Assembly: GCA_003166865.1 (NCBI GenBank)
Contig: PMUP01000097.1
Location: 225,798-289,797, forward strand
Reading direction: 5' to 3'
DNA: 64,000 nt
Source of the DNA: Bryobacterales bacterium
GTDB lineage: Bacteria; Acidobacteriota; Terriglobia; Bryobacterales; Bryobacteraceae
Notes under the pieces: model-generated
What the model was told of the DNA's origin: nothing
What the model saw: the letters and a program-made list of their open reading frames with translations, nothing else
Databases searched by the model: none
Shown: in pieces, positions 1-64,000 of the stretch
Layout of the letters: each line of letters starts with the position of its first letter
How positions within the stretch are numbered: the first letter of the stretch is position 1
Made by a program: the position numbers and the translations under genes

Positions 1-165
1 TCGTCGGTGCTGATGCTGGTTCACTTGGGAGAGACCTCGGCGGCTAATCGTTTGCGCTCCGCGGTGGAACACGTCTATGCCGAACAGAAGCATCTGCCGC
101 CGGACGTGGGCGGGGACGCCTCGACGGGCGAATTCACGGACGCGGTGATCGCGGGCCTGGGGTAG
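1..165 (+). CDS. Isocitrate/isopropylmalate dehydrogenase family protein, C-terminal end (partial)
   Basis: The window opens inside this gene; only the last 54 codons and the TAG stop are present. The visible segment contains MLVHLGE, then an AVEHVYAEQK helix and PPDVGGDASTGEFTDAV, which match the C-terminal end of the beta-decarboxylating dehydrogenase family (NAD isocitrate dehydrogenase, LeuB, tartrate dehydrogenase), where the D-GG-A-T-EF segment is conserved. The substrate cannot be decided from this fragment, so the pathway (citrate cycle or leucine synthesis) stays open. It converges on the kinase gene with only 9 bases between the stop codons. Confidence 0.75.
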   Translation, partial: SSVLMLVHLGETSAANRLRSAVEHVYAEQKHLPPDVGGDASTGEFTDAVIAGLG

Positions 166-174
166 CCGCGATTC

Positions 175-2004
175 TCAGAAATCCACCCGCTTGTTGATGA
201 ACTCCCCGTCCCGAAGCTGAACATCGAAATCGATAGACGCCCCGCTCCGCGCCACTTTGATGTGATATGCGCCCGGAGCCAGAGTGAAGGTCGTGGGAGT
301 CCGCTGTGTTTGCAAAGCACCGTCCAACTCAATCGTCGCGCCCCGCGGCTCTGAAGTAATGCTCAACGTGGCGGAAACCTTGGTGAGCTGCAGAAAAATA
401 TCACTCTCTTGCGGAACATTGAAAACACGCGGATATGGCCGGTACCCGGCGAGTTGCACGGTCAGCGCGTGCCGGCCGGCGCTGAGCGGCAGCATGCAAG
501 GAGTCTTGCACCCTTGCGATGAGTTGCCGTCGATGACCACCTGCGCGCCCGGCGGCTCGGTCAAGAACTGAACGCTCTGCTGGAAGCCCAGCTTGGGCGC
601 GGTAACCGGCGGAGGAACCGAGGAGCGTTCCGGCTGTCTCGTCCTCACAGACTTAGGTTCGTCATCCGTGGTGTCGCGGGACGTCTCAGGCTCCTGGCTC
701 TCGGGAGCCGTGGCTTCGGGCGCCTTGTCGGACGCGGGAGCTTGCTTGGTTGCGTCGTCCGGTGCCTGCGATTGTCCCACCGGGCTTGGCTTGGATGAAT
801 TGTCCGCCGGCGGCGCGTTGGCCGGCGAGTTCGATGGCTGCGTCTCTGCGACGGTGGCCGGCGCGGGCTCCGCGTTGCGATTGAACAAATACTTCTGGGC
901 GCCGAACAGCACCAGTCCCACCAAACCAATGCCCACCAGCATCCAGACCAAGCTCTTGAGCAATGGGTTGCGAGGCTCGGCGTCCTCAACGCGGCCTTCG
1001 TGATCACGCATGACGCGCGGGGGTTCCTCCGCGCGATTCACCGGTTGCTCTGTGCGCGCCGCCACAACCCCAGCGATCGGTTTCCCAGCGGCCGGCCTGG
1101 GAGCCCCGGGAATCTCCACCGCCGGGCCCGCGAACGTCGGCATGCTATGCGCGCTGCTCCTCGGAAGCGGATGCCATCCAGGACTGGACTGCAACACACC
1201 AGCCAGTGCATCCACAAACTCCAAGCACGTGCCATAGCGATCGTTCGCGCTTTTCGCCAACGCCTTCTTCAACACCATTTCCACTTGCGGCCCCACCGTG
1301 GGGTTCAGGCGCTGCGGCGCCACCGGATCTTCGCGCACGATGCGGAACAACAGCGCGGGCAATTGATCGGCTAGAAAAGGCTTCTCGCCGGTGAGAATCT
1401 CATACGCGATCACCGCGAGCGAAAACTGATCGGCGCGGCCATCCACCGAGTGGCCTTGCACCTGCTCCGGCGACATGTAGTTCGGTGTGCCCATCATCAC
1501 GCCGCTCTGCGTCATCTGCTGGGACATGATCTTGGCCACGCCAAAGTCCGTGATCTTGGCGTGTGTGCGATCGTGTATCAAAATATTGGCGGGCTTGATG
1601 TCGCGGTGGACAATGCCCTTTTTGTGCGCGTAGTCCAGCGCCGTCGCCGTCTGCCGTAGAATGGTCAGCGCGACGTCGCCGCGTAACGGCGGGTCCTGGC
1701 TATTGAGAACTTTTTCGAGCGGCGGCCCATCCACGCACTCCATGAAAATATAGGCCAGCCCGTTTTCTTCGGCGATATCGTAGATGGTGACGATGTTCGG
1801 GTGCGAAAGCATCCCGGCCGACTGCGCCTCGCGAAACAGCCGTTCGCGCAGCCGCTCACGCTCCGATTCGTCGGTGAAATCCGACAGCCGGATGGTCTTG
1901 ATGGCGATGGTCCGGCCGATGGCGGGATCCTGGGCGCGGTAGACCACGCCGGTCGCACCACGGCCCAGCTCGTCCATTATCCGGTATCGGCCAATTTGAT
2001 CCAC
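175..2004 (-). CDS. Membrane Ser/Thr protein kinase with C-terminal PEGA repeats
   Basis: A 609-residue Hanks-type kinase. The kinase domain fills about residues 7-270: glycine loop GRGATG (14-19), ATP-binding lysine K36, catalytic HRDIKPAN loop (133-140), DFG (153-155) and the SPEQ activation-segment end. A Pro/Ala-rich linker leads to one membrane span at about residues 345-370, then a Ser/Pro/Glu-rich extracytoplasmic stretch and two PEGA-like beta domains (about 475-605). This is the usual acidobacterial design of cytoplasmic kinase and surface-binding sensor. The start is GTG (CAC on the plus strand); an internal ATG at residue 10 is less likely because it would cut into the first kinase strand. 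The ligand and targets are unknown. A PP2C phosphatase that could reverse such phosphorylation lies at 59266-59976. Confidence 0.92.
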   Translation of the reverse strand: MDQIGRYRIMDELGRGATGVVYRAQDPAIGRTIAIKTIRLSDFTDESERERLRERLFREAQSAGMLSHPNIVTIYDIAEENGLAYIFMECVDGPPLEKVLNSQDPPLRGDVALTILRQTATALDYAHKKGIVHRDIKPANILIHDRTHAKITDFGVAKIMSQQMTQSGVMMGTPNYMSPEQVQGHSVDGRADQFSLAVIAYEILTGEKPFLADQLPALLFRIVREDPVAPQRLNPTVGPQVEMVLKKALAKSANDRYGTCLEFVDALAGVLQSSPGWHPLPRSSAHSMPTFAGPAVEIPGAPRPAAGKPIAGVVAARTEQPVNRAEEPPRVMRDHEGRVEDAEPRNPLLKSLVWMLVGIGLVGLVLFGAQKYLFNRNAEPAPATVAETQPSNSPANAPPADNSSKPSPVGQSQAPDDATKQAPASDKAPEATAPESQEPETSRDTTDDEPKSVRTRQPERSSVPPPVTAPKLGFQQSVQFLTEPPGAQVVIDGNSSQGCKTPCMLPLSAGRHALTVQLAGYRPYPRVFNVPQESDIFLQLTKVSATLSITSEPRGATIELDGALQTQRTPTTFTLAPGAYHIKVARSGASIDFDVQLRDGEFINKRVDF

Positions 2005-2056
2005 CCTGATACAGCTAGCTTATCAGCTTGACTGATTTCAACTGGACGCGTGGCCT

Positions 2057-3862
2057 TCAGGCGCCGCTGTGAGCGTAGTCTGCTTGGGGCAAGCCGATCT
2101 GGCGGCGCAGCTCCTGGAACCGCGGATGATTCCGGAGGTTGTCGAACTCAGTGCTCAAAAGCCGCAGGTGCAAGGAAGTGTCGCGAATCTCCACCGCGCG
2201 ATCCAGATACCGCAACGCTTCGTCCTCTTCGCCCAATCCCGAGTAAATGGCGGCGAAGCTCATGGGCGACACATAGCTTGACTCGGACCGCGTGTTCAAA
2301 ATTCCGATTTCGCGGAGAGCCTCCTCGCGCCGCCCGGACCTGGCGTAACAATAGCCCATCTGGCCGTGCAGCAGCGAACCGCACTTCATCTGCGTGGCGT
2401 TGGTGAGATGCGCGATGGCGTCGGCGAACTGCCCTTTGCCCGCGCAGGCCATGCCCAATCCGAGATGCGGCAAGCCGTAATCGGTGGCCAGGCGCGACAC
2501 CAGCAGATGTTGCCCGATGGCTTCGTCGAAGCGGCGGCAAACGCCATACAGCCAGCCCAGCACAAAATTGGGAAACAGAGACGCTGGGTCGAGTTCCAGC
2601 GCGCGCTCCACCTCGGCGATAGCTGCAGCCTGTTCGCCGCGGCAGGCCAATTGGATGCCGTAGGCGATGTGACCCACCGGATCGCTCTTGTCCAACTGAA
2701 TGGACTTTTGCATTTCTTCTTCGCCGGCCGCCCAATCCCAATCGAGAAGCGATAAGACCGCTCCCAGGGCCACGCGCGCCTCCGGCAGCGAAGGATTCAA
2801 GGATGTAGCGCGAACCGCCGCCTCCTTCATTCTTGGGTGCGTCTCGACGGGAGGCAGCAATCCAAAAACGGAGCTGACCAGCAGTGCTTCCGACAGCGCC
2901 GCCCACGCCGCCCCATAATTGGGATCGGCTTCCACGGCGGTGGTGAAAAAGGCAATGCTATTGCGGATGCTGTCCGGCGTGGCCAGTTTCCAGTGGTAGC
3001 GGCCCTGCAGGTACGCATCGCCGCTTTCGGTGCGATCGGGCTGGCGGCGCGCATTCACCGCTTCGCTCGCGGGTGCCGTCAGGTCGCGCACCAGTCGCTG
3101 CGCCAGATGGTCGACGCACGCCAGATCCTGCAACCGGCCGGCCGTGGTTTCCGACCAGATGTACGAACGATCCACGCTCTGCAAGAGCTGCAACAACAAA
3201 CGAAAACCATCGTCATGAAATTCGATACTGCCTTCCAGAACGTAGTCGGTCGGGCTCGCGGAATTGGATACGGGAGCCGTCTCGCCGGGCGCTGGATTCG
3301 GCTGGAACTGAGCGACTATCTGAAAGTAGCCTTCCTTGATGAGCACGTGCGCCAGCCGCCGTTGAATCTCCTCGGCCGCCGAGCCGGTATCCGGCGCCGC
3401 GTTGGGCATCGCATTGATGATTGAGAACGGCGAGATTTCCACGCTGCGGCGCGGCGCCATCGGGCTCGCGCCATTGCCGCTGCTGCGATATTCGAAGATC
3501 GGTACGTAGCTGCCCTTACGCAGCACAATCCGGACGGAGTCCTCGCGGCCCTCAAGCCGGTAATATTCCTCTAGCTTGTAGCGCAAGCGGCGGGCTTCCA
3601 CGCGCACGATTGAGTCGACCCGCGGATCGAAAGCCTCCCGGCGGTCGAAGACTTCCAGCCCGATCAGGTACTCCTTGAGCCGGTGCGGCTGGCCCAGGAG
3701 GCTTTCTTCAACCACAAACTGCAGGAAACGGCGGATGCGATGCGATTGTATGAACGCGCGGCTTCGCAGGATGAGATCCAGCTCGGCCCGGATCTCGGCG
3801 GAAGGGACGCCGTGCAACACTGTGGCGGTCTCTTCGATGGGATTTACAACGGTGGACGTCAT
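2057..3862 (-). CDS. TPR protein with N-terminal DNA-binding-like domain (adenylate-cyclase/regulator type)
   Basis: A 601-residue protein. The first 130 residues have the pattern RRFLQFVVEESL, LKEYLIGLEVFDR, DPRVDSIVRVEARRLR and GSYVPIF. This module is frequent in Acidobacteria at the N-terminus of proteins annotated as adenylate cyclase-like or TolB/TPR regulators and resembles a winged-helix response-regulator output domain. The middle (about 140-260) looks like a TolB-N/FlgO-type fold, and from about residue 270 to 560 there are TPR helices (for example GAAWAALSEALL, FPNFVLGWLYGVCRR). No signal peptide or catalytic cyclase motif is seen. A small inverted repeat, GTAAC-TC-GTTAC (3888-3899), sits just upstream of the start and could be an operator. 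Function inferred only: transcriptional or scaffold role. Confidence 0.78.
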   Translation of the reverse strand: MTSTVVNPIEETATVLHGVPSAEIRAELDLILRSRAFIQSHRIRRFLQFVVEESLLGQPHRLKEYLIGLEVFDRREAFDPRVDSIVRVEARRLRYKLEEYYRLEGREDSVRIVLRKGSYVPIFEYRSSGNGASPMAPRRSVEISPFSIINAMPNAAPDTGSAAEEIQRRLAHVLIKEGYFQIVAQFQPNPAPGETAPVSNSASPTDYVLEGSIEFHDDGFRLLLQLLQSVDRSYIWSETTAGRLQDLACVDHLAQRLVRDLTAPASEAVNARRQPDRTESGDAYLQGRYHWKLATPDSIRNSIAFFTTAVEADPNYGAAWAALSEALLVSSVFGLLPPVETHPRMKEAAVRATSLNPSLPEARVALGAVLSLLDWDWAAGEEEMQKSIQLDKSDPVGHIAYGIQLACRGEQAAAIAEVERALELDPASLFPNFVLGWLYGVCRRFDEAIGQHLLVSRLATDYGLPHLGLGMACAGKGQFADAIAHLTNATQMKCGSLLHGQMGYCYARSGRREEALREIGILNTRSESSYVSPMSFAAIYSGLGEEDEALRYLDRAVEIRDTSLHLRLLSTEFDNLRNHPRFQELRRQIGLPQADYAHSGA

Positions 3863-3962
3863 CTCACTAGTTCGACACCATTCCGAAGTAACTCGTTACA
3901 TAGTTCTTTTGGGGATTGACCTTCCTGGATGGCCTAAATTATAGATTTGGAATGCGGCGTGC

Positions 3963-4871
3963 TCAGTCTTTCGCTCTATCCGCCACCAGCATGGATTGCA
4001 AAATCTGATCGGAAACGTCCTTGACGGCCATGGGAGAGTGCGGCAGGAACAGCGTGTTGGTCTTGTCGCTCTCGCCAATGGACTTCAGCATGTCGAAGTA
4101 TTGCGTCACCATCACCAATTGCATGACTTCTCTCGCGGACGCCCCTTCGATGCCCTTCTGGAATTGTTCGATGGAGACCTGAAGCCCCTCAATGATAGCC
4201 TTCCTCTGGTTCGCGATTCCTTGTCCCTGCAGCGCCTTGCTCTCCGCTTCAGCCTCGGCCTTTTTCACCACCAGAATCTTCTCGGCTTCGCCCCTGGCGT
4301 TTGCGGCAACCTGCTCGCGCTGCGCCGCATTGATATCGTTCATGGCCGACTTCACCTTGGCGTCAGGAACGATGTCGGTGACCAGCACGTTCACAATCTC
4401 ATATCCGAACAAAGCCATATCCGCGTCCAGCTCCTGCTTCACCGCGGCGGCGATACTGGACTGGCTGGCGAACACCTCATCCAGCGTCATTCCGGGAACG
4501 TGCCCCAGGATCACCTGCTCGACATAGGACTTGATCTGCGCCTCCGGATCGGACAGCTTGTAGTAGGCATCGTAGACTTTTTCCGGGCGAACGCGATTCT
4601 GAACGGATATAGGAATGGTGACGAACACGTTGTCTTTGGTCTTCGTCTCCATGATCAGAGTGATCTGATTCACTCGCAGGCTCACGTAACCCGCCACGGA
4701 ATCGAGGAACGGCCGCTTCCAGTTCAATCCCGCTTCGGCGACGCGCAGAAACTTACCAAATCGAGTGATCACAGCCACCTGGGCGGTGTTCACCGTGAAA
4801 AAGCTCCCGAAGATCAAATAGAGGACCAGGAACGCCACGAGCACCAGCAGAATCAGGGATAGCTGTGCCAT
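3963..4871 (-). CDS. SPFH/Band 7 family membrane protein (stomatin/HflK-like)
   Basis: A 302-residue protein with one N-terminal membrane segment (about residues 4-24) followed by the SPFH core (VAVITRFGKFLRVAEAGLNW, then VNQITLIMETKTKDNVFVTI) and an Ala/Glu-rich coiled coil (EQVAANARGEAEKILVVKKA). Such proteins form large ring assemblies in membrane microdomains and modulate proteases or channels; HflK/C and stomatin are the described relatives. An in-frame GTG 33 bases upstream would lengthen it, but the ATG at 4871 is preceded by GGAG seven bases away and starts right before the membrane segment, so it is preferred. No partner such as NfeD or HflC is adjacent. Confidence 0.88.
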   Translation of the reverse strand: MAQLSLILLVLVAFLVLYLIFGSFFTVNTAQVAVITRFGKFLRVAEAGLNWKRPFLDSVAGYVSLRVNQITLIMETKTKDNVFVTIPISVQNRVRPEKVYDAYYKLSDPEAQIKSYVEQVILGHVPGMTLDEVFASQSSIAAAVKQELDADMALFGYEIVNVLVTDIVPDAKVKSAMNDINAAQREQVAANARGEAEKILVVKKAEAEAESKALQGQGIANQRKAIIEGLQVSIEQFQKGIEGASAREVMQLVMVTQYFDMLKSIGESDKTNTLFLPHSPMAVKDVSDQILQSMLVADRAKD

Positions 4872-4924
4872 TTGGTCTCCAATTGTAGCAGCGCCGCCAT
4901 TCACCTACCCGTGCCACCCACACG

Positions 4925-4951
4925 CCGAGCCGCGCGCGCCGGTAAGCGGTC
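4925..4951 (+). repeat. GC-rich intergenic repeat element, copy 1
   Basis: Between the SPFH gene and glgC lies CCGAGCCGCGCGCG followed by GGTAAGCGGTC. Almost the same sequence, with the same order and orientation, occurs at 7838-7864 between the carbonic anhydrase gene and hisS. It contains short self-complementary ends (CCGC and GCGG). It looks like a dispersed REP-type element; the number of genomic copies cannot be judged from this window. Confidence 0.45.
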
Positions 4952-6205
4952 CTAGAGGTTCATGAAGGCGATGTCCACCGGCGAGCGGTACCCCTGCACC
5001 ACGACGATGCCGCTCTCCGTAACGTGATAAAGCTGGCGGTCGCTCTCCAGATCGTAGCCGATGGTGGTGTCCGGCGGGACCCGCACGTTTTTGTCCAGGA
5101 TGGCCCGGCGCACCTTGGCTCGGCGGCCGATATCGCAATTATCGAAGATGATGGAGTCTTCCACCGAGGCATGCGAATGGACGCGAACCCCGCGGCCAAT
5201 CACGGAAGTCCGTACCAGGCCTCCGGAAAGAATACTGCCGCCCGCGACGATGGAATCCAGGGCCTCGCCGCGCCGGCCGTCACTGTCGAAGATGAACTTG
5301 GCCGGAGCGTCGAAATATCCGGCGGTGCGGAGCGGCCACTGCCGGTTGTATAAATTCAGCTCCGGCGAGATCGACCGCAAGTCCATGTTGGCGTCGAAGA
5401 ATGCGTCGATGGTACCCACATCACGCCAGTACACCGGCGCGCCCGGCGGGTCGGCCGGAATGCGATTGGTTTGAAAATCATAGGCATACATGTCGGCCCG
5501 CCCAATGAGTGCCGGCAGGATGTCGCGGCCGAAATCATGCGAGCTGTGCTCCTTCTCCCCGTCCACGCGCAACTCGTCCAGCAGCAACTTGGTGGAAAAA
5601 AGATAGTTGCCCATGGACGCGTACACGCGGTTGGGATCGCCCGGCATGGTGGGCGCGTCGGGCTTCTTCTCGTGAAACCCGCTGATCAGCCCGTCTTCGC
5701 GCGTTTCCAGCACTCCGAATTCGACGGCTTGCTCCTTTTCCACCGGGATCGCCGACACCGTAACCTGCGCGCCGCGGTCGATGTGGAACTCGATCATCTC
5801 GCGGATGTTCATGCGATAGATATGGTCGGCGCCGAAAATCGCAACCACGTGCGGCTCGGCCTGCTCGATCAGGTTAATATTTTGATAAATGGCGTCGGCG
5901 GTGCCCCGGTACCAATCCTCGCCCTGCGAGCGCATCTGCGCGGGAACCGGAATGATGAAGTGGTTGCGAAGCAGGCTGGAAGCTTCCCAGCCCTCGCGCA
6001 AGTGCTCCAGCAGCGACTGGCTCTTGAACTGAACCAGGACGTAGATCGAATAGATCCCTGAGTTAATCAGGTTGCTGAGTACGAAATCGACGATCCTGTA
6101 CCGGGCTCCAAATGGAACAGCCGGCTTCGCTCGTTCCTTGGTTAGGGGATAGAGGCGTGTACCCTTGCCTCCAGCCAATACAAATGCGAGCACGCGCAAT
6201 TGCAT
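4952..6205 (-). CDS. glgC: Glucose-1-phosphate adenylyltransferase (ADP-glucose pyrophosphorylase)
   Basis: A 417-residue enzyme that makes ADP-glucose from glucose 1-phosphate and ATP, the committed step of bacterial glycogen synthesis. Seen: the nucleotide-binding GGKGTRLYPLTKERAKPAVP segment near the N-terminus, GTADAIYQN, FGADHIYRM, the sugar-phosphate-binding FHEKKPDAP region, and a C-terminal left-handed beta-helix (about 290-400) as in allosteric GlgC. The length is normal for the family. The ATG at 6205 gives the canonical MQLRVLAFVLAGG start. No other glycogen gene is in the window. Confidence 0.95.
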   Translation of the reverse strand: MQLRVLAFVLAGGKGTRLYPLTKERAKPAVPFGARYRIVDFVLSNLINSGIYSIYVLVQFKSQSLLEHLREGWEASSLLRNHFIIPVPAQMRSQGEDWYRGTADAIYQNINLIEQAEPHVVAIFGADHIYRMNIREMIEFHIDRGAQVTVSAIPVEKEQAVEFGVLETREDGLISGFHEKKPDAPTMPGDPNRVYASMGNYLFSTKLLLDELRVDGEKEHSSHDFGRDILPALIGRADMYAYDFQTNRIPADPPGAPVYWRDVGTIDAFFDANMDLRSISPELNLYNRQWPLRTAGYFDAPAKFIFDSDGRRGEALDSIVAGGSILSGGLVRTSVIGRGVRVHSHASVEDSIIFDNCDIGRRAKVRRAILDKNVRVPPDTTIGYDLESDRQLYHVTESGIVVVQGYRSPVDIAFMNL

Positions 6206-6511
6206 CTATGTGGGTCTCCGATCGAATGATTGCCTACAGCGCCCATGCTTATTCTTGCAGATGGCGAGCCAATCGCGAAAGGGCGCGGGCGATGTTTACA
6301 TAGACTTACTTCGCCGACTTAGAGATGGTGGCACGGCGAGGTATGTTTCGATTCAATTTGACGCCCAACGTCGGATGACTATCTCGGCGTTGTTAAACAC
6401 GAGGGGTAGTATCCACCAGCCCGCCCGCGACACCTCAGCAACGACCGCTACATGTCCACGTGTGTTGGACCATGCTTCTTGCTAGGCGTTACCGGACACC
6501 ATCCGTCCGTT
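6206..6511. other. Non-coding stretch upstream of glgC
   Basis: About 300 bases without a convincing gene on either strand. Possible reading frames are short and have no recognisable motif or ribosome binding site. The part next to 6205 must hold the glgC promoter, and GGAG at about 12 bases before the glgC ATG may serve as a weak ribosome binding site. Nothing else could be identified. Confidence 0.4.
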
Positions 6512-6646
6512 TCAGAACGGGTAAGTTTTGAGACGGCGTAGACGCCTTAAAAATCGGGTCTTGGATGTCGCATAATCCAGTCCCAAAACTGAATCCTCCG
6601 GCTTCCGATAATTCGGCGCTATGTCCACTTGACGCATAGTCGCCAT
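6512..6646 (-). CDS. Short ORF of 44 codons with strong ribosome binding site, unknown function
   Basis: A 44-residue reading frame beginning MATMRQVDIAPNYRKPED and ending in an Arg-rich tail (FLRRLRRLKTYPF). It is preceded by AGGAG eight bases before the ATG, the best Shine-Dalgarno match in this otherwise empty region, and it ends with TGA. The basic, aromatic C-terminus has no recognised family. It could be a genuine small protein or the 5' remnant of a degraded gene, since it lies beside the decayed gene at 6774-7261. Confidence 0.35.
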   Translation of the reverse strand: MATMRQVDIAPNYRKPEDSVLGLDYATSKTRFLRRLRRLKTYPF

Positions 6647-6785
6647 GTCGTCTCCTAATTTCCGAGTCACCCGCTCCGTCACGCCATCTTCGCCGCACTA
6701 TCAGCAATCTAAGCCAATCTCGCCCCGCTGCCCGCCGACCCACATGCCACAACCGAACTGAAGGTTCCCATATATGACAAGCCCG

Positions 6786-6819
6786 GTCCCTAATCCCAAA
6801 TCCCCAACCCCCAATCCCC
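6786..6819 (+). repeat. C-rich AATCCC heptad-like repeat tract, copy 1
   Basis: Irregular tandem units of the type CCC(T/A)AATCCC and CCCCAAC. A closely related tract lies at 6929-6950. Both fall inside the decayed NALRHG-type gene and are read there as Asn-Pro-rich peptide. Confidence 0.6.
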
Positions 6820-6928
6820 GCACTCGCGCGAACCGCGCGAATGCGAGGCACTCCACCGGACCACGCACCGATTCCGGCAAGCAGCGTTCCTCGCTGAATG
6901 CGCTGCGCCATGGCTTAACGGCCGCGCC

Positions 6929-6950
6929 AACCCCCAATCCCTAATCCCCC
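6929..6950 (+). repeat. C-rich AATCCC heptad-like repeat tract, copy 2
   Basis: AACCCCCAATCCCTAATCCC followed by CC. It shares its unit with 6786-6819 and lies exactly where the first frame of the decayed gene ends and the second becomes family-like. Confidence 0.6.
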
Positions 6951-7301
6951 TGCTTGCCACTCTCGGCCTGAACTACCAGCGGCTCCCCCGCCAGTTCCAA
7001 AAGGCCGTCGACAAGCTCCGCGATATCCAAGCCGACCGCATCGAGCGCGAGCGCCGCGACCTCAAAGACGCCGCCGCCCTCCTCGAACACCACAAACACA
7101 AAGGAGTTCCCTGGGAGCCCGCCGACCATGGCTTCGTTTTTTCAAAAGACCAAGTCGAAGCCTTCTCCGATCGCCTGAAGCGCCTGAACCAGTCGCGCCA
7201 CATCGAACATGTGCTCTTCCACATGCAGCCGCCCTCCCGTGCCGCCAGCGCCTCTTTCTGAACCGCGACCGTATGCTACGATTTAGATTCACACCGCAGT
7301 C

Positions 7302-7817
7302 ATGATTCGTGCCTATCGCGGCATCGTACCCCGGATTGCCGCTTCCGCTTACATCGATCAGAGCGCGCAGGTGATTGGAGACGTGGTGGTCGGCGAACGC
7401 TCCAGCATCTGGCCCAATGCCACTGCTCGGGGCGACGTGAATGCAATTCGTATCGGTGACGACAGCAACATTCAGGACAATTCGGTGTTGCATTGCGACG
7501 CCGGCCGGTTTCCTTTGCACATAGGGAATCGCGTCACCGTGGGCCACTTGGTTATGCTGCACGGCTGCACCATTGAGGACGAGTGCCTGATCGGAATCGG
7601 CGCGGTGGTCTTGAATGGCGCCAAAATTGGAAAGGGCTCAGTGATCGCCGCTGGCGCAGTGGTGCCCGAGGGCGCCGAAATTCCGCCGTTGAGCATGGTG
7701 ATGGGCGTGCCCGCCAAGGTGAAGCGATCCGTTACCGAGGAAGAGCGCGAGCGCTTTCGTCTCAACGCCGAGCACTACGTCGAACTGGCTCGTACTTACC
7801 GGGACGAACCGGCTTGA
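7302..7817 (+). CDS. Gamma-class carbonic anhydrase family protein
   Basis: A 171-residue left-handed beta-helix protein built from hexapeptide repeats (VIGDVVVGERSSIWPNA onward). Histidines H64, H82 and H87 (VLHCDA and GHLVMLHGC) occupy the places of the three zinc ligands of gamma carbonic anhydrases; the spacing of five between the last two fits Cam and CamH. It probably interconverts CO2 and bicarbonate as a trimer, though many family members (YrdA, PaaY) have weak or no measured activity. It stands alone; hisS follows after 56 bases. Confidence 0.88.
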   Translation: MIRAYRGIVPRIAASAYIDQSAQVIGDVVVGERSSIWPNATARGDVNAIRIGDDSNIQDNSVLHCDAGRFPLHIGNRVTVGHLVMLHGCTIEDECLIGIGAVVLNGAKIGKGSVIAAGAVVPEGAEIPPLSMVMGVPAKVKRSVTEEERERFRLNAEHYVELARTYRDEPA

Positions 7818-7837
7818 AAACTCCGAGCCGCGCAATA

Positions 7838-7864
7838 CCGAGCCGCGCGCGTAAGCAAGCGGTC
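7838..7864 (+). repeat. GC-rich intergenic repeat element, copy 2
   Basis: CCGAGCCGCGCGCGTAAGC followed by AAGCGGTC, matching the element at 4925-4951. A partial extra copy of the left end (CCGAGCCGCGC) starts 15 bases upstream at 7823. It sits directly before the hisS start codon at 7874, so it must be in the hisS 5' region. Confidence 0.45.
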
Positions 7865-7873
7865 ACAATTTAA

Positions 7874-9133
7874 ATGATCAAGGCAGTCAAAGGCACTCGC
7901 GACATCCTTCCCCCTTCCAGCACCCTCTGGAACCGGGTTGAAGCCGTCACGCGCGAGGTGTTTCGAGTCTACAACTATCAGGAAATCCGGACGCCGATAC
8001 TCGAGGAGACCGCGCTTTTCGCGCGCGGCGTCGGCGAGGAAACCGACATCGTCAGCAAGGAGATGTACACCTTCGACGATCGCGACGGCAGTTCGCTCAC
8101 TCTGCGCCCGGAGGCCACCGCGTCTGTGATGCGCGCCTATATCGAACACCACCTCGACCAAAAGCCGGGACTGCAGAAGCTCTACTACATCGGCCCCATG
8201 TTTCGGCGCGAGCGGCCGCAGAAGGGCCGTTTCCGCCAGTTTTATCAGATTGGCGCGGAAGCCATTGGTTCGGAATCGCCCGCGGTGGACGCCGAGGTGA
8301 TCGAGATGGTGATCGATCTGCTCCAGCGCGCGGGACTCGCCGGATTCCATCTGTTGATCAATTCAGTCGGCGATCAGAACTGCCGCCCGCAGTATGTTGC
8401 GCTGCTCAAAGAGAAGCTTCGCGAGGTCGTCTCGCGCCTGTGCGGCGATTGCCAGCGGCGCGCGGAAACGAATCCGCTGCGCGTGCTGGATTGCAAGGTT
8501 CCCGAAGACCAGCCCATCATCAATGCGCTGCCGTCCATTCAGGATCATCTGTGCGAGCCTTGCCTCGCGCACTTCGGTGCGGTCCGGGCACATCTGGACG
8601 ATCGCGGAATTTCGTACGAAGTCCGGTCCCGCATGGTGCGCGGCCTCGACTATTACATGCGCACGACGTTCGAGATTGTGCACGGCTCGCTCGGCGCGCA
8701 GAATTCGGTGCTGGGCGGCGGCCGCTACGATGGGCTCGCCGAATCGCTCGGCTCGCGCGTGCATTCCCCTGGCATTGGCTTTTCCATCGGTGAGGATCGA
8801 CTGGTGATGAGCCTGGAGCAAACGGCCACGGTCGCCGAAGATCCTTTGGTGATCGTGACGTTCACCGCGGGCGAGGCAACCCAACGTGCTGCTACAAGTA
8901 CGGCCGCGGAATTGCGCGCAGAGGGCATCCGCGTCGAGGTGGCCGAAGGCAAATTGAAGAGGGTTTTCGAGATCGCCAACAAGCTGAACGCGCGCGTGGC
9001 CGTCATCTGCGGTGAAAACGAAACCGCCACGGGCGATATTTCAATAAAAGACATGGAGAGTCAGGTGCAAGTGCAACTTCGTCGTGAATTGCTCGTGGAA
9101 AAGGTGAAAGAATGCCTGAGCAAGTACCTCTAG
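7874..9133 (+). CDS. hisS: Histidine--tRNA ligase
   Basis: A 419-residue class II aminoacyl-tRNA synthetase charging tRNA-His. Seen: N-terminal KGTRDILPP, motif 2 region YYIGPMFRRERPQKGRFRQF, the histidine-binding GLDYY box (RGLDYYMRTTFEI), motif 3 region GGGRYDGL and GIGFSIGEDRL, and the C-terminal alpha/beta anticodon-binding domain (about 325-415). The length is typical. Its 3' end overlaps the start of aspS by 22 bases, so the two synthetases are translationally coupled, an arrangement also known in Firmicutes. Confidence 0.97.
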   Translation: MIKAVKGTRDILPPSSTLWNRVEAVTREVFRVYNYQEIRTPILEETALFARGVGEETDIVSKEMYTFDDRDGSSLTLRPEATASVMRAYIEHHLDQKPGLQKLYYIGPMFRRERPQKGRFRQFYQIGAEAIGSESPAVDAEVIEMVIDLLQRAGLAGFHLLINSVGDQNCRPQYVALLKEKLREVVSRLCGDCQRRAETNPLRVLDCKVPEDQPIINALPSIQDHLCEPCLAHFGAVRAHLDDRGISYEVRSRMVRGLDYYMRTTFEIVHGSLGAQNSVLGGGRYDGLAESLGSRVHSPGIGFSIGEDRLVMSLEQTATVAEDPLVIVTFTAGEATQRAATSTAAELRAEGIRVEVAEGKLKRVFEIANKLNARVAVICGENETATGDISIKDMESQVQVQLRRELLVEKVKECLSKYL

Positions 9134-10887
9134 ATTTCTTGGGCGAACTGCGTCGCACGCACACCTGCGGCCAGTTGCGCGCCTCGGACGTGGGGAAGAC
9201 AGCGTTGTTGATGGGTTGGGTGCATCGCCGGCGCGACCTCGGCGGCGTCTTCTTCATTCATCTGCGCGATCGCGATGGCGTCACCCAACTGGTCTTTCAT
9301 GCCGACGCCGGCGCGGAACTGCACGCCAAGGCCGAGATGCTTGGCTCCGAGTACGTGATCGCCGTCGAGGGCACGGTGGCCAAACGCACGCCGGAGACCA
9401 TCAATCCCACGCTCGACACCGGCGAAGTGGAACTGGTCGCCACGAAACTTTGGATCTTGAATGAATCGCGCACGCCGCCCTTCCCCATGGAAGAAACCGT
9501 CGACGTCAAAGAAGACGCGCGGCTGAAATACCGTTATGTTGACCTGCGCCGTCCGCATATGCAGCGCAACATCATGCTGCGCTCCAAGATCAGCTTCGCC
9601 GTGCGCGAGTTCCTGTACAGCCAGGGCTTCCTCGAAATCGAGACGCCTTTCATGACGCGCTCCACGCCCGAAGGCGCGCGCGATTATCTGGTCCCCAGCC
9701 GCGTGCAGCCTGGTTCGTTCTATGCGCTGCCCCAGTCGCCCCAGATCTTCAAACAACTTCTGATGGTGAGCGGCTACGAGAAGTATTTCCAGATCGTGCG
9801 CTGCTTCCGCGACGAAGATTTGCGCGCCGACCGGCAGCCCGAGTTCACCCAGATCGATCTCGAAATGTCGTTCCCGCAGCAGGAGCGCATCTACGAAGTG
9901 GTCGAACCCATGCTCCAGCGCGTGTTTGAAGTGGCGGGCTTCAACGTCCCGAAACAATTTCCGCGCCTGACCTACTCTCAAGCCATGCGATCCTACGGCA
10001 GCGATAAGCCCGACCTTCGCCTGCCGCCGTTCCATGTGCTGGATGGAGAGTCCTGGCAGCTCGGCTTGACGTTTCCACCCGTCGCCATCCACGTTCCGAA
10101 AACTGGCCCGCTCAGCCGCAAAGAGCGCGATGAGTTGAAGGAGTATGGAACCGGGCGTGGGCTGCGCGTCTATGACGATCTGAAAAAGCTCGATCCAAAG
10201 CTCGTGGAACAGGCACGCGCGGCCTCGGGCGCAACCGAGGAAGACCTGTTGCTGATAGCCGGATGGCCGGGCGCTCCGCAAGGACAGCGCCCCGAAGAGA
10301 CCTTCTATCAAGCTTGCGGACAGCTTCGTCTATTCGCCGGGCAGAAATATAACGACCGCCACAAGCTTCTCGATCCGCAAAATTTCAAGCCGCTCTGGGT
10401 GGTCGATTTTCCGATGTTCGAATGGGACGCCGAGGAGAACCGCTGGAATGCCGCGCACCATCCGTTCACTTCCGTTCACGACGAGGATCTCGACAAGCTG
10501 ACCAGCGATCCCGCGCGCTGCCGCGCCAAGTCGTACGACGTCGTGCTCAACGGCGTCGAGCTCGGCTCAGGCTCCATTCGTATCCATCGCCGCGACGTGC
10601 AGGCCAAAGTTTTCTCGGCGCTCGGATTCTCCGATGAAGAAGCCAAGCGGCGCTTCGGATTTTTGCTCGAAGCCCTGGAATACGGGGCGCCACCGCACGG
10701 CGGAATCGCGCTGGGACTCGACCGCTTGGTCATGATCCTGGCAGGCGAAAGCTCCATTCGCGAAGTGATTCCGTTCCCGAAAACCGCGCGCGGCAGCGAT
10801 CTGATGTGCGAGGCGCCCTCCTCTGTTCCCGAAAAGGTATTGCGCGAGCTGGGCATCCGCATCGCCAACGCGCCCGGGAAGCCGTAA
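9112..10887 (+). CDS. aspS: Aspartate--tRNA ligase (bacterial type)
   Basis: A 591-residue class II synthetase with the N-terminal OB-fold anticodon domain (MGWVHRRRDLGGVFFIHLRD), catalytic motif 1 (EIETPFMTRSTPEGARDYLV), the FRDEDLRADRQPEFTQIDLE motif 2 segment, the bacterial GAD insertion (about 280-420) and motif 3 (GLDRLVMILAG). The ATG at 9112 lies within hisS, 22 bases before its end. Whether it is discriminating for tRNA-Asp or also charges tRNA-Asn is not decided here, and no gatCAB is visible in the window. Confidence 0.97.
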   Translation: MPEQVPLDFLGELRRTHTCGQLRASDVGKTALLMGWVHRRRDLGGVFFIHLRDRDGVTQLVFHADAGAELHAKAEMLGSEYVIAVEGTVAKRTPETINPTLDTGEVELVATKLWILNESRTPPFPMEETVDVKEDARLKYRYVDLRRPHMQRNIMLRSKISFAVREFLYSQGFLEIETPFMTRSTPEGARDYLVPSRVQPGSFYALPQSPQIFKQLLMVSGYEKYFQIVRCFRDEDLRADRQPEFTQIDLEMSFPQQERIYEVVEPMLQRVFEVAGFNVPKQFPRLTYSQAMRSYGSDKPDLRLPPFHVLDGESWQLGLTFPPVAIHVPKTGPLSRKERDELKEYGTGRGLRVYDDLKKLDPKLVEQARAASGATEEDLLLIAGWPGAPQGQRPEETFYQACGQLRLFAGQKYNDRHKLLDPQNFKPLWVVDFPMFEWDAEENRWNAAHHPFTSVHDEDLDKLTSDPARCRAKSYDVVLNGVELGSGSIRIHRRDVQAKVFSALGFSDEEAKRRFGFLLEALEYGAPPHGGIALGLDRLVMILAGESSIREVIPFPKTARGSDLMCEAPSSVPEKVLRELGIRIANAPGKP

Positions 10888-10896
10888 AGTGGAATC

Positions 10897-11619
10897 ATGC
10901 CAACGGGCAGCACGGTGTCTTCTTCGGCTGTAAGCATCGACGGCGTGTGGAAGTATTACGGCGATTATCCCGCCCTGCGCGACATCTCGTTCAACGTCGA
11001 CGGCGGCTCGTGTCTCGCACTGCTCGGCCGCAACGGCGCGGGTAAGACAACGTTGCTGCGTATCCTCGGCGGCCTCTCGAAGGCCGCGCGCGGCCGCGTC
11101 TCCATCCTCGGTAAAGACGCGCGCGCCGGTAGCACTCGCCAGCGCATCGGTATTCTGGGCCACGGCATCGGCGTTTACGAAGAGCTGTCGGCGTTCGAGA
11201 ATCTCAGTCTGTTCGGCCAGCTCTACGATTTGGCCGATCCGCGCCGCACCGCGACTGAATGGCTGGAGCGCACCGGTCTTGATCGCGTCCGCGATGGCCT
11301 GGTGCGCGAGTTTTCCCGCGGCATGCGCCAGCGCCTGGCCATCGCGCGTTGTTTCCTGCATCGCCCGTCGTTGCTGCTGTTGGACGAGCCTTTCACCGCT
11401 CTCGACGATCGCGCCATTCAGGTCCTGCAAGATCTGTTGAAGTCCGCCATCGCGGAGGGCCGCACCATCATCATGGCCACGCACCAACTGCGCGAAGCGC
11501 TGGAACTCGCCACCGATGTCGCGCTCATCAATCGCGGCAAACTCGCCTACCGCGGCGCACGCACCTGGGAAATGTTGGAAGATCCCGGCTGGCTGTACCG
11601 TCATTACGGAGAAGCATGA
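10897..11619 (+). CDS. ccmA: Heme exporter ABC transporter ATP-binding protein CcmA-like
   Basis: A 240-residue ABC ATPase with Walker A GRNGAGKTTL (44-53), signature EFSRGMRQRLAIARCF and Walker B LLLLDEPFTALD, then the switch His in ATHQL. On sequence alone it could serve other exporters; the assignment to cytochrome c maturation rests on the downstream ccmB, ccmC and ccmD genes. Its TGA overlaps the ATG of ccmB (ATGA), which suggests coupled translation. With CcmB and CcmC it would power release of heme-loaded CcmE in the periplasm. Confidence 0.85.
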   Translation: MPTGSTVSSSAVSIDGVWKYYGDYPALRDISFNVDGGSCLALLGRNGAGKTTLLRILGGLSKAARGRVSILGKDARAGSTRQRIGILGHGIGVYEELSAFENLSLFGQLYDLADPRRTATEWLERTGLDRVRDGLVREFSRGMRQRLAIARCFLHRPSLLLLDEPFTALDDRAIQVLQDLLKSAIAEGRTIIMATHQLREALELATDVALINRGKLAYRGARTWEMLEDPGWLYRHYGEA

Positions 11620-12293
11620 AGTTTCTGCGCCAGACGCTGGCGGTCGCCGCCAAGGATCTGCGCTCGGAAATCCGCGGCAAGGAGGCCGTGAACGCTTCAG
11701 TTTCCTTCGCGCTCGTGATCCTGCTGCTCTTCAGCTTCGCCTTCGATCTGGAACCCGCGGAGATCCGCGACATCTCGGGCGGCCTGCTGTGGCTGATCTT
11801 CGCCTTCGCCGGCACGCTGATCCTCAATCGCAGCTTCGCGCGCGAGCTGATGAACGACTGTCTGGATGCCCTCCTCGCTTCGCCCGTCAGCGGCGCGCAG
11901 CTATTCCTCGGGAAATGCCTCGCCAACTACGTGCTCATCGTAATCGTGGAATGCATCAGCCTGCCGGTCTTCGCCATTTTCTATAATGTTCGGTTGCCGC
12001 AACGCCTCGCACTGCTGTTCGTAGTAATGCTGCTCGGCACCTGGGGCATCACCGTGATCGGAACCATGTTCAGCGCCATGACCGTGAATTTACGCCTGCG
12101 CGAGCTGATGCTGCCCACGCTTATTTATCCCATGCTCATCCCAGCGCTGATCGGGGCCATCGAACTCAGCCGCGTCCTGATCACCGGGGCTCCACTCGCC
12201 GAGAGCCTGTTTTGGTTCCGCGTTTTGGTGGCGTTCAACGTCATCTTCACCATTTTGGCTTTGGCTTTGGTAGAAATTGTTCTGGTAGGTTGA
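11616..12293 (+). CDS. ccmB: Heme exporter membrane subunit CcmB
   Basis: A 225-residue integral membrane protein with six hydrophobic segments (for example FALVILLLFSFAF, LLWLIFAFAGTLIL, ALLFVVMLLGTWGITVIG). It has the CcmB-type N-terminal cytoplasmic KDLRSEIRGKEAVNAS segment and the FARELMNDCLDALLASPV loop. The frame is open far upstream, but the ATG at 11616 overlapping the ccmA stop gives the family-length protein. Partner of CcmA in the cytochrome c maturation (system I) ABC complex. Confidence 0.9.
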   Translation: MKFLRQTLAVAAKDLRSEIRGKEAVNASVSFALVILLLFSFAFDLEPAEIRDISGGLLWLIFAFAGTLILNRSFARELMNDCLDALLASPVSGAQLFLGKCLANYVLIVIVECISLPVFAIFYNVRLPQRLALLFVVMLLGTWGITVIGTMFSAMTVNLRLRELMLPTLIYPMLIPALIGAIELSRVLITGAPLAESLFWFRVLVAFNVIFTILALALVEIVLVG

Positions 12294-12298
12294 ACACC

Positions 12299-12982
12299 AT
12301 GCGTCTGAAAATCATCGTGACTTTGGCAGTGATCGCGGGCCTGATTCTCGCCTGGAACCTGCACCGAATCTTCATCCAGGTTCCCGACGAAGCCAGCCAA
12401 GGCGCCATCTTCCGCATCATCTATTTTCATGTGCCGGCCGCGATCACGTCGTTCACCGGCTTCTACCTCGCGATGTTTTCAGGCGTCGGCTACCTGATCA
12501 GCAAGGACCTCCGGCTGGATTCCATCGCCGCATCCATCAACGAAGTTTCGCTCGCCTTCGCCACCATCACCATCTGCACTGGCAGCATTTGGGGCCGCAT
12601 CATCTGGGGTATCTGGTGGACCTGGGACGCGCGCCTCACGTCGTACTTTGTCTGCTTGCTGATCTACTTCGGGTACTTCATGCTGCGCCGCGCCATTGAC
12701 GACCCTACTACGCGAGCGCGCCTCTCTGCCGTGCTGTCCATCTTCGCGTGCGTCGATATTGTGCTGGTCTGGAAATCAATTGAATGGTTCCGCACGCAGC
12801 ATCCTGGTCCGGTGCTTGAGATTCGCGGCGGCGGCGGCATGGCGCCTGGAATGGAAGCGCCGCTGTGGTGGAACTTCCTGGCTCTGCTGATGCTGGCGAC
12901 GGCTTTGGTCCTCATCCGCACGCGGCAGGAAGGCATGCGCCGGGAGATCGATGCGCTGCGCCGCCACGCGCACGCGTTCTAG
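12299..12982 (+). CDS. ccmC: Heme-handling protein CcmC
   Basis: A 227-residue membrane protein with about six spans. The tryptophan-rich periplasmic motif WGIWWTWDARLTS, which binds heme in CcmC/CcmF, is intact, and two candidate axial histidines flank it (YFHVPAAI and FRTQHPGP). CcmC loads heme onto CcmE. The start at 12299 follows five bases after ccmB stops; the longer frame upstream is ignored because it overlaps ccmB. An extra Gly-rich loop (RGGGGMAPGME) replaces part of a periplasmic loop. Confidence 0.93.
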   Translation: MRLKIIVTLAVIAGLILAWNLHRIFIQVPDEASQGAIFRIIYFHVPAAITSFTGFYLAMFSGVGYLISKDLRLDSIAASINEVSLAFATITICTGSIWGRIIWGIWWTWDARLTSYFVCLLIYFGYFMLRRAIDDPTTRARLSAVLSIFACVDIVLVWKSIEWFRTQHPGPVLEIRGGGGMAPGMEAPLWWNFLALLMLATALVLIRTRQEGMRREIDALRRHAHAF

Positions 12983-12993
12983 GAGATTGGTTC

Positions 12994-13164
12994 ATGAGCC
13001 CACAAAACTTCACGTTCATGTTTTATGGCTTCACGGTCGCCTGGCTCATCATCATCGGCTATGTGATCTCGATTGCCGTGCGCGAAAAGAAGCTCCGCCA
13101 GGAACTCGATCGCGTGAAGCGCATGGTTGAGGAAAACGAGCAAGCTAATACGCGCCGCCAGTAA
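12994..13164 (+). CDS. ccmD: CcmD-like small membrane protein
   Basis: 56 residues: a single membrane helix (FMFYGFTVAWLIIIGYVISI) followed by a charged cytoplasmic helix (REKKLRQELDRVKRMVEE), the usual form of CcmD, which stabilises the CcmABCE complex. AGGAG at 12981-12985 serves as the ribosome binding site. The family is defined mainly by position after ccmC, which is fulfilled here. The last 20 bases overlap the convergent gene at 13145. No ccmE, ccmF or ccmH follows. Confidence 0.8.
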   Translation: MSPQNFTFMFYGFTVAWLIIIGYVISIAVREKKLRQELDRVKRMVEENEQANTRRQ

Positions 13165-14086
13165 TTGCTTGGACGAAAGCCCGCGGGATCGGCCATGCCC
13201 CGTACACTTGTCGCTCGCTGCGGTGGAATGTTCCCGCCACTAAAACACCGCTCAAGTCATCTGGATCGGGCTTTCGATTCACCTTCGACAACACTTGGCG
13301 CAGCGCATTGGTGGTGGCCTCGAACTGAGTCAGCAAGGCGGACGCCGCGGTCGCGTCCCTGCATGTGACGTGAACTCCGAGTTGCAATTGCTGAGCCGGA
13401 TCTACACCGATACTGAATACAATCTGCTCCGCTCCTTGCAAGGCCGGCATGTACGCTTTTGCGGCCGCCGGCAAGTCGTCCATCTTTTGAAGGGCGCCAG
13501 CCGGGATGATCGCCCACACTGGCTCCTGCGGCGGCGCCAACGCCAGTTTTTTCGACGCACTCGTAATCTGATACGCCGCGAAATCGTCTGGGCTGATCGC
13601 CATTGCCATCACGTCGTGCTGCAAGGGATAAAACGAAATCCGGCGATTCGGCTGGCTGCCTGCGACCACGCAAAAATCACCGTGACACGATCCGCCCTGC
13701 CGCCCCGCGTAGTCCTTCAGATCCTTCCAATGAAAGCGCCCGCGCAGAGCGAGGTAAACCTTGCCGTCCTTGAAGGCCGCGGCAATTGCGTCCAAATCTT
13801 GACGATAGTCGAACTTCGTTTCTTTCACAAACTGCCGATAATCGGCATCTTCGACGGCCTTGGAGCCGGCCACCAAGTTGAGAATCCCGGACCGCCGCAT
13901 CGCATCCACGTCGATGTACACCACGCTCGCATTGGACGTGGGCAGCAGCAGCACCAGGTTGCTGGGCAGCGCCGCGCTGTGCGTTCGATGAAACCAATAA
14001 ATGCCGCCACCGGCCGCAAGCGCGCACGCCGCCACCAATAACGCTACAACCTGCCGGAGCTGGGGGCGGGCGATGGCTACAGGCAC
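13145..14086 (-). CDS. Membrane-anchored secreted protein of unknown function, cotranscribed with aroF
   Basis: 313 residues. A basic N-terminus (PVAIARPQLRQ) is followed by one hydrophobic segment (VVALLVAACALAAGGGIYWF) and a globular extracytoplasmic part with conserved-looking patterns such as SNASVVYIDVDAMRRSGIL and WAIIPAGALQKM. Similar proteins occur in Acidobacteria as uncharacterised proteins; I do not recognise a named domain. The GTG start comes one base after the aroF stop codon (TAA-C-GTG), so it is almost certainly in the aroF transcript and would share its attenuation control. It overlaps ccmD tail to tail by 20 bases. Confidence 0.65.
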   Translation of the reverse strand: MPVAIARPQLRQVVALLVAACALAAGGGIYWFHRTHSAALPSNLVLLLPTSNASVVYIDVDAMRRSGILNLVAGSKAVEDADYRQFVKETKFDYRQDLDAIAAAFKDGKVYLALRGRFHWKDLKDYAGRQGGSCHGDFCVVAGSQPNRRISFYPLQHDVMAMAISPDDFAAYQITSASKKLALAPPQEPVWAIIPAGALQKMDDLPAAAKAYMPALQGAEQIVFSIGVDPAQQLQLGVHVTCRDATAASALLTQFEATTNALRQVLSKVNRKPDPDDLSGVLVAGTFHRSERQVYGAWPIPRAFVQAITGGAY

Positions 14087-14087
14087 G

Positions 14088-15128
14088 TTATACCGCCGCG
14101 GCGGCCTCGGTCACGCGCGATTCTTTCCACAGATCGATGTACGGACCCAGCGATCGCATCATGGCCTGAAATTGCGGCATATCCAGCGATTGCGCGCCAT
14201 CGCTCATCGCCTTTTCGGGCGCCGGGTGTACTTCCACAATCAGCCCGTCAGCGCCAATCGCAACAGCCGCGCGCCCGAGCGCCGGAACCAGGCTGCGCTT
14301 GCCCGTGGCATGACTCGGGTCCAGGATCACCGGCAAATGTGTAAGTTCGTTGAGCACCGCCACGGCCACGATGTCGCACGTATTGCGCGTCACGGTTTCA
14401 AACGTCCGGATTCCGCGCTCGCACAGAATCACGTTCGGATTGCCGTGCGCCACCACGTACTCCGCCGACATCAGCAGCTCCTTGATCGTCGAGCTCATGC
14501 CGCGCTTCAGTAACACCGGCCGGCTGCACTTGCCAAGCGTTTTGAGCAGCGCGAAATTCTGCATGTTGCGCGCGCCGATCTGCAGCACGTCGGCGTAATC
14601 CGCCACCAGGTCCACGTCGCGATCGCTCATCACCTCGGTGATGATGGCGAGACCGGTGGCGCGCTTCGCTTTGGCCAGCAGTTTCAGGCCTTCCTCTTCC
14701 ATCCCCTGGAAATCATAGGGCGACGTTCGCGGCTTGAATGCTCCGCCCCGCAACAGTTTCGCGCCCGCTCGCGCCACGCCCTCGGCCGCTTGCATGATCT
14801 GCTTCTCGGATTCCACCGAGCACGGCCCCGCCATCACGACGAACTCGTCGCCGCCGATTTCGCAGCCGTCCACGCGAACCCGCGTGCGCTCGCTACGGTA
14901 CTCCCTGCTGACAAACTTGTAGGGCGCCGAGATGCGGACCGCCTTTTCCACTTGCGGCATCGCCTCCACCGATTCCAGGCACGCCGTGGTGTCTCCCGTG
15001 CCCACCGCGCCGATCACCACGCGTTCCTCGCCCTCGATGGCGTGAATCTTATAGCCGAAGTCCCGAATACGCTCGCACACTTGCTCGATCTCTTCTTTCG
15101 TCGAGTGGAGTCTCATCGAGATGATCAT
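14088..15128 (-). CDS. aroF: 3-deoxy-7-phosphoheptulonate synthase (DAHP synthase, type I-beta)
   Basis: 346 residues. The enzyme condenses phosphoenolpyruvate and erythrose 4-phosphate, the first step of the shikimate route to Phe, Tyr and Trp. An N-terminal ferredoxin-like regulatory domain (about 1-70, [19 protein letters not shown]) precedes the TIM barrel with [43 protein letters not shown] and the metal-binding DPSHATGKR. The N-terminal domain gives allosteric feedback in known relatives. The start ATG has GAGGAG eight bases upstream. The 5' region holds an aromatic-rich leader peptide and attenuator (15150-15274), so expression is likely controlled by aminoacyl-tRNA supply. Confidence 0.95.
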
Positions 15129-15149
15129 CGTTCTATCTCCTCAAAAATG

Positions 15150-15172
15150 AAAAACCCACTCTTTCGAGTGGG
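15150..15172 (-). terminator. Attenuator terminator in the aroF leader
   Basis: On the minus strand CCCACTC-GAAA-GAGTGGG is a perfect 7-bp stem with a GAAA tetraloop followed by TTTTT, an intrinsic terminator. It sits 22 bases before the aroF ATG and about 50 bases after the leader peptide stop codon. Since it would end transcription before the gene, it acts as an attenuator. Its 5' arm can pair instead with GAGTGG at 15207-15212, forming an antiterminator. Confidence 0.85.
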
Positions 15173-15206
15173 CCGCTTTTGCTAATCAGTATTGCCTAAG
15201 CCAACG

Positions 15207-15212
15207 CCACTC
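15207..15212 (-). promoter_or_regulatory. Antiterminator arm of the aroF attenuator
   Basis: Minus-strand GAGTGG, lying between the leader peptide stop and the terminator, is complementary to CCACTC of the terminator's 5' arm, so the two stems exclude each other. A neighbouring GGCGTT can pair (with one G-U) with AGCGCC at the end of the leader coding sequence, which gives the protective 1:2 hairpin of classical amino-acid attenuators. Confidence 0.7.
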
Positions 15213-15220
15213 GCCCCGAT

Positions 15221-15274
15221 TCAGGCGCTAAACCAGTACCAAAATCGAAACGAGTTGTGGGCGCTACGACGCAT
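15221..15274 (-). CDS. Aromatic-rich leader peptide of aroF
   Basis: 17 codons and TGA: MRRSAHNSFRFWYWFSA. Six of seven consecutive codons encode Phe, Trp or Tyr (F, F, W, Y, W, F with one Arg), which is far from chance composition and matches leader peptides of trp, phe and related operons. Ribosome stalling here when charged aromatic tRNAs are scarce would free the antiterminator arm and let transcription enter aroF. It is the sensor of the attenuator rather than a functional protein. Confidence 0.82.
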   Translation of the reverse strand: MRRSAHNSFRFWYWFSA

Positions 15275-15282
15275 GAAGCCCC

Positions 15283-15311
15283 AGTATATGCGCAACCCCG
15301 TGCCCAGCGCA
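15283..15311 (-). promoter_or_regulatory. Candidate promoter of the aroF leader
   Basis: TATACT (-10, minus strand 15288-15283) with TTGCGC 18 bases upstream as a weak -35. The hexamer ends eight bases before the leader peptide ATG, so the transcript would start within one or two bases of that ATG. Inferred from sequence only. Confidence 0.5.
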
Positions 15312-15312
15312 A

Positions 15313-15336
15313 GGCAGGCAGACCTAAGTGCCTGCC
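15313..15336. repeat. Inverted repeat between vapC-like gene and aroF leader
   Basis: GGCAGGCA, eight-base loop, TGCCTGCC: a perfect 8-bp hairpin 22 bases after the toxin gene's stop on the minus strand. There is no T-run, so it may be a transcript-end stabiliser or a factor-assisted terminator separating the toxin pair from aroF. Confidence 0.5.
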
Positions 15337-15360
15337 CGCGTTCTAAAAGCCCGCGTTCTA
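15334..15360. repeat. Direct repeat copying the vapC-like stop codon
   Basis: GCCCGCGTTCTA occurs at 15334-15345 and 15349-15360 (period 15). On the minus strand both copies start with TAG, and the upstream one is the actual stop codon of the toxin gene. Confidence 0.7.
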
Positions 15361-15897
15361 TATAAGTGACCCGCACCGGATCAGCTCCAGCGGACCCAGA
15401 CCGGGGAACCGCTTGGGCGACAGTTCAATGGCGCTCCGTATCGGCTCGAAATCGGCGGCGTTGTTGTGGATGAGGGGCATTTTCGCTACCAGAGCGGTTG
15501 CCGCTATCATTCCATCGAACCGCCAACGGGCCAAGCGCTCCTGACGAGACTCAGCCATTTGATGAGACCGCCGGGGCGGCGTGGGAGGATGGGGCAGCAT
15601 GGCCATGATTTCGCCGGCTACCACGGCCACAGCCCCATCCAACGGCCACACCGGACCGACCGCATTGAGATAGTCGATCCGGGCCGCCTCGATACGCTCG
15701 CGCCGTTCCTGGTGGGCACGCCGCGACAAAAGACTGTAGCCCCGAACTCGCTCGACAAGTGTGACTGCGGATATGTGGATCGGATGATGCGACAGGTACG
15801 CACGCATCCAGCGTGAAAATTCGGAATCCTCTGGTCGCTCCAACCAACTCTCGGCGCTAGTATCGAATAGAAATGGCCCAGACGCGGGATCGATCAC
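15358..15897 (-). CDS. PIN-domain protein, VapC-like toxin
   Basis: 179 residues with the PIN ribonuclease pattern: N-terminal FLFDTSAES (first acidic residue), a middle acidic region, DGMIAATALV (third acidic position) and LIHNNAADFEPI near the end. PIN toxins cut RNA with a metal ion held by these acidic residues. It is somewhat longer than most VapC proteins because of an insertion around residues 105-120. It starts with GTG three bases after the antitoxin-like gene, the standard order antitoxin then toxin. Confidence 0.82.
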   Translation of the reverse strand: MIDPASGPFLFDTSAESWLERPEDSEFSRWMRAYLSHHPIHISAVTLVERVRGYSLLSRRAHQERRERIEAARIDYLNAVGPVWPLDGAVAVVAGEIMAMLPHPPTPPRRSHQMAESRQERLARWRFDGMIAATALVAKMPLIHNNAADFEPIRSAIELSPKRFPGLGPLELIRCGSLI

Positions 15898-15900
15898 GAA

Positions 15901-16182
15901 TCAGCGCCTCGGGGTAGGTTCAAGAACAATGCCGTCAAGAAGCGCCCTCTCCACTTCGGTGAAGCCAGAAAATGCCTTCCTGTATGCGCTGAGTACTTCT
16001 TCACTGCGCTGAGTCGCCGCATGCACACGTAGGCCCTCGGAAAGTGCTTCCGAAATAACCGTGCTGAGGGTACACTTTCTGGCGCGGGCGATCCGCTCTG
16101 CTTGCGTGAGCGAGTCGGACGGCAGGGTCAACGTAGTCCGCCGCTTCTTGATCTGGCTCCGACGCCGGCCACTTTGGTTCAT
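15901..16182 (-). CDS. Ribbon-helix-helix antitoxin-like protein
   Basis: 93 residues: a basic N-terminus (SGRRRSQIKKRRTTLTLP, a beta-strand pattern of RHH proteins), then two helices (DSLTQAERIARARKCTLSTVISEALSEGL). Such proteins bind DNA as dimers and neutralise PIN toxins through a C-terminal tail. The gene lies directly upstream of the PIN gene on the same strand with a three-base gap, which strongly suggests a toxin-antitoxin module that represses itself. Confidence 0.75.
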   Translation of the reverse strand: MNQSGRRRSQIKKRRTTLTLPSDSLTQAERIARARKCTLSTVISEALSEGLRVHAATQRSEEVLSAYRKAFSGFTEVERALLDGIVLEPTPRR

Positions 16183-16290
16183 AGATACAGTTTAGCATCA
16201 AGAAGGTCATCAATCCACATCAAGCAGCCGGTCTCACCGCCATGGGAACCGTGGACTCCAGCCGCCGAAAGTGAAAGAATAGCTCGTGGC

Positions 16291-17091
16291 ATGAAAAAAC
16301 TCGCGGCCTTATTCCTTTTCACCGCTGCATCGCTTGCCGCCCAAGCCCCCGCACCGCCCTCGGCGCCCGCACGCCCTCGCGGCAACATGCTCATCAGCCG
16401 CGCCGTTCCCGATCCCTCCGCCGTTGAGCGCGGACAGAAGATCTTCTCCGCCAACTGCGGCTTTTGCCATGGCACGAACGCGCAAGGCGGCGACACCGGA
16501 CCGGATCTGGTGCGCTCCCCGCTCGCTCTGGATGACGAACGCGGCGATAAAATCGGTCCCGTGATCCTCGAAGGCCGCGCCAACAAAGGTATGCCCGCCT
16601 TTCACCTGCCCGCCGAGCAGATCCAGGATATTGCTGCCTTCCTGCGCTCTCGCCAACAGGCTGCCATCGATCGCAACGCTTACACTATCCTCAACGTCGT
16701 CACTGGCGATCGCCAAAAAGGCCGCGAATACTTCAACGGCGCGGGACGTTGCAACACCTGTCATTCCCCCACCGGTGACCTCGCAGGCATCGCCAAGAAA
16801 TACGACGCCGTTACGCTGCAATCGCGTTTCTTATACCCGCGGCCCGTTGAGGTCCGTCCACAGGTCACCGTCACGCTCGCCTCCGGGCAGACGTTCGCGG
16901 GCACTCTCGACTATCTGGACGACTTCAACGTCGCCCTCCGCGACGGAGCCGGAGAATATCATTCGTTGTCGCGCGACCCCCGGCTCAAAATCGACGTCCA
17001 CGACCCTCTGTCCGCGCACGCCGAGTTACTCAAGAAATATTCCGATGCCGACATGCACAACCTTCTCGCTTACCTGGTGACCCTGAAATGA
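16291..17091 (+). CDS. Secreted diheme cytochrome c
   Basis: 266 residues with a signal peptide (KKLAALFLFTAASLAAQ) and two heme-binding motifs: CGFCH (56-60) in a complete cytochrome c domain with the distal GMPAFHLP methionine, and CNTCH (154-158). Between about 190 and 230 the second domain contains an Sm-like strand set (VTVTLASGQTFAGTLDYLDD). The frame is open for 63 codons further upstream, but the signal peptide fixes the start at 16291. Its stop overlaps the next ATG (ATGA), so it probably takes electrons from the adjacent PQQ dehydrogenase in the periplasm. Confidence 0.9.
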   Translation: MKKLAALFLFTAASLAAQAPAPPSAPARPRGNMLISRAVPDPSAVERGQKIFSANCGFCHGTNAQGGDTGPDLVRSPLALDDERGDKIGPVILEGRANKGMPAFHLPAEQIQDIAAFLRSRQQAAIDRNAYTILNVVTGDRQKGREYFNGAGRCNTCHSPTGDLAGIAKKYDAVTLQSRFLYPRPVEVRPQVTVTLASGQTFAGTLDYLDDFNVALRDGAGEYHSLSRDPRLKIDVHDPLSAHAELLKKYSDADMHNLLAYLVTLK

Positions 17092-18674
17092 AGCTGACAC
17101 TGGTTGCGTCCTTACTGGTTCCACTCTGGCTGGTTGGATTTTCGCTCTTTGCACAAGGTCTCGACCCCGCGCAGTTACTCAAATTGCCAACCGATACTTG
17201 GCCCACTTACAATGGCGATTACTCGGGACGCCGTTTCAGCCCGCTCTCGCGCATCAGCTCATCCAACGTTACCGCGATGACTTTGGCCTGGGAATACCGG
17301 CTCGACGCAGGCTCCGGGACTCTCACGTCCCCTATTAAATCCACACCGCTCGAAGTCAACGGCATCCTCTATTTCACGCTTCCCGATCACGCCTGGGCCG
17401 TCGATGCACGCACCGGCCGCCAGCTCTGGCATTACCAATGGGAAACGCACGGCGGCATCCACATCGGAAACCGGGGCTTCGGGATGTACGGGAACTGGCT
17501 CTACTTCGAAACGCCCGACAATTACCTTGTCTCACTCAATGCCAAGGACGGCTCCGAGCGCTGGCACGTCCAAATCGCCGACGTAAATCAGGAATACTTC
17601 TCCACGCCCGCGCCCATCGTGATTCGCAATCACATCATCGTCGGCGTGGGCGGCGATTCGCTGGACGTTCCCGGCTATCTTGAATCGCGGGATCCGGAAA
17701 CCGGCCAGTTGCAATGGCGCTGGAACACCACGCCGCGCAAAGGCGAGCCGGGCGCTGAGACCTGGCCGAATCCGGACGCGATGGAACACGGCGGCGGCAT
17801 GACATGGGTGCCCGGAACTTACGATCCCGAACTCAATCTCTATTATCTCGGCACGGGCAATCCCAATCCGGTGATGGCCGGCCAAGGCCGGAAAGGCGCC
17901 AACTTGTGGACCTGCTCCATCGTCGCCTTGAATCCCGACACTGGCAAACTGGCATGGTATTTTCAAGCCTCGCCGCACGATACGCACGATTGGGACGACG
18001 CCGAAACTCCCGTGCTCATCGACGGCGACATCGATGGACGGCCCCGCAAACTGCTTGCGCAATCCAGCCGCAACGGTTACTTCTTCGTGCTCGATCGCAC
18101 CAACGGCAAGAACATCTTGTCGAAGCCCTTCATCGATCTCAATTGGTCCAAGGGCCTGGACGCAAAGGGCCAGCCCATCGGCAACCCGAACAAGGAGCCC
18201 AAGCCGGACGGCACGCTCGTGATCCCTGCCCAGGGCGGCGCGGCGAATTGGCCTTCGCCCAGCTTCGATCCCGAAACCGGCCTGTTCTACGTGAACGCCG
18301 TGTCGTCCTACAGCCTTTTCTACCTCACCGATACCGACGACAAACCTGAAGGCTACGGCGGCCGTGATTCAGGCGTGTACTCCAGGCTCGCGCTCAAGGC
18401 CATCGACTACCGCACTGGCCAAATTCGCTGGACGCACGAATACAATCGCGGCGGCGGGTCCATCGGCATCTTGACCACTGCGGGCAAGCTGCTATTTACC
18501 GGCGATCCCTCTGGCAATTTCATCGTCTATGACGCAGCTTCTGGAAAAACCCTGTGGCACGCGCATCTCATCAGCACGGTAAGCAATGGACCGATGACTT
18601 ACGAACTCGATGGCCGCCAGTACGTCGTCGTCGGCGCCGGCGATACGTTGTACGGCTTCACGTTTCTCCAGTAG
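17088..18674 (+). CDS. PQQ-dependent alcohol dehydrogenase-type quinoprotein
   Basis: 528 residues, signal peptide at 1-23, then an eight-bladed beta-propeller with tryptophan-docking repeats (WAVDARTGRQLWHYQW, GSERWHVQIADVNQ, GKLAWYFQASPHDTHDWDD, GQIRWTHEY). The TYDPELNLYYLGTGNP and WDDAETPVLIDGD segments are typical of the methanol/ethanol dehydrogenase family. It should oxidise an alcohol, aldose or similar substrate in the periplasm using PQQ and calcium or a lanthanide. It is shorter than methanol dehydrogenase. Coupled to the diheme cytochrome c upstream by an ATGA overlap. Confidence 0.9.
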   Translation: MKLTLVASLLVPLWLVGFSLFAQGLDPAQLLKLPTDTWPTYNGDYSGRRFSPLSRISSSNVTAMTLAWEYRLDAGSGTLTSPIKSTPLEVNGILYFTLPDHAWAVDARTGRQLWHYQWETHGGIHIGNRGFGMYGNWLYFETPDNYLVSLNAKDGSERWHVQIADVNQEYFSTPAPIVIRNHIIVGVGGDSLDVPGYLESRDPETGQLQWRWNTTPRKGEPGAETWPNPDAMEHGGGMTWVPGTYDPELNLYYLGTGNPNPVMAGQGRKGANLWTCSIVALNPDTGKLAWYFQASPHDTHDWDDAETPVLIDGDIDGRPRKLLAQSSRNGYFFVLDRTNGKNILSKPFIDLNWSKGLDAKGQPIGNPNKEPKPDGTLVIPAQGGAANWPSPSFDPETGLFYVNAVSSYSLFYLTDTDDKPEGYGGRDSGVYSRLALKAIDYRTGQIRWTHEYNRGGGSIGILTTAGKLLFTGDPSGNFIVYDAASGKTLWHAHLISTVSNGPMTYELDGRQYVVVGAGDTLYGFTFLQ

Positions 18675-18868
18675 AAGCAAAATTGGCGTAGTACCGTGTC
18701 TCCGCGCACACAAATTTGGCAGATTTTACGCGCCTTTTGGTCACGGCCTCACGATCACGTCACCGTAACTCATTGCTGGAGTGACACCAGGACGGTATGG
18801 ACTACGCTTTGCTATTTCCTGCATCGTGACCGGGCGGGTTTTTCACCGGCATCGCTAAAGGAGATCTT

Positions 18869-19717
18869 ATGTTCGCAAATGATTCTGACCAATCGCCACG
18901 CTCCCACACTGCCGTCCTATGCGTTTTGTTCCTCGGATTGGCTCTCGCGCTGGCGGGAAATATCTATCAATTCAATAGAAGCGCTCGTCTCGCCAGCAAT
19001 ATGGCTGCGAATGAACGCAGCACGCAGCTCGAAATTCGCAAGCTCGCCGATAGCGCCGGCGCCGCGCTGCAACTCGATCAGCAACGCTTCGATCAGCTCA
19101 AAGATCAACTCAGCACCTCTGCCGCCGCCACTCTGCGGCAGGCCCGGTCTGACGTAAAACGCAGCAGTTCGCAATTGACGCAAAGCCTTTCGCAGGCGCA
19201 TCAGGACGTGGTCAATCAGCTGTCCGATCTAAAGCAGGAAACCGGCGCCAAACTCGACGACACGAGCTCCAAGCTCAACGACACCAGCGCGAAGCTGAAT
19301 CAGGTCTCGGGCGATCTCGACAAGACCGGCTCCGATGTTCGGCAAGTAACGGGCGACCTCGGCGTGGTCAGCGGCCAAGTAGCTACCAATGGAAAAGAGC
19401 TGGCGGCTTTGCGCGAGCTCGGCGAACGCAACTACTTCGAGTTCGATCTCAGCAAACCCAATCAACCGCAAAAGGTCGGCGACATTCGCTTGGTCCTAAG
19501 GAAGTCGGATCCTAAGCACAGTCGCTACACGCTGCAAGTGCTGGCCGACGACAAGACCGTCGAAAAGAGAGACAAGACCATCAACGAGCCGGTTCAGCTC
19601 TATGTTTCCGGCAACCAGCAGCCCTATGAAATCGTCGTGAACGAAATTAAGAAAAATGAGGTGGTGGGCTACCTGGCTACTCCCAAAGTGAAGGCCCAGC
19701 GCGGCCGATCCAGCTAG
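18869..19717 (+). CDS. Membrane-anchored coiled-coil protein, unknown function
   Basis: 282 residues: an N-terminal membrane helix (AVLCVLFLGLALALAGNIYQF), then about 130 residues of heptad-rich coiled coil (QLDQQRFDQLKDQLSTSAA; KLDDTSSKLNDTSAKLNQVS) and a C-terminal beta domain (YFEFDLSKPNQPQKVGDIRL onward). AAAGGAG lies six bases before the ATG. The repeats KLND/KLDDT resemble methyl-accepting or LapA-like linkers, but no known domain is recognised. It meets the P1 peptidase gene head-on at the 3' end, where the 12-base palindrome GCTAGCGCTAGC (19713-19724) contains both TAG stop codons. Confidence 0.72.
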   Translation: MFANDSDQSPRSHTAVLCVLFLGLALALAGNIYQFNRSARLASNMAANERSTQLEIRKLADSAGAALQLDQQRFDQLKDQLSTSAAATLRQARSDVKRSSSQLTQSLSQAHQDVVNQLSDLKQETGAKLDDTSSKLNDTSAKLNQVSGDLDKTGSDVRQVTGDLGVVSGQVATNGKELAALRELGERNYFEFDLSKPNQPQKVGDIRLVLRKSDPKHSRYTLQVLADDKTVEKRDKTINEPVQLYVSGNQQPYEIVVNEIKKNEVVGYLATPKVKAQRGRSS

Positions 19718-19719
19718 CG

Positions 19720-20778
19720 CTAGCCTCTCGAGCGTAGGTCTGAGTAACTCGGGAGCCCCGCGATTCCGCGCGCGTTCATCACTGCTCGCAACACCGCCCG
19801 GGTCATCACTTCCGCCGCCAGCGCGCCGATGGCCCCGGGATTGGCGCGCGCCGAATTCGCACCGGTCGCTACCGCAAAGATGGTGTCGCCATCGCTCGGT
19901 GTATGCACCGGATAAATCGTCCGCGCCAGACCATCGTGCGCCATTTGCGCGACCTTGGTCGCTTGCGCTTTATCCAGTGCGACGTTCGTCGCTACCACAC
20001 CGATCGTTGTATTGGCGCTGTCGGCCCGCACGCCGTAGCCTTCCCGGATGCGCGCCATCGAATCCATGAACCCGCTTCCGTCGGCCTTACGCGCGCCCGC
20101 GATAATCTGGCCGGTCTTCGGATCCAGCACATCGCCAACGGCGTTCACCGCCACAAGCGCCCCCACCACAATCCCGGTGTCACCCACGCGAACGCTCGCG
20201 CTTCCCAGCCCCGACTTCATCGCCTGCTTCGGACCGAACATCTTACCGATCGACGCACCCGCACCCGCGCCAACGTTACCCTCCACCACTCGCTCCGTCG
20301 TCGCCGCCTGGCAGGCCTTGTATCCCGACTCGGCCGTCGGCCGGACCTTTGCGTCGCCGATCTCTAAATCGTAAAGAATCGCTCCGGGCACAATCGGCAC
20401 GATGATGTCTCCCATTGCGAAACCTAAGCGATGCTCTTCGAGATAGCGCATCACACCCGACGCTACGTCCAATCCAAACGCGCTTCCGCCTGAGAGAAAA
20501 ATCGCTTGCACCTGTTGCACCGTGGTGACCGGATTCAACAGATCCGTGTCGCGCGTACCCGGCGCGCCTCCGCGCACATCCACACCCGCCGTCGCGCCCT
20601 TCTCAAACAACAGCACGGTGCAACCGGTCGGCCTGCGCGATTCGGTGAAGTGCCCAACCTTCACGCCTTGCACATCGGTAATGCTGCCGCCCGGATCTGC
20701 TTCCGTAGCCTGGATCGCCGGCAAGGCAACTCCCGCGGTGAGCGCCGCCACTGCCCGGTTGAATTCGCGTCTCTTCAT
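19720..20778 (-). CDS. P1 family peptidase (DmpA/NylC-like N-terminal nucleophile hydrolase)
   Basis: 352 residues with an N-terminal export signal (KRREFNRAVAALTAGVALPA, a Tat-like RR). The P1/DmpA fold is shown by SITDVQGVKVGHFTE, GGAPGTRDTDLL, LSGGSAFGLD and the autocleavage site NTTIGVVATN, where cleavage before T257 would free the nucleophilic threonine. Relatives are D-aminopeptidases and 6-aminohexanoate oligomer hydrolase. The substrate is probably a peptide or amide in the periplasm. Confidence 0.88.
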   Translation of the reverse strand: MKRREFNRAVAALTAGVALPAIQATEADPGGSITDVQGVKVGHFTESRRPTGCTVLLFEKGATAGVDVRGGAPGTRDTDLLNPVTTVQQVQAIFLSGGSAFGLDVASGVMRYLEEHRLGFAMGDIIVPIVPGAILYDLEIGDAKVRPTAESGYKACQAATTERVVEGNVGAGAGASIGKMFGPKQAMKSGLGSASVRVGDTGIVVGALVAVNAVGDVLDPKTGQIIAGARKADGSGFMDSMARIREGYGVRADSANTTIGVVATNVALDKAQATKVAQMAHDGLARTIYPVHTPSDGDTIFAVATGANSARANPGAIGALAAEVMTRAVLRAVMNARGIAGLPSYSDLRSRG

Positions 20779-20843
20779 CCTTTATTCAGGTTACTCCCAG
20801 CACGCTTGCCCCGGTAACTGGGACGCGCTACAGTCGGTTTCAA

Positions 20844-21914
20844 ATGCGACGAGTCTTTGGAGTAATGTTCGGCTTGATCCTGCTGGTGAGCTGCACGCTG
20901 CTGGCGCAAAATCGGCCCACTCGCTCCTGGACATTCGCCGTCTCGGGCGATTCGCGCAACTGTGGCGACATCGTCATGCCTGCCATCGCCGCCGGCGTTC
21001 ACAAAAGCGGCGCCGCTTTCTACTGGCACCTGGGCGATTTCCGCGCCATCTACGAACTCGATGAAGACATGTCGCCGCCCGCCGAACTCGGCCTGCACAC
21101 CAAGCCTCTCGATACCCCCACCTACTTAAAGGACGCATGGCCCGATTTCATCGCGCGCCAGATGGTTCCCTTCGGTGACCTGCCCGTCTACCTGCTCATG
21201 GGCAACCATGAGACCATCGCGCCGATGACGCGCGAAGCCTGGCTGTTGCAGTTCGCCGATTGGCTGGAGACGCCCGCGCTCCGCGCGCAGCGCTTGAAAG
21301 ACGATCCTCGGGATCACAAGCTGCGCGCCTACTATCACTGGATGGAGCGCAATATCGATTTCATTTCGCTCGACAACTCCACCACCGATCAATTCGATGC
21401 CGATCAAATGAAATGGCTCCACGCCGTGCTCGCGCGCGATGAAGCATCGCCACAAATCCGCACCATCGTCGTCGGAATGCACGAAGCGCTGCCCGGCAGC
21501 TTCAGCAGCATGCACAGCATGAGCGAGTCCCCGCTCGGCGACAAAAGCGGACGCGAAGCCTATGCAGCACTGTGGCACGCGCACGACGCCGCGCACAAGC
21601 GCGTCTACGTTCTCGCCAGCCACTCGCACTTCTACATGGACAATATTTTCGAAACCGCCGACTGGAAGGACAAAGTTCTGCCCGGTTGGATCGTCGGCAC
21701 CGCCGGCGCTCAGCGCTACAAGTTGCCGCCGGAAGCCACGCCCGCGCAGCACGCCCAGACCAATGTCTACGGATACATGACCGCCACCGTCACCCCCAAC
21801 GGCGAGGTGTCATTCGCCTTCGAACGCCTGAGCCTTGACGACCTTCGCGCCATCAGCGGCGCCAATTACCCCGAGCCGCTCATTCGCTGGTGCTACGAAA
21901 ACAATCATCAATAA
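20844..21914 (+). CDS. Secreted calcineurin-like metallophosphoesterase
   Basis: 356 residues with a signal peptide (RRVFGVMFGLILLVSCTLLA, possible lipobox at SCTLLA). Metallophosphoesterase motifs are visible: SGDSRNCGD, WHLGDFRA, LMGNHET, VGMHEALP and LASHSHFYMDNIFE, in the order D-x-H-like, GD, GNHE, H, GHxH-like. The final motif is SHSH rather than GHxH. The phosphate substrate is not known. It diverges from the P1 peptidase gene with 65 bases between them. Confidence 0.83.
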   Translation: MRRVFGVMFGLILLVSCTLLAQNRPTRSWTFAVSGDSRNCGDIVMPAIAAGVHKSGAAFYWHLGDFRAIYELDEDMSPPAELGLHTKPLDTPTYLKDAWPDFIARQMVPFGDLPVYLLMGNHETIAPMTREAWLLQFADWLETPALRAQRLKDDPRDHKLRAYYHWMERNIDFISLDNSTTDQFDADQMKWLHAVLARDEASPQIRTIVVGMHEALPGSFSSMHSMSESPLGDKSGREAYAALWHAHDAAHKRVYVLASHSHFYMDNIFETADWKDKVLPGWIVGTAGAQRYKLPPEATPAQHAQTNVYGYMTATVTPNGEVSFAFERLSLDDLRAISGANYPEPLIRWCYENNHQ

Positions 21915-21920
21915 CGCGCT

Positions 21921-22883
21921 CTACTTTCCCGCGCTCTCCCACCCGGTCTTCGAGTTGTACGGCATCGTGTATCCCATCGCCTCGATCTCGTGAAACTTGC
22001 CGCCTTGGATCTTGAAAATGTGTGCGGCCGGCAGATCGAACGGCGCGATATTTAAATCGATCTTTTCCAGGCCCGGCACTCCCACGATCTTCACGAACTT
22101 CTGCTCCATCGGCTGCCGGAATTGCGAGAGCCCGAAGACCAGCCCCGTCTCCGGGTCGGCAATCCATACGCGCCGGGGCTCGATTCTGGTGATGTAGTCG
22201 AAGGTGTGAGTCTTGATTTGCGCCGCGCAACCCATGGCGCCCGTGGTCCCCAGCCCAGGCGTCTTGGAAGGCGGATTGCCGGTAGTCTGCATTCCGTTTT
22301 CGTGGCGCAAGCAATCGTCGGCGAAGGGCGCATCGTTGCTGTCGGCGGTCACCAGCGCCGTGTAATAGGACTCGCCGATCTTCAGCATCTTTTCGCGCGA
22401 AACTCGCTCGGCCGGCGGCACTGTCGCGAGCAGCCCCGGTCGCGGCGTTTGCAAATTCTTGAGGCTGTTTTCCCGCAGATTGCGCGCGATCAAATGCTCC
22501 GCCTCCGTGATTTTGCCGTCCTTCAGCTTCAGGCGCAGGCCCAACTGGATGGGCTTGTCGCCATCCTTGTCATGCTCCTTCATCATGCACAGGAAGCCCA
22601 CCTGCTGCGCCTTCGGATCCGGAACATAAATCTTGAAGGTCGTCGGACCCTCCAACGCCGTCTTCCACAGGCCTTCGCCCGGCTTCATCGGGACCGTGTT
22701 CTCGACAAACTTCAGATCCGTTGCGAATGCCACGTGCGACGGATCGTGCGCCACCATCGCCGCGATGTAGGCGTCCACGGTCTTATCCAGACACGCCCGA
22801 TCGCACCTCGCCGCGTTAGCGTTGATGCTCGCTCCAGCGAAAGCCACGCCGAAAATCAAAACAGCGTTGAATGTTTTTCTCAT
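21921..22883 (-). CDS. Secreted hypothetical protein (DUF8021-like)
   Basis: 320 residues with a signal peptide (RKTFNAVLIFGVAFAGASINANA), then CDRACLDKTVDAYIAAMVAHDPS, a pattern seen in a family of secreted proteins with an NTF2/SnoaL-like fold in bacteria and fungi, sometimes labelled DUF8021. ADDCLRHENGMQTTGNP followed by a cysteine (GCAAQIKTHTF) recurs in the same family. No catalytic role is established. Same strand as, and probably cotranscribed with, the PDLSGIW protein immediately upstream (14-base gap). Confidence 0.65.
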   Translation of the reverse strand: MRKTFNAVLIFGVAFAGASINANAARCDRACLDKTVDAYIAAMVAHDPSHVAFATDLKFVENTVPMKPGEGLWKTALEGPTTFKIYVPDPKAQQVGFLCMMKEHDKDGDKPIQLGLRLKLKDGKITEAEHLIARNLRENSLKNLQTPRPGLLATVPPAERVSREKMLKIGESYYTALVTADSNDAPFADDCLRHENGMQTTGNPPSKTPGLGTTGAMGCAAQIKTHTFDYITRIEPRRVWIADPETGLVFGLSQFRQPMEQKFVKIVGVPGLEKIDLNIAPFDLPAAHIFKIQGGKFHEIEAMGYTMPYNSKTGWESAGK

Positions 22884-22897
22884 CGAATTAGATCCTA

Positions 22898-23716
22898 CTA
22901 CTTTCCCGTCATGTGCTGGACCGATTTTTCATTCTCCAGGCAAATCTCGTCCGCTAACTCCGTATCCAGCTTGATCACCTGCTTCAATGTCACCGTCCAC
23001 GGCTTGGTGTAGGCCTTCGGATCGTTCACTGTCACTTGGATCTCCAGGCTCCCGTAATTCGGACGCCGGAACCGCTCGGTTACTCTCGCCGCGTCCGTCA
23101 TCGGATTGCCTTTCATGTCCAGCCACAAATCATCGCGGAATCCGGCCGACTCCACCACCAGCGTGTCGCCCTCCCACTTGCCCGACGAATAGCCGTTCCA
23201 CGACGGCTGCGGATCTTCCGGCAGCGGACGCCCGTCCGTGAAGATCTGCCGGTAGCTGGCGTTGAATTCGTCGAGAATCACCACGAGGCCTGGGATTTGG
23301 ATGAGCTTCTGCAAGTGCGGAAACGCGAAGGCGCGCGGAAAATTCGGTGGCAAACAGCGCGCGTGCGGGTCGTCTTTCGAATGGCCGGCCATGCGCTGCT
23401 TCACCAGAGCCGCCGCCCACGGCTGATACGGCAGGCCGCCCGGCAAGCTGGAGGCGAAATCCACTGCCTCGTGCGAAAGCGGGATCTTTTCGATGCAATC
23501 ATCGCCATCGCGCAGGTCGGCGGGACACGGTAGCGCGTTGCCTGCCAGCCAGATTCCCGACAAATCCGGCTGGCCCTGGGCCGTTCGAGGCGTCGGGGCG
23601 TTGAGGTTGGGCTTTCCATCGGCCAATCGAGGAACGTCCGGCGTCGGATAGTGAAACCACTGCGCTGCGAGCGGCATCGCGCAAAACATTCCGAATACTA
23701 GGACTCCCAACTTCAC
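22898..23716 (-). CDS. Secreted hypothetical protein of the PDLSGIW type
   Basis: About 272 residues with a signal peptide (VKLGVLVFGMFCAMPLAAQ). Landmarks are the TAQGQPDLSGIWLAGNALP segment, CLPPNFPRAF, IFTDGRPLPEDPQPSWNGYS, GKWEGDTLVVES and NYGSLEIQVTVNDPKAYTKPW. These define a large uncharacterised secreted family common in Acidobacteria and Proteobacteria, with a beta-rich lipocalin-like core. I chose GTG at 23716; a TTG at 23740 would add eight residues. It faces the oxidoreductase gene on the other strand. Confidence 0.72.
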   Translation of the reverse strand: MKLGVLVFGMFCAMPLAAQWFHYPTPDVPRLADGKPNLNAPTPRTAQGQPDLSGIWLAGNALPCPADLRDGDDCIEKIPLSHEAVDFASSLPGGLPYQPWAAALVKQRMAGHSKDDPHARCLPPNFPRAFAFPHLQKLIQIPGLVVILDEFNASYRQIFTDGRPLPEDPQPSWNGYSSGKWEGDTLVVESAGFRDDLWLDMKGNPMTDAARVTERFRRPNYGSLEIQVTVNDPKAYTKPWTVTLKQVIKLDTELADEICLENEKSVQHMTGK

Positions 23717-23768
23717 CGTGTTCCATATTATCCGAATCAAGCGTCACAATAAGCACAGGAGACACGCA

Positions 23769-25232
23769 TTGCCTGAAACCTCTTTCGACGTGATCGTCAT
23801 CGGCGCCGGACCCACCGGTGAAAACGTGGCCCAGCGCTCCGTTAAAGCAGGGCTGAGCGTGGCGATTGTCGAATCGAATCTGGTGGGCGGCGAATGTTCC
23901 TATTTCGCGTGCATACCCAGCAAGGCTCTGCTTCGAAGCTCCGCCGCGCTGGAAGCCGCGCGCCGCGTGGATGGAGCGAAAGAGTCGATCGCCGGATCGG
24001 TGGATGCCTCCGCGGTACTCGCGCGCCGTACCCGTCTCTCCAAAAATTGGCACGACGACGACCAGGTGGAATGGCTTAAGAAGACCGGTATCACGCTGCT
24101 GCGCGGGCGGGGGAGAATCGCCGGCGAACGCATGGTTGAGGTGCGCGCTAGCGATGGCACAGTTACTCGTTTCACAGCCCGCCACGCGGTAGCCATTTGC
24201 ACCGGCACCGATCCCGCGCTTCCGCCCATCCCCGGTCTGGCTGAGGCATCACCGTGGACCAATCGCGAAGCCACGCGTGCCGATCGCGTTCCAACGCGTC
24301 TCGCCGTTTTGGGTGGCGGCCCGGCGGCGTGCGAGCTTGCCCAGGCCTGGCGCTCGCTGGGGACAAAAGAGGTGACGCTGCTGGCACGCGCCGATCGCCT
24401 GCTCGATCGCATGGAGCCCTTTGTTGGCGATCAGATCGCGGCGGCGTTCCGCGCCATCGGTATATCCGTGCACACGGAAGTCAACGTCACGCGCGTCCAG
24501 CGCCGCGCGCCCGGTACTCCGGTACAAATCTGGTTCGAGCATCCCAAGACAGGCCCGACGAGCATCGAAGCCGATGAACTCCTGGTCGCCACTGGGCGCA
24601 TCCCTAACACGCGCGACCTTGGGCTCGACGCGATCCAATTAAAGCCTGGCGATTGGCTGGATGTCGATGATACCTGCCGCGTGAAAAGCGTCAGCGCTGG
24701 CTGGCTGTACGCCGCCGGCGATGTCAATCATCGAGCGCTGCTGACGCACATGGGCAAGTATCAGGCGCGTGCCTGCGGTGACGCCATCGCGGCTCGTGCC
24801 AAGGGCGAGTTGAAGGAACCGCCCAAACCGTGGTCCCGCTGGGCGGCAACAGCCGATCACACCGCCGTTCCGCAAGTGGTTTTCACCGATCCCGAAGTCG
24901 CCGTGGCGGGGCTTACCGAGGCGCAAGCGCGGAAGGCGGGCCTGCGTATCCGAACCATCGAATACGAACTGAGCCATATCACGGGTGCGCAACTGCTTGC
25001 CGACGGTTATCAAGGCCATGCCAAAATGATTGTTAACGAAGACCGCCGGGTCATCGCCGGCGCAACGCTGGTGGGCCAGGACGTCGGCGAGCTGATTCAC
25101 GCGTTTACTATTGCCATCGTGGGCGAAGTTCCGTTGGAGCGACTGTGGCACGCCGTTCCGTCTTTTCCCACAATCAGCGAAATCTGGCTGCGGCTTTTGG
25201 AGTCTTACGGAGTAGAGAATCTCTATGTTTGA
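23769..25232 (+). CDS. FAD-dependent pyridine nucleotide-disulfide oxidoreductase (dihydrolipoamide dehydrogenase-like)
   Basis: About 487 residues. N-terminal FAD-binding VIVIGAGPTGENVAQRS, redox-active disulfide in GGECSYFACIPSKALLR, NAD(P)-binding LAVLGGGPAACELAQAW, a second FAD motif at LYAAGDVN, and the dimerisation domain with HAVPSFPTISE carrying the catalytic His-Glu region. The disulfide loop CSYFAC differs from CLNVGC of true dihydrolipoamide dehydrogenase, and no other pyruvate dehydrogenase gene is near, so the substrate is uncertain. The start is TTG at 23769, with AGGAGA nine bases before it; the longer open frame has no binding site. A STAS gene overlaps its end. Confidence 0.87.
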   Translation: MPETSFDVIVIGAGPTGENVAQRSVKAGLSVAIVESNLVGGECSYFACIPSKALLRSSAALEAARRVDGAKESIAGSVDASAVLARRTRLSKNWHDDDQVEWLKKTGITLLRGRGRIAGERMVEVRASDGTVTRFTARHAVAICTGTDPALPPIPGLAEASPWTNREATRADRVPTRLAVLGGGPAACELAQAWRSLGTKEVTLLARADRLLDRMEPFVGDQIAAAFRAIGISVHTEVNVTRVQRRAPGTPVQIWFEHPKTGPTSIEADELLVATGRIPNTRDLGLDAIQLKPGDWLDVDDTCRVKSVSAGWLYAAGDVNHRALLTHMGKYQARACGDAIAARAKGELKEPPKPWSRWAATADHTAVPQVVFTDPEVAVAGLTEAQARKAGLRIRTIEYELSHITGAQLLADGYQGHAKMIVNEDRRVIAGATLVGQDVGELIHAFTIAIVGEVPLERLWHAVPSFPTISEIWLRLLESYGVENLYV

Positions 25233-25653
25233 TCACGACAAGCTCGAAATTCACCAGAGAGAAAACGAAGGCATCGTCATCCTCGATCTCAAGGGACATC
25301 TTGTGCTGGGTGCCGGCGACAACGCGCTTCGGGAGTTCGTGGACGCGCTTTTTCGCGGGGGAAGTCGGCAATTGATCCTGAACTTCGCCGCCGTTTCCAA
25401 CATCGATACTCTCGGCGGCGAAGCCCTGTTGTTCCTGGGCCAACAATATCGCGCGGCCGCAGGAAAGCTGGTGTTGCTTCAACTGGCCCACGTGCACGAA
25501 GAAGTGTACGAAATGGCGCGCCTGGAAGCGAACCTAGAGTTCTATGAACTTGAACTGGATGCCGTGAATAGCTTCTTCCCGGATCGCGCGATCAAACACT
25601 ACGACATCCTGGACTATGTTGAGCACCGTGATGATCTGGAAGAGAAGAAGTGA
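25225..25653 (+). CDS. STAS-domain protein (anti-sigma factor antagonist-like)
   Basis: 142 residues, of which about 10-115 form the STAS fold: EGIVILDLKGHLVLG, RQLILNFAAVSNIDTLGGEALL, GKLVLLQLAHVHEEVYEM. Thr62 after Asp61 stands in the position of the phosphorylated serine of SpoIIAA (usual motif D-S-x-G), so regulation by a kinase is possible but would use threonine. No anti-sigma kinase is adjacent. It overlaps the preceding oxidoreductase gene by eight bases, hinting at coupled expression. Confidence 0.82.
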   Translation: MFDHDKLEIHQRENEGIVILDLKGHLVLGAGDNALREFVDALFRGGSRQLILNFAAVSNIDTLGGEALLFLGQQYRAAAGKLVLLQLAHVHEEVYEMARLEANLEFYELELDAVNSFFPDRAIKHYDILDYVEHRDDLEEKK

Positions 25654-25662
25654 TCAAGGCGC

Positions 25663-26640
25663 TCAAGTCGTAAAAAACATCCGCCAGGTGGTGACTACCA
25701 AGGCGTGCGTCACCATACTGGCCTTCACGCTGCGCGCTTTGATGAGCGCCAGCCCGCAGAACAGGCCCAGCACTCCCGCGATAATGGCCACTCGCCAATT
25801 CGGAAATTTCCGGAACGGCAGATGCGCCAGACCGAAGAGCACCGAAGCGGCCAGCAATCCGAAGGTCTCGCTGTGCAGACGGCGCGCCAGCACCTGCTGC
25901 AGAAAGGCTCGAAAGAAGAACTCTTCGGCCAGCGCCACCACCCACAAGATGCCGGCAAATGTCGCCACCAGCAGCAGCGCAAACTTCCACCAGTCCATCG
26001 TCTGAAGATGAAATCGCGCGAACCGTTCCCAGTAGCCCAGCGCCGCACCCACTGGCAAAAAGTACAAATAATGTTGCACTCCGACCAGCCATTCGTGACG
26101 CGACGGCACGAATCCGAAGCGCGCGTCCTCCAGCGGCCGCAGCGAAAGCACCGCCATCAATCCCACGCGAATCCACATCAACTGTCCCAAGATGCCGAGT
26201 GCGACGTGCGGCGCCGCGTGTCCGTAAATCCGATCGAACGGGCGGCTCAAGTACACGGCTGCCATGAAGCCTAGAAAGAGTAAATCCCACGGCAGGCCGC
26301 GCGGGACGCACGCGTACCAGAACGCGGCTATCAAAACAACGCCCGTCAGCTCTAAGAAGTGGACCGCATCAAATGTTCCCGTTCGCGAGGTCTCCATCAG
26401 GTAGGGAAGCACGGCGCTCGCGCTCAGAAGTGCGGCACGCAAGGAAGCGGGGCCCAGTGCGTCAAACTTTTTTCGGACCGCTGGGAATCCCGACGCCAGG
26501 TAAAATGCAAGCTCAACCAGAAAGGCCGGCACGACAGCCAGGGCGATGCTTGAAGATATATGCTGTTGATGAGAGTAAAAGTAGGCTGCGATGCAAGCTG
26601 CTATCCAAACCAGGGACAGCGTCGTCAGGAACTGGCGCAT
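25663..26640 (-). CDS. CPBP family intramembrane metalloprotease (CAAX protease-like)
   Basis: 325 residues with about eight membrane segments. The three motifs of the CPBP/Abi family are present: EEFFFR (in VALAEEFFFRAFLQQVLARR), FGLAH and a third His in SMVTHALVV. Members remove C-terminal residues of prenylated-like proteins or act in immunity and secretion; the substrate here is unknown. The open frame extends to 26772 but its first 44 codons are antisense to the neighbouring gene and lack features; ATG 26640 starts just before the first helix. It overlaps the divergent gene's 5' end by 50 bases. Confidence 0.82.
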   Translation of the reverse strand: MRQFLTTLSLVWIAACIAAYFYSHQQHISSSIALAVVPAFLVELAFYLASGFPAVRKKFDALGPASLRAALLSASAVLPYLMETSRTGTFDAVHFLELTGVVLIAAFWYACVPRGLPWDLLFLGFMAAVYLSRPFDRIYGHAAPHVALGILGQLMWIRVGLMAVLSLRPLEDARFGFVPSRHEWLVGVQHYLYFLPVGAALGYWERFARFHLQTMDWWKFALLLVATFAGILWVVALAEEFFFRAFLQQVLARRLHSETFGLLAASVLFGLAHLPFRKFPNWRVAIIAGVLGLFCGLALIKARSVKASMVTHALVVTTWRMFFTT

Positions 26641-27373
26641 CTGCACCATCCTAGCATCGGCTCTTGCGCTTTCCGGGCTGGCAGCGGCTCCAGCACGGGC
26701 GGATGATGCGCCACCGAATCTCACCCGGCTGATCGCCGCGCGGGAAACCGAGACCGCACAGGCGCAAAGCAACTACACCTACCGTCAGACGGTCACGCTG
26801 GACGAGCTCAATCCGCAGGGTCTGGCTTCGGGCACTTATCGCGAAGTTCGCGACATCATCTTTTCACCCGAGCACGAGCGCACCGAGCAGATGGTGGGCA
26901 AACCGTTCCTCACGCTGAGTCGTCTCAAATTGACCGACGAAGATTTTCGCGATATGCGCGAGGTGCAGCCGTTTCTGCTGACCACGGATCAGGCCTTTCT
27001 CTACGAAACGAAGTTTCGCGGCGAGGAGAACATGGATGGCGTGGATTGTTTCGTGGTGCAAATCCGGCCGCGCCAGATTCTGGATGGCCAGCGCCTGTTC
27101 GACGGCATGCTGTGGGTCTCGAAGCAGGACTATTCGGTGATCCGCAGCGAAGGCCAGGCGGTTCCAGAGATCCACACGCTCAAGACCGAAAATCTGTTTC
27201 CCCATTTCACGACACTGCGCCAAAAAGTGGAAGGGGATTTCTGGTTCCCGGTTATGACTTATGCCGACGACACGCTGTATTTCCGCGGCGGCGGGCAACG
27301 CATCCGGCTGAGGATTCGGTACACCGAGTACCACCGGTTCGGCGCCGACTCGAAGATCACCTACGGCAAATGA
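26591..27373 (+). CDS. Secreted protein with LolA-like lipoprotein-sorting pattern, unknown function
   Basis: 260 residues; signal peptide about 17-37 (ICTILASALALSGLAAAPARA). The beta-rich body has YTYRQTVTLDELNPQG, GVDCFVVQIRPRQI and LFDGMLWVSKQDYSVIRSEG, a strand arrangement and a substrate-exposed W similar to LolA/MucB-like outer-membrane lipoprotein-sorting proteins. Similar secreted proteins are frequent in Acidobacteria. Function inferred weakly. The start may lie further in (V12 or M at a later position), because the first 17 residues overlap the divergent CPBP gene. Confidence 0.6.
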   Translation: MQAAIQTRDSVVRNWRICTILASALALSGLAAAPARADDAPPNLTRLIAARETETAQAQSNYTYRQTVTLDELNPQGLASGTYREVRDIIFSPEHERTEQMVGKPFLTLSRLKLTDEDFRDMREVQPFLLTTDQAFLYETKFRGEENMDGVDCFVVQIRPRQILDGQRLFDGMLWVSKQDYSVIRSEGQAVPEIHTLKTENLFPHFTTLRQKVEGDFWFPVMTYADDTLYFRGGGQRIRLRIRYTEYHRFGADSKITYGK

Positions 27374-27464
27374 CGGAACTTGGAACCCGCGTGTTAACCG
27401 CTTCGTATAGAGTGTAGAATCGAGATATTCCGTAGGTTGACCTGTAGATCAGGCAGGAGGGTGC

Positions 27465-27863
27465 ATGGCGCAGCACGTGAAGATCTTGGGGATTTTGCAT
27501 ATTGTTTTCGGGGCCCTGGGCGTCCTGGCGGCGATTTTTGTGCTCCTGATTTTCGGGGGCATCTCCGCTGTGGTCGGCCTGTCCGATCATTCTTCCGATA
27601 GTCTGACGGCCATCCCGATTCTGGGCATGGTTGGCGGCTTCGTGTTCATGCTTCTTCTGGTGTTGTCGCTGCCGGGGCTGATCATCGGCATCGGTTTGAT
27701 GCAATTCAGGCCGTGGGCGCGCATCGCGGGCATTATCCTGTCGGCTCTCGATCTGGTGAGCGTTCCTCCATTTGGGACGGCCTTGGGAATTTACGGTCTG
27801 TGGGTGCTGCTGAATCGCGAGACCGAGCAAATGTTCGAGCCTCGGCCTGTACGCGCCGCTTGA
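27465..27863 (+). CDS. Small integral membrane protein, unknown function
   Basis: 132 residues with four hydrophobic segments (KILGILHIVFGALGVLAAIF, GMVGGFVFMLLLVLSLPGLI, ARIAGIILSALDLV, GTALGIYGLWVLLN), a pattern seen in small four-helix membrane proteins such as the TIGR02206/DUF4064-like group. GGAGG lies close upstream of the ATG (CAGGAGGGTGC). Its 3' end overlaps the sulfatase-like gene on the other strand by 131 bases. Confidence 0.7.
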   Translation: MAQHVKILGILHIVFGALGVLAAIFVLLIFGGISAVVGLSDHSSDSLTAIPILGMVGGFVFMLLLVLSLPGLIIGIGLMQFRPWARIAGIILSALDLVSVPPFGTALGIYGLWVLLNRETEQMFEPRPVRAA

Positions 27864-28881
27864 GCCCGGACGGATCGAAGCCGTCGCCGGTGCGCCGCAT
27901 CCAGTCGTTCAGCAAAGCTTTGAGCTCGTCGCGTTTCAACTCGAGCGCGGGATCTCGCGCACGATTGTCCATTTCGTCCGGGTCAGCGCCGAGATTATAA
28001 AGATGCGTGACATTTTGCTCGCGATCGACCGCAAGCTTGTCGAGCCCGCGCACCAGCATGCGCCATTCGCCCGGAGTTCCGAGCTGGCCTACAGAAAAGA
28101 CCGATTGGGGCTGCTCGCGCATGAGATCGCGGCCCTGCATGGACTCCGGTGGATTCACGCCGCATAGGCTCAGTAGCGTGGGCGCAAGATCCACCGTGGA
28201 CGCAAGCACGCCGGTGCGCCGGCCCGGCTCGAGGCGCGGTGGAAACCTCAACATCAGGGGCACGCGCACCACGGGTTCCAGCGGACCCGACCCGTAGCCG
28301 TGATTGGAAGTGAACACGGCGATGGTGCCATTCTTGAGTTGTAGATCATTGATGGCGGCGAGCAGCTGTCCGGCATTGTCGTCGATGATGGCGGCGTCCG
28401 CTGGATGCCAGGCAATCAGCAGGAAAAACGGATTCCGCCGGTTTTGTTTCATAAAGCTGATGGCTGCGCCGGTCTCGCTGTCCTTTTGCGGACCGTCTTT
28501 TTGCGGGCCGGTCAGGCGCCAATCGCCCAGGATCGCGGTTTGGTATCCAGCATCCTTCAAGAGTTGCGCGATGGTGGTTTGATCCGCGGGCAACGGGACG
28601 CCATCGCGGGGGACGCCGCACGCGAATGGAAAGCGTCCCGTGATCAGGGACGCTTGCGACGGACCGGTCTCCGGACAAGCGACGTACGCCCGCTCAAACT
28701 GGAGGCTTTCCTGGGCGAAACGGGTCAGATTCGGACCGCGTAGCCCCGGAGCGAACGCAAAATCGGGCAGGCTGCCAGCCAGCATGACAACCAGATTGGG
28801 CGGGCGCTTTTGAGCCCAGCCGAGTCTTGCGGAGAGGGCCGCCAGGCCGGCGGATTGAAGGATATCACGGCGGCTCGGCAT
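27733..28881 (-). CDS. Sulfatase-fold protein lacking the catalytic residues (pseudo-sulfatase)
   Basis: About 382 residues with a Tat-like signal (PSRRDILQSAGLAALSARLG). The alkaline phosphatase/sulfatase fold is clear (PPNLVVMLAGS, ACPETGPSQASLITGRFPFA, AGYQTAILGDWRL, VRVPLMLRFPP, DLAPTLLSLCGV), but the metal pair DD is GS, the formylglycine motif C/S-x-P-x-R reads T-G-P-S-Q (72-76), the GKWH motif reads GDWR, and DHG reads NHG. Four separate active-site elements are altered, so sulfate hydrolysis is unlikely. The last 40 residues are a low-complexity tail antisense to the membrane gene, so the true end may be earlier in evolution. Confidence 0.8.
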   Translation of the reverse strand: MPSRRDILQSAGLAALSARLGWAQKRPPNLVVMLAGSLPDFAFAPGLRGPNLTRFAQESLQFERAYVACPETGPSQASLITGRFPFACGVPRDGVPLPADQTTIAQLLKDAGYQTAILGDWRLTGPQKDGPQKDSETGAAISFMKQNRRNPFFLLIAWHPADAAIIDDNAGQLLAAINDLQLKNGTIAVFTSNHGYGSGPLEPVVRVPLMLRFPPRLEPGRRTGVLASTVDLAPTLLSLCGVNPPESMQGRDLMREQPQSVFSVGQLGTPGEWRMLVRGLDKLAVDREQNVTHLYNLGADPDEMDNRARDPALELKRDELKALLNDWMRRTGDGFDPSGLKRRVQAEARTFARSRDSAAPTDRKFPRPSQMEERSPDREPTG

Positions 28882-28954
28882 GGCTGCTTTCCTTGGTAAC
28901 ACAGTCATGGGCACACTAAGGGACAAGGGAATATCCGACGATAGCTTGATTAGG

Positions 28955-29314
28955 ATGCGGAGGCTGCGCGTACAAAATCAATCCCGCGGGACCATGCTGG
29001 CCGACCGCGCCGAGATCGCCGATACCAGCAAGACGCGCAAGACCGGCCTGCTGAAGCACAATCGGCTGGAGCGGGGCGAAGGACTGTGGATCACGCCCTG
29101 CGAGGGTGTGCATACGGCCGGGATGAAATTTCCCATCGACGTTCTGTTTCTGAACAAAAAGCGCAAGGTCGTGAAAATCCGGGCGGCGATGCCGCGTTGG
29201 AGGCTGGCGTTGTGTCTGTGGGCGCATTCGGTGCTGGAACTGCCGAGCGGCACGGCGGCGGCGACTGAAACTGCACGTGGGGATCAATTGGAGTTTGAAA
29301 CGTTCGAGAGCTAA
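28955..29314 (+). CDS. DUF192 family protein
   Basis: About 119 residues with the DUF192 pattern: LRVQNQSRGTMLADRAEIAD, TRKTGLLKHNRLERGEGLWI, GMKFPIDVLFLNKKRKVVKI. No signal peptide is seen from the ATG at 28955; an upstream ATG at 28907 would add 16 residues. DUF192 proteins are small beta-barrels of unknown role. The stop overlaps the convergent small secreted protein's stop by three bases. Confidence 0.75.
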   Translation: MRRLRVQNQSRGTMLADRAEIADTSKTRKTGLLKHNRLERGEGLWITPCEGVHTAGMKFPIDVLFLNKKRKVVKIRAAMPRWRLALCLWAHSVLELPSGTAAATETARGDQLEFETFES

Positions 29315-29667
29315 CGGCTAGCTTTCGGCGGCGCCTGAACGGTAATCACCACAGCGACCAGGAATCGCAACATCTCCTGCCGGGCTTGAATGGTGACGTG
29401 GTCACCGGACATGATCTCTTCGGCCTTGATCTCCTTTTTCCCTCGCATCACCTTGGTCTTGCGGTTGATCTCGAAGTCGGTCAGGTTGCCTTCTTCGGTT
29501 TCGAGCGTGATTTGCTTTTTTGAGATGGTGTGGACGGCACCGCTGAAATTCGCGAGCGGGATTTGTGCGACGGCCAGCGCGGCGAGGAGTGTGACGAGCA
29601 ATACCATCGCGCCGAGCAACTGACTGGACTTCCCGCGAAGGCGGAAGCAGAGAGCGGCGCGAAGCAT
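29311..29667 (-). CDS. Small secreted protein, unknown function
   Basis: 118 residues. The only credible part of a long open frame starts at ATG 29667 with an Arg-rich N-terminus and a hydrophobic signal/anchor (SQLLGAMVLLVTLLAALAVA), then a short beta-rich domain (FSGAVHTISKKQITLETEEG, KTKVMRGKKEIKAEEIMSGD) resembling OB-type periplasmic domains that also occur in DUF5666 proteins. The upstream 250 bases of the frame are antisense to DUF1801 and are not believed to be coding. Confidence 0.6.
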   Translation of the reverse strand: MLRAALCFRLRGKSSQLLGAMVLLVTLLAALAVAQIPLANFSGAVHTISKKQITLETEEGNLTDFEINRKTKVMRGKKEIKAEEIMSGDHVTIQARQEMLRFLVAVVITVQAPPKASR

Positions 29668-29919
29668 TCGATTTGAGTCTAGCAGCGAGTTTCGACGATC
29701 GAAGGGTCCAGTGGCCGCAAGGGATTGAAGGTTCGGGAGTGAAAGTTTTACGAGCGCGGCCACCACCAATAGAAAGGGCGTGGCGTTGGCGAGTATCCGC
29801 AGCAGTTCGGAGGAAGCATTCTGGATTTCAGACGTCCCTGTGAGATAATACTCCGTCGAATGCAGGCCGTTCAGCGCCGATAGGGGACTGAAAGCCGAAG
29901 CCAGAAGATTGGAATTACG

Positions 29920-30315
29920 ATGGCCAAGACCGACTTCAAGTCCGTGGATGAGTACATCGCGTCGCAGCCCAGGGCGGTGCGGGACGTACTCAAGCGTGTG
30001 CGGAGCGCGATCCGCAAGGCCGTGCCCGGAGCCGAGGAAGTGATCTCGTACAAGATCCCCACGTACAAACTCCACGGTGGCCCCATGCTCTCGTTCGCCG
30101 CGTGGAGGCAGCACTACTCGCTGTACGCCGCCACTGATCAGGTGGTCGCGGCGTTCAAGGACGACCTTGCACTGTACGAGGTCAGCAAGGGCACCATCCG
30201 CTGCCCGTTCTCCGAGCCCGTTCCGATGAAATTGATTGAACGCATCGCGAAGTTCCGCGCAATGGAAGTCGCCGAGCGCGAAAAGGCGAAGGCGGCTGCG
30301 CCGAAGAAGCGCTAA
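29920..30315 (+). CDS. DUF1801 / YdhG-like protein
   Basis: 131 residues with the DUF1801 core: SVDEYIASQPRAVRDVLKRV, EEVISYKIPTYKLHGGPMLS, WRQHYSLYA, KGTIRCPFSEPVP. The fold is like the frataxin-type iron chaperone YdhG of Bacillus, though function is not proven. The C-terminus is Lys/Ala-rich. The M28 peptidase gene follows 31 bases later. Confidence 0.8.
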   Translation: MAKTDFKSVDEYIASQPRAVRDVLKRVRSAIRKAVPGAEEVISYKIPTYKLHGGPMLSFAAWRQHYSLYAATDQVVAAFKDDLALYEVSKGTIRCPFSEPVPMKLIERIAKFRAMEVAEREKAKAAAPKKR

Positions 30316-30333
30316 GGGACTGCTTGCCCGCGC

Positions 30334-30339
30334 TATAAT
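30334..30339 (+). promoter_or_regulatory. -10 hexamer TATAAT directly before the M28 peptidase gene
   Basis: A perfect TATAAT whose last base is seven bases before the ATG at 30347. The expected transcription start coincides with the start codon, so the mRNA would be leaderless. No good -35 is seen. Confidence 0.5.
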
Positions 30340-30346
30340 CCGACCT

Positions 30347-32644
30347 ATGAAGCGTCTAGGGACCACCTTGCTTTGCTGCTTGCTTTCGGCGACTCTGGCG
30401 ACACCAGCGGAGCCGCCCATGCTGCGCGGATTTTCAGCGGAATCCGATCGCGCCGAGCATGACTGGGAAACCAAGTTCCGCGCCATTCCGGATCCGGCCA
30501 ACCTGCGGCAGTATATGCAGCGGCTCAGCGCGCGCCCTCACCATGTCGGATCGGCATACGACAAGGACAACGCCGAATGGCTCCTCTCGAAATTCAAGGA
30601 GTTTGGGCTGGACGCGAAGATCGAATCCTATGATGTGCTTTTCCCGACACCCAAGGAGCGCGTGCTGGAACTGGTAGCGCCCAGCCATTTCACGGCGAAG
30701 CTTCAGGAGCCGACCGTCCCGGGCGACCCCACTTCCTCGCAGCACGACGAGCAACTCCCGTCCTACAACGCGTATTCGATCGACGGCGACGTGACGGCGC
30801 CGCTGGTGTACGTCAACTACGGAGCCCCGACGGATTACGAACAGCTGGACCGGTTAGGCATCTCCGTGAAGGGCGCCATCGTAATCGCGCGTTATGGGGC
30901 CACCTGGCGCGGCATCAAGCCCAAGGTAGCGGCTGAGCATGGCGCCGTTGGCTGCATCATCTATTCGGATCCGCGCGACGACGGATTTTATCAAGGAAGC
31001 GTTTACCCGGCGGGCCCATTTCGGCCCAGCGACGGCGTGCAGCGCGGCAGCGTGATGGATATGCCGGTTTATCCCGGCGATCCGTTGACGCCTGGGATAG
31101 GCGCCACCAAGGATGCCAAACGCCTGAAGCTGAGCGAGGTGACGACATTCACGAAAATCCCGACGCTGCCCATCTCCTATGGGGACGCACAGCCGCTACT
31201 GGCCGCCATCACGGGCCGCGTGGCCCCGGAACGTTGGCGCGGAGCTCTACCGATCACCTATTTCATCGGCCCGGGGCCAGCCAAGGTGCATCTCAAAGTT
31301 AGCTTCAACTGGGATATGAAGACAATTAACGACGTGATTGCGCGGATCCCCGGCTCCACGTACCCGGATGAGTGGATCATTCGAGGCAATCATCACGATG
31401 CCTGGGTCAACGGCGCAGAGGACCCGATTTCGGGTGCCAGCGCGCTGCTTGAGGAAGCCCGAGGCCTCGGGACGCTGTTGCGCCAAGGCTGGAAACCGAA
31501 GCGCACCATTATCTATTGTCTTTGGGACGGCGAAGAAGAGGGTCTGCTGGGATCCACGGAATGGGCGGAAGACCACGCCGAGGAGTTGCGCAAGAAGGCA
31601 GCGGTGTACATCAATTCGGACGGTAACGGACGAGGGTTCCTGGGCGTGGCAGGGTCCCACACACTTGAGAAGTTCATTAACAGCGTGGCGCGTGACGTGA
31701 AGGACCCGGAGACCAACCTCAGTGTCTGGAAGCGCCTGCAGTTGCGAGCCCTTGCCGATCAACCCGAATCGGCCGCGGGCGCCACCAGGGAAAGCCCGGC
31801 CTCCGATCGCCAAGAGCTCCGCCAGCGAGCTGACTTGCGCATCAGCGCCCTGGGTTCAGGGTCGGATTACACGGCGTTTCTGGATCATCTGGGAATTGCG
31901 TCTCTCAACCTCGGTTTTGGAGGGGAAGACAATGGCGGGGTCTATCATTCGGTCTACGACGATTTCAACTGGTACACGCATTTCTCCGATACAGATTTCA
32001 GTTACGGCCGGGCGCTGGCCGAGACCGCCGGTCTGGCCGTCCTGCGCCTGGCCGACGCCGAGATCCTGCCGTTCGATTTCGCCGACTTCACCGATACCGT
32101 CCAGCGTTACGTTGACGAAATTCAGAAGCTGGCGCAGACGCAGCGCGCTGAAATTGTGGAGCGGAACCGTGAAATCGAGGAAGGCGTTTTTGCCGCCAAA
32201 GACGATCCTCAGCACAAGACTGTTCCCCCGCCGGCAGAGGCGGTGCCGCCATTCCTGGATCTCGCACCGCTACAAAACGGTCTGGCCGCTCTTCAGACCG
32301 CCAGCGCGCGCTACGACAAGGCGTTCGAGCACGCCAGGGAAAGCGATGGCTCGATCCCGGCTCGCTTGTCGCTTCGAGCATTGAACGCCGATTTGATCGC
32401 CGTGGAACGCGCTCTTACGCTGAGCGATGGTCTGCCTGGGCGTAGTTGGTTCCAGAACCAGATTTACGCGCCGGGCTTTTACACCGGGTACGGCGTCAAA
32501 ACGCTGCCTGGCGTTCGCGAAAGCATCGAGCAGAAACAGTGGAAGCTAGCTCAGGAGCAGATCGTGCGGGTGGGCGGGGTTTTGGAAAATTCCGGAGAGA
32601 GGATTCAATCCGCCGCCGCGGAACTTGATCGAGGCTCGCAGTAA
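30347..32644 (+). CDS. M28 family metallopeptidase (glutamate carboxypeptidase II/transferrin receptor-like)
   Basis: 765 residues, signal peptide 1-21. A PA-type insertion (GAIVIARYGATWRGIKPKVA) interrupts the di-zinc M28 domain, whose metal ligands are visible: NHHDAWVNGAEDPISG, WDGEEEGLLGSTEW, YINSDGNGRGF, SGSDYTAFLDHLG and YHSVYDDFNWY. The dimerisation domain is at the C-terminus (LALAQ-type helices, ALERALTLSDGLPGRSWFQN). It probably cleaves dipeptides or C-terminal acidic residues in the periplasm. The final 18 bases including the TAA are duplicated in tandem. Confidence 0.93.
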   Translation: MKRLGTTLLCCLLSATLATPAEPPMLRGFSAESDRAEHDWETKFRAIPDPANLRQYMQRLSARPHHVGSAYDKDNAEWLLSKFKEFGLDAKIESYDVLFPTPKERVLELVAPSHFTAKLQEPTVPGDPTSSQHDEQLPSYNAYSIDGDVTAPLVYVNYGAPTDYEQLDRLGISVKGAIVIARYGATWRGIKPKVAAEHGAVGCIIYSDPRDDGFYQGSVYPAGPFRPSDGVQRGSVMDMPVYPGDPLTPGIGATKDAKRLKLSEVTTFTKIPTLPISYGDAQPLLAAITGRVAPERWRGALPITYFIGPGPAKVHLKVSFNWDMKTINDVIARIPGSTYPDEWIIRGNHHDAWVNGAEDPISGASALLEEARGLGTLLRQGWKPKRTIIYCLWDGEEEGLLGSTEWAEDHAEELRKKAAVYINSDGNGRGFLGVAGSHTLEKFINSVARDVKDPETNLSVWKRLQLRALADQPESAAGATRESPASDRQELRQRADLRISALGSGSDYTAFLDHLGIASLNLGFGGEDNGGVYHSVYDDFNWYTHFSDTDFSYGRALAETAGLAVLRLADAEILPFDFADFTDTVQRYVDEIQKLAQTQRAEIVERNREIEEGVFAAKDDPQHKTVPPPAEAVPPFLDLAPLQNGLAALQTASARYDKAFEHARESDGSIPARLSLRALNADLIAVERALTLSDGLPGRSWFQNQIYAPGFYTGYGVKTLPGVRESIEQKQWKLAQEQIVRVGGVLENSGERIQSAAAELDRGSQ

Positions 32645-32661
32645 AATCGAGGCTCGCAGTA
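32628..32661 (+). repeat. Tandem duplication spanning the M28 gene stop codon
   Basis: ATCGAGGCTCGCAGTA is repeated at 32628-32643 and 32646-32661 (period 18). The first copy contains the real end of the gene (TAA at 32642-32644); the second ends in TAG in the same frame, so a backup stop follows. Confidence 0.85.
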
Positions 32662-32711
32662 GCGGGCGGGCAAATTCCGAATGAGTCATAATCAACTGGA
32701 GAGGTATTCAC

Positions 32712-33026
32712 ATGAAATTGGTTTTGTCATTAGCGGCGACGCTAGCCCTAGGCACCATGGGATTGATGGGTGCGGATCAGAGCTGGACTGGCACCATCAG
32801 CGACAGCATGTGCGGCGCAAGCCATGGGACCACGCCCGCTAAGGCGTGCACGACTGGATGCATCAAGAAGGGCGCGAAGTACGTAGTGGTGGTGGGCGAC
32901 AAAGTGTACGGCATCACCAATCAGGATGCGCCGGGCCTGGCGAAGTACGCAGGCGACAGCGTGAAGGTCAGCGGGACGATGAGTGGCGACACGATCACGG
33001 TGACGAAGATCAGCAAGGCTTCGTAA
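32712..33026 (+). CDS. Small secreted protein with SDSMCG motif (DUF5818-like)
   Basis: 104 residues, signal peptide 1-20, then WTGTISDSMCGASHG, CTTGCIKKGAKYVVVVGDKV and GDSVKVSGTMSGDTITVTKI. The three-cysteine pattern C-x12-14-C-x3-C and OB-like strands define a small secreted family restricted largely to Acidobacteria (DUF5818, from memory). GAGAGG lies ten bases before the ATG. Function unknown. Confidence 0.75.
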   Translation: MKLVLSLAATLALGTMGLMGADQSWTGTISDSMCGASHGTTPAKACTTGCIKKGAKYVVVVGDKVYGITNQDAPGLAKYAGDSVKVSGTMSGDTITVTKISKAS

Positions 33027-33093
33027 ACCTGGAGTGATCGAGTCCGGGAACCCGGGCTGACGCCGCGGTGTCCAACCGGCTGTTGGGAAACAC

Positions 33094-34521
33094 GTGCCGG
33101 ACTGCATAAGAGCGCTGTGCATTGCAGGGATGTTGTGCCTGCCTCTGGTGCACGCAGTCTGTCAAGACGATCCTGACGGGCCAGTCGCGGCGCACGCGCG
33201 ACTGGTTGCCGAGGATCCGAAAAGCTCCCTGGCGCATTATCGGCTGGCCGAAGTGTATCTCCGGGAAAACAACTATCAATCGGCCGCCAACGAGTTTCGT
33301 GAGGCGCTGAGCGGCGATCAGGAACCGGTGTGGACCAACGTTTGGTCGCATATCCAGCTAGCCAGGATATTCGATGTCACGGGGCAGCACGATCGCGCGG
33401 TGAACGAGTACCGACAAGCGCAGCGAACCGGCGACAATACTGACGGCGCGCTGGATCAAGCGAACAATTACCTAAAGCGTGCGGAGAATGGGAATTACGT
33501 GCCGCGCCCTCAGCGTCTGTTGGTGAATGGCATTCCCATCGTGCCGATTCAGAAGACGGATCCGGAGTACACCGAACAGGCCCGTCTAGCGGAACTCGAA
33601 GGGACCGTGCTGCTGCGCGGCACGATCGGCGAGGACGGTTTCGCCCACGATCTTGAGGTGACGGAACCGGTGGGGCTGGGGCTGGACGAGAAGGCCATGG
33701 AGGCCGTGAAGCAATGGCATTATCAGCTCACCGTCACGACGGGTCAAATCGCTGTAGACTTTCGCCTCTCCACGAAACAATCGCGCTGGCACCTGATTCG
33801 GGTGCAATTCGATACGCCGCCGGGGACTTCGCGGCCGGTTTTCACGAACGCGCTATATCCGATTGGCGCGGGCCTTGGGCCGGAAGCGATCGAGGAAGGC
33901 ACGCTAGTGGTGGCGATGGGGCGCCTGGCGACTGCCAAACTCACGTTCGATGTCGACGAGCAGGGAGTCCCCGTGCATTTTCAGGTGCCGAATTCTTCCG
34001 AAGCCGTCTGGGGAAGCGAAGCGACGGCGATAGTTGGTCAGTGGCGATTCACGCCGGGCATGAAAAACGGAATCGCGGTCGCGGTGTCTTGCACGGTTGA
34101 GCTGGTATGGGGCGAGAGAGAACTGAACGACCCGATGCTAGCGCAAGTGCGCCAGGCGATGGCTGAGCAGACGGCTGCATCGTCCGATATCGTTCCACGT
34201 TCGACGGCCGGACCCAGCGGCATGGAAGCCACTAGGATTGCAGTGGATGCGCAAGCGCAGGCCTCGAAACTCGTGATAAGGATTCCGCCAGAATACCCAT
34301 CGGCGGCGAGCGTCAGCGGCTTGCGGGGCACGGTCCGGCTCCGCGTGCTGATCGGTATCGACGGGCGCGTCCGTCAGGCCGAGGTGATGGATGGCGATCC
34401 GGGTTTGATCCAGGCGGCCGCTGAGTCCGTGAAGCAGTGGGTGTATCAGCCGACGCTACTGAACGGACCGCCTGTGGAAGTGACCTTCGAGGCCGACGTG
34501 GATGTAGGTCCATCACGATAG
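33094..34521 (+). CDS. Secreted TPR protein with two or three TonB C-terminal-type domains
   Basis: 475 residues. A signal peptide (PDCIRALCIAGMLCLPLVHA) and a TPR unit (SSLAHYRLAEVYLRENNYQS) are followed by repeated TonB_C-like domains: TVLLRGTIGEDGFAHDLEVT...EAVKQWHYQLT, TAKLTFDVDEQGVPVHFQVP...VGQWRFTPGM and TVRLRVLIGIDGRVRQAEVM...VKQWVYQPTL. The start is GTG. In Acidobacteria such soluble TonB_C proteins are numerous and do not all energise receptors. There is no membrane helix other than the signal. Confidence 0.78.
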   Translation: MPDCIRALCIAGMLCLPLVHAVCQDDPDGPVAAHARLVAEDPKSSLAHYRLAEVYLRENNYQSAANEFREALSGDQEPVWTNVWSHIQLARIFDVTGQHDRAVNEYRQAQRTGDNTDGALDQANNYLKRAENGNYVPRPQRLLVNGIPIVPIQKTDPEYTEQARLAELEGTVLLRGTIGEDGFAHDLEVTEPVGLGLDEKAMEAVKQWHYQLTVTTGQIAVDFRLSTKQSRWHLIRVQFDTPPGTSRPVFTNALYPIGAGLGPEAIEEGTLVVAMGRLATAKLTFDVDEQGVPVHFQVPNSSEAVWGSEATAIVGQWRFTPGMKNGIAVAVSCTVELVWGERELNDPMLAQVRQAMAEQTAASSDIVPRSTAGPSGMEATRIAVDAQAQASKLVIRIPPEYPSAASVSGLRGTVRLRVLIGIDGRVRQAEVMDGDPGLIQAAAESVKQWVYQPTLLNGPPVEVTFEADVDVGPSR

Positions 34522-34533
34522 CGGACAGCAAAC

Positions 34534-34570
34534 TACTGCGTTAACTGCACCATTACTGCGTTAGCTGCAC
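34534..34570. repeat. Tandem duplication copying the end of the TIM-barrel hydrolase gene
   Basis: TACTGCGTTAACTGCAC at 34534-34550 and TACTGCGTTAGCTGCAC at 34554-34570 (16 of 17 identical, period 20). On the minus strand both read V-Q-L-T-Q-stop; the upstream copy is the real end of the gene at 34553, and the downstream one repeats the last codons and stop after it. Confidence 0.85.
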
Positions 34571-36562
34571 GACGTGCTGGCCACGCGGGAGACTGAGGAC
34601 GAAGCCGGCGCCGGATTCCGGCAGTTTTTCTTTGGCGACTGCGCCGTCGATTTCGATCTTGCTCGGGCGGGCGTTCAAAAGTGCAAGCGCGCGCGCGTTG
34701 CTTCGATAGGAGAACTGCAGGTCCTGGGTCGAGGCATTGGCGGAGTCCAGGTCTCCATTGAAATCGACGATGCGGAGGCTGGAGTCCTTGGGCGCGGGCT
34801 CAATGACGCTGGCTCCAGCGGGGAGCCAGAGGATGGTGTCGTTGCGAACGGGCCAGAGGTGGCCATTCACAAGCGCCGGACCCTGCCAGGAAACTCCCAC
34901 GCCCTGGCGCGAGTCGATGATGAGGCGCGTGCCGGTTTGTTCGGCCTTGTCCACGGTTGCGGCGGCGGAGGCGAGCAGAGACAGGTCGGGCGTCAGGATG
35001 GAATTCTCGAAGTACAAGGCGACCTGGGGAAAAGCCTGCGCGGCCACGTGGACGAGCTGGAACAATTCCGTTCCGGTTTGTTGCTTGGTGGGATAGACGT
35101 CCTGGTAGCGTTCGACGATGTTGATGTCGATGGCCAGGTGATCGGTGTGCTGCGTGATCGGCTGGTAACGCGCGGCGATTTGCGGATAGCGCTGGGGGCC
35201 GAGGTTCCAGATGGTGGCGGGATCTTCGATCAGAAACGTGAAATCATGCTGATCGAGCAGTGGCAGCACCCGCGAGGCGTCGGCGCCGATGAGATCGCGC
35301 ATGCGGGTATCGAAGCGGTCGTCCACATGCGTGAGCACGAAATCGAGATTGGGCTGGGCGGCGCGGATGGATTCGATCTCGCCGATCCATTTCTCCTGCT
35401 GGCGGCGCGCGAGGTCGGCGCGGTAGTCGAGAAAAGTTCGCAGACGCGCGGGGTCGGGATTGGTGGATTGAAACAGCTCGATGGGATCGAAACCGTTCAG
35501 GCCGTAGAACTCGTCGCGCACATCCTGGTTCATGGGCGTGAAGCGGGCTGGGTTGGCGGCGCCCTCGAGCGATTCAAAGTAGAGCTCGGCAAGGTTGACG
35601 CCATCCCAATCGAAGCGGCTGATCAGCTGTTTCACGCCCGCGGATACGGCGGCTGAACACTCGGGATTGCTCAGGTTCATGAGCTCGCGCCAATCCAACT
35701 GGGCATCTTGAAGAATGGCGGTTTTTTCGCGCCACTCGGGATGATCGTCCCAGAACTTTTCGCTGACGTGGGGGAGTTCGAGCCAGACGTAAACCAGGAT
35801 CGCGTTGCGGTGGCAGGCTTCAATGAGACGGCGCAAATATTCGTCGGACTCGGGCGTCGATTCGTAGTAGTGCCAGCCGGCGACATGCAGCGCGCTGATA
35901 CCGGCTTTGCGCCAACGCTCGGCGAAATAATCCAGATCGACGCGGGAGCGATAAGCGCCGTCGAAGAAGGCCCACAGGCGCTGGCTGCGGAACGGAGGCG
36001 TGACGCCGAGATCGTGGAGAGCCTGGAGCAGGTATGGGAAGCGTTCATAGCCTTCCTTGCCGGGCGGGGCGGCGATCCACAGCACGGCGCCGGAGCCGCG
36101 GTGGAGCGCGACCATCACGGGAGCATGATCCCAGCGTTCAGCGGCCAGGACAGTTGCGTCCTTGGGCAGATCGAAGACCGGGATTTCGAGCGGCGTCTCC
36201 CAGACGATGGATAGCTTGGGCGCGCGCTGATCGACGATGCTGTGCACAACGACGCGCTTGGTGGCCGGTTTAAAGCCGAGCGCGGCCGCGAGATCGCTGG
36301 GGCCTTCCAGGACCACCACGCCGCCTTGCTCCACCCGCTGAATCCACTGGGGAACGGATCGGGGCGCGACCTGGCGAACGACGATTAAATTCGCGGGGCC
36401 GCCGACCGCGCGCGTGAGTCCGATGGCGGACAAGATTTGAGGCCAGGGCCCGGGATCGTCGCCGGCAATGTAGTAGTTGAAGGTACTGCGCTGAAGCGAA
36501 GCGGCGTGGAGAGCAGCCGCGAGCAAGAGAGAAGCGAACGCAAATCTAACGCGTGAAAGCAT
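34553..36562 (-). CDS. Secreted TIM-barrel glycoside hydrolase-like protein of an exopolysaccharide-type gene pair
   Basis: About 669 residues with a signal peptide. N-terminal Rossmann-like region (LIVVRQVAPRSVPQWIQRVE), then a TIM-barrel with LWAFFDGAYRSRVDLDYFAE, ILVYVWLELPHVSEKFWDD, FDWDGVNLAELYFES and DFVLTHVDDRF; the pattern D-x-x-E in the barrel and the position beside a TPR/beta-barrel gene recall the hydrolase-like domains of PgaB and PelA, but I cannot name its family with certainty. It starts inside the TPR gene's end (17-base overlap, ATG 36562), so translation is coupled. Likely cuts or trims a secreted polysaccharide in the periplasm. Confidence 0.6.
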   Translation of the reverse strand: MLSRVRFAFASLLLAAALHAASLQRSTFNYYIAGDDPGPWPQILSAIGLTRAVGGPANLIVVRQVAPRSVPQWIQRVEQGGVVVLEGPSDLAAALGFKPATKRVVVHSIVDQRAPKLSIVWETPLEIPVFDLPKDATVLAAERWDHAPVMVALHRGSGAVLWIAAPPGKEGYERFPYLLQALHDLGVTPPFRSQRLWAFFDGAYRSRVDLDYFAERWRKAGISALHVAGWHYYESTPESDEYLRRLIEACHRNAILVYVWLELPHVSEKFWDDHPEWREKTAILQDAQLDWRELMNLSNPECSAAVSAGVKQLISRFDWDGVNLAELYFESLEGAANPARFTPMNQDVRDEFYGLNGFDPIELFQSTNPDPARLRTFLDYRADLARRQQEKWIGEIESIRAAQPNLDFVLTHVDDRFDTRMRDLIGADASRVLPLLDQHDFTFLIEDPATIWNLGPQRYPQIAARYQPITQHTDHLAIDINIVERYQDVYPTKQQTGTELFQLVHVAAQAFPQVALYFENSILTPDLSLLASAAATVDKAEQTGTRLIIDSRQGVGVSWQGPALVNGHLWPVRNDTILWLPAGASVIEPAPKDSSLRIVDFNGDLDSANASTQDLQFSYRSNARALALLNARPSKIEIDGAVAKEKLPESGAGFVLSLPRGQHVVQLTQ

Positions 36563-38579
36563 ACCAGAGTCCAACTCGCAAATCGAAGAAATTGGGACGG
36601 CGCGGGTTATCCAGATTGACGAAGTAGGCGCCGCGCAGAAAGTTCACCGAGAACAGCAGCGACTTCGGCAGATCGCGGAATCGGAAGCGCAGGCCGGGGC
36701 CGGTTTCGCCGTAATTGGCCCAGTACTGGCGCAGGCGATCGCCGGTAGCGTTCGCGTTCCAGTAGAGTTGCGACTGGAAACCGCCGAAGCCCTCCATAGG
36801 AGCGAAGGTATAGCCTCCACGATTTTGCGAATAGAAGAGCAGGTCGTCTTGAAAGCGGCTGACGAAGACCATGTCATCGTTGGTTTCAAAGTAGAGGCCC
36901 TTGGAGCTGTTCATGAGATGGCCGAAGCCCTTGGCGCCGGAGATACCGCCGCGATAGTCGGGAATCATCCTGCCTTCGTCCGTGCGGCTGGGAAGATAAT
37001 TGACCGATTCGCCCGCTTCAAACCATGCGTTAATGCCGCGCCAGGGAGTGGTGGCGGCGCCGGCGGCAAAAATGAAGGAGCTTTCCGACAGATACTGCGG
37101 ATTGATATTCCCGGCGGTGGGCCCAATGGTTCCCTTCAGATCGCCATCGAATCGAATAGAGAGATAGGGGCGAAAGGGAAGGCGCCCGAGTCTCAACTCG
37201 GTTTTCACCTGGCCGTAGCCGAAGGCATCGTGCCAGCGTGTGGAAAAGAACGGATAGATCCAGACGGTGGTGCGGAAGAGGGCGAACTGAGCCGCGAGGT
37301 TATGGTAGGCCTTCTTGGCTTCATCGGAGATGGAGGAATCGGGACTTTGGCTCGCGAGTTTGAACCATTTCATGGAGTCGCGGTCGTCGTGCAGGATATT
37401 GTAGACCCAGCCGAGCTTGAGCATCACGGAAAAATCGACTGGATCGTTTTCCTGAGCGATGGTCAGGTATTTGAGGGCGTCCTTGAGGTAGCCCGCCTGC
37501 ATGCTCCTTTCGCCGAGCGTCTTGGCTTCCTGGGAGGTTTGTTGCGCTGAACCGAGGCGGTTGCGCAGGGTTTGCGGAAGTTTGAGGGCTACGCGGGCGC
37601 GATCGGCCAGCTCCTCGTCATCGCCTTTGAGGACTTGATCGAGCAGCGGTTGCGCACCGGCCTGATCTTGACGATTCAGGATCAAGAATCCAAGCTGGGC
37701 GGAGGTGAGGAGATCGCTTGGGTCAGCTTGGTGGAGGGTTTGAAACTGGCGTTCAGCCTCATCCTGCTTGCCCATGGCTAGGAGCAGATAGGCGTATTCG
37801 CGGCGCAGCTCGAAATTGCTGGGATCGATCTCGAGGGCCTTCTGAAATTCGTACACGTATGGGTAGCGATCGGGCAGGAGCTCCCGGGCACGCTCAGCCA
37901 CGCGAGGTTGGCCGCCGCGCGAAGCTGCCAGCAGGATGAAGTCGGCGTCTTCGGCGCGGTCGAGCATCTTCCAGACGCGGCCGAGGTCGAGCATCAAGGA
38001 GCGCTCGGCGGGCCGGAGCTTCCAGGCCTTTTCGTAGTGTTCGGCGGCCAGATCGAGTTGATCGCGCTGTTCGGCCAGCGCGGCCAGTTCCTGGTGCGCG
38101 CTGAAATTGTCGGGGGAGACCTCGAGCGCTTTGAGCCAGCGTGCGATGCCGGTCGCAAGGGGCCCGTCTATATTGTGAAAAGCCTGCTCAGCGGTATCTT
38201 GAAGGGTTGCCTGGCCGGTTTTGCGGATCCGATCGAAGATGCGGCGGGCCTCGGCTTGCTGCTTGGTTTCATAGCACAGGAACGCGTATTCGAGCGCGAC
38301 ATGCTGATCGGCGGGATCCAGCCGCATGGCTTCGCCGAATTGATCGCGGGCAGCTTCGTTCTCTCCGACTTTCAGAAGTGTGTAGGCGAGGTCTTTACGG
38401 ATGGAGGCGCGGTTCGGCGAGAGAGCAAGGGCTTGGCCAAAGCTGGCGATGGCTTGATCGTAGGCTTTGTCCCGCAAAGCCTGGTAGGCACGCTCGAGCG
38501 GCTGGTACGCGGGATCGGGGGGTTGGGCCGAGATCGAGCTTAGAGCCAGCGCAAGGAAGAACGTGATTCGTGACACCAT
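36546..38579 (-). CDS. TPR outer-membrane beta-barrel protein (NfrA/PgaA/BcsC-like)
   Basis: 677 residues. A signal peptide (TFFLALALSSISAQ) precedes at least ten TPR-like helices (ALRDKAYDQAIASFGQALAL, GENEAARDQFGEAMRLDPAD, ELRREYAYLLLAMGKQDEAE), then a C-terminal region of about 240 residues with alternating strands and aromatic girdles (YPFFSTRWHDAFGYGQVKTE, INAWFEAGESVNYLPS, LYFETNDDMVFVS), ending in LRVGLWYAFTR like an outer-membrane barrel. The layout equals NfrA, PgaA and BcsC, which export polysaccharide. No synthase gene is nearby, so the pair with the hydrolase-like gene is an orphan. Confidence 0.72.
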   Translation of the reverse strand: MVSRITFFLALALSSISAQPPDPAYQPLERAYQALRDKAYDQAIASFGQALALSPNRASIRKDLAYTLLKVGENEAARDQFGEAMRLDPADQHVALEYAFLCYETKQQAEARRIFDRIRKTGQATLQDTAEQAFHNIDGPLATGIARWLKALEVSPDNFSAHQELAALAEQRDQLDLAAEHYEKAWKLRPAERSLMLDLGRVWKMLDRAEDADFILLAASRGGQPRVAERARELLPDRYPYVYEFQKALEIDPSNFELRREYAYLLLAMGKQDEAERQFQTLHQADPSDLLTSAQLGFLILNRQDQAGAQPLLDQVLKGDDEELADRARVALKLPQTLRNRLGSAQQTSQEAKTLGERSMQAGYLKDALKYLTIAQENDPVDFSVMLKLGWVYNILHDDRDSMKWFKLASQSPDSSISDEAKKAYHNLAAQFALFRTTVWIYPFFSTRWHDAFGYGQVKTELRLGRLPFRPYLSIRFDGDLKGTIGPTAGNINPQYLSESSFIFAAGAATTPWRGINAWFEAGESVNYLPSRTDEGRMIPDYRGGISGAKGFGHLMNSSKGLYFETNDDMVFVSRFQDDLLFYSQNRGGYTFAPMEGFGGFQSQLYWNANATGDRLRQYWANYGETGPGLRFRFRDLPKSLLFSVNFLRGAYFVNLDNPRRPNFFDLRVGLWYAFTR

Positions 38580-38675
38580 GCCCCTTCTTAGGACATAGGG
38601 CTAGTGCCGGGGAGGCTAAATTTCTCTCATTTTTGGTGAGAGGTTCCTGGGAAATCACGTGCTCTAACCGTCCGG

Positions 38676-39227
38676 TCAGGCTGGAAATCCGATGCGACGC
38701 TTGCTCGGGTCCGGCCTCGGTTCCAGCAATGCGCGAATGGCGTCGAAGACTTCTTGGATTTGAGCATCGTGGGTTTGAAATTTACCCTCCAGTTCTTCGA
38801 GCCGCTGAGCCAGCTCGTGGTGCGTGGCCAGAATTTCACGGAGCTTGACGAAGGCGCGCATTATGGCGATATTCACCTGGACTGCGCGAGTGCTCTTGAG
38901 GACGCTGGATAGCATCGCCACGCCCTGCTCGGTGAATGCGTAGGGACGATAACGCCGCCCGCCGCGGGAAGAGTTTGATATCGCAATTTGCGATGTCAAA
39001 GACGAGGCTTCGAGTGCCGTGAGCTGGAACATGAAATCTTTCGGAAAGCGGCTGCGGTTCCGCTTGACTTGCTCGTTGAGGCGGAAGGTGGGGACTTGGT
39101 AGAGGCGTGCCAGATCGGCGTCTAGCATGACCTTTTGGCCGCGGAGGAAGTAAATGGTCTTCTCGAGGGACGGGATCCGCGGCGCTGAGGGCCTGCGGAC
39201 GAGAGCTCGCGTCTTTTTGGTTGCCAT
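38676..39227 (-). CDS. ORF6N-domain DNA-binding protein
   Basis: About 183 residues. The ORF6N domain, about residues 20-110, is seen as IPSLEKTIYFLRGQKVMLDA, LARLYQVPTFRLNEQVKRNR, RFPKDFMFQLT and YAFTEQGVAMLSSVL, then a C-terminal coiled coil (LREILATHHELAQRLEELEG). The domain is shared with phage antirepressor-type proteins and is often carried on mobile DNA, but no other phage gene is present. I start at ATG 39227 because the preceding 12 codons lack conservation. Confidence 0.85.
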   Translation of the reverse strand: MATKKTRALVRRPSAPRIPSLEKTIYFLRGQKVMLDADLARLYQVPTFRLNEQVKRNRSRFPKDFMFQLTALEASSLTSQIAISNSSRGGRRYRPYAFTEQGVAMLSSVLKSTRAVQVNIAIMRAFVKLREILATHHELAQRLEELEGKFQTHDAQIQEVFDAIRALLEPRPDPSKRRIGFPA

Positions 39228-39379
39228 GCACAGGAAGTAGCCCGAGCGAGAAGGTTGTCTCACCGGAGTGGGAGGGAGTAAGTGAGTAATTCAGATCCGT
39301 AAGCGCGCTGACGCCGCGAGGGGCCGGAGCTACTCGGATTTGACGCCGTCGGACTTCCGGTATTCGGCCCAGCGCCGCT

Positions 39380-39826
39380 TCATAGCCGAGTGGAGTCGAG
39401 AACGAATGTTACCGGGCCATCGTTGACAAGATGGATTTCCATCTCGGCCTGGAAGACGCCCGTTGCCACGGTGACGTTACTGGACTCTAAACGTTGCACA
39501 AAATATTCGTACAGGCCGCGGGCGTGCTCTGGAGAAGCAGCCTGGTCAAAGCCAGGACGGCGGCCTTTTCTGCAGTCGCCATACAAAGTGAATTGGGAGA
39601 CAACTAACAGCGCACCGCCGGCATCCAGCAGACTGCGGTTCATGCGGCCTGCATCGTCGGGAAAAACGCGGAGTTGGATGACTTTGGATGCGAGGTAATC
39701 GGCGTCCTCGCGAGTATCCTGGTGAGTAACGCCAAGCAGAATCACCAATCCGGCGCCGATGGAACCTACGGTTTCGCCGGCGACTTCGACGTGTGCGCGA
39801 GTGACGCGCTGCAGGACGATTCTCAT
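39380..39826 (-). CDS. dtd: D-aminoacyl-tRNA deacylase
   Basis: 148 residues: [18 protein letters not shown] at the N-terminus, the catalytic [17 protein letters not shown] segment and the C-terminal [11 protein letters not shown] containing the cross-subunit Gly-Pro motif. Dtd removes D-amino acids (and glycine from tRNA-Ala) from mischarged tRNAs. The open frame starts 12 codons earlier, but ATG 39826 gives the universal N-terminus. Confidence 0.95.
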
Positions 39827-39930
39827 GCCATGCGCCCGTTCGGCAAAGGACCAGTATGGCATTCATAGGGCCCGGGGTAAGCCACGCTAAGGCGATTACC
39901 CGATCTCTAATTGGCCCAAAAGTCCTGATA

Positions 39931-40239
39931 ATGGAGTTAATGATCCATCGCGGCATCTTCAAGCGCAAGCGTACCCACAGCAAGATACCGGGCGGCTTCT
40001 TCAGCTTTGAAGAAGAGGGCGCGAACACTCGTCTGTACGGTTTCGGCCACGGCGAGCACCTACGATTGCGTGACGAGTTCGGCAACATTTGGCGCGGCAC
40101 CGCCGAGAAAGTAAGTGAGGAGTCGGTGAGATACACATTTCGCGACGCCAACGGCCGCACGATCACGGGCGTTTCCGACAGCTTCGGCATTGTGCTGCGC
40201 GACGGGCACGGCAAAACCTGGCGCGGGTTCATCGAGTAG
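39931..40239 (+). CDS. Small hypothetical protein
   Basis: About 102 residues without signal or membrane segment; charged, with HRGIFKRKRTHSKIPGGFFS, a Gly-rich turn (YGFGHGEHLRLRDEFGNIWR) and a second similar strand pair (GRTITGVSDSFGIVLRDGHG-KTWRGFIE). The two W-R-G ends (IWRGTAE and TWRGFIE) suggest an internal duplication of about 50 residues. Family not recognised. Start chosen at ATG 39931; a second ATG three codons later has GGAG just upstream. Confidence 0.5.
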   Translation: MELMIHRGIFKRKRTHSKIPGGFFSFEEEGANTRLYGFGHGEHLRLRDEFGNIWRGTAEKVSEESVRYTFRDANGRTITGVSDSFGIVLRDGHGKTWRGFIE

Positions 40240-40273
40240 TTCCGTTCTAGTTGGGATGCATCGCTTTTAGCTC

Positions 40274-40304
40274 CAGTTCATCAATTTTAATGCAGTTCAT
40301 CAAT
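40274..40304 (+). repeat. Direct repeat upstream of purM, candidate operator
   Basis: CAGTTCATCAAT occurs at 40274-40285 and 40293-40304 (period 19, about two helical turns). A TATCAT hexamer follows at 40309-40314 before the purM ATG at 40343. The spacing and location suggest a regulator binding site, but slippage duplication is equally possible. Confidence 0.4.
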
Positions 40305-40342
40305 CGCGTATCATAGTGATTCACGCAGGGTGATTCGCGGCG

Positions 40343-41386
40343 ATGGCGTTTCAAAAACCGGTCACTTACCAGGACGCGGGAGTCAGCATTGATGAAGCCG
40401 ACCGCGCGGTATCACTCATTCGCAAGCATGCGCGCGGCACGTTCACGCGCGGCGTACTGACGGACATCGGCAGCTTCGGCGGCGGCTATTTGTTGTCGGG
40501 CTGGAAGAATCCGGTGCTGGTGAGTTCGGCCGATGGCGTGGGGACCAAGGTGAAGATCGCGTTTCTCACCGGGCGGCACGACACCATCGGCGAGGACCTG
40601 GTGAATCATTGCGTCAACGATATCGCCGTGCAAGGGGCGGTTCCGTTGTTTTTCCTCGACTATTTCGCGGTGGGCAAGCTGGACGCAAACGTCGCGGGGC
40701 AGGTAATCGAAGGCGTGGCGCGAGGCTGCCGTAACAATGGATGCGCGCTGATCGGCGGCGAGACGGCCGAAATGCCGGGCCTGTACCAAAAGGGTGAATA
40801 CGATCTGGCGGGATTCATTGTAGGCGGCGTGGAGCGCAGGCGAATGCTGACCGGCGCCGGGATTCGGCCGGGTGACGTGCTACTGGGCTTGCCATCCAAC
40901 GGGCTGCACACCAATGGCTACTCGCTGGCGCGCAAACTGCTGTTTGAGATCGCGCGGCGGCCGCTCACCAGGGCATTGGCGGACGAGCTGTTGAAAGTGC
41001 ACCGCAGTTACTTGAGGCCAATCCGCGCATTGATGGACGCGCGATTGCTGAAGGGCGCGGCTCACATTACCGGCGGGGGAATCACGGACAACACGCCACG
41101 GATTCTGCCGGAGGGCATGGCGGCGCGCGTGGATGTTTCGAGCTGGACGGTTCCGCCGTTTTTCGAGGAGCTGCGCGCGATCGGCAAACTCGATCTGGCC
41201 GACTACCGGCGAACCTTCAACCTGGGCATCGGGATGATTCTGGTGCTGGCCAAGCGGAATCTCGGCAAGGCTGAGGCGATCTTGAGCAGCCTGGGCGAAG
41301 CGTGCTTCCAGATGGGTGACGTGGTGGAGTCGCGCGGGCCACGCGTTGTTTACAGCGGCGGTGGCGGTGAGGTGGGTGATAGTTGA
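40343..41386 (+). CDS. purM: Phosphoribosylformylglycinamidine cyclo-ligase
   Basis: 347 residues. ATP-dependent ring closure giving AIR in purine synthesis. Seen: GSFGGGYLL, SADGVGTKVKIA, NDIAVQGAVPLFFLDYFAVG, GGETAEMPGLY, GLPSNGLHTNGYSLAR and ITGGGITDNTPRILP. The family's length is normal. Its TGA overlaps the TTG start of purN by three bases. Confidence 0.96.
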   Translation: MAFQKPVTYQDAGVSIDEADRAVSLIRKHARGTFTRGVLTDIGSFGGGYLLSGWKNPVLVSSADGVGTKVKIAFLTGRHDTIGEDLVNHCVNDIAVQGAVPLFFLDYFAVGKLDANVAGQVIEGVARGCRNNGCALIGGETAEMPGLYQKGEYDLAGFIVGGVERRRMLTGAGIRPGDVLLGLPSNGLHTNGYSLARKLLFEIARRPLTRALADELLKVHRSYLRPIRALMDARLLKGAAHITGGGITDNTPRILPEGMAARVDVSSWTVPPFFEELRAIGKLDLADYRRTFNLGIGMILVLAKRNLGKAEAILSSLGEACFQMGDVVESRGPRVVYSGGGGEVGDS

Positions 41387-41982
41387 AGCGGCTGGGCATC
41401 CTGCTTTCCGGGCGCGGCTCGAATTTTGAAGCGATCGCGGACAACGTGCAGCGCGGGCGCCTGACCGCGGAGATCGCGGTGGTGATTTCGAACCGCCAAG
41501 AGGCACGGGGCATCGTGGCCGCGCGGGCGCGAGGATTGCCCGCCGTAGTGTTGCCTTCTCAGGGAATCGCGCGCGAAGAGTACGATCGGCGCCTGGTGGC
41601 CGAACTCGAATGGCACCGCGTGGATTTGGTCTGTCTGGCCGGCTTCATGCGGCTACTCTCGGCCGACTTTTGCCGGGCCTTCCCGTTGCGAGTGCTGAAC
41701 ATTCATCCATCGCTGTTACCGGCCTTTCCAGGACTGAATGCGCAGAGGCAGGCACTCGAACACGGCGCGAAAATCAGCGGATGCACCGTGCATTTCGTGG
41801 ACGAGCAGTTGGATGCGGGTCCGATTATTTTGCAGGCGGCCGTGCCGGTGCTGGATGATGACACCGAAGAGACGCTGGCGGCTCGGATTCTGATTGAGGA
41901 GCACCGCATTTACAGCGAGGCAATTGCTCTCGTCTTGTCCGAGCGCTGGAGGATCGAAGGCCGGCGCGTGATCGCAAAGTGA
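41383..41982 (+). CDS. purN: Phosphoribosylglycinamide formyltransferase
   Basis: 199 residues. Transfers formyl from 10-formyltetrahydrofolate to GAR. Seen: LLSGRGSNFEAI, VISNRQEARGIVAARARGLP, and the catalytic segment LNIHPSLLPAFPGLNAQ with CTVHFVDEQLDAGPII (His and Asp catalytic residues). TTG start overlaps the purM stop (TTGA). The following gene begins in its last codons. Confidence 0.95.
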   Translation: MKRLGILLSGRGSNFEAIADNVQRGRLTAEIAVVISNRQEARGIVAARARGLPAVVLPSQGIAREEYDRRLVAELEWHRVDLVCLAGFMRLLSADFCRAFPLRVLNIHPSLLPAFPGLNAQRQALEHGAKISGCTVHFVDEQLDAGPIILQAAVPVLDDDTEETLAARILIEEHRIYSEAIALVLSERWRIEGRRVIAK

Positions 41983-42803
41983 AAAGACTCGTTCGCACCC
42001 TTCTTCCGACATTTCACTACCTGATGCAGACCGAAGTGCATGTATTTGCCTTCTCGGTATCGGCGGGCTTGCTGTTATCTTTCTTTCCGTTCCTCACGTT
42101 GATGCTGTCGATCTGCCGGTATGTTCTCAAGTGGCCGGCCGGAGTGGGCGCGGTCTATTTCGCTTTGAACGACTATTTTCCGGATACCATGGGCCAATTC
42201 ATCCGGCGCAACTTCGAAGTAACCGTGGCATCGCGCGGGCCGGTGCAAGTGGTTTCATTGATCCTGCTGTTCTTTACGGCCAGCGGCATCTTTGAGCCCT
42301 TGGAAGTGGCTTTGAACCGCATCTGGAATTGTCCAAAGAACCGGAATTACTTCAAAAACCAGCTTGTCAGCTTGGGCCTGATCTTTGCCTGCGGGGCGCT
42401 GATGCTGGTTTCAACCACGCTGACCGCGTTGAACAAGGAGTTTCTCGCCGGAATTTCGATCAGGCAGACGGCGCCGGTGGCGAATATTCTGGGCCTGGTG
42501 CTGTTCAGAATCGCTGCCGTTCCGATGTCGATGCTGGTGCTGTTCCTGATTTACTGGCTGCTGCCGAACTGCAAGATCCAGCCCGCGCGGATGGTACCCG
42601 CGGCGATCGTGGTGGGATTGTTGCTGGAGCTGCTGAAGTATGTGAATTTATGGACGTGGCCGTATCTGAGGGCCAAGCTGCAGTCCGAGTACGGGCCCTT
42701 TTATTACACGGTGACAATCATCCTGTGGGGTTTCCTGGCGGCGCTAGTGGTTCTCGCGGGAGCGGAATGGACGGCGCGGAGATCGCAGATGACCAGCGAC
42801 TAA
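41979..42803 (+). CDS. YihY/BrkB family membrane protein
   Basis: 274 residues with about six membrane helices (AFSVSAGLLLSFFPFLTLML, VSLILLFFTASGIFEPLEVAL, LVSLGLIFACGALMLVSTTL, AVPMSMLVLFLIYWLLPNCK, YTVTIILWGFLAALVVLAGA). The motif ASGIFEPLEVALNRIWNCPKN is typical of this family, once called ribonuclease BN in error. Function unknown; GTG start overlaps purN by four bases. Confidence 0.88.
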   Translation: MKRLVRTLLPTFHYLMQTEVHVFAFSVSAGLLLSFFPFLTLMLSICRYVLKWPAGVGAVYFALNDYFPDTMGQFIRRNFEVTVASRGPVQVVSLILLFFTASGIFEPLEVALNRIWNCPKNRNYFKNQLVSLGLIFACGALMLVSTTLTALNKEFLAGISIRQTAPVANILGLVLFRIAAVPMSMLVLFLIYWLLPNCKIQPARMVPAAIVVGLLLELLKYVNLWTWPYLRAKLQSEYGPFYYTVTIILWGFLAALVVLAGAEWTARRSQMTSD

Positions 42804-42885
42804 GGCGACAGCGGCGCGCGGTCAGCAACCGAGGGATTCAACCTATCCCGAAAAAGGACTAAGTTCCTATTGCGGCACCCGTATC

Positions 42886-42905
42886 AAGATCTCACACTAG
42901 ATCTT
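42886..42905. promoter_or_regulatory. Perfect inverted repeat before AAA ATPase gene, candidate operator
   Basis: AAGATCT-CACACT-AGATCTT: seven-base arms and a six-base spacer, ending seven bases before the ATG at 42913. The dyad covers the place where the ribosome binding site would be, so it may bind a repressor or fold as a small RNA hairpin over the start. Confidence 0.5.
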
Positions 42906-42912
42906 CACCCTT

Positions 42913-44331
42913 ATGCTACCTACATCTGTGCTGACTGAATCCACCTCGGAAGAAGTTGAAAAACAAGGAGAACGCGATGCTACGAGCCTGGAACTTCTTT
43001 CCCGGGCGCTGAGCGGGGCGGCTGGCGCGGACGCGAAATCGCAAGGCAACAAGGCCGCATTTGCCCCGCCGGTTCCAGAGACGCTGGAGGACACCGGGCT
43101 TTCCCCATCCCTGGTGCAACAGCTCATCCTGAAGAAAATGTACTCCAAGGGCGACATGCTGGGCCGCGACCTGTCGGAGGCCCTGGGGCTCAAGTTCAGC
43201 CTGATCGAGGGGATCATCGATTTTTTCAAGCAGCAGCACTTTATTGAGGCCAAGCGATCGCTCGGCATGGGCAACAGCACTGTGTCGTTCGCGCTGACAG
43301 AGACCGGCCGGAACCAGGCGCGCGAGTATATGGAGGGCAACCAGTACATGGGGCTGGCGCCCGTTCCGCTACACCAATATAAGAATGTTGTCAGGCAACA
43401 GCGGCGTGCGGAAGGCTGGCTTACGCCTGAGGCCTTGCGACAAGCTTACAGCCGGATGGTGATGACGCCGCGCATTCTGGCTCAGATCGGACCTGCGGTC
43501 AGCTCCGGAAATTCGTTCCTGATCTATGGCCAGCCGGGAAATGGAAAGACCTTCCTGGCCGAAGCGCTGATGAACATCGACGACTCGTGCGTGTACGTTC
43601 CCCATGCGCTGGATTGCCAAGGCACCATCGTTCAAGTTTTCGACCCGCTCTATCATCAGCCGGTGCAGGATACCGAAGAGGTTTCGGTCTTTGCGTCCGG
43701 GCCGCAGTATGACAGGCGCTGGATCAAGTGCCGGCGTCCCTTCATCGTGACCGGAGGCGAACTGGTGCTGGACATGCTGGATCTCAGCTACAACGCCACG
43801 TCGAAGGTTTACGACGCGCCCTACCAGTTGAAGGCCAATAACGGGATCTATCTTATCGACGACTTCGGCCGGCAGCAGTGCACTCCCGCCGAGATACTGA
43901 ACCGCTGGATTGTTCCCATGGAACGGCGCGTGGATTATCTGAAATTCATGAGCGGCGGCAAGATCACGGTGCCCTTCGAAGCCTTTCTGATCTTTTCGAC
44001 CAATCAGAACCCGGAACAATTGGGTGACGAAGCGTTCTTGCGCCGGATTCAATACAAGATGTTGCTTCGCAGCCCGGACGAGCACGAGTTCACGACCATC
44101 TTCCAACGATTCTGCGAATCTAAGAACCTGAGGTTCCAGGACGGCTTGATCGGGCGGTTCATCGATAAGCACTATCGGAAAGTCGGGCGGGCGTTCCGGC
44201 GATGCCATCCTCGGGATGTGCTGTCGCATGCCATCGACCTGATTCACTTCGAGAAACTGCCGTTCGAGCTGACGGACGGTCTGATGGACCGGGCGTTCGA
44301 GAGCTGCTTCCTGGAAGAGACTGGCGACTAG
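42913..44331 (+). CDS. AAA-family ATPase with N-terminal winged-helix-like region
   Basis: 472 residues. Residues about 60-135 look like a winged-helix domain (LSPSLVQQLILKKMYSKGDM and a DLSEALGLKFSLIEGIIDFF helix pair, then wing), then an AAA domain: Walker A GQPGNGKT (206-213), Walker B LIDDF (314-318), sensor-1 STNQ (362-365) and an Arg pair FLRR (375-378). The protein class is annotated in many soil bacteria as 'ATPase with chaperone activity', and its partners are unknown. The gene stands alone, preceded by a perfect inverted repeat. Confidence 0.8.
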   Translation: MLPTSVLTESTSEEVEKQGERDATSLELLSRALSGAAGADAKSQGNKAAFAPPVPETLEDTGLSPSLVQQLILKKMYSKGDMLGRDLSEALGLKFSLIEGIIDFFKQQHFIEAKRSLGMGNSTVSFALTETGRNQAREYMEGNQYMGLAPVPLHQYKNVVRQQRRAEGWLTPEALRQAYSRMVMTPRILAQIGPAVSSGNSFLIYGQPGNGKTFLAEALMNIDDSCVYVPHALDCQGTIVQVFDPLYHQPVQDTEEVSVFASGPQYDRRWIKCRRPFIVTGGELVLDMLDLSYNATSKVYDAPYQLKANNGIYLIDDFGRQQCTPAEILNRWIVPMERRVDYLKFMSGGKITVPFEAFLIFSTNQNPEQLGDEAFLRRIQYKMLLRSPDEHEFTTIFQRFCESKNLRFQDGLIGRFIDKHYRKVGRAFRRCHPRDVLSHAIDLIHFEKLPFELTDGLMDRAFESCFLEETGD

Positions 44332-45284
44332 TCCCCCAAGGTCCGAAGATATTCCAGGTCGACGTTTCCCCCAGAGAGCATTACGCCAATTCGCCGGATA
44401 TCGGACGGAAGCTTGTGATGGAGCGCTGCCGCGGCGGAAGCGGCGCCGCTCGGCTCGACCAGGATCTTCATCCGCGTAAGCAGAAATTGCATCGCGGCGC
44501 GGATTTCAGAATCACTCACCAGCACAATGTCCTCGACGTGCTTCTGAATGAGCGGAAAAGTGAGCGCGCCCGGCTTGGTTGCGCGCAGACCATCGGCGAT
44601 GGTGTCAGGCAGCGGGATTTCGACGCGCGAGCCCGCGCGTAACGAGAGCAGCGTGTCGTTGCCCTGTTCCGGTTCAACGCCGAAGACGCGAATGCCGGCG
44701 CGAATCGCATGCGCGGCGATGGAACTGCCGGAGATCAAGCCGCCGCCGCCGATCGGGACCACCAGCGCATCGAGATCGGGCGCTTCCGCGAGCAATTCCA
44801 GAGCGGCCGTGCCCTGGCCTGCAATGGTCCAGGCGTGATCGTAGGGAGGGACAATGGTTGCGCCGGTCTCTCGCCCGATCTGCTGTGCGATGGCTTCGCG
44901 ATCTTCGGCAGCGCGATCGTATGTAACAATTCGAGCACCGTGGGCGCGGGTGGCCGCGAGCTTCAAAGCGGGCGCGTCGGCCGGCATGACAATGATAGCG
45001 GGAATCCCGAGCGATTCAGCCGCGATAGCCACAGCCTGTCCGTGATTGCCCGATGAATACGTGACCACGCCGCGCGGCAACGCGTCTTGGGGGATCGACC
45101 AGATGAAGTTGGCCGCGCCTCGGATCTTGAACGCGCCTCCGCGCTGGAAGTTTTCGCATTTGAAAAAGACGCTGGCGCCGGAGAGCGCATCGAAAGTACG
45201 TGAAGTGAAGACGGGTGTGCGGCGCACGATGTGGCGCGTGCGCTCGGCGGCTGCCTGTATATCGGCAAGGTGGATTTCGGCCAT
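44328..45284 (-). CDS. PLP-dependent threonine dehydratase / serine racemase-like enzyme
   Basis: 318 residues of fold type II PLP enzymes: lysine in FFKCENFQRGGAFKIRGAANF, SSGNHGQAVAIA for the substrate carboxylate, GGGGLISG for the PLP phosphate, and MLSGGNVDLE near the end. No C-terminal regulatory ACT domain, so it is the catabolic TdcB or serine racemase length. Substrate Ser/Thr cannot be resolved. Lies ten bases after the 2-hydroxyacid dehydrogenase on the same strand. Confidence 0.88.
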   Translation of the reverse strand: MAEIHLADIQAAAERTRHIVRRTPVFTSRTFDALSGASVFFKCENFQRGGAFKIRGAANFIWSIPQDALPRGVVTYSSGNHGQAVAIAAESLGIPAIIVMPADAPALKLAATRAHGARIVTYDRAAEDREAIAQQIGRETGATIVPPYDHAWTIAGQGTAALELLAEAPDLDALVVPIGGGGLISGSSIAAHAIRAGIRVFGVEPEQGNDTLLSLRAGSRVEIPLPDTIADGLRATKPGALTFPLIQKHVEDIVLVSDSEIRAAMQFLLTRMKILVEPSGAASAAAALHHKLPSDIRRIGVMLSGGNVDLEYLRTLGD

Positions 45285-45293
45285 GCCCTCGGC

Positions 45294-46262
45294 CTAGTAG
45301 CCCGCCTGTTTGTCCACGATGAATTCCAGCGGCTGCCCGTTGCGGAAACGCTCGAAATTTTCGATGAATTGGTTCACGGCCAGCTCCATCCAGCCGGTGG
45401 TGTGGTCGGCACAGTGCGGCGAGAGCAACACGTTCTCCATGCGATAGAAGGGATGCTCGGAAGGCAGCGGCTCTGTTTCAAAGACGTCGAGCGCGGCTCC
45501 GCGGATGATGGCTTGGTTGAGCGCTGAAATAAGGGCGGATTCGACGACCACGGCACCACGGCCGACGTTGATGAATACGGCGGAGCTCTTCATGAAGTGG
45601 AATTCGTTCCCGCCTATCATGCCCTGTGTTTCGGGTGTGAGTGGCGCGGCGGCCACCACATAATCGGATAAGCTCAGCATTTCGGTCAGTTGCTCGCGTG
45701 TGAACGAGCGCTCCAGCACCGGGTCATTTTCCGGCGAGGGAGTGCGCCTACGAAGAGCCAACACTTTCATGCCGAGGGCGTGGGCCAGGCGTGCTGCCTC
45801 CTTGCCGATGCCGCCGTAACCAATCACGCCCAGGGTCTGATCGCGAAGGAAGGCGACGTCAAACTGCTCCCACCGCGCGGCCTCCTGCTGGCGAATCAAG
45901 CGCCGCAGATCTTTTGCGAAGTAGAACATTCCTGCGATGGCGAACTCGGCCAGCGCGGGACCAAAAACGCCCCGGCCGTTGGTGAGCGGAACGGGGCTCT
46001 CGATCAGCTCGGGTGACAGGACTTTCTCCACGCCGGCCGATAAAGCATGGATCCATTTCACACGCTGCGCGAGCGGCAGGATCGCTCGCAACGCGGAGCC
46101 ATCGTGGAAGCCGTTGAGGATCACGTCGGCATCGGGAGCCTGCTGTTTCAAGAAATCGAGATCGTTCCCAGTATGCACGGTCACCGGCTGCGGGAGGCGG
46201 TCCAGGAAACGCAGGAACGGATAGTGTGGGCTCGATATGACGAGAAGCGTGATGGGGTCCAT
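45294..46262 (-). CDS. D-2-hydroxyacid dehydrogenase
   Basis: About 322 residues. NAD-binding GYGGIGKEAARLAHALGMKV, catalytic NVGRGAVVVE with Arg, FETEPLP with Glu and SPHCADHTTGW with His are all present. It resembles the GhrA/SerA-like group without a C-terminal ACT domain, so a glyoxylate/hydroxypyruvate or phosphoglycerate-like activity is possible. ATG 46262 is chosen over the longer frame to 46283. The pair with the dehydratase might convert hydroxy acids and serine/threonine products, an inference from neighbourhood only. Confidence 0.88.
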   Translation of the reverse strand: MDPITLLVISSPHYPFLRFLDRLPQPVTVHTGNDLDFLKQQAPDADVILNGFHDGSALRAILPLAQRVKWIHALSAGVEKVLSPELIESPVPLTNGRGVFGPALAEFAIAGMFYFAKDLRRLIRQQEAARWEQFDVAFLRDQTLGVIGYGGIGKEAARLAHALGMKVLALRRRTPSPENDPVLERSFTREQLTEMLSLSDYVVAAAPLTPETQGMIGGNEFHFMKSSAVFINVGRGAVVVESALISALNQAIIRGAALDVFETEPLPSEHPFYRMENVLLSPHCADHTTGWMELAVNQFIENFERFRNGQPLEFIVDKQAGY

Positions 46263-46312
46263 GAAACCAGGAAGATAACACAAGCGAAGCCGGAGGCTGA
46301 TTCAATCATTGC

Positions 46313-46318
46313 TAATAT
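46313..46318 (+). promoter_or_regulatory. -10 hexamer TAATAT directly before selA
   Basis: TAATAT ends six bases before the GTG at 46325, so a transcript would begin at or beside the start codon. No Shine-Dalgarno sequence is present. Confidence 0.4.
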
Positions 46319-46324
46319 CGTGGC

Positions 46325-47653
46325 GTGGCGCTTACCGAACAGTTACGGGATTTGCCCTCCGTGGATCAAGTTCTTGCCGCACTGGATCACTTGGAAGGGC
46401 GTTTCCCTCGGCGGCTGATGGTGGAAGAAGTGCGCCGCGTTTTGGAAAAGACGCGCAAGGAAATTCGCGCCGGCCGTCACGCGAGCTCGGGCGCGATCGA
46501 AAAGCTGGTGGAACGCAACCTGGCGAGGCTGGAAGAGCCCTCGCTGCGGCGCGTGATCAATGCGACAGGCGTGGTCCTGCACACCAATCTGGGGCGCGCG
46601 CCACTGGCGCCGTTCGAGCCGCTCGTGGGCTACTCGAACCTGGAATACGATCTTGCCGCGGGCCGGCGGGGCAAGCGGGATGTGCACGCATCGAATTTGA
46701 TCGAGCGGCTGACGGGTGCGCCGGGGATCGCGGTGAACAACAACGCGGCCGCGATTTACCTGGCGTTGAACGAGCTGGCGGCCGGGTTCGAAGTGGTGGT
46801 GTCGCGAGGCGAGCTGATCGAAATCGGCGACGGATTCCGCATCCCGGAGATCATGCAACGCTCGGGCGCGGTGCTGCGCGAAGTGGGAACGACGAATCGG
46901 ACCCACATTGATGATTATCGCGAGGCGATCAATGAACGAACCCGGCTGCTGTTGCGCGTTCATCCGAGCAATTTTCGTATCGAGGGATTTACGGCGAGAC
47001 CGGAGTTGCGTGAGCTGGTTGCGCTGGCCAAGGACCGCGGTGTTCCTCTCTATGAAGACCTGGGCAGTGGCTGTGTAGCGGATTTACGCGCGTTCGGAGT
47101 GGAAGAGCCGCTGGTCGCGGACAGTATTCACGCGGGCGTCAACCTGGTGTCATTCAGCGGGGACAAATTGCTGGGCGGGCCCCAGGCGGGGATCCTGGCG
47201 GGCGATCGGGAGTTAATCGCACGGCTGCGGCGCAATCCGATGTTTCGCGCGCTGCGGCTCGACAAAGTGATTTATCAGGCGCTCGAGACCACGCTGCGAC
47301 ATCTGGTGCTGGAACGCTGGGATCAAATTCCGGCGCTACGCATGATTTCGCAATCGAGCGAGGAGCTGCGCGGGCGGGCGGAGCGCTTGTGTGGGAGCTT
47401 GGACGGCCTGCGGGCTACGGTGATCGAAGGAAGTTCCGTGATCGGCGGAGGGTCGACGCCTGGGCAGCCGCTCCAAAGCTGGCTGATCGCGATTGATTGC
47501 GCGGATGTGGTGGAGGCGGAGCGGCGCTGCCGGTTGAGCGATCCGCCGGTGGTGGCGCGGATCGAAGATGGACGCTTGTTGTTTGATCTGCGGACGGTCT
47601 TCGCCGATGAAGAAGACGAATTGGCGCGCGTGATCCGGGCCGCCTGCGCCTAG
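46325..47653 (+). CDS. selA: L-seryl-tRNA(Sec) selenium transferase
   Basis: 442 residues. It converts Ser-tRNA(Sec) to Sec-tRNA(Sec) with selenophosphate. Seen: the N-terminal helical tRNA-binding region (LRDLPSVDQVLAALDH, VLEKTRKEIRAGR), VINATGVVLHTNLGRAPL, NNNAAAIYLAL and the PLP lysine in SFSGDKLLGGPQAG. The length is normal. Start at GTG 46325 with a -10-like element just before it. The presence of SelA predicts that this organism makes selenoproteins, but no selB, selD or tRNA-Sec is in the window and no TGA-containing coding frame was noticed. Confidence 0.95.
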   Translation: MALTEQLRDLPSVDQVLAALDHLEGRFPRRLMVEEVRRVLEKTRKEIRAGRHASSGAIEKLVERNLARLEEPSLRRVINATGVVLHTNLGRAPLAPFEPLVGYSNLEYDLAAGRRGKRDVHASNLIERLTGAPGIAVNNNAAAIYLALNELAAGFEVVVSRGELIEIGDGFRIPEIMQRSGAVLREVGTTNRTHIDDYREAINERTRLLLRVHPSNFRIEGFTARPELRELVALAKDRGVPLYEDLGSGCVADLRAFGVEEPLVADSIHAGVNLVSFSGDKLLGGPQAGILAGDRELIARLRRNPMFRALRLDKVIYQALETTLRHLVLERWDQIPALRMISQSSEELRGRAERLCGSLDGLRATVIEGSSVIGGGSTPGQPLQSWLIAIDCADVVEAERRCRLSDPPVVARIEDGRLLFDLRTVFADEEDELARVIRAACA

Positions 47654-48792
47654 AGCCGCGACAGCAACATGGCGAGCAGCGCCGTCCGATCCGCGATGCG
47701 GTCCAGAAGAATGCTTTCGTTGGCCGCGTGCGCGCCTTCCCCGACACCACCCAATCCGTCCAGCGTGGGAATGCCAAGTGCAGCGGTAAAGTTGCCGTCC
47801 GAGCCCCCGCCTGTCGCCGATTCCTGGAGTGTGATGCCGAGCTCTTTCGCGCAGGCGCGCGCCGTTTTGAATAGCTGGCGAATGGCCGGCGTCCGCTCCA
47901 TGGGCGGGCGGTTGAGTCCGCCGTCCACGTGGATCGAGCAGCGCTTATCGAACGGGCGTAGCGAGCGGAATTTCTTGTCCAGCGCGGCGGCGTCCTTGGC
48001 ATGCGCAATGCGGATGTCGACTTCAGCGCGCGCTTCCGCGGCGACCACATTGGTGCGCGTGCCGCCGGAAATTACACCCGGATTCACCGTGATGCCCTGC
48101 TTCAAGTTGGTAAACCCGGCGATTTTCGGAATCTGCCGCGCCAACTCAACCACCGCGCTGGCACCGGCTGCATAATCGATCCCGGCGTGTGCTGCCCTTC
48201 CCTTCACCGTGACGGTGTAGTCGCCGACGCCTTTGCGCGCGGTCTTTAGTTTGCCCTGGAGTCCGGTTCCCGGTTCAAGCAACAGCACAACAGCGCTTTG
48301 CCGTGCAGCCTCTTCGGTGAATTGCCGCGAGGTCTCGCTGCCCACTTCCTCGTCCGAATTCACCTGAAACACAATGCTACGGCGCACCGGCACCTCCAGC
48401 GTCCGGAGCGTGCGCACGGCGTAAAGAAAGAAGCCGATGCCGGATTTCATGTCGAGCACGCCGGGCCCCCATAAACGCCCTCTTTCCTCACGAAGCGGCA
48501 TTTGCGCGAGTGTTCCGAGCGGCCAAACGGTGTCGGAATGCGCCAGCACGAGGATTTTTCCGGCGTCCGATTTCGCGCCCGGGAATTTGAACTCGCAGCG
48601 GAGGTGGTGTCCAAAGCGGCCACCCGGCAAAGTCTTCACACTGGCGGCGCCATCAATGCGGCTGGCAAGAAGGTTCACGAAGCGGTTCACGGCCTGCGGC
48701 TGATCGCTCGGAGACTCGCACCTTACCAACTCGCTAATCAATGCGACGATGGCGGACTGCTTCGCTTCCGTAAAAGCAAGGAACGGATGCAC
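47650..48792 (-). CDS. M20 family metallopeptidase (glutamate carboxypeptidase/CPG2-like)
   Basis: 380 residues with the M20 di-zinc site: LVLAHSDTVWPLGTL, WGPGVLDMKSG, SDEEVGS, LEPGTGLQG and GGGSDGNFTAALGIPTLDGL with the final His in GEGAHAANE. The dimerisation lid (about 180-290) is intact (GRAAHAG). No signal peptide. It probably hydrolyses an acyl-amino acid or folate-type peptide. Its 3' end overlaps selA by four bases; its GTG start faces fabZ across a 24-bp gap. Confidence 0.9.
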   Translation of the reverse strand: MHPFLAFTEAKQSAIVALISELVRCESPSDQPQAVNRFVNLLASRIDGAASVKTLPGGRFGHHLRCEFKFPGAKSDAGKILVLAHSDTVWPLGTLAQMPLREERGRLWGPGVLDMKSGIGFFLYAVRTLRTLEVPVRRSIVFQVNSDEEVGSETSRQFTEEAARQSAVVLLLEPGTGLQGKLKTARKGVGDYTVTVKGRAAHAGIDYAAGASAVVELARQIPKIAGFTNLKQGITVNPGVISGGTRTNVVAAEARAEVDIRIAHAKDAAALDKKFRSLRPFDKRCSIHVDGGLNRPPMERTPAIRQLFKTARACAKELGITLQESATGGGSDGNFTAALGIPTLDGLGGVGEGAHAANESILLDRIADRTALLAMLLSRL

Positions 48793-48816
48793 TGCCTGTT
48801 ATAATAACCACTTCGC
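48793..48816. promoter_or_regulatory. 24-bp divergent promoter region between M20 peptidase gene and fabZ
   Basis: The whole gap between the two start codons is 24 bases and holds TTATAATAACC. On the plus strand TATAAT (48800-48805) ends 11 bases before the fabZ ATG. On the minus strand TATTAT (48806-48801) ends eight bases before the M20 GTG. There is no room for ribosome binding sites, and the two -10 elements overlap, so the transcripts would be almost leaderless and compete. Confidence 0.55.
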
Positions 48817-49266
48817 ATGCCCCTTCTGGATATCCAGCAGATTCGTGACATTTTGCCGCATCGCTATCCGATGCTGCTGGTGGACGCTATCCTCGAGCTG
48901 GAAGAGGAGCGCATCGTCGGAATCAAGAACGTGACGGTGAATGAACCCTTCTTTGTGGGGCACTTTCCGGAGTTTCCGGTGATGCCGGGCGTGCTGGTGG
49001 TGGAAGCGATGGCGCAAGTGGCCGGCGTACTGGTGCTGAAGTCGGTGCCGGATCGCAAGAACAAGCTGGTGCTGCTCGCATCCATCGAGCAAGCCAAATT
49101 TCGCCGTCCGGTGCGTCCGGGCGATCAGCTTCGAATCGAGATGAAGGTCGCCAAGCGTAAGGCGAGCATTGCGAAGATGCACGGGACAGCCACCGTGGAC
49201 GGAGTGGTCGTCGCCGAAGCGGAGCTGATGTGCGTGCTGCAGGATCGCGAGGTGTCGGTCCCTTAA
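48817..49266 (+). CDS. fabZ: 3-hydroxyacyl-[acyl-carrier-protein] dehydratase FabZ
   Basis: 149 residues with the hotdog fold: MPLLDIQQIRDILPHRYPML, LVDAI, NEPFFVGHFPEFPVMPGVLV-VEAMAQVAG containing the catalytic His and Glu, and FRRPVRPGDQL. It dehydrates beta-hydroxyacyl-ACP for fatty acid and lipid A supply. First gene of a lipid A run (fabZ-lpxA-lpxI), seven bases before lpxA. Confidence 0.97.
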   Translation: MPLLDIQQIRDILPHRYPMLLVDAILELEEERIVGIKNVTVNEPFFVGHFPEFPVMPGVLVVEAMAQVAGVLVLKSVPDRKNKLVLLASIEQAKFRRPVRPGDQLRIEMKVAKRKASIAKMHGTATVDGVVVAEAELMCVLQDREVSVP

Positions 49267-49272
49267 GCGCGC

Positions 49273-50049
49273 ATGGCGATTCATCCTTCCGCACTCGTCG
49301 ATCCACAAGCTCGTATCTCCGCAAGCGCTGAAATCGGGCCGTATTGCATCATCGGCGGCGATGTTGAGATCGGAGCGCGCACCCATCTGATGGCGCATGT
49401 GTACGTGGAAGGCGTCACGCACATCGGTGAAGACAACATCTTCTATCCGTATTCCACCGTCGGAGTGGCGTCGCAGGATTTGAAATATAAGGGCGAGCAC
49501 GCGGAGACGCGCATCGGAAGCCGGAACAAAATCCGCGAGTTTGTCAGCATCCACCGCGGGACCCAAGGCGGCGGATTAGTCACCGAAATCGGCGACGACA
49601 ATTTGGTGATGGCCTACGCGCACGTGGCGCACGATGTGCGGGTCGGAGACCACACGCAGCTCGGAAACGCGGTCACATTCGCGGGGCACGTTGTAGTGGA
49701 AGACTGGGCGGTGATCGAGGCGTTCAGCGGCGTGCATCAGTTTTGCCGGATCGGGAAGCACGCGTTCGTGGGCGGCTACAGCGTGGTGACCAAGGACGTG
49801 CTGCCTTTCTCGATGACCGTGAGTCCACGGGAATCCAAAGTGTTTGGCGAGAATAAAGTCGGGCTGGAACGGCGCGGCTTCACCAAGGAGGCGATTGAAA
49901 GCCTGCACAAAGCTTTCCGGCTGCTGACCAAGTCCGGGCTCAACACGACACAAGCGGTGGAGCGAATTCGCGCGGAGGTACTCGACTGCCCGGAGGTTCG
50001 GGATTTGCTCGCGTTCATGGAACGGTCCGAGCGCGGGTTCGTCAAATGA
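49273..50049 (+). CDS. lpxA: UDP-N-acetylglucosamine O-acyltransferase
   Basis: 258 residues of hexapeptide beta-helix (VDPQARISASAEIGPYCIIG, DVEIGARTHLMAHVYVEGVT). Seen: HEFSSIHRGT-like REFVSIHRGTQGG and catalytic MAYAHVAHDVRVGD; the helical C-terminus (FRLLTKSGLNTTQAVERIRA) completes LpxA. It acylates UDP-GlcNAc or its 3-amino analogue at the start of lipid A synthesis. It overlaps lpxI by four bases (ATGA). Because a GnnA-like gene follows nearby, the acyl link could be an amide (3-amino sugar). Confidence 0.95.
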   Translation: MAIHPSALVDPQARISASAEIGPYCIIGGDVEIGARTHLMAHVYVEGVTHIGEDNIFYPYSTVGVASQDLKYKGEHAETRIGSRNKIREFVSIHRGTQGGGLVTEIGDDNLVMAYAHVAHDVRVGDHTQLGNAVTFAGHVVVEDWAVIEAFSGVHQFCRIGKHAFVGGYSVVTKDVLPFSMTVSPRESKVFGENKVGLERRGFTKEAIESLHKAFRLLTKSGLNTTQAVERIRAEVLDCPEVRDLLAFMERSERGFVK

Positions 50050-50876
50050 GTGTCAAAAATGGCCGCCGTTACGGCATGATCGCGGGTAACGGCCGCTTCC
50101 CGCTCCTGGCGCTCGAAACAGCGCGCCGCGCGGGCGATGAAGTAGTGGTGCTGGCGATCAAGGAAGAAGCGTGGCCTGAGATAGAGAAACTTGCCGGTCG
50201 CTGCTATTGGATTTCGCTGGGCCAGCTCTCGCGCTTGATCGAGATCCTCAAGGAAGAAGGCATCACCGAGGTGATGATGGCCGGCCAGGTGAAACATGCG
50301 AAGATTTTTTCGTCGATCGTGCCGGACTGGAAACTGGTGAAGCTTCTCGCGGGTCTGAAGCAGAAGAATACTGATGCGCTAATTGGGGGCGTCGCGAAGA
50401 TCCTGGCGGAGGAAGGCATTCGGCTGGCGGATTCCACGCTGTTGTTGAAGCCGCTGCTGGCGGAGTTGGGCGTGTTGAGCAAGCGCAAGCCGTCATCGGA
50501 CGAAGAGCGGGACATTGCGTACGGCCGAAGGATCGCGAACACACTGGCGGGCGTGGATGTGGGCCAGAGCGTCGCGATTTCGGACGGCGCCTGCGTGGCG
50601 GTGGAGGCGATGGAAGGCACCGATGCAATGCTGGATCGCGCCGCTTCGTTGGTCAATGGCAAACCGCTCCGGCTGGTGAAGGTTTCGCGGCGCCGCGGGC
50701 ACCTGTTGTTCGACGTTCCGGTAGCGGGCCCAGGGACGATCGAGGTGATGCAGAGGACTGGAACTACAGCGGTCGCGGTGGATGCGGGCCGGACGCTGCT
50801 TCTCGATCGCGAGGCGATGTTTGCAAGAGCGAATGAACTCGAAATTGCGGTCGTTGGCTGCGAGCCGGAGCCGTAA
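50046..50876 (+). CDS. lpxI: UDP-2,3-diacylglucosamine pyrophosphatase LpxI
   Basis: 276 residues: GMIAGNGRFPLLALETARRA, VVVLAIKEEAWPEIEKLAGR, ITEVMMAGQVKHAKIF, and a C-terminal catalytic domain with ADSTLLLKPLLAE, DIAYGRRIANTLAGVDVGQS, AVEAMEGTDAMLDR and FDVPVAGPGTIEVM. LpxI replaces LpxH in many non-gamma-proteobacteria and yields 2,3-diacylglucosamine 1-phosphate. The start overlaps the lpxA stop by four bases. The gene is followed by the opposite-strand HEPN pair, after which the operon theme resumes. Confidence 0.95.
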   Translation: MSVKNGRRYGMIAGNGRFPLLALETARRAGDEVVVLAIKEEAWPEIEKLAGRCYWISLGQLSRLIEILKEEGITEVMMAGQVKHAKIFSSIVPDWKLVKLLAGLKQKNTDALIGGVAKILAEEGIRLADSTLLLKPLLAELGVLSKRKPSSDEERDIAYGRRIANTLAGVDVGQSVAISDGACVAVEAMEGTDAMLDRAASLVNGKPLRLVKVSRRRGHLLFDVPVAGPGTIEVMQRTGTTAVAVDAGRTLLLDREAMFARANELEIAVVGCEPEP

Positions 50877-50884
50877 GCGGCGGA

Positions 50885-51373
50885 TTATTCCCGCTTGTTG
50901 CCGATCAGAAGCGAGAGCAGGTATTCGTTCGCGGCGGGATGGGTTCGGATTTTGGCCCAATTATCGAATGCCTCGTGTGTATCGGCGACTACCGCATGCA
51001 CGTCGCTATAACCCCAGAGTGCCGAATTATCGTAATCCGCCTGGTGCCGTGCGTCCTGCAAATCCACTAAGGCGCCGGCCACGGATCGAAGCTCTCCGGG
51101 CACAGGGATCGCAGGAGTGGTCCAGCCTTTCCAGGTACCGTTCGATACCGCCCTGGATACTTCCTTCATGACCCGGTGCTCAAATCTTCTTTCGAGGGCC
51201 ACTCGGGCCGAGCTGGAACTGGACCAGATTTGCACGGCCTCCTGAATTAGAAGATGAAAGAGTGCATAGTAGGCCGTCGATATCGCTCGCCGAAAGGAGG
51301 CCTGCTCAGGCTCGTCCCGCGCTGGATGAGACAGACGGTCAGCCAGCGCCAGCAGATCCTCAGCTATTGCCAT
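50885..51373 (-). CDS. HEPN-domain-like protein, likely partner of the upstream small gene
   Basis: 162 residues, all-helical. ARDEPEQASFRRAISTAYYA-LFHLLIQEAV and VDLQDARHQADYDNSALWG match the HEPN pattern of helix 1-2 RR-AYYALFH and the conserved R-x4-6-ADY end of nucleotidyltransferase-partner HEPN proteins. Many such proteins are RNases in toxin-antitoxin systems; the usual RxxxxH motif is here RHQADY, so catalysis is uncertain. The 3' end comes nine bases after lpxI ends on the opposite strand. It overlaps the partner gene by ten bases. Confidence 0.65.
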   Translation of the reverse strand: MAIAEDLLALADRLSHPARDEPEQASFRRAISTAYYALFHLLIQEAVQIWSSSSSARVALERRFEHRVMKEVSRAVSNGTWKGWTTPAIPVPGELRSVAGALVDLQDARHQADYDNSALWGYSDVHAVVADTHEAFDNWAKIRTHPAANEYLLSLLIGNKRE

Positions 51374-51690
51374 TGTGGATCTTTTAGCCGCTCCTGTTCA
51401 CCTACAGTCCTGAAGTTGAAGTAAGGGATATAAAACGAATACTCCGAGCCGTAGAGTGCCAGATCTTCAATCAGCGCGTTTCTTACTCCATTCGTCAGTG
51501 CGGTTAACGGATGGCGCATAAGCGCCTCGTCAGAGAACAGAATCTTGAAGTAGATGGCTGGATCGCCGTCCCAGTCGCGACTGAACGAATGGCGAATGCG
51601 CACCACTTCACCGGGAAACTTCTTGGCAACTTCCTCAACCCTCTGCGCGAAATCCTTCAATTGCTGCGGGCTCAGATACGTTGTCGCCAT
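51364..51690 (-). CDS. Small protein paired with HEPN gene, possible antitoxin
   Basis: 108 residues: MATTYLSPQQLKDFAQRVEE, VRIRHSFSRDWDGDPAIYFK-ILFSDEAL, LTNGVRNALIEDLALYGSE. The order and overlap with the HEPN gene suggest the antitoxin or nucleotidyltransferase-like partner, but the MNT signature G-S-x-x-R-G-x-x-D is not present (YGSEYSFYIPYF). I do not recognise a named family. The overlap of ten bases with the HEPN gene indicates coupled translation. Confidence 0.6.
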   Translation of the reverse strand: MATTYLSPQQLKDFAQRVEEVAKKFPGEVVRIRHSFSRDWDGDPAIYFKILFSDEALMRHPLTALTNGVRNALIEDLALYGSEYSFYIPYFNFRTVGEQERLKDPQWQ

Positions 51691-51723
51691 GGTTCACCTA
51701 TATTACCCATGATAAGTTAGGTC

Positions 51724-52680
51724 TTGAACAAGATTCGAGTCGCCGTCATCGGCGCGGGTGTGTTCGGCCGGCATCACCTGCGCGTGCTGAGCCAATCGTT
51801 GAATGCGACGCTGGTGGGCGTGGTGGATGCCGATCCTGAACGCGCCGCCGTGGCCGCGGCAGAACACAATTGCCTGACTTTCGCGACACTCGGCGAGCTC
51901 CAGGGCAACGTCGATGCCGCAGTGGTCGCTACGCCGACGTCGCTTCACGCCGAAGTTGGTTGCGAGTTGCTCGAATCTGGTATCGATGTGCTGGTGGAAA
52001 AGCCCATCGCGGCCGACTTGGCGTCCGCGAGGCGCCTGGTGGACACCGCGGTTGAGCACAAGCGCATCCTGCAAGTCGGGCATCTGGAGCGCTTCAATCC
52101 CGCCGTTGCCGCCCTCAGGAAAATCACGAACGTGCCGCTGTTCTTCGAAATTCACCGGCTCAGCCTATTCAGCCCGCGCAGCCTGGACGTAGACGTCGTA
52201 CTTGATCTGATGATCCACGATCTGGACATTGTGCTGGACTTGGCCGGCGGGATGCCCGAGGAGATACGCGCGGCGGGGATTTCCATTTTGTCCGACAAAG
52301 TCGATATCGCGAATGTGCGCCTGTCCTTCCCAGGTGGATGCATCGCCAACTTGACGGCCAGCCGCGTCTCCACCGAGCGCGTGCGAAAGCTGCGCCTGTT
52401 CCAGCCACATCAGTACATTTCGCTGGACTACCAGAAGCAGGAAGCCGTGGCGTTCACGGTCGGCGGAAACCAACAAATCGGATTTCAGCCGCTTGCAGTC
52501 ATCAAGGAGGAGCCGCTACGGCTGGAGGTGGAATCGTTCCTGGAGGCAGTGGCGACCCGGCGCAGTCCCTTAGTCCCGGGGGCGGACGGATTGCGCGCGC
52601 TCGAAGTGGCGCGGGCGATTCTTGATAAAATTGAAGAGCATTCGAAGATAGTCACCGAACGGCTTCAATCACTGACCTAG
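51724..52680 (+). CDS. Gfo/Idh/MocA family oxidoreductase, GnnA-like
   Basis: 318 residues with the NAD(P)-binding RVAVIGAGVFGRHHLRVLSQ, AVVATPTSLHAE, EKPIAADLASARRLVD and the GHLERFNPAVAAL segment that in the family holds the catalytic Lys/His environment. In lipid A operons of Acidobacteria and Leptospira-like bacteria a protein of this type (GnnA) oxidises UDP-GlcNAc to the 3-keto sugar for an aminotransferase (GnnB). Position after fabZ-lpxA-lpxI supports this role, though a HEPN pair separates it and gnnB is not in the window. TTG or ATG start ambiguous; TTG at 51724. Confidence 0.8.
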   Translation: MNKIRVAVIGAGVFGRHHLRVLSQSLNATLVGVVDADPERAAVAAAEHNCLTFATLGELQGNVDAAVVATPTSLHAEVGCELLESGIDVLVEKPIAADLASARRLVDTAVEHKRILQVGHLERFNPAVAALRKITNVPLFFEIHRLSLFSPRSLDVDVVLDLMIHDLDIVLDLAGGMPEEIRAAGISILSDKVDIANVRLSFPGGCIANLTASRVSTERVRKLRLFQPHQYISLDYQKQEAVAFTVGGNQQIGFQPLAVIKEEPLRLEVESFLEAVATRRSPLVPGADGLRALEVARAILDKIEEHSKIVTERLQSLT

Positions 52681-52731
52681 CCGCTCCCTGGCAACGGCGG
52701 GCGGGCGATTGACGTCTTTCATTCGGCCATC

Positions 52732-53778
52732 ATGAGCTCAGGCGCGGATTCCGGTCCCAATTTCGTGCTGGACTGGCACGAGTCCGATGCCTCGCACAGA
52801 TACTGGCGCGCGGGAATCGGGTCGCTCGTGGTGCACGCCGGAATCCTCGCGGGGGTGCTCACGCTGGCGAGTTTGAGCGGCCCTGCGCCCAAGCAAGGCA
52901 CCGAGATTATTCCAGATTTTAGACAAGCTGTTCACTTGGTTCTGCCAAGCGACCTCACCCAGAAGGCGCCCAATAAGGGCAAGGTGGCCAAGGAAGTGAA
53001 CGTCGAGGATCTGAAGCCGCGCCCGCCGACCCAGGAGCGCCTGCCTCCCGCGCCCGCGGTCCGGGCGTTCAAACCCCCGAATCCGCAGCCCCCAGGTCCA
53101 CCGCAGGCCGCGCCGCGCATTGCCGAACCTCCCAAGATCGATACGCCGTTAACGGCACAGAATGCTCCGCCTGCACTGCCTGCGCTGTCCGGGACGCCAA
53201 AGGCGCCACCGCCGCCCCAGATCCAGCCCGTGGAGCAGCCTAAACTTGCCTTTGAAACTCCGGGGCAGAACGGGACCAGTGAGAACAAGGGCGAACGAAA
53301 GCTGACCCCTCCGAAAGACACTGTCGAAGATGCGATCCGCGGCGTTGCGCGTGGCGGTGGCCGCCAGGGTAGCTTCGCGGTGGGAGACCTGGATCAGCCG
53401 CCGGATCTGTCCGAAAGCATCAAGCGGCCGACCCTACCGGGCCAGACTGGCAGCAGCCTGGAGCTGATGAGCGACCCGATGGGCGTGGATTTTAAGCCCT
53501 ATTTGATTCAGATTCTCGCGCTCGTTCGAAAGAATTGGTTTGCAGTGATCCCGGAGAGCGCCCGGCTCGGTAATCGCGGAGTGGTGGAGTTACAATTCAT
53601 CATCGATCGCAATGGGGATGTCCCGAAGCTGGTGATTGCGACGCCGTCGGGATCGGAAGCTCTGGATAAAGCGGCGGTGGCCGCCGTCAGCGCATCGGTG
53701 CGGTTCCCGCCGTTGCCGAACGAGTTCAAAGGGCAGCAGATAAGATTGCAGTTTGCGTTTAAATATAACTTCAAATAA
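52732..53778 (+). CDS. TonB family energy transducer
   Basis: 348 residues: cytoplasmic N-terminus, one membrane helix (LVVHAGILAGVLTLASL, about 31-48), a long Pro-rich periplasmic spacer (about 75-185; PPAPAVRAFKPPNPQPPGPP) and a TonB C-terminal domain ending FKPYLIQILALVRKNWFAVI to QFAFKYNFK. It should pass proton-motive energy to TonB-dependent receptors such as the one at 55926. ExbB and ExbD are not in the window. Its 3' end is followed by a 9-bp repeat array. Confidence 0.87.
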   Translation: MSSGADSGPNFVLDWHESDASHRYWRAGIGSLVVHAGILAGVLTLASLSGPAPKQGTEIIPDFRQAVHLVLPSDLTQKAPNKGKVAKEVNVEDLKPRPPTQERLPPAPAVRAFKPPNPQPPGPPQAAPRIAEPPKIDTPLTAQNAPPALPALSGTPKAPPPPQIQPVEQPKLAFETPGQNGTSENKGERKLTPPKDTVEDAIRGVARGGGRQGSFAVGDLDQPPDLSESIKRPTLPGQTGSSLELMSDPMGVDFKPYLIQILALVRKNWFAVIPESARLGNRGVVELQFIIDRNGDVPKLVIATPSGSEALDKAAVAAVSASVRFPPLPNEFKGQQIRLQFAFKYNFK

Positions 53779-53783
53779 ATTCC

Positions 53784-53821
53784 AGGAATACAAGGAATAC
53801 GAGGGAGACAAGGAATACGAG
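53784..53821 (+). repeat. Nine-base tandem repeat in the TonB / VWA convergent gap
   Basis: Four units of AGGAATAC[A/G] (third degenerate, AGGGAGACA) fill almost the whole 43-bp space between the TonB stop (53778) and the VWA gene stop (53822). Exact 14-base copies lie at 53790-53803 and 53808-53821. Confidence 0.75.
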
Positions 53822-55912
53822 TTACTGCAGCACAACTAGAGGAGCGCGGGCGAAACCGAATTTCCGTGCCTGTTCGTCGATCACGCTCACCTGGCAAGTG
53901 TATTGGCCGGGCGGGATGTTGGCGAGCGGCATCTCAAACTCGAACGCCAGTGTGTTCGGCCGTCCTGATTTCGGCTTCGTGACGCGAACCGGGGCCGACT
54001 CGAATGACTTCGACTTGCCACGGAACATCATCAGTTCGGCCGACACGCTGGGCGACGCCACCGTTCCTGGATCGTAGACCTCGAAATAAACGTACAGCTT
54101 CTGGTTCTTGCGGAACACGCGCGTGATGTCGGGGACTAGCTTTTGGCCGTTCTCCACCAGCGGATGCTCATTCAGTAGCTTTTTGTTACTGCCGCCAGCA
54201 TTGCCGATGCTGGCCGATAGCGGCTCGCGCTGATTGCTCCACACCACCGAACTCATGCGCACCGAAGAAGACTCCTTGCTCAAATCAGGCACGTTGAACT
54301 TCATTTCGAACGTTCCCATTTTGCCGTTCTGGTTTTCGCGCGCCAGGAAGCGCAGATTGTAATCGCCTGGGGGAAGAGTGACGCCCGTGTCGTATTCGAC
54401 GTGCCTCTGAGCAAGCTGCGCGGCATTTTCCTCGGTGAGCTTCAGCTTGATTTCGTCGCGGATTCCGCCCAGCATCTTTCCGTGCGGATCGCGAATCTGG
54501 CCGATGAAATCGAGATCTGTGGTGGACTTGGGCGATAGACCCAGAGCGGACCCCGCGATGCGGACGGTAATCGGCACGAAGTATTTGTCGCGCCCGGTCT
54601 GGAAGTAATCCACCTCCAACGCGAGCGGCAGCTCGGTGAACGGATCGTCGAGCGTGAGCGCGTCTTCAAGCTGCCGTTCTTTATCGCTCGAATTCATCTT
54701 GCCCCAGACCTTGGCCGCGTAATAACCTTTGCGATAGTCGAGCTTGGCCGACTCGGGCAACGACGCGATCTTCACCGTAACGTGACGGTACTTGCCATCC
54801 GCCGCTGGATTCGCGCTGTAGTAGCCGAGGACATAATAGCTGTTGAAGTCGGTCTGCACGGCCTTGATGCCGAGCGTAAGGTCGTTGCTATCCAGCAGGG
54901 CCTTCCCTCCAGTGTCGGCGGCGAGCGTGTAAATGGTGTCCTGCGTATCGTGAAACGAAGTGCGGTTGCTGGCATACGTGCTGCCAGTGAACACACCGGT
55001 GCCCTTGGGCGAGGCCTGCGTCGCGTCGCCAGCCGGCGCCATGGCCACCAATCCGCGGGCATCGATCGGATAGAACGCCACGTTCGCGCGCACGGCGGAG
55101 TTCACGGTAGCGCGAAGTTGCGACTGATTATCGACGCCCGTCTTGCCGACGCCGCTCGAAAAGTAAACCAGCGCCTTCTTTTCCGGGTACGCCGCCAACT
55201 TGTGCGCGGCGTCTTCGAGCGCGCTCAGCTTGCGATCGGTGTTGAAAATGTTGAATTCGGTATCATCGGCGGTGAACTCGCCACTAGTGTCGGTGGAATC
55301 GGCGCCGGTTGCGGCCAGGGCCGCCAGCTCGCTGGAATCGCCCACCCGCAGCGCTTGAATCGCGGTCACCAGCGTCTCACGATCGTTGGTGAAATCCTGC
55401 ACCACGCGCAGTTCGTTCGTGAGCGTCATGATCGACACCGTGTCGGACGCGGTCATTTGCGTGTCGATGAACTTGATGGCCGCGTCGCGCGCGCGGATCT
55501 GCTCAGCCGGCTGCATGGACGAAAGGTCGAAGAACATCGCGATCAGCCGCCGGTCCTTGAGCTGCTCGGGCTTTAACGCAGGGGCTGGCGCTGCCTTCCC
55601 TGGCGATGTGGGCTTGGCTTCCGCTGGTTCGCGAGTCTTCAGCGCTGGCGCCGGCGCTTCGAGCGAGGGCAAAGTCTCTCCATTCAGGCGCTCCAGTTCG
55701 AACACAGCGATCTGTTGCGGCTTGCCGTCTTCCAGCAGCGTGAACTGATCCTTCTTCAAGTCTTCGATCGCTTTGCCGCTCTTATCTTTTACAGCAACGT
55801 TGATGATGACCAGATTCGTGTTGGCTTTGAAGTTCGGTGGCGGCTGATCTTGCGCCACCAGTCCCGCGCACACCAGTGCCGACGAAACGATTCTAAACGC
55901 GCAACTGGACAT
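53822..55912 (-). CDS. VWFA-related Acidobacterial domain protein
   Basis: About 696 residues; signal peptide (CAFRIVSSALVCAGLVAQ). An N-terminal cohesin/Ig-like strand domain (NLVIINVAVKDKSGKAIEDL) precedes a von Willebrand A domain with DxSxS-like RLIAMFFDLSSMQPAEQI, TASDTVSIMTL and KALVYFSSGVGKT (about 165-400), and a C-terminal beta domain. Such proteins occur in dozens of copies in Acidobacteria (TIGR03436). Role probably surface adhesion or a scaffold for protein assembly. MIDAS is complete only as D-x-S-S; T and D follow. Ribosome binding site AAGGGG about 12 bases before ATG 55912; an ATG at 55921 is an alternative. Confidence 0.85.
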   Translation of the reverse strand: MSSCAFRIVSSALVCAGLVAQDQPPPNFKANTNLVIINVAVKDKSGKAIEDLKKDQFTLLEDGKPQQIAVFELERLNGETLPSLEAPAPALKTREPAEAKPTSPGKAAPAPALKPEQLKDRRLIAMFFDLSSMQPAEQIRARDAAIKFIDTQMTASDTVSIMTLTNELRVVQDFTNDRETLVTAIQALRVGDSSELAALAATGADSTDTSGEFTADDTEFNIFNTDRKLSALEDAAHKLAAYPEKKALVYFSSGVGKTGVDNQSQLRATVNSAVRANVAFYPIDARGLVAMAPAGDATQASPKGTGVFTGSTYASNRTSFHDTQDTIYTLAADTGGKALLDSNDLTLGIKAVQTDFNSYYVLGYYSANPAADGKYRHVTVKIASLPESAKLDYRKGYYAAKVWGKMNSSDKERQLEDALTLDDPFTELPLALEVDYFQTGRDKYFVPITVRIAGSALGLSPKSTTDLDFIGQIRDPHGKMLGGIRDEIKLKLTEENAAQLAQRHVEYDTGVTLPPGDYNLRFLARENQNGKMGTFEMKFNVPDLSKESSSVRMSSVVWSNQREPLSASIGNAGGSNKKLLNEHPLVENGQKLVPDITRVFRKNQKLYVYFEVYDPGTVASPSVSAELMMFRGKSKSFESAPVRVTKPKSGRPNTLAFEFEMPLANIPPGQYTCQVSVIDEQARKFGFARAPLVVLQ

Positions 55913-55925
55913 GCTAGCCATCCCC

Positions 55926-58900
55926 TTAAAAACGGAACCTGATGTTTACATCGGCGGTTCGCATCGCGCCGGCGGTTATGGGCACACCGTACTGGGTGGA
56001 ACCGACCACCGTGTTCACGTTGGTGATGTTCACGTGATTCAAGGTATTGGTTGTCTCGAAGCGCAGCTCGATGCGTTTGCGGCTGCCCTCGCCGCCAATC
56101 GTGAAATAGCGACCGAGAGCCGAGTTGAGCGACCACGACCACGGCCCCGGAATCGTGTTGCGCCCGACATCTCCGAGCTCGCCTGGCGGCGGCGCCGTGA
56201 AGGCCGCCAAATTGAAGTATCCACTCCCGTCCTCCACCGGCAGACCGGTAGCCTCGGCGCGCCCGCTTCCCACCACTCCAGTGCCCGCGACGTTCGACTG
56301 ATTCCCCAAAATTCGCGCCGTAAATGGCGTTCCGTTTTCAAGCAGCGCCGATCCACTCAGCGTCCAATTGCGTTTCCACCAGCTGGCTTGTGCCGGAGTG
56401 CTGAGGACGTAATTCAGCGTCACCACGTTCGGCCGGTTGAAGCTCGACAGGCCGCGCTCGGCGCTTAAATCGAACGCGTTCTGCGCGACGACATTGCCAA
56501 CTCCGCCAAACGTGGAACTGTCGTCGATGGACTTCGAATAGGTGTAAAGGACGTTGAAAGACATGTTGCGCGCGAAACGCCGCATCAGCCGGACTTGTCC
56601 TGCGTGATAAATCGAATTACCCCAGGAGCTGTCGTAGATAAACTGCTGGGCGTCGGCGATTGGCAGGATCTGCTGCGACGTCAGGGGCGACGAGCCGAGC
56701 GCCGCGCGATTTGGCACCGTCTGGGTATCCAGGTCGGTCCCCTTGGTTCCCAGATAGTTCAGCTCAAAGAAAAACGAGCGGCTCAAGTTCTGCTGCACAC
56801 TGACGCTCCAGCTTTGAGCGTAGCCCACCTGGTAATTCTTTTGGACCGCGTAGGTGTTCGCGATCGTGGTCTTGGTTGGAGCAGTGGCAAGCCCGTTTTG
56901 GATTGTCAACACATCAGTATCGCTGGTAGTCAGTCTCTCGGTGACGGCGAAGGGCGGTTGTTCGGACAGCTCGGTGGCAAGCTGATTGAGCGCGGTGGGA
57001 TTGTAGTAAATGCCGTAGCCCAAGCGCACCACCGTGGAATGCTTCGCGCTCGGTTTCCACGCCAGTCCGCCACGCGGAGCAAAATCGTGCCGATCCGGCT
57101 GGATCAAGCTGTTCGGAAATGCTCCGGAGTACGGTCCGGACTGCCCCGCCTCGACCGAAGAGACCGCCGTAAAATCGGGCGCAATATCCAGATTCACCAG
57201 GTGCCCGTATTTTTCCGACAGCGGCGAGTAATATTCGTAGCGCAGGCCATACATCAACGTCAGATTCGGATTCACGCGCCAATCGTCGTTCGCGTAAACG
57301 TCGTAGGCATTCTGGCGGAAGTACGTGCTCGACCCTCCGAATTGAACCGAGCTGGCCGCTGGCAGACCCAGCAGAAAGTCCGCGAAATCGAATCCCGTGT
57401 TGGGCAACGGCTGACCCTTCGAATTGAGCTCGCTGGTTTTAATTCCGTCGAAGGTGAACGTGCCGCGTGCGTTTTGGTCGGTAATAGTGTTGCGGTCCTG
57501 CCGCTTGAAATCCCCTCCGAAGGTCATGGTGTGATTGTGCTTTACCCAGCTATAGGCTTCGCTTTCCGTGAAGTATTGCACCACCGAATCGGAGGGAATC
57601 GCGTCGCTGAGGCTGGCATAGTTAGTGAAAGAGAGGGTGGGCGGTCCGTAGTTGATCGCCTCCTGCGACGTTCCTTGGATGCCGAGTTCCGAGGCAACGT
57701 CGGTGCCATACGAAAAGAAGGAGTTTTGCGTAGTGCGATTGCGGTTAAACGTCACTTGCGCGGTGTTGAGGGCCGTGGAGCCGACGTTGTGAATCCAACT
57801 CAGATTCGTGTTGTCGCCGAAACCGGTGCCGGGATCCAGAAATCCGAAGAGTTGAGCGGTATCGCTCTTGCGCCGCTGAAAGCCCTCGGTCAGCGCCAGC
57901 CGGTCGTTCTTGCCGAGATTCTGGTTCAAACGAACGCTTACGTTGTCGGTATCGGCCGGAACAGCCGCGACAAACTCGTAGTTGTTTACCGTGCCCGGCA
58001 GATTGGCAGACGGGATGAATTTGAGCAAACCCATCACAGCCTTGTTGGTGTCAAACATGCTCACCGGGATCACGTTACCCATGAACTGATTGCCAGTATC
58101 GGGATTATAGATCTTCTGAAGCACGCCTTTGATGAAGTCCTGTGAAAAATCGCCCATGCGTTCCAAGGCCGTCGGCACCGAGCCCACGTTATAGGAGATG
58201 CTTTGGCCGCGCGTGGAGTAATAACTCACCGTGAAGAACGTGGAGTCGCCTTTCAGCAGATGCGGAATGCGCAGCGGTCCGCCCACCACTCCGCTCCAGC
58301 GGTAATTGTTGAAGTTCGGCTGCGGCTCCGGCTGTCCGCTCAACGAGAACTGCTTGGCGTCGGTGGCCGCGCCCTGCCACTGGATGGACAGGTTGCCATG
58401 AATGCCCTGACGCCCGCGATTTCTGCGATTGCCGATGAGCTGGCCGTTGCCGTTGCCTCCGGGACGGTTGCGGCCCCCTGGCCCGCCGAATCCACCGCCA
58501 CCACGTCCGCCGCCGAACCCACCTCCACCGCCGCCTCCACCACCGCCGGGCCCGCCAAACCCCGCTCCACCTCCACCAGGACCGCCGCCACCGGGTCCTC
58601 CGGGAGCGCCTGGAACACCGCCTGGCTGGCCTTGGACGCCCAGTCCCCCCAGACCGCCGGGTGGACCCTGCATGCCCAGCAGAGGTCCACGCAATCCAAA
58701 ATCATTCTGGTCGTTTTGCAAGCCCGTGCTCAAGGTTCCATTCACCAGGAAGGCTTCGTTGGCGTTGGCTGAGTTCTGGGGAGCGATGTCCGGTGGCGGA
58801 GCGGCTGCAAGTTGATCGACCTCGCTTTCCGCGGTGGCGCGGAAGCCGGCCTGTTGCCCGGCCTGTGGTCCCCTGGGACGTTCCGCAAGCTCTCTCGGCC

Positions 58901-59201
58901 GAGACTGCAGATCGAGGCTCCACTCCACAGGCGGGGCTCCCGAAGCAATCTGCACTTCCTTGTGAGCCGTCTGGAACCCGAACATCTGCACTTCCACGGT
59001 GTAGGTTCCCGGCGCGAGATCGGGCAGTTCGTAGTTGCCGGACTCATCGGTGGTGGTTACCGCGCGATGATTGCCTTGAGTCGCGATCACCGTGGCGCCC
59101 GGCAGCGGCTGCCCGCCGAACTTCACTGTTCCCGTGGATGTGACGCTGGTCTGCGCGCACAGCAACGGGCCAAGAACCACAAGAAAAGACAGCCGCGGCA
59201 C
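55926..59201 (-). CDS. Oar-like TonB-dependent receptor with carboxypeptidase-regulatory domain and Gly-rich segment
   Basis: 1091 residues. Signal peptide, then an Ig-like carboxypeptidase-regulatory domain (about 19-95; GATVIATQGNHRAVTTTDES-GNYELPD), a plug-like region, and a 22-strand-type barrel ending NIRFRF. Between about residues 175 and 265 a Gly/Pro low-complexity stretch (GGPGGGGPGGGG, GFGGPGGGGGGGGGGFGG) interrupts the plug. The Oar-type family imports large substrates or secretes proteins in Acidobacteria and Myxobacteria. Directly downstream on the same strand is the VWA gene (13-base gap), so the two are probably one operon, powered by the TonB at 52732. Confidence 0.88.
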   Translation of the reverse strand: MPRLSFLVVLGPLLCAQTSVTSTGTVKFGGQPLPGATVIATQGNHRAVTTTDESGNYELPDLAPGTYTVEVQMFGFQTAHKEVQIASGAPPVEWSLDLQSRPRELAERPRGPQAGQQAGFRATAESEVDQLAAAPPPDIAPQNSANANEAFLVNGTLSTGLQNDQNDFGLRGPLLGMQGPPGGLGGLGVQGQPGGVPGAPGGPGGGGPGGGGAGFGGPGGGGGGGGGGFGGGRGGGGFGGPGGRNRPGGNGNGQLIGNRRNRGRQGIHGNLSIQWQGAATDAKQFSLSGQPEPQPNFNNYRWSGVVGGPLRIPHLLKGDSTFFTVSYYSTRGQSISYNVGSVPTALERMGDFSQDFIKGVLQKIYNPDTGNQFMGNVIPVSMFDTNKAVMGLLKFIPSANLPGTVNNYEFVAAVPADTDNVSVRLNQNLGKNDRLALTEGFQRRKSDTAQLFGFLDPGTGFGDNTNLSWIHNVGSTALNTAQVTFNRNRTTQNSFFSYGTDVASELGIQGTSQEAINYGPPTLSFTNYASLSDAIPSDSVVQYFTESEAYSWVKHNHTMTFGGDFKRQDRNTITDQNARGTFTFDGIKTSELNSKGQPLPNTGFDFADFLLGLPAASSVQFGGSSTYFRQNAYDVYANDDWRVNPNLTLMYGLRYEYYSPLSEKYGHLVNLDIAPDFTAVSSVEAGQSGPYSGAFPNSLIQPDRHDFAPRGGLAWKPSAKHSTVVRLGYGIYYNPTALNQLATELSEQPPFAVTERLTTSDTDVLTIQNGLATAPTKTTIANTYAVQKNYQVGYAQSWSVSVQQNLSRSFFFELNYLGTKGTDLDTQTVPNRAALGSSPLTSQQILPIADAQQFIYDSSWGNSIYHAGQVRLMRRFARNMSFNVLYTYSKSIDDSSTFGGVGNVVAQNAFDLSAERGLSSFNRPNVVTLNYVLSTPAQASWWKRNWTLSGSALLENGTPFTARILGNQSNVAGTGVVGSGRAEATGLPVEDGSGYFNLAAFTAPPPGELGDVGRNTIPGPWSWSLNSALGRYFTIGGEGSRKRIELRFETTNTLNHVNITNVNTVVGSTQYGVPITAGAMRTADVNIRFRF

Positions 59202-59265
59202 TATGACTAAAGGATCGCATTTCCAGCCGCCGCCGTTACGAGAATCGGTGTAAAAGAGGGTAAAG

Positions 59266-59976
59266 CTACCCGGCTTTCAACAGCACCACGGTGATGTTGT
59301 CCGGACCGCCCGCTTGTTTAGCGGCTTCAATCAGCCGTTCACACTTCGCTTGGAGGGAGCCGTTGCCCGACAACGTGTCGGCAATTACGCCCTGCTCCAC
59401 CACACCGTGCAGACCGTCGCTGGAGAGCAAGATCAACTCGCCGGTATGCGGCTGCAGCCTGTAGCTGTGTACGCGCACCTCCGGGCTGACGCCGATCGCC
59501 ATGGTCAACACGTGGCGCATCGGGTGAGTTTTCAGGCTGGCCTCGTCGATCCCCAGGCGGCGGCCCACCTCGTTTACCCAGGTTTGATCTTCGGTGACGC
59601 CGGTGAGCTCGCTGCCGCGGTGCACATACGCGCGGCTGTCGCCGACGCTGGCGATCAACAGATCGGGACCGCTCTCCAGCGCAGCCACCAAGGTAGTGCC
59701 CATGCCTTCCAGAGTAGGATCGCTCGCGGCCTTGGTCATCACCCGCAGATTCGCTTCCCGAAAGGCCTGGAAGAGGATTTCGGCATCCGGCTCGCCGGCC
59801 TTCTGAATGAACGCTGCCACTGTATCCACGGCGAGCTTGGACGCGTGCTCGCCTGCCTGGGCGCCCCCCATGCCATCCGCCACCAAATAGAGGCCGGTGG
59901 TGGGTGAGACCAGATAGCAATCTTCGTTGTTTTGGCGAACACAGCCTGGGTCGGATAGACCGAACGCTTCCAGCAT
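59266..59976 (-). CDS. PP2C-family Ser/Thr protein phosphatase
   Basis: 236 residues: GLSDPGCVRQNNEDCYLVSP, YLVADGMGGAQAGEHASKLA with the metal-binding Asp and Gly-Gly, ASVGDSRAYVHRGSELT, ILLSSDGLHGVV, and GGPDNITVVLLKAG. It removes phosphate from Ser/Thr residues with Mn or Mg and would oppose PEGA-type kinases such as that at 175-2004. ATG 59976; a TATAAT hexamer ends 11 bases before. Confidence 0.95.
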   Translation of the reverse strand: MLEAFGLSDPGCVRQNNEDCYLVSPTTGLYLVADGMGGAQAGEHASKLAVDTVAAFIQKAGEPDAEILFQAFREANLRVMTKAASDPTLEGMGTTLVAALESGPDLLIASVGDSRAYVHRGSELTGVTEDQTWVNEVGRRLGIDEASLKTHPMRHVLTMAIGVSPEVRVHSYRLQPHTGELILLSSDGLHGVVEQGVIADTLSGNGSLQAKCERLIEAAKQAGGPDNITVVLLKAG

Positions 59977-59987
59977 GAGCTTTTTGG

Positions 59988-59993
59988 ATTATA
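59988..59993 (-). promoter_or_regulatory. -10 hexamer TATAAT before the PP2C gene
   Basis: Minus-strand TATAAT, ending 11 bases before the ATG at 59976. The transcript would have a 5' leader of only about four bases; no Shine-Dalgarno is visible. Confidence 0.5.
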
Positions 59994-60045
59994 CCCGTTT
60001 CAGGAATTTAGGCCGATGGTTGCCTCCACGGGAGGCGAACCTTGC

Positions 60046-61272
60046 TCAGGGCTTGTCTGGCTGCAGCACGGCCTTCAACTGCCAATAAGCGCTCTCTTCA
60101 TAGTTGGTCTTCAAGCGCTCCAAACCCTCGGTTTGCGAATCGCCGGGTCGTGGACCGCTCTGTTTTTCGCAGCGCGCCAGCAGCAGCGCGGCTTCGGCGT
60201 CGGCCGGATCGTGATCGAGCGCCGCGTGAAAGCGTTCGGCGGCGGCGGCAAAACTGCCCGTGCGCCACAGCGCGTAGCCTAAATTGAATTGATATACCGG
60301 ATCGCTGCGGTCGCCTTCCAGAGCTTTGCGAAAATCATCCACGGAGGACGGGAGAAGATTGGCTCGGGACTCGGCCGCCGCCAAGTTGTTGTACACCTCG
60401 CTCAGAGGAACCACGCGCGCCACCTCTTGAAAGGCTGCCGCGGCGCCCGCAAAGTCGCCGCTCTGGTAGCGGCATAGGCCTAGAAAGAAGCTCGCTTCGC
60501 GATAGTGAACGTCGCCCTGCGCCACTTTTTGGAACCATTCCGCGGCTGATTTGTATTCTTTTTTGCTCCACAGCAACCGGCCGAGCTGGAAGTCCGGCAA
60601 CGAATAGTGGCTATCCAACCGCGCGGCTTGCGTGAAGAAGCGATGTTTCTCATCGGCGTTGGACGCGAGCAGGCCGCGAGTGTAGTTTTCCACGGCATCC
60701 ACGCGCACGGCCGGGTGCCGCTCACGGAACTCGGTCTCGGACGGCGCGCCCGCCGGTTTGAGAAACCGCAGGGTCTGCCACGCCAGGTGTTCTTGCAGGG
60801 CCGCGAGATCTTCGAGCGCCCCCACCTCGCGAAATTCCGGGCCCTCCTTCACGCGCTTCAGATCCAGCACGCGGGCCGTGATTAGCAGTGAAGCGCCGTT
60901 CCCCAAGCCCTTGGCGGAAACATTCAGCGCGCCCTTGAGTGCGGAATCCGGCGCGGCCTTGACATCGTACTGCCCGAAGATCACCTGCTCGGCATCCAGC
61001 TCTTCGCCGATCTTCACCACCGATGCCTTGGTGAGCAGAGAATAGGGACGCAGCGACAGGCGGCTGTAGGCTTGGATGCGGTCGTCCCGATCGAGCGCCA
61101 TTAATCCTTCCGAGGAAAGCCCCTCGCGCATCGATTCAGCCAGGCTCTCGCCCATCCAATCCAGATTGGGATCTTTCGAGAGGTTGAAGAACGGCAAAAC
61201 CAGATAAGTAACAGCCTGCGCCGATGGAAGGATGAGGCAGAGACAAACCGAGGCCCACAGAATAGTGCGCAC
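60046..61272 (-). CDS. TolB-N/FlgO-like domain protein with TPR repeats
   Basis: 408 residues. Signal peptide (TILWASVCLCLILPSAQA), then an N-terminal beta/alpha domain like TolB-N (YLVLPFFNLSKDPNLDWMGE, EELDAEQVIFGQYDVKAAPD), and TPR units from about residue 180 (HPAVRVDAVENYTRGLLASN; SLPDFQLGRLLWSKKEYKSA; DPVYQFNLGYALWRTGSFAA). GTG start with TAAAAT six bases before it. Function: probably a periplasmic protein-protein scaffold. No partner identified. Confidence 0.75.
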   Translation of the reverse strand: MRTILWASVCLCLILPSAQAVTYLVLPFFNLSKDPNLDWMGESLAESMREGLSSEGLMALDRDDRIQAYSRLSLRPYSLLTKASVVKIGEELDAEQVIFGQYDVKAAPDSALKGALNVSAKGLGNGASLLITARVLDLKRVKEGPEFREVGALEDLAALQEHLAWQTLRFLKPAGAPSETEFRERHPAVRVDAVENYTRGLLASNADEKHRFFTQAARLDSHYSLPDFQLGRLLWSKKEYKSAAEWFQKVAQGDVHYREASFFLGLCRYQSGDFAGAAAAFQEVARVVPLSEVYNNLAAAESRANLLPSSVDDFRKALEGDRSDPVYQFNLGYALWRTGSFAAAAERFHAALDHDPADAEAALLLARCEKQSGPRPGDSQTEGLERLKTNYEESAYWQLKAVLQPDKP

Positions 61273-61278
61273 TTGCTT

Positions 61279-61284
61279 ATTTTA
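61279..61284 (-). promoter_or_regulatory. -10 hexamer TAAAAT before the TolB/TPR gene
   Basis: Minus-strand TAAAAT (one mismatch to TATAAT) ends six bases before the GTG at 61272, the spacing expected for a leaderless mRNA. Confidence 0.4.
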
Positions 61285-61351
61285 CCGCGCCCCTGGTTTA
61301 CTGACGCGCGGCCCGGTGTTGCCGGAGTAGAAGCGGGCCTCGGTAACTAGC

Positions 61352-61681
61352 TTAATTGGTTGCGTTGCCCGATTTTTCGAACACTAGCCGCTTGCTGGTG
61401 CCGCCCAGCCGGATCTCTTCCACCTGCGTGCCGTTGATCCGTACGGAACTGCGCGAAAACTTCTCGCTCTCATTCTCCACTTTCACCGGGGCTTCGGTCA
61501 TTGTCTTGCCCTGCTTGATGACCGCCATGCCGTTGTCCTTCAGCTCCAGCTTGTAGTCGCCCGCCTTAAGTTGCGTGCCGTTGATCGTGACGGGCTGGTA
61601 GAACGTCACCGTGTAGCTCGAGGCCGCGCTGGCCACCGCGAGAGCCGCGGTAGCAAATCCCAATAGAACATTCTTAACCAT
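61352..61681 (-). CDS. Small secreted acidobacterial protein
   Basis: 109 residues: a signal peptide (VKNVLLGFATAALAVASAAS) followed by a beta-domain (YTVTFYQPVTINGTQLKAGD, LKDNGMAVIKQGKTMTEAPV, VRINGTQVEEIRLGGTSKRL). Very small secreted proteins of this type are frequent in Acidobacteria and annotated as hypothetical. GAGGAG eight to nine bases before the ATG is an unusually good ribosome binding site here. Function unknown. Confidence 0.7.
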   Translation of the reverse strand: MVKNVLLGFATAALAVASAASSYTVTFYQPVTINGTQLKAGDYKLELKDNGMAVIKQGKTMTEAPVKVENESEKFSRSSVRINGTQVEEIRLGGTSKRLVFEKSGNATN

Positions 61682-61796
61682 GATTGTAACTCCTCAACTG
61701 AACTTGTCTGACTTCACGTACTAATACGCAGCAGCCGCGCATACGTTCCGAAGAATGCAGAAAAATGTTCAATTACTAAGGAGTTTCAAAGAATGT

Positions 61797-62747
61797 TCAA
61801 AGACCGCTATGCGCGACTTCGCGTTGCACGATTGCGAGCGCCTCTGCTTGCATGCGCGGATCGTCTCCAAAGCCTGGGAGCCAGTGCACGTCATGTTCTT
61901 TTCGAAACCAGGTTAGCTGGCGCTTAGCGTAGCGGCGCGTTTCAAGCTGTGTGGATTCCAGCTCCTGCTCGAGCGTGAGGCTTCCTTCCACCACCTGCAA
62001 AGCTTGTTTATAACCGAGCGACTCGAACGGCTTGGCTCCACGCGAAACGCCGGCCGCCAGAAGCTGGCGCACTTCGTCCACCAGGCCGCGCTCAAAGATG
62101 GCGCTGGTGCGGGCATTCAAGCGCGCGTAAAGCAGCTCGCGTGGCGGATCCAGGCCGAGCTTGATGGGACGAAATCCGGTGAGCGGCGCGCGTCCGCGTT
62201 CAAACAGCGAAGACAGAGGCCGGCCCTCGATCAACCGGACCTCCAGCGCGCGCATGGTCTTGTTCTTGTCGTTCGGATGAATGCGCGCGGCCGCCGCTGG
62301 ATCAAGACGTTTCAGAATCCGATGCAAGCTTCCGGTGCGGCTTTCCTCGCGACGCACGAGCCGCGCGCGAAGCGTTTCGTCGCGCGACGGCCCAGGAAAT
62401 AATCCGTCCAACAATGCGCGCAGATAGAAACCGGTGCCGCCGGCCAGCACCGGAATCCGGCCGCGTCCCGCAATCTCGCGCAGCACCGCCTCGGCCAATC
62501 GCGCGTAATCGCCGGCGGTGAAAAGTTGGGCCGGTTCGATCACGTCGATTAAATGATGCGGAATGCCCTGCCGTTCGGCCGCGGGGACCTTAGCCGTCCC
62601 GATGTTGAAGCCGCGATAGACCTGCAGCGAATCGCAGTTGACGATCTCGCCGCCCACCACCAACGCGATGCGTAGAGCCAAATCGCTTTTGCCTGAGCCG
62701 GTGGGCCCCACGACGATCGGAAGTGGAGTTAATAGCCTCTCGTTCAC
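61797..62747 (-). CDS. miaA: tRNA dimethylallyltransferase
   Basis: 316 residues. P-loop GPTGSGKSDLALRI, catalytic DSLQVYRGFNIGTAK, PHHLIDVIEP, VLAGGTGFYLRALLDG and FESLGYKQALQVVEG are intact. It adds the isopentenyl group to A37 of tRNAs reading UNN codons. The start is GTG; TATCAT ends ten bases upstream, so the transcript may be almost leaderless. Two copies of TCTTTGAA with a period of 12 lie at the end of the gene and repeat TGA. Confidence 0.95.
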   Translation of the reverse strand: MNERLLTPLPIVVGPTGSGKSDLALRIALVVGGEIVNCDSLQVYRGFNIGTAKVPAAERQGIPHHLIDVIEPAQLFTAGDYARLAEAVLREIAGRGRIPVLAGGTGFYLRALLDGLFPGPSRDETLRARLVRREESRTGSLHRILKRLDPAAAARIHPNDKNKTMRALEVRLIEGRPLSSLFERGRAPLTGFRPIKLGLDPPRELLYARLNARTSAIFERGLVDEVRQLLAAGVSRGAKPFESLGYKQALQVVEGSLTLEQELESTQLETRRYAKRQLTWFRKEHDVHWLPGFGDDPRMQAEALAIVQREVAHSGL

Positions 62748-62757
62748 GTTCGTGAGA

Positions 62758-62763
62758 ATGATA
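62758..62763 (-). promoter_or_regulatory. -10 hexamer TATCAT before miaA
   Basis: Minus-strand TATCAT ending ten bases before the GTG at 62747, with no ribosome binding site between. Confidence 0.35.
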
Positions 62764-62779
62764 GCGCGGCCTCGTCATT

Positions 62780-62810
62780 CCGGCTCTCCAGGCCGGCTCT
62801 CAAGGCCGGC
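62780..62810. repeat. Tandem 13-base repeat between miaA and TPR gene
   Basis: CCGGCTCTCCAGG and CCGGCTCTCAAGG in tandem followed by a third CCGGC. Lies in the divergent 170-bp gap, so it belongs to the regulatory region of one or both genes, or is a slippage product. Confidence 0.6.
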
Positions 62811-62917
62811 GTAAAACCCAGCCGCGACCTGGCCCAGACTTCAGGGTTATACTGGAATTGAGTCCGTCTGTCCTCGGATCCCACTCGATCCAGGTCAAGG
62901 AAAGAGAGCCTTTTTCG

Positions 62918-64000
62918 ATGATCCCAACTCGCCGGTTGGTAAGCCTTCCCGGTCTTCTTTTGGTGGCCACGGCTGCCTTCGCACAGAGCGCTCCCGCTGC
63001 CGCGCAGGCCGCTGGGCAGGTGGACAAAGCTGCCGCTTACTACAATTATTCGCTTGGACACTTGTACTCGGAATTGGCGGCGGCCTACGGCAATCGCGGC
63101 GAATACTTCAGTAAGGCGGCGGAGAGTTATCGCGCCGCGTTGAAGGCCGATCCCAGCGCGACGTTCATCTCCGAGGAACTTTCCGATTTGTACATCCAGT
63201 CCGGCCGGCTGCGCGAAGCAGTCCTGGACGCTGAAGACGCTCTCAAGCAGAACCCGAACGATTTGAATGCGCGCCGCCTGCTCGCGCGCATCTATACCCA
63301 TCTGATCGGTGATTCGCAAAACAACCAGATCGATCCGGACATGGTGAAGAAGGCCATCGAGCAATACCAGAAGATCACCGAGACCGATCCTAAGGATGTC
63401 GAGAGCTGGATCATGCTGGGCCGCCTCGAAAAGGCGCTGCAAAACTCCACCGAAGCGCTGGCCGCCTACAAAAAGGCGCTGGAGCTGGACGCCGGCAACG
63501 AAGACGCGATGACCGGTTTGGCCACCGTATACGCCGACCTGGGCGACAACAAAGCCGCCGCCGACATGCTGCAAAAAGTGGCCGACAAGGACCCTAATCC
63601 GCGCAGTCTCACCAGCCTCGCGAGCGTGTACGAGCAACTCAAGGACTATTCGCTGGCCGCCGAGATGCTGCGCCGCGCGCTCGATCAGCAGCCGGGCAAT
63701 TCCGATTTGAAGAAAGGTCTCGCCGAAGATCTGCTGCTCTCCGAGCAGCTCGACGATGCCCTGAAACTGTATCAGGAATCCGTCGCGGAAGATCCCAAGG
63801 ACGAACACTCGCTGCTGCGAATCTCGCAGATCTACCGGCAAAAGCGCGACTTCGCCAAGGCTCGGGAAGCCGCCGACAAGGCCAAGGAGATCGCGCCGGA
63901 CGATTTGGAAGCGCAGTTCAATGACGTCAACTTGCTTGAAGCTGAAGGCAAGATTCCGGATGCCATCAAGACTCTGAAAAGCATTCTGGACGCGACCACC
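62918..64000 (+). CDS. TPR repeat protein, truncated by the window end
   Basis: The first 361 codons of a gene that runs past the window end; no stop is reached. Signal peptide (IPTRRLVSLPGLLLVATAAFA), then at least nine TPR units (YSELAAAYGNRGEYFSKAAE; FISEELSDLYIQSGRLREAV; SWIMLGRLEKALQNSTEALA; SLASVYEQLKDYSLAAEMLR). AAGGAAAGAGAG lies nine bases before the ATG. Likely a periplasmic scaffold or outer membrane component; the missing C-terminus decides. Diverges from miaA. Confidence 0.8.
   Translation, partial: MIPTRRLVSLPGLLLVATAAFAQSAPAAAQAAGQVDKAAAYYNYSLGHLYSELAAAYGNRGEYFSKAAESYRAALKADPSATFISEELSDLYIQSGRLREAVLDAEDALKQNPNDLNARRLLARIYTHLIGDSQNNQIDPDMVKKAIEQYQKITETDPKDVESWIMLGRLEKALQNSTEALAAYKKALELDAGNEDAMTGLATVYADLGDNKAAADMLQKVADKDPNPRSLTSLASVYEQLKDYSLAAEMLRRALDQQPGNSDLKKGLAEDLLLSEQLDDALKLYQESVAEDPKDEHSLLRISQIYRQKRDFAKAREAADKAKEIAPDDLEAQFNDVNLLEAEGKIPDAIKTLKSILDATT

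Follow-up and report, generated by a model that had tools for sequence, protein, structure and literature searches.

Upstream of aroF, on the minus strand of the 64,000-nucleotide stretch of DNA that was analyzed (the window), lies what is very probably a ribosome-mediated transcription attenuator, which would sense the supply of charged tRNA-Phe, tRNA-Trp, and tRNA-Tyr and set the transcription of aroF. Judged by its sequence and that of its relatives, it is built like a trp/phe-type attenuator whose aromatic signal is a mixed one, and it is spread through the Terriglobia. The short open reading frame (ORF), its codons, the terminator, the antiterminator, the codon-to-arm spacing, and the position of the -10 box all recur when related genomes are compared. 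A mixed Phe/Tyr/Trp attenuator for aroF had been proposed in the first-pass annotation of this DNA; leader conservation, the co-occurrence of the three residues, and the covarying arms support that proposal, with a protector partner different from the one it had named. The features are collected in Table 1.

Table 1. Features of the aroF attenuator and adjoining genes (positions in the window)
Feature	Position	Strand	Basis or remark
Possible weak -35, TTGCGC, 18 nt before the -10 box	15307..15312	-	sequence and relatives
-10 box TATACT, ends 8 nt before the leader ATG	15283..15288	-	sequence and relatives
Leader ORF MRRSAHNSFRFWYWFSA + TGA, 17 codons, probably leaderless, no Shine-Dalgarno; ATG at 15274, TGA ends at 15221	15221..15274	-	sequence, relatives
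Segment 1, protector, 5' part of the leader, stretches 15266-15260 and 15255-15242, pairs with segment 2	15242..15266	-	minimum-energy fold
Regulatory codons F R F W Y W F	15230..15250	-	last (F15, TTT) starts 22 nt before segment 2 GTGG
Segment 2, antiterminator 5' arm CGAGTGGCGTTGGC; GAGTGG at 15212-15207	15200..15213	-	pairing, covariation
Segment 3, shared by the antiterminator (3' arm) and the terminator (5' arm), AGCGGCCCACTC	15166..15177	-	pairing, covariation
Segment 4, terminator 3' arm GAGTGGGTT, runs into T-rich tail	15153..15161	-	hairpin, covariation
aroF, DAHP synthase (3-deoxy-7-phosphoheptulonate synthase), N-terminal ferredoxin-like domain	14088..15128	-	PF00793 and PF18152; NF006421 above cut-off
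Uncharacterized protein, GTG start at 14086, one base past the aroF stop; possibly same attenuator	13145..14086	-	

The comparison covered the DNA upstream of aroF in 130 genomes of the same class (Terriglobia); a search of 299 genomes supplied its 30 top matches, and another 100 places were selected from the same ranking. Added to these were 79 usable loci of named species (one of 80 was without a gene start), nine of them close and 70 distant; some named loci are the same sequences as others in the set (e.g., L007/L158 and L005/L169). A leader was scored as an ORF of 8 to 40 codons with at least five F/W/Y in eight codons, lying within 300 nt before aroF. Aromatic leaders were found at 85 of the 130 loci, compared with two on the reverse strand and 0, 1, 0, 2, and 0 in five dinucleotide shuffle sets. 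Six of the nine named close relatives carried one, against none in the same controls, and the distant named loci gave 10 of 70 (two on the reverse strand, zero to two in shuffles). At this threshold, 45 of the 130 genomes have no leader, close aroF relatives among them; lowering the requirement to four aromatics and searching 330 nt still left 29 of 139 loci (the 130 plus the nine named close relatives) without a candidate.

The ORF rich in Phe, Trp, and Tyr upstream of aroF has the coordinates and codon content given to it in the first-pass annotation, with three F, two W, one Y, and one R in seven codons, and the codons proved to be conserved in relatives when this was checked. The three residues occur together in 77 of the 78 leaders that have a strong terminator (W in 78, Y in 77), with means of 3.0 F, 2.2 Y, and 1.7 W per leader. 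Among 60 leaders, the last aromatic codon is F in 33, Y in 17, and W in 10, while W is the commonest residue at the second-last aromatic position (31 of 60). A leader that senses mainly one aromatic amino acid, Phe for example, with the others as bystanders, as reported for Corynebacterium aroR, would fit the rank of F as both the commonest residue and the commonest last aromatic, and the passage on aroR in a review states that it responds to Phe and not to Tyr (PMC11802643). Nevertheless, the presence of W and Y in practically every leader and the frequency of W at the second-last position make such a single sensor rather unlikely here.

The terminator has the position and form already proposed for it: a perfect hairpin, GGCCCACTC-GAAA-GAGTGGGTT, at 15174-15153, which starts 46 nt behind the leader ORF and is followed by a T-rich tail. 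A terminator scan returned three sites (2.9 in shuffles), one of which is this hairpin. Strong hairpins with a T-run were detected at 101 of the 130 Terriglobia aroF loci, compared with two to three in each of five shuffle sets. The reverse strand gave 37 strong terminator-like sites in 130 loci, which we provisionally regard as these hairpins seen in reverse, their flanks being A-rich.

Pairing of the GAGTGG arm with the first arm of the terminator, also part of the original proposal, holds across relatives. The region around and behind the stop codon pairs with the terminator first arm (2:3 pairing) with a median of -19.2 kcal/mol, compared with -12.0 kcal/mol when shuffled (78 loci); z was below -2 at 58 of the 78 loci and in 19 of 24 representatives sharing less than 70% identity. 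Taken by itself, the window gives no significant pairing (z = -1.6, with 8 of 100 shuffles no less stable); the weight of this pairing comes from the relatives. The typical arm, GAGTGG-C-GTTGG with one unpaired base, stands opposite CCAA/CCAG-CCCACTC. Covariation was assessed in 44 distinct GAGTGG-type sequences chosen from 61 that match a broader pattern, and both helices were found to covary, so that the compensatory stem changes expected in relatives are present. In the antiterminator, 90.5% of cells are paired (slid controls 29 to 47%), six of 14 pairs show two-sided changes (a level attained in 3 of 500 shuffles), and the covariation score was reached by none of 500 shuffles; in the terminator, 99.7% of cells are paired. 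Beyond the terminator stem, the antiterminator has five pairs, columns 11 to 15. Two-sided changes are seen in 12 and 13 sequences at columns 13 and 14, but 10, 18, and 22 of the 44 sequences do not pair in columns 13, 14, and 15. By eye, the arms have also changed together in diverged lineages (L186, L187, L196, L203, and L156).

The protector is the part of the original proposal that had to be replaced. It had been placed at the leader end, where an AGCGCC would pair with GGCGTT; this pairing is possible, but 20 of 200 shuffles of the stretch pair equally well and it is not conserved. Across 59 loci, the stretch from the last aromatic codon to the arm pairs with the arm no better than its shuffles (medians -7.5 and -7.5, z below -2 in three), and a protector at the leader end was rejected as a conserved part. 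The absence of any protector, also considered, was overturned by folding the whole leader. The minimum-energy fold of the window uses another AGCGCC, near the leader start, together with ACTCGTTTCGATT at the start of the aromatic run, both paired with the segment 2 arm. The leader-plus-arm fold has z = -3.4 against dinucleotide shuffles in the window and a median z of -1.9 over 78 leaders, with z below -2 in 38. The mean probability of the arm being held is 0.80, compared with 0.60 in shuffles, and in 25 of the 78 leaders it was matched by three or fewer of 60 shuffles. The energy of the 1:2 duplex has z below -2 in 20 of 78 leaders, and 1:2 is stronger than 2:3 in 11 of 78. Protector pairing of the leader with segment 2 is thus found for the leaders as a set and is not convincing in some lineages.

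If the protector hairpin were incidental, the device would be a two-way switch in which an untranslated leader leaves aroF on. The lack of conservation of the leader-end pairing and a 1:2 probability about as in shuffles or lower in L149, L163, and L186 would suit such a switch. Against it, shuffling synonymous codons with the peptide kept left the real fold better than the shuffle mean in 63 of 78 leaders and 22 of 24 representatives (z below -2 in only 23 of 78; in the window, 7 of 100 such shuffles are as stable as the leader fold), and we regard an incidental protector as unlikely.

The leader also has the look of a leaderless ORF, as far as the position of its -10 box and the missing Shine-Dalgarno can indicate. 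Starts were analyzed in 93 leaders, named close relatives among them, that have five or more aromatics; in 78 of these, a single ATG is possible. In these 78, TANNNT ends 6 to 10 nt before the ATG in 68, compared with 19 of 825 other nearby ATGs; the gap is 9 nt in 35 and 8 nt in 18 of the 68. A Shine-Dalgarno-like 4-mer precedes only two of the 78 leaders, compared with 112 of the 825 control ATGs and 71 of the 78 aroF starts of the same loci, and pyrimidines make up 63 to 86% at the four bases preceding the leader ATG. At least three of six matches to TTGACA at 16 to 18 nt were found for 74 of 79 leaders, compared with 55 of 140 control TANNNT sites. A promoter scan at its own threshold called no site at the leader promoter region.

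Recurrence of the R-F-W motif in many leaders, seen by eye, would be expected of a nascent-peptide arrest switch of the TnaC type, in which a conserved F-R-F-W peptide halts the ribosome upon binding a free amino acid. We consider this very improbable, since F, W, and Y replace one another at each aromatic position, the last included, and conservation concerns the residue class and, for most lineages, the spacing. Constraint is also seen at the nucleotide level: The Ser codon preceding the aromatic run is TCG in 36 of 46 cases, whereas TCG accounts for 15 of 136 other Ser codons in leaders and 96 of 291 at the aroF start. That the hairpin merely ends an upstream transcript and the ORF arose by chance is hardly credible, for although intergenic intrinsic terminators are common and the upstream gene (15358-15897) is on the same strand, ORF and hairpin recur together (a strong terminator lies behind 78 of 87 leaders and in 9 of 28 loci without leader), a -10 box lies between that gene and the ORF, and the antiterminator pairs outside the terminator stem covary.

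Two further codon biases were noted. CGA makes up 54 of the 96 leader Arg codons that precede an aromatic, compared with 36 of 460 Arg codons at the aroF start, and TTT makes up 191 of 235 leader Phe codons, compared with 41 of 132 at the aroF start. Pairing of CGATT with a later AATCG was tried as the cause and rejected, the partner being present in only 12 of 48 CGATT leaders; such pairing does not account for most of the bias.

From this anatomy, we propose the following sequence of events for the attenuator. Transcription would probably start at or within about two bases of the leader ATG, so that ribosomes would load on the 5' end of the RNA without a Shine-Dalgarno. When any of the aromatic tRNAs is short, a ribosome would halt in the F/W/Y run, cover segment 1, and leave segment 2 free. 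Lying just past the front edge of the ribosome, segment 2 would pair with segment 3 (GAGTGG.GTTGG with CC..CCCACTC), so that the terminator fails and aroF is read. When all three tRNAs are plentiful, the ribosome would run over segment 2, to the stop codon near or beyond it, the 3:4 pairing would form, and transcription would end. Without a ribosome, or after its release, segment 1 would hold segment 2 and the terminator would form. Once segment 4 is present, the minimum-energy fold contains the terminator at every ribosome position modeled, and antitermination would therefore have to be kinetic. Before segment 4 is made, the RNA beyond a ribosome on F15 folds as 2:3 (-16.5 kcal/mol); with the ribosome at the stop codon instead, the arm is shortened but still forms 2:3 (-12.9 kcal/mol). 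The arrangement suggests how a single RNA may let all three end products jointly set the entry into aromatic synthesis. The principle is ordinary and the surprise moderate; what the family offers is a gene, a likely signal, and a testable mechanism across a class of bacteria.

The distance from the codons to the arm bears on how the leader would be read. At 60 loci with a recognizable arm, the last aromatic codon lies 18.4 ± 2.9 nt before it (22 nt in the window; r = 0.94 over the loci), while the stop codon shifts over 34 nt. Random re-pairing gave a mean spread of 11.1 and never less than 8.0 in 5,000 trials, in permutations that ignore shared ancestry. This strict test left out 50 of 110 loci, which do not match its patterns. 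With arms defined by pairing, the median aromatic position has a spread of 6.8 nt at 78 loci, compared with 13.6 nt when permuted, and of 8.1 in the 24 representatives, compared with 13.9 (lowest of 5,000 permutations 8.3). In 10 of the 24 representatives, fewer than 15 nt separate the start of an aromatic codon from the arm. The spacing rule is thus sharp only in lineages with the GAGTGG-type arm and looser in diverged ones. A ribosome with a stop codon in its A site is described as covering up to 12 nt beyond that codon (as stated in the relevant passage of PMC4833913), so that the front edge of a ribosome sitting on the last aromatic codon would stop shortly before the arm. In L145, L149, L152, L153, L118, L124, and L139, the stop codon is found past the arm, through which the ribosome would have to translate; lineages with displaced stop codons amount to natural experiments on what the attenuator needs, namely the codon-to-arm spacing.

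One broader reading of these data is a Terriglobia-wide attenuator family that acts as a three-way aromatic OR-gate, with leaderless ribosomes reading it. What is conserved would then be a ruler that places the last aromatic codon about 18 to 19 nt (one ribosome front) before the arm, and not the stop codon; where the stop lies behind the arm, the gene would be switched off by translating through the switch. We hold this reading tentatively, at a little under an even chance, a rating that was lowered because of the 10 representatives that breach the ruler.

The enteric trp and pheA attenuators have four RNA segments with 1:2, 2:3, and 3:4 pairing, and their leader ORF begins with a ribosome binding site. 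The Terriglobia leader resembles them in having a leader ORF with regulatory codons and four RNA segments. It differs in that the enteric attenuators sense one amino acid whereas this leader has three residues and no Shine-Dalgarno, in that segment 1 lies no later than the start of the codon run, and in that the stop may lie before, near, or behind segment 2.

Judged by the passages available from their sources, the nearest described relatives that we found are Corynebacterium aroR and Acholeplasma uORFC-13-1. The Corynebacterium glutamicum system likewise has a leader peptide with aromatic codons (Phe-Tyr-Phe) before the DAHP synthase gene aroF and works by attenuation (Neshat et al. 2014, as described in PMC11802643 and PMC4046766); it belongs to another phylum, no Trp codon is named in those passages, and the likeness is one of working. 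The former text also mentions the trpL and pheL leaders of enteric bacteria (PMC11802643). In Acholeplasma, uORFC-13-1 similarly combines an upstream ORF with a terminator before aroF, but Phe is the residue named, and the passages on it describe 24 examples, only from Acholeplasma and environmental sequences (PMC8632094). Streptomyces lividans leuL, trpL1, and ilvL are attenuator ORFs that have no 5' untranslated region, as is proposed for the present one; they are from Actinobacteria and concern leucine, tryptophan, and branched-chain genes, and the word DAHP is absent from the text as available (PMC8079986). An Rfam cmscan of 14900-15600 with E up to 10 returned no amino acid leader or T-box, its two matches being to other families and far below the cut-offs. 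No paper on an aroF leader in Acidobacteria was found by titles and abstract openings among the best matches in the open-licence literature.

A near-exact pattern of arm plus terminator was found once in each of 37 of the 299 genomes, compared with zero for a control pattern. Thirty of these 37 loci were fetched: 28 have aroF behind the pattern, and L233 has the first 21 codons of aroF at a contig end. The seven remaining loci adjoin, just before, the aroF places from the genome search. The locus L240 has no tblastn match; behind its attenuator pattern, an aroF-like start that breaks off after 20 to 30 codons can be recognized by eye. A complete aroF, whose terminator has diverged, is present in the same genome (G112) at L135, and L240 is a second attenuator copy. 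Other loci look like possible decayed attenuators by eye: L103 and L173 keep a terminator-like hairpin, with leader and T-run absent, and L121 has hairpin and T-run without a leader. In L138, a stop codon lies mid-run (by eye).

In the genome of the window itself, the regions upstream of two further DAHP synthases, a more distant fourth match, a trpE-trpG-like fusion, and pheA were inspected and gave no aromatic leader, apart from two aromatic stretches that lie well upstream inside longer ORFs, one before L242 and one in L244. The latter (L244:360-389) is the nine-codon MFRWERWWA with three Trp codons, about 400 nt before the trpE-trpG-like gene and inside another ORF. Both stretches are probably due to chance. 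One of the further DAHP synthases precedes a prephenate dehydrogenase-like ORF (by eye).

Around the attenuator, two sets of neighbors can be described. The protein encoded at 13145-14086 has zero matches to Pfam and NCBIfam models. Leaving aside the record that holds the window, it has 25 matches spread over no more than 24 genomes (L110 and L220 being one), and all 25 start within about 200 nt behind aroF, judged from coordinates; co-transcription of this gene with aroF, under the attenuator, is plausible. On the other side, directly upstream of the attenuator, a PIN-domain protein (PF01850) is encoded at 15358-15897 on the same minus strand, with a small ORF (15901-16182) just upstream of it, also on that strand. 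No counterpart of this pair was found in the other fetched loci (2,500 bases searched). We take the layout of the pair to resemble that of a VapBC toxin-antitoxin pair.

In other classes of the phylum, candidates appeared at 3 of 19 usable places under the 5-of-8 threshold, compared with one on the reverse strand (20 places were fetched, and the gene start of L265 was not placed); two of the three have a terminator behind them by eye. Aromatic leaders of other design, several with a Shine-Dalgarno, were also seen by eye at distant named loci (e.g., L012, L017, L023, L043, L063, and L080). Two of these, L012 and L017 (Syntrophaceae and a delta-proteobacterial record), have a leader before aroF with two tandem terminator-like hairpins (by eye).
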